Source of the DNA: Candidatus Aenigmatarchaeota archaeon
GTDB taxonomy: Archaea; Aenigmatarchaeota; Aenigmatarchaeia; PWEA01; JACRMZ01
Direction: 5' to 3'
Length of the DNA stretch: 17,284 nt
NCBI GenBank assembly: GCA_016219455.1
Contig: JACRMZ010000041.1
Location: forward strand, 1-17,284
Below are positions 1 through 17,284 of the stretch, in pieces. Below the pieces are notes generated by a model. That model saw nothing but the letters and a program-made list of their open reading frames with translations, was not told where the DNA came from and searched no databases. The translations under genes were made by a program, and so were the position numbers. Positions within the stretch are counted from its first letter, which is position 1; every line of letters starts with the position of its first letter.

Positions 1-1011
1 AAGAGAAAAGTCAACGAGCTTCCAAAACTCCCTACAGAAATAAAGCCGCACCCGCAGGGCATAGAGCTTGGCATACTCAAGAGGATGCTTAAGGCCACAG
101 AGTCGAGGAAGCTTTCAGGATTTTTGCAAAACTCGTTCAGCAAGATAGGCTCGACTGCTGCCGAAGAAATCTGCCGTTTGTCATCACTCGACCCGGCAAG
201 GGATCCTAAGGGCATAGAGCGCGACGAGGCGGACAAACTCGTTTCGGCGATGGGAACAGTCAACCTGATGAGGCCGCCGACCGGTTGCCTGTCCCCCCTC
301 GGGGAGCCGCCCATGGAGAAGCGCCTCCAGCAGGAAGTGAAGTGCGAATTCGTCACATCCATAACCAGAGAGCCTTCCGTTTACCGTGGTCAGCCCTTCC
401 AGGTCGAAGCGGCGATGGCTTATGGCGGGGAGCTGAAGAAAGCAGAAGGGGAAGAGCAGCCGCCTGTCGAGATAATGAGGTTTGCAAACCGTGTTCCCCT
501 TCTCTACCAGTTTTCTGATTGCGCAACAACAAAGGCAATATCGCAGATACAATGGAGGCGTTACGGCCTTGATCAGCCAGGCAGTTCCGGCGTGCCCAAG
601 GGGCCGGCATTGATATTCATACACATGTGCTCTACATGGGTCCCGTTCACAAGCGAGAGCAAGGAAGCGATAGCGAGCTACCAGGAGATAATCAAGGAAA
701 TCAAGCTTGCAGTCCAGGAGTGCGCAAGGAAGATGGTGACGCATATTCACAAGGGCCAGCGTGCCAAGCACGAGACTGAGCGCCTCAGGGTGTTTGACAA
801 ATATTTCCCGTTGGTAATTTCAAGCGCCAAGGAGCTTGCTGAAAGCAAGGAGAAGCTCGACTTCAAGGAGATGATGGAGAAAGTCGTCAACAAGCAGCTC
901 GTTGAGATGGCAGCCGAGACGAAGGAGCTTGATGAAGAAGTGAAAAAAGCAGGGAAGAAGAGAGACAGGAAGAAGGAGGAATTTGATGCCGAAGAAGCCG
1001 GAGAAGACTAA
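1..1011 (+). CDS. top6B: DNA topoisomerase VI subunit B (C-terminal part)
   Basis: GHKL-ATPase subunit of topoisomerase VI, the type IIB enzyme that passes one duplex through a break made by the A subunit. The frame is open from base 1, so the gene starts upstream; 336 residues are seen. The N-terminal ATP-binding Bergerat fold is therefore outside. What is visible is the family-typical KPHPQGIELG-ILKRML stretch of the H2TH/linker region, the PPTGCLSPLGE segment, and the transducer domain with RVPLLYQ and WVPFTSESKEAIA. The lysine of FTSESK (codon at 661-663) is probably the switch lysine that contacts ATP, by analogy with GHKL enzymes. The last ~80 residues are charged and Lys/Glu-rich, likely a flexible or coiled tail. 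It overlaps top6A by 26 nt, which suggests translational coupling. Identification is by recognised sequence; confidence is high. Confidence 0.95.
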   Translation, partial: KRKVNELPKLPTEIKPHPQGIELGILKRMLKATESRKLSGFLQNSFSKIGSTAAEEICRLSSLDPARDPKGIERDEADKLVSAMGTVNLMRPPTGCLSPLGEPPMEKRLQQEVKCEFVTSITREPSVYRGQPFQVEAAMAYGGELKKAEGEEQPPVEIMRFANRVPLLYQFSDCATTKAISQIQWRRYGLDQPGSSGVPKGPALIFIHMCSTWVPFTSESKEAIASYQEIIKEIKLAVQECARKMVTHIHKGQRAKHETERLRVFDKYFPLVISSAKELAESKEKLDFKEMMEKVVNKQLVEMAAETKELDEEVKKAGKKRDRKKEEFDAEEAGED

Positions 1012-2107
1012 AGCGCCAGAGAAGGTAATGGTCGATGCGGAGACGCTCAAGAAGATAGGCCAGGCAATAGTCCAGCAGATAAAGGAGGGAAAAGTGCCAT
1101 CCGTTTCGATTCCCTCAAGGACATCAAACAACCTTGTTTATGACCCGGCAAACCAGTACTACGTCATTGGCGACCAGAAGATAAGCCGCTCTGCCGGAAA
1201 CATACGACACATCAAGCTTCTTGCGCAGTTCCTCAAAGTCGCCTGGTTTTGCAAGGACCTTGTTAAAGAGGGCAACAAGCACGTGACTAAAAGAGAATTG
1301 TATTATATTTCTGAAAGCTGGGGTGAGGAGTTCAAATTTGATGAGCAGCCTGAGTGCGACAATGTCGTTGAGGATATTGAAGCCGTAATCGGAAGGCCAA
1401 GGGAGGATTTCAACATCATCCCTGACAACCGCGGCTCCATTTACGGTGACATAACGATAAAGTACAGGAGCCCTTCAGGCAAGTTCAACACGATAAACTG
1501 TTTGGACACACCGGATGGCCAGTCAATTGGCCCCAGAATCTGCGAAGGCGAGATAGAGAAAGTCAACGCCGACAAGGTAATAGCGATAGAGACAGGCGGT
1601 ATGTACAACAGGCTCATGGAGGAAGAGGCGCATAAGAAGTTCAACGCCATTCTCGTGCACACAGCAGGGCAGGCGCCGCGTTCTACCAGACGATTGATAA
1701 AGAGGATAAGTGAGGAGAACAAGATTCCTGTCTACATATTCTGCGACTCCGACCCGTTCGGGTTGCATATAGCCATGGTCATCATCGCCGGCTCTGCAAA
1801 GTCCGCGCACGTGAACCATAAGCTTGCAACGCCAAAGGCGCAGTGGTTAGGGACAACTGCAACAGACATAACAAAGTACAAGCTGCGTTCTGATAAGCTG
1901 CGGCCGCTTGACTTCAAGAGGCTTGAGGAATTGAAGAAGGACCCTAGGTACAAGGACGATCCAAGGATGCAGAAGGAACTCCAGACATGGGTGAAGCTTG
2001 GGAAGAAGGCCGAGCAGCAGGCGTTGCTCAGGTACGGGTTCCGCTTTGTCGTTGATGAGTATCTGCCTGACAAGCTCAGGGAACTCAAGGCTCCGGGATT
2101 CCGTTAA
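986..2107 (+). CDS. top6A: DNA topoisomerase VI subunit A (Spo11-like)
   Basis: Cleavage subunit of topoisomerase VI; with subunit B it relaxes and decatenates DNA. 373 aa, full length. The winged-helix 5Y-CAP region holds KRELYYISES at residues 103-111; the second tyrosine, Tyr107, is the likely DNA-linking residue by analogy with Spo11. The TOPRIM domain shows Glu202 in AIETGGM and the acidic pair in CDSDPFG (Asp254, Asp256), which bind Mg. GQAPRSTRRLIKRI (about 228-241) is also family-typical. I start at ATG 986 because GGAGG at 975-979 lies 6 nt upstream; a TTG at 983 would be only 3 nt from that site. The start lies inside the end of top6B, giving a 26-nt overlap and probable coupling of the two subunits. 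Confidence 0.96.
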   Translation: MPKKPEKTKAPEKVMVDAETLKKIGQAIVQQIKEGKVPSVSIPSRTSNNLVYDPANQYYVIGDQKISRSAGNIRHIKLLAQFLKVAWFCKDLVKEGNKHVTKRELYYISESWGEEFKFDEQPECDNVVEDIEAVIGRPREDFNIIPDNRGSIYGDITIKYRSPSGKFNTINCLDTPDGQSIGPRICEGEIEKVNADKVIAIETGGMYNRLMEEEAHKKFNAILVHTAGQAPRSTRRLIKRISEENKIPVYIFCDSDPFGLHIAMVIIAGSAKSAHVNHKLATPKAQWLGTTATDITKYKLRSDKLRPLDFKRLEELKKDPRYKDDPRMQKELQTWVKLGKKAEQQALLRYGFRFVVDEYLPDKLRELKAPGFR

Positions 2108-2111
2108 AGTC

Positions 2112-2128
2112 TATTTAAAGCATAAAAG
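2112..2128 (+). promoter_or_regulatory. Putative TATA region for tRNA-Asn
   Basis: An AT-rich run containing TATTTAAAG and CATAAAAG lies 24-40 nt before the mature 5' end of the tRNA. This is the position expected of an archaeal TATA box giving a short 5' leader. It follows directly after the top6A stop codon. No B-recognition element is clear. Confidence 0.5.
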
Positions 2129-2151
2129 TACCCAAATTGAAAGATAGAAAG

Positions 2152-2226
2152 GCCGCTATAGCTCAGCGGTAGAGCGTCCGGCTGTTAACCGGAAGGTCGC
2201 AGGTTCAAACCCTGCTGGCGGCGCCA
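2152..2226 (+). tRNA. tRNA-Asn (anticodon GTT)
   Basis: Complete cloverleaf. The 7-bp acceptor stem is GCCGCTA (2152-2158) with TGGCGGC (2216-2222). The D stem is GCTC/GAGC (2161-2164, 2172-2175). The anticodon stem is TCCGG/CCGGA with loop CTGTTAA, so the anticodon is GTT at 2184-2186. The T stem is GCAGG/CCTGC with TTCAAAC loop. The discriminator is G2223 and CCA is encoded at 2224-2226. There is no intron. A strong hairpin element begins 3 nt after the CCA end, so the two may be cotranscribed. Confidence 0.97.
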
Positions 2227-2228
2227 AG

Positions 2229-2310
2229 CAGCCTTTTTCTCTACGGAAGCCGACAGACTGACGCATACCGAGTGTGCTTCATGTCCCGAGCATCCTAGTG
2301 AAAAACGCTG
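2229..2310 (+). repeat. Structured inverted-repeat element, copy 1
   Basis: An 82-nt stem-loop that begins 3 nt after tRNA-Asn. Pairs seen by hand: CAGC/GCTG (2229-2232 with 2307-2310), TTTTTC/GAAAAA (2234-2239 with 2300-2305), CTA/TAG (2241-2243 with 2296-2298), GGA/TCC (2245-2247 with 2293-2295) and GC/GC (2249-2250 with 2290-2291), separated by single mismatches and one bulge. The top is an internal loop with ACAGACTGAC (2253-2262), a hairpin GCATAC-CGA-GTGTGC (2263-2277), two bases, then CATGTCCCGA (2280-2289). The same two 10-mers, in the same arrangement around a different hairpin, recur on the minus strand within 8817-8960. It could be a small structured RNA or a repeat element. I do not recognise the family. 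The T5 run lies in the stem, so it need not act as a terminator. Confidence 0.6.
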
Positions 2311-2502
2311 GCGAAAATCAGTGTTTGTGGGTATTCAGGATTACCCTAAACTGAAGGTCTGGTCCTGCGAAGCTCAGTGAAAAGCGCTTCCTGCTCCATT
2401 GGGAGCATGCGGAAAGAACCCAGCCCTTAGACGTGAAAGGCCGGTTACAGCAGCGTTTTTGGCAAAAATCATCAATAAAAACTCCCGTGGGAAATATTGT
2501 TC
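2311..2502 (+). other. Structured intergenic stretch, candidate ncRNA
   Basis: No ORF here is supportable. Hand folding gives several hairpins: GGGTA/TACCC (2329-2333 with 2342-2346), and a three-way junction closed by CTGG/CCAG (2359-2362 with 2420-2423) and TCC.GC/GCGGA (2363-2368 with 2409-2413) that holds GAAGC/GCTTC (2369-2373 with 2386-2390) and TGCTCC/GGAGCA (2392-2397 with 2402-2407). An alternative hairpin pairs AACC and CCTT with AAGG and GGTT (2418-2446). A T5 run lies at 2456-2460. From 2460 to 2502 the sequence turns AT-rich and probably holds the promoter of the next gene. The strand of any RNA is not settled; I found neither RNase P nor SRP RNA signature motifs. Confidence 0.3.
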
Positions 2503-3156
2503 ATGAGAATCGCGCTTTTCCTCCTTTTGCTCCTTCCGCTGGCATTCGCGCAGCAAGCCCTTGTTCCAGTTCTAAAGGCCAGCGTTGGCGACACGTTGAT
2601 CATCAATATGCCGTTTTACAACGACACTACAGGAAAGCTGATGGCAGGATTTGATGCCGAAGTCGTCATCTCGGAAACGAAGATAGTGAAACTATATGAT
2701 GATGGAAATCACAGCGATGTGGATGTCCAAGACGGCGTCTACGGGAACAAGTATGTGGTCGATGTTCAGCCAGGAACCTATGTCATCCGCTTCCTCCTCA
2801 AGGACGGGGAAAAAATACTCAAGACAAGCAACCAGTCGTGGGAAATCTCCCCCAAACCACTAGTCCCGCCTGAAATGCTTCCCTACGTTGTCATAGGCTC
2901 CATGGGGGCGTTTGTTGCCGTGTTTTTCATTTACAAGCGCGCAAGGAGAGGTGCCGACATCAATGCAAGGATAAACGAGCTTGAGTGCAGGAAAGAGGCG
3001 ATAAACAAGGCGCTCGAGGACGCACAGCGCGATTTCTTCACAAGGAAGATTGACGAAAACACCCTTACAGAAATGACCACCAACTACAAGAAGGAGCTTG
3101 CAAATATCGACGTTGAGCTTCAGAAGATCTGGGCGAAAAAGAAGAACCCTAGCTGA
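2503..3156 (+). CDS. Secreted/membrane-anchored protein with beta-domain and cytosolic coiled tail
   Basis: Function unknown. 217 aa from ATG 2503; a TTG two codons upstream is less likely because the signal sequence reads naturally from the ATG. Residues 1-18 form a signal peptide (MRIALFLLLLLPLAFAQQ). Residues about 20-120 are an extracytoplasmic beta-rich domain with DDGNHSDVDVQDGVYG at 66-81, an Asp/Gly pattern like metal-binding loops in Ig-like repeat proteins (inference). One membrane helix lies at about 127-144, followed by a positive KRARR stop-transfer. The tail from about 150 to 212 is charged and helical, probably coiled coil, and cytosolic. There is no clear Shine-Dalgarno site. 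It runs toward the kinase-like gene and overlaps its end by 8 nt. Confidence 0.85.
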   Translation: MRIALFLLLLLPLAFAQQALVPVLKASVGDTLIINMPFYNDTTGKLMAGFDAEVVISETKIVKLYDDGNHSDVDVQDGVYGNKYVVDVQPGTYVIRFLLKDGEKILKTSNQSWEISPKPLVPPEMLPYVVIGSMGAFVAVFFIYKRARRGADINARINELECRKEAINKALEDAQRDFFTRKIDENTLTEMTTNYKKELANIDVELQKIWAKKKNPS

Positions 3157-3706
3157 TTCGGTCCCCTATTATTTTCTCGAGTTTTTTGCAGAGGTCCATC
3201 GGTGGCAAAGATGAATCGAGAAGAACAACTGGCTTCAGGTCAGCGAAGGCACGCTGGTATTCGATGAAGTTGCCGTTGAGATTGCGTATGTAGTCCGAAT
3301 CAGTCTCCTTCCATTGCCCTGCCAACGCGCGGTTGCGCTTCTCTGCGCGTTCTATTATCCGCTCTTCTGGAAGCGTGAGTATTATCCTCAGGTCAGGCTC
3401 GGTTTTCTGGATGCTCATGTACAGGCGCTCGATAACGTCGTACCCGCCCAAAAGCTTAGCGTACATGAGGCAGTCTATCCAGTCCCTGTCGCCAATGACG
3501 TTTTTGCCCTGGAGCGACAAAAGCCGTTTCTCCCGTTCAATGTACTGGTTAAGGAACCATATCTGCCTGAGGACGGGGTCATTCTGCGGTTTTATCGTCG
3601 TGTCTATTATCTCTGGGACAAGCTCCCAGCCGGGATTGCAGGATTTGAAAATGTTGCAAAGGGTGGTTTTTCCCGTGCCGGAGGAACCGCTTATCGTCAC
3701 AAACAC
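3149..3706 (-). CDS. P-loop nucleotide/deoxynucleoside kinase-like protein
   Basis: Small P-loop protein of the thymidylate/deoxynucleoside kinase type, 185 aa from the chosen start. Walker A is GSSGTGKT at residues 7-14. GDRDWID at 72-78 fits the DR(S/Y) substrate-site motif of this group, and an Arg-rich stretch around 117-127 (ERAEKRNR) could be the lid. Substrate is not determinable; a thymidylate kinase role is tempting given thyX, dcd and dut nearby, but those sit over 2.5 kb away in other units. I chose GTG 3706, giving MFVTISGSSGTGKT, the usual spacing from start to P-loop. The longer reading from ATG 3796 adds a non-family segment overlapping the regulator gene, and GTG 3700 is also possible. 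No Shine-Dalgarno site is evident. It is probably expressed from the trmB-like promoter. Confidence 0.8.
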   Translation of the reverse strand: MFVTISGSSGTGKTTLCNIFKSCNPGWELVPEIIDTTIKPQNDPVLRQIWFLNQYIEREKRLLSLQGKNVIGDRDWIDCLMYAKLLGGYDVIERLYMSIQKTEPDLRIILTLPEERIIERAEKRNRALAGQWKETDSDYIRNLNGNFIEYQRAFADLKPVVLLDSSLPPMDLCKKLEKIIGDRIS

Positions 3707-3740
3707 AATAAAAAATTGTTTTGATGGGAAAAGAGCGTTA

Positions 3741-3760
3741 GTTGTCACAGAAGGGACAAC
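3741..3760. repeat. Inverted repeat between regulator and kinase genes
   Basis: GTTGTC (3741-3746) and GACAAC (3755-3760) form a perfect 6-bp inverted repeat with an 8-nt spacer. On the minus strand it begins 5 nt after the regulator's stop codon and is followed by the T-rich CTCTTTTC. It could be a weak terminator, an intercistronic hairpin, or a binding site for the adjacent TrmB-type regulator. Only the repeat itself is seen; the role is not. Confidence 0.4.
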
Positions 3761-3764
3761 GTAC

Positions 3765-4502
3765 CTACTTCTCTGCCGTGCCCCACAGTGTGTCAAATAC
3801 AGATAGGAACGCCTTTGCGACTTCCGGGGAATTTATCTGTATCAGCGTCGCTGAGTCCCATATTGCTATGTGGAAAATCCTCTCGTCGTATACCGCCCAG
3901 TCGACTCTGCCAACGATGTCCTCGTTTATGAACCGTATTTCGAACCCGAACTTTTTGGCGATTTTTTTTGCCTCTTCTGTCTGCGGGGAATGCTCGTAGA
4001 CTGCCCGAAATAAAGAGCCGCGTTCCTTCATCGTCTTGAGCCACCTTTCCCACCTTCCCGTGTATTTAGTGGGGGCAAGTGCCTTGGCGAAAACGGCCGT
4101 TTTTTTCACAGCTCCGCTGAGGTTTTCAAAGTGGTTTATTATCGCTGTCTCGCCCTTTATCACTGTTACCATTTCCCCGTCGACTTTCTTCATGGCGTGC
4201 ATTTTCTCCAGTGCCGGAAGGATTGATGAAATTCTTGACCGTGTTTTTTCAATTTCCCTGAACCTTTCTTCAACAAGGGAAAGGATGTTTCTTGGCTCTC
4301 TGGCTATGTATATTTTTTTCCTCTTTCCAACGCCGACTTCCAGCAGCCCCTTTCTCACCAGCCGTTCGCACACTTCATATAGCTTTGTCCTCGCTATCCC
4401 AGTCTCTTTGGAAAGCTCAAAAACAGTCATCGGGCCCTTGCGTAAGAGCGTCGTATAACTCCGCTTCTCGTGTGGAGTGAATATCTCGTCAAGCTCGTCC
4501 AT
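3765..4502 (-). CDS. TrmB-family transcriptional regulator
   Basis: 245-aa DNA-binding regulator. Residues about 10-70 form a winged helix-turn-helix (RSYTTLLRKGPMTVFELSKE, then GIARTKLYEVCERLVRKGLL), typical of TrmB/sugar-specific regulators. A helical linker at about 75-105 is followed by a C-terminal phospholipase-D-like fold domain (TVIKGETAIINHFE to VGRVDWAVYDERIFHIAIWD), as in short TrmB proteins that lack the long sugar-binding domain. The ligand is unknown. ATG 4502 has no Shine-Dalgarno site, but TTTAAATAA lies about 26 nt upstream, so the transcript is probably leaderless. The kinase-like gene lies 58 nt downstream in the same direction and may be cotranscribed. An inverted repeat at 3741-3760 lies between them. 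Confidence 0.88.
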   Translation of the reverse strand: MDELDEIFTPHEKRSYTTLLRKGPMTVFELSKETGIARTKLYEVCERLVRKGLLEVGVGKRKKIYIAREPRNILSLVEERFREIEKTRSRISSILPALEKMHAMKKVDGEMVTVIKGETAIINHFENLSGAVKKTAVFAKALAPTKYTGRWERWLKTMKERGSLFRAVYEHSPQTEEAKKIAKKFGFEIRFINEDIVGRVDWAVYDERIFHIAIWDSATLIQINSPEVAKAFLSVFDTLWGTAEK

Positions 4503-4522
4503 AGCAAGAGAAATATTCGGAG

Positions 4523-4532
4523 TTATTTAAAT
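4523..4532 (-). promoter_or_regulatory. TATA box of the TrmB-type regulator gene
   Basis: On the minus strand this reads ATTTAAATAA, centred about 26 nt before ATG 4502. That distance puts the transcription start at or next to the ATG, so a leaderless mRNA is expected. It overlaps the stop codon of the upstream methyltransferase gene, so the regulator can be transcribed on its own. Confidence 0.6.
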
Positions 4533-5338
4533 TCCGCGTCTATGCAGATTTTCCATAGCCTGGGCGAGTATGGGAGGACTTTCCTGGCCGCCAGTATTTT
4601 GACGCCCCTTCCGGCCCTTTTGGCAGCCTCCAAAACTTCATTTTCTGCCTTTTTTGTATCATCCCCAGATACAGTGTAATAATGTATCACGCCGTTTTTG
4701 GCGATGCATCCGACTGCCAGATCGAGGAATTTATCGGCGTGCTTTGGGAGAGGCATAAGAATCCTGTCTGCCACCATGCCTTTGCATACCTCGGCCACGT
4801 CGCCAAGAACAGTCACCACAGATGTTTTGTTTAGCCGTATGTTTTTCTCCATGAGTTTGACAGCTTCAGGGTTTATTTCAACTGCAGTCACGTTGGCACG
4901 GGCCTTCTTCGCTATCACTATTGCAAACGGGCCGATGCCTGCAAACATAACAAGAACGCGTTCACTGGAGGACACAGCGTCTGCGATGTGCTGCCGTTCC
5001 GTGGATTCCCTTGGGGAAAAGTACGCTTTTCGGACATCGACATAAAACGAGCATCCGTGTTCCCGGTGGATGGTTTCAAATGTTTTTTCGCCAGCCAGAT
5101 ATTCGTAATTGCGCAGCCGGAATTCGCCCTCCCTTTCGCCGCATTTCATCAAGACAGTCTTTATCGATTTGTTGACTGACATTATGGCGTCTGCGAGAAC
5201 AATCTTGTTTTTTCCATGCTCTTCCGGCACTTCTATGATTGCAATAGACCCAATAGTATCAAAGCTCTTTGTTATCGTCTTTATTTCCTCCTTGGAAATT
5301 TTGCCAGAAAGCGCTTCCTTGAGGTTTTTAGGCTTCAT
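4523..5338 (-). CDS. Trm5/TYW2-family tRNA (guanine37-N1)-methyltransferase-like
   Basis: SAM-dependent methyltransferase of the archaeal/eukaryotic Trm5 group, 271 aa, expected to methylate tRNA position 37 or act in wyosine synthesis. Residues about 1-100 correspond to the D2 domain (IGSIAIIEVPEE at 29-40). YFSPRESTER at 106-115 is the Trm5 SPR..ER motif. SAM motif I is MFAGIGPFAI at 131-140 and the ribose-binding acidic residue is in AVEINP (Glu154). The catalytic NPP/NLP-type motif reads MPLPK at 195-199, with proline where, as I recall it, M. jannaschii Trm5 has asparagine. The short length means the N-terminal D1 domain of long Trm5b is missing. Five bases separate its ATG (5338) from the stop of the upstream zinc-ribbon gene. 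Trm5 versus TYW2 subtype is not certain. Confidence 0.88.
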   Translation of the reverse strand: MKPKNLKEALSGKISKEEIKTITKSFDTIGSIAIIEVPEEHGKNKIVLADAIMSVNKSIKTVLMKCGEREGEFRLRNYEYLAGEKTFETIHREHGCSFYVDVRKAYFSPRESTERQHIADAVSSSERVLVMFAGIGPFAIVIAKKARANVTAVEINPEAVKLMEKNIRLNKTSVVTVLGDVAEVCKGMVADRILMPLPKHADKFLDLAVGCIAKNGVIHYYTVSGDDTKKAENEVLEAAKRAGRGVKILAARKVLPYSPRLWKICIDAEFK

Positions 5339-5343
5339 AATCG

Positions 5344-5493
5344 CTAGTCGTCAAGAATTGCATGCAGGTTGTCAAGGGGGTTTCTGCAGTTACTGCAGAC
5401 AAAATCGCCCTCAAAGCCATCATAGATGGGCTTTATGGATACGGGATTCATATAACGGCATGCGGGGCACTTGACTGCAAGAATGGCCTGCAT
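5344..5493 (-). CDS. 49-aa zinc-ribbon protein
   Basis: Small protein with two cysteine knuckles, CPAC at residues 9-12 and CSNC at 33-36, so a zinc ribbon. The C-terminal tail is acidic (LDD). No specific family is recognised. I start at ATG 5493 rather than the upstream in-frame ATG 5628, which would overlap the divergent dphB gene and add a segment without zinc-ribbon character. TTTAAA at 5515-5520 lies about 25 nt upstream, fitting a leaderless start. It is followed after 5 nt by the Trm5-type gene, so the two are probably cotranscribed and it may serve RNA binding (inference from context). Confidence 0.75.
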   Translation of the reverse strand: MQAILAVKCPACRYMNPVSIKPIYDGFEGDFVCSNCRNPLDNLHAILDD

Positions 5494-5513
5494 GCTCTGT
5501 TGTTGCTGGCTCG

Positions 5514-5521
5514 CTTTAAAT
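5514..5521 (-). promoter_or_regulatory. TATA box in the zinc-ribbon/dphB divergent region
   Basis: ATTTAAAG on the minus strand, centred about 25 nt before ATG 5493, matches leaderless initiation of the zinc-ribbon/trm5 unit. The TTTAAA core is palindromic and lies about 43 nt before dphB ATG 5561, so it could also serve dphB with a short leader. No better TATA box for dphB is visible in the 67-nt gap. Confidence 0.55.
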
Positions 5522-5560
5522 CCTCTTGTCTCAATCGCTAAACAGTCTGTTAAGATTGTT

Positions 5561-6283
5561 ATGCTGCATCTTGTCGGCGGGGGCCTGTGGGACGAGAAGG
5601 ACATCACTTTGAGAGGCATGGATGCCATTAGGAAATGCGATGCAGTTTATCTGGACTCTTACACGTCTTTTTGGGGAGGGCGGGAGGGATTGGAGAAGGC
5701 TGCAGGGAAGAAGGTAATAGTTGCGGGAAGGGGGGACCTTGAGGACAATGTGATGAAAATAGTTTCCCTTGCCAAGGTTTCAGATGTCGCAATAGTTGTC
5801 CCGGGCGACCCCATGGTCGCAACGACGCATTCAATGATAATAATGGAGGCGCGAAAGCACGGCGTCAAGACGCAGGTGATACATGCGCCATCCATTTTTT
5901 CCGCCATTGCCGAAACGGGCCTGCATATCTACAAGTTCGGCAGGACTATAACCATCCCTTTTACGTCGGAGAACTTCTCGCCAGAGAGTTTTTTCGATGG
6001 AATAAAGGAAAATCGCGACCGCGGCCTGCACACACTCCTTCTTTTGGATATCAGGGATAGTCAGATGAAGCCTAGCCATGCAATGAAGCTCATACTTTCC
6101 ATTTCAGAAAAGAGGAACCGGGAAATAAAAAACGACGACAAAATATTCGTGGTCTCTTTCACCGACAAATCCAAGATATGCTACGGAAAAATCGGGAGCC
6201 TGATGCGCGAAGAGTTCCCTTCACCTAGCTGTTTAATCATGCCAGGCAAGCTTCATCGCACTGAGGAAGAGTTCCTTTCCTGA
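5561..6283 (+). CDS. dphB: Diphthine synthase
   Basis: Transfers methyl groups from SAM to the modified histidine of elongation factor 2 in diphthamide synthesis (Dph5/DphB). 240 aa, tetrapyrrole-methylase fold. Family-typical segments seen: MLHLVGGGLWDEKDITLRG at 1-19, LDSYTSFW (about 31-38, the family's ESYTS region), VPGDPMVATTHS, HAPSIFSAIAETGLHIYKFG and LLLLDI. I start at ATG 5561 because the family begins MLxxVGxGL; the longer open frame upstream (from 5471) runs antisense to the zinc-ribbon gene. Its last 31 nt overlap the end of thyX on the opposite strand. The short C-terminus fits the family without an extension. Confidence 0.95.
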   Translation: MLHLVGGGLWDEKDITLRGMDAIRKCDAVYLDSYTSFWGGREGLEKAAGKKVIVAGRGDLEDNVMKIVSLAKVSDVAIVVPGDPMVATTHSMIIMEARKHGVKTQVIHAPSIFSAIAETGLHIYKFGRTITIPFTSENFSPESFFDGIKENRDRGLHTLLLLDIRDSQMKPSHAMKLILSISEKRNREIKNDDKIFVVSFTDKSKICYGKIGSLMREEFPSPSCLIMPGKLHRTEEEFLS

Positions 6284-7779
6284 ATCTTCTTGTCTGCTTT
6301 TTTCTCCGCTTCCAGCCGTTCAAGGGAGTAGTCGTTCATGTCAACAAACTTCATGTATGCCCCCAGTATCGGGCTTTTTTCTTTGGCTATTGCATAAATG
6401 GACTGCGCAATCTTGCGGTAATCAGGATGGCCCTGCATTGAGCTTCTCAGCTCTGACAGGAAGTAAATCTCCCGCAGGTTAAGAGTCATGTACCAGCGCA
6501 TCCTGTACGCCATTAGAACAATGTATTGCGCCTGTTTTTCCATCCCTTTCATGCGCCCAAAAGCATCCTTCGCGACTATCATGCACTCGATGAATTTTTC
6601 GGCAAGCCCTGCGTCAAAAAGTTCTTTTGGAGTGTCATATCCGTGGTTTGTGGAAAGAGACTGCCTTTCCTGTGTAAGCATCCTGTGCCTGTGAATGTCC
6701 CTGAAAGCAGCGTAGTTTGCCAGTATATCAAATGTGTAATGAACGTTTTCCAGCGCCCTTCCGGGTTTGTGGCGGCGGTTGGCGCGTTTTCCCATATATT
6801 CGTATGCTATTTTTGCCTTCTGCGCTGGCGGCATTTTCCTCACGTTTTCCAGAAGAGCGGAGAAAGGAACGTTCGAGAACGGATAAATCATCGCAGCTAT
6901 AGCCTTGTCCTCACCGCTGTTGTCAATAAGCTCTACAGTCATAGCATCTGTTTTGCCCATGACAGAAAGGGCTTCCATCGATTTTCGCGATTCTGCAAGG
7001 TATCTCTGAAGCTCTTTTCCGTGCTCGCTTCCTGCCCTTTTTACAAACGATGGAATCACCTTTGAAAGCTCTTCTGACATCTCCGCGCTTAGGCTGCGGA
7101 CTTCTGCCAGATTGCTTGATGCCATTTTTGTGATAAGGTATTCAAACGCCCTGCCGTTGCCATACATCCCAAGGTTTGTCGTAACGGATGCCGGAAGCAG
7201 GCCACGAAGGGCATCGCAGGCTTTTGCACGGATTGCGGACTTGTATGCACGCTCGCTTTCTTCCCCGCGCGGATTGCGTTCCTCTATGAACTTCATTACG
7301 GGGTCCATAAGGGCAGAGTATGTGCCGAAAAGAAGCTCGCACGTCTCGACGTACCAGTCGGCATGCCTAGATGACATTATATCCGGCTCCCTCAGATACT
7401 GGTAATTCCCGTTTATTTTGTCGTCGAATCTTACATATCGCGTGGACTTTTCAAGGAAGGAAATGCCTATCCTGGAGTCTTCAATGAACTTCGTTGCGAT
7501 ATTTGAAATTCCTTCTATTGCCAGATGAGCGCCGCCAAGCTCCGCAACGCTGTCATCGCCGTATCCAAGCAGCACGCGGTCGTAAAACTCCTCGGCCTTT
7601 TTTTCATCAATGCGCGAAGAAAAATCAGGATTGCCAAGGAACTCCTCGGAAAGTATTGCCCTCAGACTCTTTGGGCTCCTGCTGTACCTTGAAAATAACG
7701 CCCCCTTGACAACTTCCGGAAGGTTTACGAGGCAGAACACATTCTTTGATGTGTTTGTGAAATACTGTGATTCAGTCAT
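6253..7779 (-). CDS. thyX: Long tandem ThyX-type FAD-dependent thymidylate synthase
   Basis: Flavin-dependent thymidylate synthase homologue (dUMP to dTMP with methylene-tetrahydrofolate, FAD and NADPH), here 508 aa, about twice the classical 220-250 aa. Two ThyX-like halves are visible. The first holds SFLEKSTRYV at 107-116 and LRGLLPASVTTNLGMYGNGR at 191-210. The second holds HRHRMLTQERQSLS at 363-376 and MAYRMRWYMTLNLREIYFL at 423-441. The classical signature RHRxxSxxxxSxR is split: the RHR (364-366) survives only in the second half, and SxxxxSxR (107-114) only in the first. Long two-domain ThyX proteins are known; activity here is inferred. ATG 7779 shares one base with the dcd stop (TAATG), implying coupling. 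No Shine-Dalgarno site is visible. Confidence 0.9.
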   Translation of the reverse strand: MTESQYFTNTSKNVFCLVNLPEVVKGALFSRYSRSPKSLRAILSEEFLGNPDFSSRIDEKKAEEFYDRVLLGYGDDSVAELGGAHLAIEGISNIATKFIEDSRIGISFLEKSTRYVRFDDKINGNYQYLREPDIMSSRHADWYVETCELLFGTYSALMDPVMKFIEERNPRGEESERAYKSAIRAKACDALRGLLPASVTTNLGMYGNGRAFEYLITKMASSNLAEVRSLSAEMSEELSKVIPSFVKRAGSEHGKELQRYLAESRKSMEALSVMGKTDAMTVELIDNSGEDKAIAAMIYPFSNVPFSALLENVRKMPPAQKAKIAYEYMGKRANRRHKPGRALENVHYTFDILANYAAFRDIHRHRMLTQERQSLSTNHGYDTPKELFDAGLAEKFIECMIVAKDAFGRMKGMEKQAQYIVLMAYRMRWYMTLNLREIYFLSELRSSMQGHPDYRKIAQSIYAIAKEKSPILGAYMKFVDMNDYSLERLEAEKKADKKIQERNSSSVR

Positions 7780-8336
7780 TATTTGAAGTCAGCCGATATT
7801 CTTGATGGCAGAGGGGATTGCTGGCCGGAGTACTTGCCGTTGGAGTACGGCTTCTCTGCCGGCGACGAGAGGCTTTCGAACAGCACGCTGCAAAACTTCA
7901 TCCCGGGGTAAATCGCTATTGGAAGCTTCCCTATGTTCGTTATCTCAAGCGTTATCTTTCCCGAAAATCCGGGGTCGCAGTGGCCTGCAGTCGAGTGCAC
8001 GATTATCCCAAGCCTCCCAAGGCTGCTCCTTCCGTCTATCCTGCCTGCGATGTCTGACGGAAGCTCGACTGTCTCTTTGGTTATCCCAAGGATGAACTCG
8101 CCTGGATGCAAAATGAACCGTTTCCCGTCACCTATGAAAAGCTTTTCCAGATGCTCGTCTGGGTTGTAGTTTGACGGGTCGATGTGGCTCCTCTGGTTGG
8201 TGTTGAAAAGGATGAAGTCGTTACCAAGGCTAAGGTCGACGCCGACTGCCATGACCTGTTTTTCCATGTCAAACGGGGTTATCTTTATCCTCCCGGCATT
8301 TATCATCTTCTTCACGTCCCCATCAGACAAAAGCAT
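7779..8336 (-). CDS. dcd: dCTP deaminase
   Basis: Deaminates dCTP to dUTP, the first step of dTTP supply from cytidine nucleotides. 185 aa, trimeric dUTPase-like fold. The active-site block is GRSSLGRLG at 102-110, VHSTAGHCDPGFSG at 113-126 and ITLEITN at 128-134. Glu131 should be the catalytic acid and Arg103/Ser104/Arg108 contact the nucleotide, by comparison with bacterial Dcd. A separate dut gene sits next to it, so a bifunctional DCD-DUT is less likely though not excluded. I chose ATG 8336 (MLLSDGDVKK, the family start) over a TTG at 8342. The TATA box at 8357-8367 lies about 26 nt upstream, so the mRNA is probably leaderless. It is coupled to thyX by TAATG. Confidence 0.95.
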   Translation of the reverse strand: MLLSDGDVKKMINAGRIKITPFDMEKQVMAVGVDLSLGNDFILFNTNQRSHIDPSNYNPDEHLEKLFIGDGKRFILHPGEFILGITKETVELPSDIAGRIDGRSSLGRLGIIVHSTAGHCDPGFSGKITLEITNIGKLPIAIYPGMKFCSVLFESLSSPAEKPYSNGKYSGQQSPLPSRISADFK

Positions 8337-8356
8337 GGACAATATGCCCTTCGTAG

Positions 8357-8368
8357 TTATAAATAAAT
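8357..8368. promoter_or_regulatory. Shared bidirectional TATA box of dcd and dut
   Basis: TTATAAATAAAT sits exactly midway in the 50-nt gap between dcd ATG 8336 (minus) and dut GTG 8387 (plus). Its centre is about 25 nt from each start codon, the distance expected for leaderless archaeal transcripts. It is the only good TATA box in the gap and reads as TATA-like on both strands, so one site may drive both genes. Confidence 0.6.
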
Positions 8369-8386
8369 CAGAAGGGAAGGTTATCT

Positions 8387-8812
8387 GTGAAAGTCAGGAT
8401 AAAGAGGATAGACGGTTCTTTGCCTCTTCCAACTTATGCAACTGAAGGCTCCGTTGCGTTTGACCTTTTTGCCAGGGAAACTACACGGATAAATCCCGGG
8501 GAAATTGCACTCGTCCCTGCGAACGTCATCATTGAAACGCCAAAAGGGTATGCGCTGATTCTGGCGCTACGCAGCTCGACTCCAAGGAAGAAAGGCCTGC
8601 TAAAACCTCATGGTGTCGGGATAATAGACCAGGATTATTGCGGCGAAGGCGACGAGCTCAAGATACAGGTGTATAATTTCACCGCAAAGGAAGTCATTGT
8701 CGACAAAGGCGAGAGGATAGCGCAGGGGATGTTCGTCAAGATAGAGAAGAACGAGTGGGAAGAGACTGCGAAGATGGGCAAGACGCGCGGCGGCTTTGGC
8801 AGCACAGGATAA
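8387..8812 (+). CDS. dut: dUTP diphosphatase (dUTPase)
   Basis: Hydrolyses dUTP to dUMP and diphosphate, keeping uracil out of DNA and feeding thymidylate synthesis. 141 aa, trimeric type, with all five motifs in order: SVAFDLFA (22-29), RSSTPRKKG (62-70), GVGIIDQDYCGE (76-87; Asp81 is the likely general base), GERIAQGMF (108-116) and RGGFGSTG (134-141). The start is GTG 8387, giving KVRIKRIDG as the first strand; no nearby ATG fits. A GAAGG at 8376-8380 lies 6 nt upstream, but the TATA distance suggests a leaderless or almost leaderless mRNA. It diverges from dcd and is convergent with the membrane-protein gene across the 8817-8960 element. Confidence 0.96.
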   Translation: MKVRIKRIDGSLPLPTYATEGSVAFDLFARETTRINPGEIALVPANVIIETPKGYALILALRSSTPRKKGLLKPHGVGIIDQDYCGEGDELKIQVYNFTAKEVIVDKGERIAQGMFVKIEKNEWEETAKMGKTRGGFGSTG

Positions 8813-8816
8813 TTTA

Positions 8817-8960
8817 TTTGATGAAACTTTTTTCTATCCGCAAGAAGGGAAGTTCGGGACATGGTGCACATGAAGCCAGTTTGACACATGTGCGTCAGTC
8901 TGTTGCCCATTCTTACCGGTCTATTATCCCCTCTATTTTTATGTGAAAAGTTTCATCAAA
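8817..8960 (-). repeat. Structured inverted-repeat element, copy 2
   Basis: A 144-nt element between the convergent dut and the membrane-protein gene. Perfect 15-bp terminal inverted repeats are TTTGATGAAACTTTT (8817-8831) and its complement (8946-8960). Inside, read on minus, a second imperfect stem pairs CCG/CGG (8919-8917 with 8840-8838), AAGAA/TTCTT (8914-8910 with 8846-8842) and GGG/CCC (8908-8906 with 8849-8847). Its top holds ACAGACTGAC (8903-8894), a hairpin with arms GCACATG and CATGTGC (8893-8887 with 8872-8866), two bases, then CATGTCCCGA (8863-8854). The same arrangement is seen in 2229-2310. It may act as a terminator for both neighbours, be a small RNA, or be a MITE-like element. 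No family is recognised. Confidence 0.65.
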
Positions 8961-8979
8961 AAAAGCTCCGCCAACGAGA

Positions 8980-9414
8980 TTACCAGAATAAAACAAAGTA
9001 AAAAAAGTATGCAAGAGTGTGAATAAGAGTGACGTATCCAATAACCAATGCACCACTTCTTGTCATCACTTTTGATGTATCCAATTTCTTAAAGTATTGG
9101 TTATCATTGTCCTTTAGAACACTCAACGAGGCCAAAAGCATTATAAAAGGGGAGAGTATTCCGAAGATTGCCACGGAAGGATTTTTTTGAAAAACACCCT
9201 TAGAGAACATCATAGTCACCAAAATTGTAAACCATATTATCAAGGTGCTGTAAAAAAAGTTACCGGATCTTAGTTTGCGAGAAGTCCAATGGTGGAAGTT
9301 GATAAACATCATTCTTCGTTTGCTAAGCATAATCAATCCCAAAAATATGGATAAAAGCACTACAGTTTCTGGGTCTCTGCGAAAAATATCAATTATTTGC
9401 GATAAATAATCCAA
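8980..9414 (-). CDS. Low-GC four-helix membrane protein, unknown
   Basis: No family recognised. 144 aa from TTG 9414, with four hydrophobic segments: VVLLSIFLGLIMLS, FFYSTLIIWFTILVTMMFS, VAIFGILSPFIMLLASLSVL and ALVIGYVTLIHTLAYFFYFV. Loops are short and basic (SKRRMM, TSRKLRSG). I prefer TTG 9414 because GGAG (minus, 9428-9425) lies 10 nt upstream; TTG 9423 is too close to it. The ORF open from ATG 9525 would run antiframe through the end of cbf5. Base use differs sharply from its neighbours: 16 G/C of 60 at 9181-9240 against 32 of 60 in cbf5 at 9841-9900. It begins 22 nt after the cbf5 stop and ends 20 nt before the structured element, so it looks like a late addition to the operon. Confidence 0.7.
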   Translation of the reverse strand: MDYLSQIIDIFRRDPETVVLLSIFLGLIMLSKRRMMFINFHHWTSRKLRSGNFFYSTLIIWFTILVTMMFSKGVFQKNPSVAIFGILSPFIMLLASLSVLKDNDNQYFKKLDTSKVMTRSGALVIGYVTLIHTLAYFFYFVLFW

Positions 9415-9436
9415 TTTTATCAATCTCCGGTTATTC

Positions 9437-10396
9437 TTACCAAGTCTTCGGGTAAGTTTCCCTTGCAAGCACGATGCGCTCCATGGTAGCCGCAATGCCC
9501 TTCTCCATCTCCTTGAGGGAATCAAAGCCCTTTGCCGCGCGAGCCAAGCCCACCAACTCCCCCTTGAGTGTCATAATGCCAATCAGACCCTTTTCCTCTA
9601 TGCCTTCCTGTATGGCAACGATGCCGCCTGCCCCAAGCGGCGCGCCGTTGCATAGCGCATTTACTGCAGTGTCCTTGACAACTATCTTTTTTATCCCCTC
9701 GCAGGCCATTTCCACGGGGAGCACAACGCGGCGTATCTCCTTCTCGTTGCCTTCCTTCAGAAGCTCATACGCGTCCCGAAGGTCATGGAGCTTGACGCAG
9801 TCCTTTTCTGAAAACGACCCGCTTTGCGTCCTTCTAAGCTCGGCCATATGCGCGCCGCACTTGAGTTTTATCCCAGCGTCGCTGCAAAGTTTCCTTATGT
9901 AGGTTCCGGCCTGGCATTTCACACGGAACAAGACATTGCGCCCGTCAATCTCGAGAACGTCTATTTCATGGATGTCCCTTTTCCTGACGGCGCGTTTTAT
10001 TGCTGATCTGACAGGGGGGAGCTGTTCAATGATACCAGTGAATGAAATCAGCGCTTCCCTCACATCGCTTTCAGGGACATCCTTGTGGAGCGTCATAACG
10101 CAAACATATTCCTTGGTTGATTGCGCAAGAGCCGGCATTATCTTCGTCGCGTTCTGAAGCGCGATAACAAGGACGCCAGTTACATTGGGGTCAAGCGTTC
10201 CTGAGTGCCCGGTCTTGCTTAAAGACAGCATGTCACGCACCCACGCGCTTATCTGGTGCGATGTCGGCCCTGCCGTCTTGTCTATAATGACAACGCCATT
10301 TTTGATGTGGGTTTCGGCGCTTCTGCTTTCAGGGAATATCCCGTGGTCTCCGGAAATCTCATCACTTTTCACGAAAAATCCTTTCAGATGGCCCAT
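9437..10396 (-). CDS. cbf5: tRNA/rRNA pseudouridine synthase Cbf5
   Basis: Catalytic subunit of archaeal H/ACA ribonucleoproteins, also able to make tRNA Psi55. 319 aa. The TruB-type catalytic loop is TGHSGTLDPNVTGVL with Asp69 as nucleophile. KEYVCVMTLHKDVP and GTYIRKLCSDAGIKLKCGAHMAELRRTQSG are further family motifs, each shown here only in part. A C-terminal PUA domain spans about residues 235-315 (LPVEMACEGIKKIVVKDTA and GGIVAIQEGIEEKGLIGIM). The N-terminal ~30 residues before VVIIDKTAGPTSH are shorter than in many archaeal Cbf5 proteins. ATG 10396 follows the DUF106 stop by 2 nt with no clear Shine-Dalgarno site, so it is probably coupled. Proximity to secY and ribosomal genes is the usual archaeal context. 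Confidence 0.95.
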   Translation of the reverse strand: MGHLKGFFVKSDEISGDHGIFPESRSAETHIKNGVVIIDKTAGPTSHQISAWVRDMLSLSKTGHSGTLDPNVTGVLVIALQNATKIMPALAQSTKEYVCVMTLHKDVPESDVREALISFTGIIEQLPPVRSAIKRAVRKRDIHEIDVLEIDGRNVLFRVKCQAGTYIRKLCSDAGIKLKCGAHMAELRRTQSGSFSEKDCVKLHDLRDAYELLKEGNEKEIRRVVLPVEMACEGIKKIVVKDTAVNALCNGAPLGAGGIVAIQEGIEEKGLIGIMTLKGELVGLARAAKGFDSLKEMEKGIAATMERIVLARETYPKTW

Positions 10397-10398
10397 AA

Positions 10399-11052
10399 TC
10401 AGAAGCTGAGGCCGTATATCTTCCTGAAGAGCATGCTAAGGGGCATTGATGACAGGAAATACCAGCCGACCCAGCCGAACCTGTCGCCGAAATAGGGGAT
10501 GGTGAATGGCATTTTTACCACAATTTCTGTCATCTTTATCTCCCGTGTCGTTATCTCCCCGCCTTCTGTCGCCCTTTTCACCGGGTTGCCGACATCGACC
10601 TTGTAATCCTTGCCGCCAATGGAAATCTTCTTGTCGACAACATCTATGCCGTCTATTGTGAACCTAGAGTGAGTGTAAACTGCCGGCTTTTCAATGCCTG
10701 AAATCTTCCACACACCAGTGAGTGAGTCCGTTCCCTCAAGATGGAGGGAAGGGGAGCCGAACACGTATCCCATCACAAGGAAGAACGGTATTATGACAAC
10801 CATTTTGTATATCAGGCTCTTGTTTTGCATCCCCATCTGCTGGTTCATCGTGCTCATCATCATCTGCTGGTAACGCTGCATGTCGGCGACTTTGTTGTTT
10901 TTCCTGGCCTCGTCTGCCTTCTTCCGATAGTCCTCCATCCTGCGCTTGCATTCGCGCAGTATCTCGGTGTTAACGGTTTTTTTGTCAACAAGCGTCAGGA
11001 CAAAAGCGATTGCCGCCGATGCTATGAAAATCTCAACTAGTGTGGTGTTCAT
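10399..11052 (-). CDS. DUF106/EMC3-type membrane protein insertase
   Basis: Archaeal relative of YidC/Oxa1/EMC3, thought to insert membrane proteins next to the Sec translocon. 217 aa. The first membrane helix is at about residues 5-22 (VEIFIASAAIAFVLTLV). A charged cytosolic helical segment (about 28-75) ends in a Met/Gln-rich stretch MQRYQQMMMSTMNQQMGMQNK, typical of the substrate-contacting loop. A second helix is at about 80-98 and a third near the C-terminus (GWVGWYFLSSMPLSMLF). Between helices 2 and 3 lies a ~75-residue external beta-rich insertion (SRFTIDGIDVVDKKISIGGK). It starts 3 nt after the secY stop; a GAGATGAT stretch precedes the ATG. The position beside secY supports the role. 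Confidence 0.9.
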   Translation of the reverse strand: MNTTLVEIFIASAAIAFVLTLVDKKTVNTEILRECKRRMEDYRKKADEARKNNKVADMQRYQQMMMSTMNQQMGMQNKSLIYKMVVIIPFFLVMGYVFGSPSLHLEGTDSLTGVWKISGIEKPAVYTHSRFTIDGIDVVDKKISIGGKDYKVDVGNPVKRATEGGEITTREIKMTEIVVKMPFTIPYFGDRFGWVGWYFLSSMPLSMLFRKIYGLSF

Positions 11053-11055
11053 AAA

Positions 11056-12336
11056 TCATCTCATGAATTTCTGAAGCGCCGGATGCATGTCCTCCATGTG
11101 TTTTGACACGACGTCTTCGTAAAGATTGTGTATTATCATGACTGTAAGGAGTATTCCTGTTCCCGTGCCCAACGCTCCTGTGAAGTCAGCGAAAGCTGCA
11201 AGCACCCCAACAGACGCGCCTCCCAGGACAGCAAGGTATGGGATATACCTGTCAAGGACCTTCTCTATTATCCTAGGATCCCTCCTGAATCCCGGTATGC
11301 CTAAACCCACTTTTTGTATCTGTTCTGAGACGCTTTTGGCGTTTGCGGGAACAGAAACGCCGCTTCCAAGCGCTATTATAATATCGGAAAGCGTCGACCC
11401 TCTGGGCGGCGTTATGTAGTGGAGAAGTCCGCTTATTGGAGTCCCATTGCCGTCAAATGTCCCTAGGATGTTTATCCCCCTTGAAGAAAGCATCGTCCCG
11501 AACAGCCGGAAGTTAGCGAGAAGCGCCGACGTCAATATCACCGGTATGTTTGATGTATAGAAAAACTTCAGCGGCCAGCGTGTCCCAAAACCGCGTATCT
11601 GACCGAACGCAAGCGGGACTTCAACGCGAAGCGCCTGCGCATAAACACATATCATGAAGACAATTGCCGTGAAAATCACAGGCAGGATGAGTGTTCCAAC
11701 GGCAAGCGGGTTCTGCTCCGCTATTGCAAACACTGCCCTTGGAATCCTTCCCCAACCGATGCTCGGTGACCCGATTGCCTCGATAAAAATAGTCCTGCTC
11801 ACTCCTGCCGCTATGAAAAGGCTTATTCCGGATCCGAATCCCCATTTGCTTACCACTTCATCCATAAACATCACGAGTATGCCGCCAAGGGCCAGCTGGA
11901 ATATCAGCGCACCTATTATCAGAGGCGTTTGGGACATGGGCGGTATGGCGCCGAAAAGGACGAAAGCCGCTGCCTCGAAGAAGCAGAACAGCACGCCAAG
12001 GACTTTCTGCGTTCCCATGAAAAGCGTTTTCCCGTCCTGTGTCGAAGTGTCCCAGCTTATTATTTTGCTGCCCACAAGGAGCTGGAGTATAATTGATGAT
12101 GTGACTAGAGGGCCGATGCCCAGTGTTACAAGCGTGCCCATTTTGCTGCCGAGAAGCGTTTCAAGCTCAGTGAACCTACGGACAGCGTCTGGAGAAACGC
12201 CCCAGATGAAAATCTCAGTCATCAGGTAGAACAATACAAGCATGAGAAGCGTCCACTGGAGCTTTGATCGGAAATCAAGCTTCTTCTGAGGCCCGCCGAC
12301 TGAAGGGAGTTTCCTGAGAATATCGATATATGCCAT
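11056..12336 (-). CDS. secY: Preprotein translocase subunit SecY (Sec61 alpha)
   Basis: Pore subunit of the Sec translocon in the cytoplasmic membrane. 426 aa, about ten membrane helices. Family marks are the TM2 region LGIGPLVTSSIILQLLVGSK, the basic cytosolic loop RGFGTRWPLKFFYTSNIPVI and the second ribosome-facing loop GIPGFRRDPRIIEKVLDRY, both needed for ribosome/SecA-type partner binding in the family. The C-terminus is LYEDVVSKHMEDMHPALQKF. It is preceded by its own TATA box (12359-12370), so it begins a new transcription unit after the ribosomal genes, although read-through from uL15 is possible. No Shine-Dalgarno site is evident, which suits a leaderless start. Confidence 0.97.
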   Translation of the reverse strand: MAYIDILRKLPSVGGPQKKLDFRSKLQWTLLMLVLFYLMTEIFIWGVSPDAVRRFTELETLLGSKMGTLVTLGIGPLVTSSIILQLLVGSKIISWDTSTQDGKTLFMGTQKVLGVLFCFFEAAAFVLFGAIPPMSQTPLIIGALIFQLALGGILVMFMDEVVSKWGFGSGISLFIAAGVSRTIFIEAIGSPSIGWGRIPRAVFAIAEQNPLAVGTLILPVIFTAIVFMICVYAQALRVEVPLAFGQIRGFGTRWPLKFFYTSNIPVILTSALLANFRLFGTMLSSRGINILGTFDGNGTPISGLLHYITPPRGSTLSDIIIALGSGVSVPANAKSVSEQIQKVGLGIPGFRRDPRIIEKVLDRYIPYLAVLGGASVGVLAAFADFTGALGTGTGILLTVMIIHNLYEDVVSKHMEDMHPALQKFMR

Positions 12337-12358
12337 ATCCTAATCATCTTCGCCCGAA

Positions 12359-12370
12359 TAATATATAAAA
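12359..12370 (-). promoter_or_regulatory. TATA box of secY
   Basis: On minus this reads TTTTATATATTA, centred about 28 nt before secY ATG 12336, in the 40-nt gap after uL15. It is the clearest TATA box in the right half of the window and predicts a leaderless or nearly leaderless secY message. Confidence 0.65.
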
Positions 12371-12376
12371 GCCGAT

Positions 12377-12775
12377 TTAGCCAAGGACGACCTTCCCGCC
12401 AGCCCCTTCAATCTTGGCTATGGCCTGCTCGGAAGCGTATTTGACTTTTACAGTTATGGCTTTTCCTATCTTCCCCTTCCCCAGAAGCTTGTTGTATCCC
12501 ATTGTGGCAAGGTCGAATTCCTTGCCATCCATCGTTGCCAGGTTAAGGACATTTATGCCGTTTATCTCTTCTTTGGCTTTCACTGGACGGTGGAACCCCT
12601 TCTTGCCTATGTGGCCAGGAAAGTTCATCTGGACGTAGAACTTATTTGCCCCAAGAGAGCCTGCAAACCCCTTGCCTCCCTTGCTTCCGGCGCCTCTGTG
12701 CTTCTTCTTGGCGCCCCAGCCGTGCGTATGGCTTCCGCGGAAGGAACGGGATTTCTTCTCCCTTCGTACCACCAT
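12377..12775 (-). CDS. rpl15: 50S ribosomal protein uL15
   Basis: Large-subunit protein, last of the ribosomal run. 132 aa, slightly short for the archaeal family. The N-terminal RNA-binding tail is basic and Gly-rich (RSFRGSHTHGWGAKKKHRGA, then GSKGGKG), as usual, followed by the folded C-terminal domain (INGINVLNLATMDGKEFDL; KIGKAITVKVKYASEQAIAK). The ATG directly abuts the uL30 stop (TAA then ATG) with GAGG about 9 nt upstream. After it the operon breaks at the secY promoter. Confidence 0.96.
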   Translation of the reverse strand: MVVRREKKSRSFRGSHTHGWGAKKKHRGAGSKGGKGFAGSLGANKFYVQMNFPGHIGKKGFHRPVKAKEEINGINVLNLATMDGKEFDLATMGYNKLLGKGKIGKAITVKVKYASEQAIAKIEGAGGKVVLG

Positions 12776-13207
12776 TTAAATCATCCTCACAAGGAGCTCG
12801 TTTATCTTCTCGCCCCTGTAACCCAATTCGCCTTTGGGAAAGTGTGATTTTATGGAGTGCTTGAAGCCCTTGCTTGGCGGGCTAAGCCTGAAAACTGCCT
12901 TGAGTGAGGATTTTTTGCCAAGCACGTTGGCTGCAAGCTCTGTAAAATCCTTTGCACCCAGTTTCTTGAGGCCTTCTTTGTCAACCTTCTTCCCGTTGAT
13001 TTTAAGCCTTTTTTCAAGCATGCTTTCAAGGACATTCTTGTCTATCTCACCCCATGTGCAGAAGTCCTTTACTTTATGGATGTTGCCAACAAGTTCTTTT
13101 GGCATCAAAACGCATGAATGCTTGGCCTTCAACCCCATCATCGTCATCGCGTCGGTTATTTCCCTCCAGACGCCGACAGTACCCCTTATGCGCACAACAG
13201 CAAACAT
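12776..13207 (-). CDS. rpl30: 50S ribosomal protein uL30
   Basis: Large-subunit protein of the long archaeal/eukaryotic L7/L30 type, 143 aa. The N-terminal ferredoxin-like L30 core is MFAVVRIRGTVGVWREITDAM and LKAKHSCVLMP; the C-terminal extension carries FRLSPPSKGFKHSIKSHFPKG and GYRGEKINELLVRMI, a conserved archaeal tail. ATG 13207 lies one base after the uS5 stop, with GAGGG 6 nt upstream. Confidence 0.96.
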   Translation of the reverse strand: MFAVVRIRGTVGVWREITDAMTMMGLKAKHSCVLMPKELVGNIHKVKDFCTWGEIDKNVLESMLEKRLKINGKKVDKEGLKKLGAKDFTELAANVLGKKSSLKAVFRLSPPSKGFKHSIKSHFPKGELGYRGEKINELLVRMI

Positions 13208-13208
13208 A

Positions 13209-13952
13209 TCATTCCCTCTGCATCTTCATTTTGTTTAGCACCTTGAAAGCATCTATGATTGCCATGGTGAAGTTTATCGTTGTCTGTGTCTGCCCGAATG
13301 ATTTGCACCATATATCCTGGACTCCTGCAAGCTGGAGTATCTTCTTTGCCTCCTCGTTTGCCACAAGCCCGATTCCCCTTGGAGCAGGTATTAATTTGAC
13401 GCGGACAGAGCCGTGCTTTCCCGTTACTTCAACTGGTATCGAATGAGGGTTGCTGCATTTGCATTCCCAGCTTCCGCATCCCCTTCTTACGGGAAGTAAC
13501 GCTTTCTTTGCGTGCTCGACTGCCTTGTTTATGGCGCTCCTAAGCTCAGTTCCCCTTCCAAGGCCGATACCGACATATCCGTCCCTGTTGCCAACAACGA
13601 CTAACGACGAGGTCTTGTATCTTCTACCTGATTTGTGCATCCTTGACGTCCTCTTGGCAGGCGTCCTCTTTATCCCGCCGCCCTTTCCAGGAGAACCGCC
13701 GATAAGTATCAGCTCGTTTTCTATTGATGGAATAAGCCTGTCTACAATTTCAGCTTCAAGTATCTTGTCGCCGGAGCTGAATATCTCAGACATGTCGGAA
13801 ATCTTGCCTTCGAACACCCGTTTGCCAAGATCGGTTTTTGGCGTCCAGTCCCTTCCAACCCTTCTAGGCTCAACTTTTACCTCGTCTGCCTTGATGATTT
13901 CCTTCACTATTGTCTCTTCAGGAATCTCCTTTGCCAGTTCTTCAGCCATCAT
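13209..13952 (-). CDS. rps5: 30S ribosomal protein uS5
   Basis: Small-subunit protein involved in decoding fidelity and mRNA entry. 247 aa from ATG 13952. The double-stranded RNA-binding domain contains SSLVVVGNRDGYVGIGLGRG; the conserved archaeal CGSWECKCSNPHSIPVEVTG follows, then IPAPRGIGLVANEEAKKIL in the C-terminal domain. Starts at 13958 (GTG), 13952 and 13949 are all in frame. The Shine-Dalgarno-like GAGAGTGAT, which includes the uL18 stop, favours one of the two ATGs. It overlaps or abuts uL18, so coupling is likely. Confidence 0.96.
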   Translation of the reverse strand: MMAEELAKEIPEETIVKEIIKADEVKVEPRRVGRDWTPKTDLGKRVFEGKISDMSEIFSSGDKILEAEIVDRLIPSIENELILIGGSPGKGGGIKRTPAKRTSRMHKSGRRYKTSSLVVVGNRDGYVGIGLGRGTELRSAINKAVEHAKKALLPVRRGCGSWECKCSNPHSIPVEVTGKHGSVRVKLIPAPRGIGLVANEEAKKILQLAGVQDIWCKSFGQTQTTINFTMAIIDAFKVLNKMKMQRE

Positions 13953-13954
13953 AA

Positions 13955-14521
13955 TCACTCTCTTTTATCATGGGATTTTTCGTGCTTGCCGCCCATTATG
14001 TTCATTTTAACCGAATCGAACATCTTCTCTATCTCCCTAGGGTCTGCCCCGGATTTTATGTATTTTGAGAATTTCTTCGACCTCTCTCCGTCACCAAGCT
14101 TCTTGGCGTATTCTGCAATGTGCTTTCCCTTTATCCTGTCTTCCGTCGGCGAAAGCGAGCTTGTTTTGAGTGCCATTCCCCCGTCATGCGCGCCCTTTGT
14201 CAAGGCGTAAAGCTTGCTCCCCTTGCTGCTGGTTTGCAGGCCAATGTCAACTATGACATCCTTCCCGCCAGCTTTCTTTGAAAGCAGAAGGCCCGTAAGG
14301 TACGCTGCGGAAATATTCTTGCTTCCGCCCTTCCATCCAAAGCCCTCAAGCTCCTTGGAGCTGCATGTGGCAAGGACCTTATCCCCAATTCCATCGAACT
14401 CGACGACATCGGCTTTTATGTAGTTCGCCGTTTTCCTGACAACTAGCCTGGGCTTGCCCGACTTAAGCATCGCCAGCCGTGCCTGGTAGTCTGTTTTACC
14501 CGATCGTCTTCGCCTTTCCAT
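13955..14521 (-). CDS. rpl18: 50S ribosomal protein uL18
   Basis: 5S rRNA-binding large-subunit protein, 188 aa, archaeal/eukaryotic L5e type. Recognised from TDYQARLAMLKSGKPRLVVR near the N-terminus, the NYIKADVVEFDGIGDKVLAT strand, GGSKNISAAYLTGLLLSKKA, and the C-terminal basic tail. It starts inside the last 26 nt of eL19 and has a strong GGGGAG 4 nt before ATG 14521. Confidence 0.96.
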   Translation of the reverse strand: MERRRRSGKTDYQARLAMLKSGKPRLVVRKTANYIKADVVEFDGIGDKVLATCSSKELEGFGWKGGSKNISAAYLTGLLLSKKAGGKDVIVDIGLQTSSKGSKLYALTKGAHDGGMALKTSSLSPTEDRIKGKHIAEYAKKLGDGERSKKFSKYIKSGADPREIEKMFDSVKMNIMGGKHEKSHDKRE

Positions 14522-14969
14522 GGTTCTCCCCTCTCCTCATTCCCTTCTCCGTGAGGTAAAGCCTCAGGTGGGCCTTGTTTCTTATTGCGTTTCCCTTCAT
14601 AAGATAGTAAACTGACCTGTAATCCTTCCTCTCTATCGTTCCCTCATCGCGGAATTTTTTCAGTTCCCTCCTGAGGGCGCGGATCTTTGTCATCCAAATT
14701 TCCTTTTTGCCGAGTTTCGCGCCCTTGGCGCCCTTTATGCTCCCCCTTCCGGAACGCTTGCCTTCTTTCTTCTGTTGCGAAATGTGGCGTGCCCGCACTC
14801 TGCTCTGCCCGGACCATTTCTTGACGGTTATGAAGCCCTTCTTGACAAGGCCCCTTATGTCTGCCTTTGTTATTGCCTGTGAAATGTCATTGAGGTTCTG
14901 CTCCGAGAACTTTACCTTGCTCTTGCTGACACCCAAGACGCTTGCGGCCATGCGCTTTTGTGTTTTCAT
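14496..14969 (-). CDS. rpl19e: 50S ribosomal protein eL19
   Basis: Archaeal/eukaryotic large-subunit protein. 157 aa, rich in basic residues and helices. Typical segments are KRMAASVLGVSKSKVKF at 5-21, ITKADIRGLVKKGFITVKK, SRVRARHISQQKKEGKRSGRG and IRALRRELKKFRDEGTIERKDYR (part of the globular and extended helices). AGGAG lies 8 nt before ATG 14969, which shares one base with the stop of the 62-aa zinc-ribbon gene (TGATG). Its 3' end overlaps uL18 by 26 nt. Confidence 0.96.
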   Translation of the reverse strand: MKTQKRMAASVLGVSKSKVKFSEQNLNDISQAITKADIRGLVKKGFITVKKWSGQSRVRARHISQQKKEGKRSGRGSIKGAKGAKLGKKEIWMTKIRALRRELKKFRDEGTIERKDYRSVYYLMKGNAIRNKAHLRLYLTEKGMRRGENHGKAKTIG

Positions 14970-15157
14970 CAGTTCATCTCCTGGTCGTTTACTAGGGGTT
15001 CGTCAATGACTTCCATATCTGCCGGGAACAGCACAGAGAATTTGTTGAACACCGTGCCGCAGCATTTGCAGTTGACGTAATCAACTTCCCCCGTATTGGA
15101 ATGCGCAAGGCATGTCGGGCACTTGCTTGAGTTGAAGTCAAAGAAGGTTATTATCAT
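14969..15157 (-). CDS. 62-aa zinc-ribbon protein inside the ribosomal operon
   Basis: Not recognised as any known ribosomal protein. 62 aa with CPTC at residues 13-16 and CKCC at 30-33, a CxxC-x13-CxxC zinc-ribbon layout (first and last Cys of CKCC), followed by an acidic C-terminal part (MEVIDEPLVNDQE). ATG 15157 overlaps the eL32 stop by 4 nt (ATGA) and its own stop overlaps eL19 by one base (TGATG). A strong GGAGGG (minus 15171-15166) lies 8 nt upstream, so translation is well supported. The usual archaeal order has eL32 directly followed by eL19, so this gene is an insertion. A ribosome-linked or RNA-binding role is inferred only from the operon position. Confidence 0.85.
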   Translation of the reverse strand: MIITFFDFNSSKCPTCLAHSNTGEVDYVNCKCCGTVFNKFSVLFPADMEVIDEPLVNDQEMN

Positions 15158-15480
15158 TTCTTAATCCCTCCATTGAGGATTCTTATCTTCCTCTCCTGCG
15201 CAACTTTCAGCATCTCAATGCGCTTCTTCTTTCCCACGCTTCCAGATATCCTTGCGACAGCGTCTTTGACCAATGAAAGTTCGTTGATGTTTCTGACTAT
15301 TATTTCCCTCATTCCGGAAGGATGAAATCCGCGCTTGCCAGCATCAGTCCCATAGCCGATTGAAGGCATCAAAGGCTTTCCTTTCAGCCTCCTTTTGCTC
15401 TTGTTCTGGTCGCCGCGGGGCTTTCTCCACTTGTCCCCGAGCCTCTTCAATGTAGGATGCCTCTTGAAAGTAATCTTCAT
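15154..15480 (-). CDS. rpl32e: 50S ribosomal protein eL32
   Basis: Archaeal/eukaryotic large-subunit protein, 108 aa, shorter than many archaeal forms because the N-terminal extension is missing. FKRHPTLKRLGDKWRKPRG, LMPSIGYGTDAGKRGFHPSG and REIIVRNINELSLV are family segments. I start at ATG 15480 (TGATG overlap with the uL6 stop; GGAG 7 nt upstream) rather than GTG 15483. Confidence 0.96.
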   Translation of the reverse strand: MKITFKRHPTLKRLGDKWRKPRGDQNKSKRRLKGKPLMPSIGYGTDAGKRGFHPSGMREIIVRNINELSLVKDAVARISGSVGKKKRIEMLKVAQERKIRILNGGIKK

Positions 15481-16001
15481 CACTTATCTCCCCGCATGAT
15501 GTATATCCCGTCCTGGAATACCCTCTTGTCCTTCCGCTTAAGGTATTTTGACGCCTTTTCTATGTTTGCCGCAGTCTGCCCTACGCGTTCTATGTCAGGG
15601 CCGGTAACTATTATCTCATCCCCCTTCACTTCGACTTTTACTCCTTCGCGTATCTTTGCTTTCCTCACGGACTTTTCGCCGAGGAAGTTTTTGATCACAA
15701 CTTCATTGCCTTCAACCTTGGCGTTTATTGGGAAGTGGAGGAAGACGATTTTAAGCTTCTTTTCCATCCCGGCAGTCACGCCCTTTATCATGTTGTTTAT
15801 GTGGGCAGAGTATGAGCCAAGGAGCGCCTTTTGCCTCCCCTTGCCGCCGTCTATCTTCAGCGTTATCGTCTCAAGGCCCGCAGCAACGTGGATGCTGTCG
15901 TCTATCTCACGTTCGACTTTGCCCAACTTCCCGGTTATTGTAAGAGTCCTTCCGGTGAAGCCGACCTTGACTCCTCCAGGCACAGTTATCGCTGTTTCCA
16001 T
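15480..16001 (-). CDS. rpl6: 50S ribosomal protein uL6
   Basis: Large-subunit protein near the sarcin-ricin region. 173 aa, two L6 repeats. It begins METAITVPGGVKVGFTGRTL, with TITGKLGKVEREID and YSAHINNMIKGVTAGMEKKLK following, and IIVTGPDIERVGQTAANIEK in the second domain. ATG 16001, one base after the uS8 stop, gives the family N-terminus; the frame stays open upstream to 16064 but that part lies in uS8. Confidence 0.96.
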   Translation of the reverse strand: METAITVPGGVKVGFTGRTLTITGKLGKVEREIDDSIHVAAGLETITLKIDGGKGRQKALLGSYSAHINNMIKGVTAGMEKKLKIVFLHFPINAKVEGNEVVIKNFLGEKSVRKAKIREGVKVEVKGDEIIVTGPDIERVGQTAANIEKASKYLKRKDKRVFQDGIYIMRGDK

Positions 16002-16002
16002 A

Positions 16003-16389
16003 TCAGTAAATGAAAGCCACGAGCTTTCCCCCAACCATTTTTTCCTTGGCCGCCTTGTGGTCAATGACTCCTGTGCTAGTCGACATTATAAGCAATCCGA
16101 ATCCCGTTGCAGGAAGGAACCGCTTCTCGAACTTCTCAATCTCCCTATAACCTACTGAGAAACGGGGCTTTATGGCGCCGCAGTCGTTTATCGACCTGAG
16201 AAGGCGTATCTTGAATTCGCCGCTCCTTCCGTTGTCAACGAACTCGAACTGGTCTATGTATTTGTGGGACTGCATTGTCAGAAGGACGTCCTTTATCAGG
16301 CTGCTTGCCGGAGTGACGCACTCATCCTTCCCGGAGCTTTCAGCGTTCTTTATTGCCGAAAGGCAGTCTGCCAAACGATCGTGTTGCAT
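16003..16389 (-). CDS. rps8: 30S ribosomal protein uS8
   Basis: Primary 16S rRNA-binding protein, 128 aa. MQHDRLADCLSAIKNAE at the start, the KPRFSVGYREIEKFEKRFLP block and STSTGVIDHKAAKEK near the end, with GGKLVAFIY as C-terminus, are typical of the archaeal form. GGTGAT (minus 16400-16395) lies 5 nt before ATG 16389; a nearer ATG at 16394 is out of frame. Confidence 0.96.
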   Translation of the reverse strand: MQHDRLADCLSAIKNAESSGKDECVTPASSLIKDVLLTMQSHKYIDQFEFVDNGRSGEFKIRLLRSINDCGAIKPRFSVGYREIEKFEKRFLPATGFGLLIMSTSTGVIDHKAAKEKMVGGKLVAFIY

Positions 16390-16400
16390 CCCATATCACC

Positions 16401-16535
16401 TTATGAATATTTCTTGAATCCCAGGCCGGTCCCGATTTCACGGAAGCACTGCCTGCAGTACGCAAGTGCGTATTTGTTTATGACGCCGGAGTGCTTGCCG
16501 CATCTCCTGCATGTAGAGACCTTTCGTACCCTCAT
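16401..16535 (-). CDS. rps14: 30S ribosomal protein uS14 (zinc-binding type)
   Basis: Short gene of 44 residues plus stop, between uL5 and uS8, where archaeal operons carry uS14. The protein begins [19 protein letters not shown] and has CxxC knuckles at Cys9/Cys12 and Cys27/Cys30 (CRQC), followed by [14 protein letters not shown], the family C-terminus that binds 16S rRNA. The ATG overlaps the uL5 stop by 4 nt (ATGA). Length is a little below the usual ~50 aa. Confidence 0.95.
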
Positions 16536-17035
16536 TCAACCACGGCCCCCAGGTTTGTTTTTATGAACTGTGATGTCTCTTCCCTTGTTATCCTGTGCGG
16601 CTGGCCGATGGGCTTTGAAAGCTTTTTTCTCGAAATCCTGTAGCCAGGCCTTTCCAGTGTAACGCAAACATCCATCCCGAAAATCCCTATCTTGGAATCG
16701 TATTTTGTCCCCGGGATTTCTATATGCTCCTTTATCCCAAGGGCAAAGTTGCCGTCGCTGACAGATGTCGACTTTACCTTATTCTCCTTTGAGGCAAGCG
16801 CCCTCTTGAGGAATGCCTTTGCAATCTCGCCGCGAAGCGTTATCTTTGTCCCTATTTCCCTTCCCTTTGGCGTGCCGAAAGTCGACCGTTTCATCGTTTT
16901 TGTGAACACCGCTTTTCTGCCAGTCATCGTTTCAAGAAGCTGGTGCGCTTTCTTCAGTTTGTCCCCAGGCTCCCCTATGCCGATGTTTACCGTGACCTTT
17001 GCAATCCTTATGTTGCGCATCGGGTTCTCTTTCAT
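16532..17035 (-). CDS. rpl5: 50S ribosomal protein uL5
   Basis: 5S rRNA-binding large-subunit protein. 167 aa. [19 protein letters not shown] near the N-terminus, [17 protein letters not shown] and [13 protein letters not shown] in the middle, and [20 protein letters not shown] near the C-terminus are archaeal L5 marks. ATG 17035 overlaps the eS4 stop by 4 nt (ATGA) with GGTGA 4 nt upstream; Met6 is an alternative start. Confidence 0.96.
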
Positions 17036-17284
17036 GCATTCACCGTTATCAGTGGCTTGTCCTTCCCTACAGGGAAGACATCCGTTTTGGGTATCTCTAT
17101 TTCGCGCCCCTCAAGCTTTAGAACCACAAGGTTCCTCAAAGAACCCCTTGTTATGAGCTCCTTTTCCCATATTCCAGTTGAGCCAGTGTTGCTTCCGGAT
17201 ATGAGAACTGACAGGCTCTTCTCCTTCTTTACATGCTCAACTATCTTCTGCGAAGGGAGGGATATCAGAAGCGTGTCAAATGTC
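17032..17284 (-). CDS. rps4e: 30S ribosomal protein eS4 (C-terminal part)
   Basis: Partial gene; its 5' part lies beyond the window's right edge. 83 residues are seen, reading TFDTLLISLPSQKIVEHVKK, then LSVLISGSNTGSTGIWEKEL and a final IEIPKTDVFPVGKDKPLITV. The GDTL-like strand, the SGSNTGSTG segment (KOW-type region) and the DVFPVG ending are characteristic of eS4. Its TGA overlaps the uL5 ATG. Confidence 0.93.
   Translation of the reverse strand, partial: TFDTLLISLPSQKIVEHVKKEKSLSVLISGSNTGSTGIWEKELITRGSLRNLVVLKLEGREIEIPKTDVFPVGKDKPLITVNA

What the first reader, a model, noticed from the sequence alone, without database searches (positions are those of the whole stretch)
2229..2310. New structured motif, copy 1, directly after tRNA-Asn
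Seen directly: an 82-nt stem-loop with about 18 hand-counted pairs, whose apical loop is ACAGACTGAC / hairpin / NN / CATGTCCCGA. The same two 10-mers occur at 8854-8903 on minus in identical order and spacing to a hairpin, while the hairpin itself differs (GCATAC-CGA-GTGTGC against arms GCACATG and CATGTGC). Conserved loop strands with changed but still paired helices is the pattern of a functional structured RNA. A shared 13-mer (with GCA) plus a shared 10-mer in order is hard to get by chance. I do not recognise it as a known RNA class. Inference: a small RNA cotranscribed with the tRNA, a ribozyme or aptamer, or a structured mobile repeat.
Basis: partly seen in the sequence, partly recalled or inferred. 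Interest (0 to 1): 0.8.

Follow-up and report, generated by a model that had tools for sequence, protein, structure and literature searches.

The report
Archaeal hairpin repeats invading RNA genes
The odd stem-loop after this tRNA gene appears to be one copy of a family of short hairpin-forming repeats that, in some tiny archaea, is scattered through spacers and into tRNA, ribosomal RNA and RNase P RNA genes.

Summary
Two window copies share a 13-mer and a 10-mer around different paired hairpins; 0 of 100 shuffled windows give such a pair. No Rfam family covers them. The exact core occurs only in this genome among 60 searched, but a covariance model finds the motif in 16 of 156 genomes of the phylum, this one included (probably Aenigmatarchaeota), with 37 and 42 non-overlapping copies in two genomes of one genus. 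A model trained on that genus alone recovers copy 1 (E 0.0055) but not copy 2.

The copies are palindromic hairpins with conserved feet and variable, still-paired arms. They nest, and differ in presence at orthologous spacers. They occur in tRNA introns, 23S rRNA, the 16S-23S spacer and RNase P RNA, and abut tRNA ends in near-fixed register. Best reading: a REP / Rickettsia-palindromic-element-like repeat, probably mobile, tolerated in stable-RNA genes. How the repeats spread is unknown; Y1 transposase presence does not track copy number.

The parts
2152..2226 (+). tRNA-Asn (GTT), with encoded CCA at 2224-2226
   Evidence: ARAGORN; Rfam tRNA at 2152-2223
2229..2310 (+). copy 1 of the hairpin element, starting 3 nt after the last base of the tRNA CCA
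   Evidence: R1 match 2244-2296 at 48.6 bits (copy 1 was among R1's nine seeds); independent R2 match 2242-2298, 18.6 bits, E 0.0055
2229..2239 (+). outer stem, 5' arm CAGCCTTTTTC; holds the T5 run 2234-2238
   Evidence: sequence; pairs with 2300-2310
2253..2262 (+). conserved strand 1, ACAGACTGAC
2263..2277 (+). variable apical hairpin GCATAC-CGA-GTGTGC
2280..2289 (+). conserved strand 2, CATGTCCCGA
2300..2310 (+). outer stem, 3' arm GAAAAACGCTG
8847..8912 (-). copy 2 core
   Evidence: R1 41.7 bits (copy 2 was among R1's seeds); NOT found by R2 at E<=1
8817..8960 (-). copy 2 with long outer stem: 15-bp arms 8946-8960 and 8817-8831
   Evidence: fold; spacer between the dUTPase-like ORF 8387-8812 (+) and an ORF on the minus strand ending at 8980

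Best explanation
Copy 1 is a member of a family of short (core about 50-65 nt, up to about 150 nt with outer stems) palindromic, hairpin-forming repeats found in part of the phylum Aenigmatarchaeota. Each unit has conserved feet (roughly AAACUGA at the 5' side, UCUAGYU plus about 5 nt at the 3' side; AGACYGAC and CATGTCC in the window's genome), variable but complementary arms, and a loop that may hold another unit. Shown: many copies, both orientations, nesting, presence/absence at orthologous spacers, paired arms that differ between copies, and location in spacers, tRNA introns, at tRNA ends, in 23S rRNA and in RNase P RNA. Inferred: the units spread, or once spread, as (single-stranded) hairpins by an unidentified enzyme, preferring or surviving best at hairpin tips and RNA processing junctions, where an extra hairpin does little harm. 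In the window, copy 1 lies behind the T run that follows tRNA-Asn and probably has no RNA job of its own.
For: Copy number: 37 (G029) and 42 (G016) non-overlapping elements at E<=0.5; 16 of 156 phylum genomes, own included, at E<=0.001. Pairing: 14 of 22 pairs change on both sides, covariation 0.314 against 0.142 shuffled (0 of 500 as high) and at most 0.104 slid. Place: 54 of 66 elements intergenic by a crude ORF call; the other 12 fall in ORF calls, 10 of these under 125 codons. Turnover: one spacer filled in G016 and empty in G040, another the reverse. Nesting; in the window's genome the motif sits in the tip of a second repeated motif in C51 and C95, apparently also C25. RNA genes: 18 of 79 elements abut or lie in tRNAs, against a mean of 0.49 (maximum 4) in 2000 random placements, and 8 of 9 on the 5' same-strand side have one offset; 23S rRNA of G010 and 16S-23S spacer of G055; RNase P RNA of G023 (R1 match inside it) and, by eye, G016 and G029.
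Against: No autonomous partner or mobilising enzyme identified; Y1_Tnp is not found in G029, G035, G040, G055 and G000. No target-site duplication recognised; the clean 'empty' site keeps foot-like letters, so it may be a deletion, and the other site is not clean. tRNAs of the same kind often keep the hairpin at the same place, which looks like function. The tie between the window copies and the rich genus is moderate for copy 1 (E 0.0055) and absent for copy 2 under R2. E-values from both models are rough.
Confidence: 0.66

Rival explanations
1. A functional structured RNA element: the hairpins mark or assist processing of tRNA and other stable RNAs (leader and trailer hairpins, RNase P RNA tip) and are held by selection on RNA structure.
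For: 36 of 76 tRNAs in five genomes of one genus have a hairpin of at least 8 bp ending 4-14 nt before the tRNA (28 of the 36 at 9-11 nt), against 11, 10 and 9 in three windows further upstream and a mean of 5.7 (maximum 10) in shuffles. tRNAs with the same first ten letters in different genomes keep pairing: over 11 fixed positions 127 same, 45 double changes with both paired, 13 single compatible, 2 with a broken pair (only hairpins of at least 9 bp entered, so broken ones are under-counted, and the genome pairs are not independent).
Against: 61 of 79 elements are not within 60 nt of a tRNA that Rfam finds (some intron-bearing tRNAs are missed, and other RNA genes were not mapped). On the 5' side 5 of 14 are in the opposite orientation. 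Some tRNAs of the same kind lack the leader hairpin, e.g. G029:C2:52797. RNase P RNA, the usual 5' processing enzyme, is detected in G016, G023 and G029. The window copy lies after its tRNA and behind a T run.
Confidence: 0.17
2. DNA-level palindromes without mobility (protein-binding or replication/termination sites) kept symmetrical by template-switch correction of quasi-palindromes (mechanism recalled), which mimics compensatory change.
For: Double changes outnumber single ones, 45 to 13, as arm correction predicts; near-symmetry lets both strands match; many copies lie in spacers.
Against: Does not readily explain nesting, presence/absence, the register at tRNA ends, or the kept bulged U and mismatch (17 of 27 rows unpaired at column pair 19/58).
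Confidence: 0.13
3. Chance resemblance: the two window copies are unrelated to the repeats of the other genus and merely share short words.
For: R2 does not find copy 2 at E<=1 and finds copy 1 only at E 0.0055; the outer stems differ.
Against: 0 of 100 shuffles; the same GACGCAYAC/GTRTGCGTC hairpin in copies of G000, G003, G010 and G055; R2 gives no hit at E<=1 in 88 kb of 29 other loci.
Confidence: 0.04

Closest known systems
Rickettsia palindromic elements (RPE) and CGTC-tagged REPs (PMC3733652, passages read; RPE insertion in RNA genes is recalled)
   Same: short palindromes, dispersed, inside genes as well as spacers; no dedicated transposase known for the CGTC type
   Different: archaeal host; no unpaired CGTC tag; feet AACUGA/UCUAGYU; in RNA genes and at tRNA ends; nested at hairpin tips
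GTAG-type REP/REPIN mobilised by RAYT (Y1) transposases (PMC3733652 passages; PMC2817692 and PMC3116915 seen in a search listing only)
   Same: hairpins with conserved feet, many copies, extragenic
   Different: Y1_Tnp presence does not track copy number here; no GTAG tag seen
Repetitive hairpin-forming / double hairpin elements of mitochondria (PMC2800124, passages read)
   Same: hairpins in spacers and in rRNA genes; types that differ by complementary substitutions
   Different: mitochondrial; the passages read do not mention a register at tRNA ends or nesting
Archaeal MITEs and PATEs (recalled; review PMC10969869 seen in a search listing only)
   Same: small non-autonomous repeats
   Different: no terminal inverted repeat of a known insertion sequence was looked for beyond Y1_Tnp, and no target duplication was recognised

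Membership tests
REP (GTAG type, RAYT-associated) | unpaired GTAG tag at one foot | tested here: not met
   feet read AACUGA / UCUAGYU in alignment A4; no conserved GTAG beside the stem
REP (GTAG type, RAYT-associated) | Y1 tyrosine transposase in genomes rich in the repeat | tested here: not met
   PF01797 not found in G029, G035, G040, G055; found in G016 and G023. The genomes are incomplete
CGTC-type REP / RPE | unpaired CGTC tag and CCA-like tail (PMC3733652) | tested here: not met
   CGTC occurs only as part of the paired stem GACGC/GCGTC
Rickettsia palindromic element-like behaviour | palindromic repeat present inside genes as extra hairpins | tested here: met
   23S rRNA, RNase P RNA, inside a tRNA and tRNA introns read by eye
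Mobile element | presence/absence at orthologous sites | tested here: met
   site B clean, site A not clean; direction (gain or loss) not settled
Mobile element | target-site duplication or mobilising enzyme | tested here: inconclusive
   no duplication recognised; of enzymes only Y1_Tnp was searched
Known Rfam RNA family | match at the family's gathering score | tested here: not met
   whole window: tRNA only; 2200-2520 at E<=10: four matches, none near a gathering score over the element
Bulge-helix-bulge archaeal intron | two 3-nt bulges separated by 4 bp at the element's ends | tested here: inconclusive
   one copy (L126) can be drawn so by eye, others looked at cannot (sequences); no program was run

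The most novel reading that the evidence does not exclude
A hairpin repeat of DPANN archaea that inserts by an RNA-guided or RNA-level route at the ends and processing junctions of stable RNAs and at hairpin tips, so that host RNA processing neutralises it, and that some hosts have since adopted as a general tRNA leader structure.
Probability: 0.12. Interest if true: 0.85.

Novelty: new variant of a known kind. Interest (0 to 1): 0.56.

Why it matters
To my knowledge palindromic repeats are best described in bacteria and mitochondria. A family in ultrasmall archaea that abuts tRNA ends in near-fixed register, sits in RNase P RNA and 23S rRNA, and nests at its own tips would give a natural experiment on how hairpins spread and how RNA processing tolerates them. 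It also warns that strong covariation among paralogous hairpins need not mean a functional RNA.

Tried and rejected
Known RNA class: Rfam scans named only tRNA, rRNA and RNase P at related loci. Virus-borne element: 0 hits for five patterns in the viral contigs (for motif 1; for motif 2). The exact core in one genome for each of 84,980 species: one Gammaproteobacterial match without an evident hairpin, judged chance by eye. Y1 transposase as driver: not correlated. Missing RNase P as the reason for tRNA leader hairpins: RNase P RNA is detected in G016, G023 and G029 (only G023 above the gathering score); no hit, under strict filters, in G035, G040 or G000, which are incomplete. Promoter spacing of leader hairpins: inconclusive. 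Kink-turn, hammerhead, integron attC and box C/D readings were considered by eye only and dropped. The first protein used for taxonomy, dUTPase, has Woesearchaeota as its commonest named relatives; I followed SecY, whose named relatives are mostly Aenigmarchaeota, so the phylum name is probable, not certain.

Literature: seven searches of an open-licence PubMed Central library listed no paper on such repeats in Aenigmatarchaeota; most subscription papers are not held. Passages were read in PMC3733652 and PMC2800124; other papers were seen as listings only.

Selection to keep in mind: R1's nine seeds included both window copies and hits picked by eye from weak blastn matches; one seed reached into a tRNA start. 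The 27 rows of A4 were chosen by eye from the 66 elements as having an outer stem, so pairing of helix 1 is inflated. In one search, 82 of the 101 rows were entered (19 opposite-strand repeats dropped by eye) and reduced to 79; a few contig lengths used for random placement were estimates and contigs without elements were left out. In one search, 77 of the 81 tRNA rows were used (dropped: one fragment, one at a contig edge, two below cut-off; one other below cut-off was kept). Shuffles keep single-base composition only.

Full report
What is in the window. The contig (17,284 bases; genome 866 kb in 121 contigs, 65% complete) is archaeal; named SecY relatives are mostly Aenigmarchaeota/Aenigmatarchaeota, although the dUTPase's named relatives are mostly Woesearchaeota. 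Copy 1 begins just after the encoded CCA of tRNA-Asn (2152-2226). An 11-nt arm on each side encloses inner helices, the two conserved strands and a small hairpin. Copy 2 lies in a convergent spacer on the minus strand inside a long inverted repeat. The fold of the copy 1 region is only modestly stable for its composition (z -2.07), and copy 2's best fold does not show the shared inner structure.

Where else it is. The exact double word is found in 1 of 60 genomes searched, the window's own, and once, without an evident hairpin, in a broad species collection. A blastn of 2228-2500 against relatives gave recurring weak hits to the hairpin part, chiefly in one genus, here g10, and reading these showed the same hairpin with the same kind of feet. 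A nine-sequence covariance model, R1, gave matches in 27 of 95 genomes (own included) at E<=1 and in 16 of 156 phylum genomes (own included) at E<=0.001 (strict filters). Genus g10 is rich: 42, 40, 42, 16 and 30 matches at E<=1 in G016, G023, G029, G035 and G040, palindromes partly counted on both strands. The window's genome has 25 matches at E<=10, of which five reach E<0.001. R2, trained on 27 g10 elements alone, recovers copy 1 (E 0.0055), G000:C38 (0.0026) and loci of G003, G010 and G055, but not copy 2, and gives nothing at E<=1 in 88 kb of 29 control loci.

Anatomy. In g10 the unit reads about CGUAAACUGA-arm-loop-arm-UCUAGCUGCAA. Arms are often two-tiered, and the inner tier is itself a unit, so units nest in the tips of units; outer and inner units may be on opposite strands. 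Over 27 two-tier elements 88.6% of cells are paired, 14 of 22 pairs have changes on both sides, and the covariation score is 0.314 against 0.142 in shuffles and at most 0.104 when slid. The 27 were picked for having an outer stem, so the outer helix is biased; the inner helix, not picked that way, still shows 12 of 27 and 7 of 27 rows changed on both sides at two pairs.

Places. By a crude ORF of 66 elements are intergenic and 12 fall in ORF calls, 10 of these under 125 codons; against neighbouring features the 5' side is same-strand in 25 and opposite in 29, the 3' side 32 and 20. In G029 and G016, 18 of 79 elements abut (within 60 nt) or lie in an Rfam tRNA, against 0.49 expected, and 17 of 39 tRNAs have one. 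On the 5' side 9 are same-strand, 8 of them with one offset, and 5 opposite; 3 lie at the 3' end. In five g10 genomes, 36 of 76 tRNAs have a hairpin of at least 8 bp ending 4-14 nt before the tRNA, 28 of them at 9-11 nt (windows further upstream 11, 10, 9; shuffles mean 5.7), and 22 of 75 have one after the tRNA (shuffles mean 5.7). Elements also lie in tRNA introns (read by eye; one inside an Rfam tRNA), in a variable part of 23S rRNA in G010, in the 16S-23S spacer of G055, and in RNase P RNA: an R1 match lies inside that of G023, and G016 and G029 have, by eye, element-like hairpins with different paired arms at the same helix tip. In the window's genome C82 repeats the arrangement of copy 1, an element straight after a tRNA CCA, and the motif sits in the tip of another repeated motif in C51 and C95, apparently also C25.

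Turnover. At one spacer the element is in G016 and not in G040; at another the reverse, with less clean edges. At the first, the empty site keeps letters like the feet, so loss of a hairpin is as possible as gain. Leaders of tRNAs with the same first ten letters usually keep a hairpin with altered arms: over 11 fixed positions 127 same, 45 double changes both paired, 13 single compatible and 2 with a broken pair (hairpins under 9 bp had been left out, and the pairs of genomes overlap). So many double and so few single changes may mean swapping or template-switch correction of arms rather than slow compensatory drift; covariation therefore does not by itself prove an RNA function.

Mechanism and verdict. 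The pattern fits a palindromic repeat that spreads, or once spread, as a hairpin and survives where an extra hairpin is harmless. The enzyme is unknown: Y1 transposases are not found in several of the rich genomes, and no other enzyme was searched. A function in tRNA maturation is the main rival; it fits the leaders of g10 but not the many free copies, nor the window copy, which lies after its tRNA and behind a T run. The kind is known (REP, RPE, mitochondrial hairpin elements); the host, the register at tRNA ends and the nesting make it, as far as the searches go, a new variant.

Noticed in passing
window 2327-2365 and G000 loci L028, L029, L030, L031, L098, L102: A second repeated motif, roughly GTGGGG-n-TCAGGATTACCCTAAAAC-[variable hairpin]-GCGGTTTGG, in 7 places of the DNA held from this genome (the window copy has a degenerate 3' half). 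The conserved strands can pair as two helices, perhaps a pseudoknot (by eye); in L028 and L098 an ATG follows. No Rfam match for the window copy; copies printed.
   Followed up: partly
window 2229-2317 and G000 loci L032, L033, L034: A third repeated motif, CAGCCTTTT(T)-[variable]-AAAACGCTGGCGAAAA; its arms form the outer stem of copy 1, so the motif of the finding sits in its loop.
   Followed up: partly
window 2301-2461: AAAAACGCTG (2301-2310) is also a perfect complement of CAGCGTTTTT near 2452-2461, so the spacer could fold in a second, competing way.
   Followed up: no
G000:C29, locus L031: A tRNA 3' end is repeated about 200 bases on, with the second motif between the two, like a tiny element integrated at a tRNA gene (read by eye).
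   Followed up: no
L054 (G010), LSU sense about 979-1106: A further stretch of about 128 nt in the 23S rRNA gene with no counterpart in G055, besides the hairpin element at 727-759; perhaps an intron.
   Followed up: no
L077, L123, L126 (one tRNA gene of g10, type not called): The presumed intron of this tRNA has box C-like GTGATGA letters and differs among three genomes by a single or a nested hairpin unit at the same place.
   Followed up: partly
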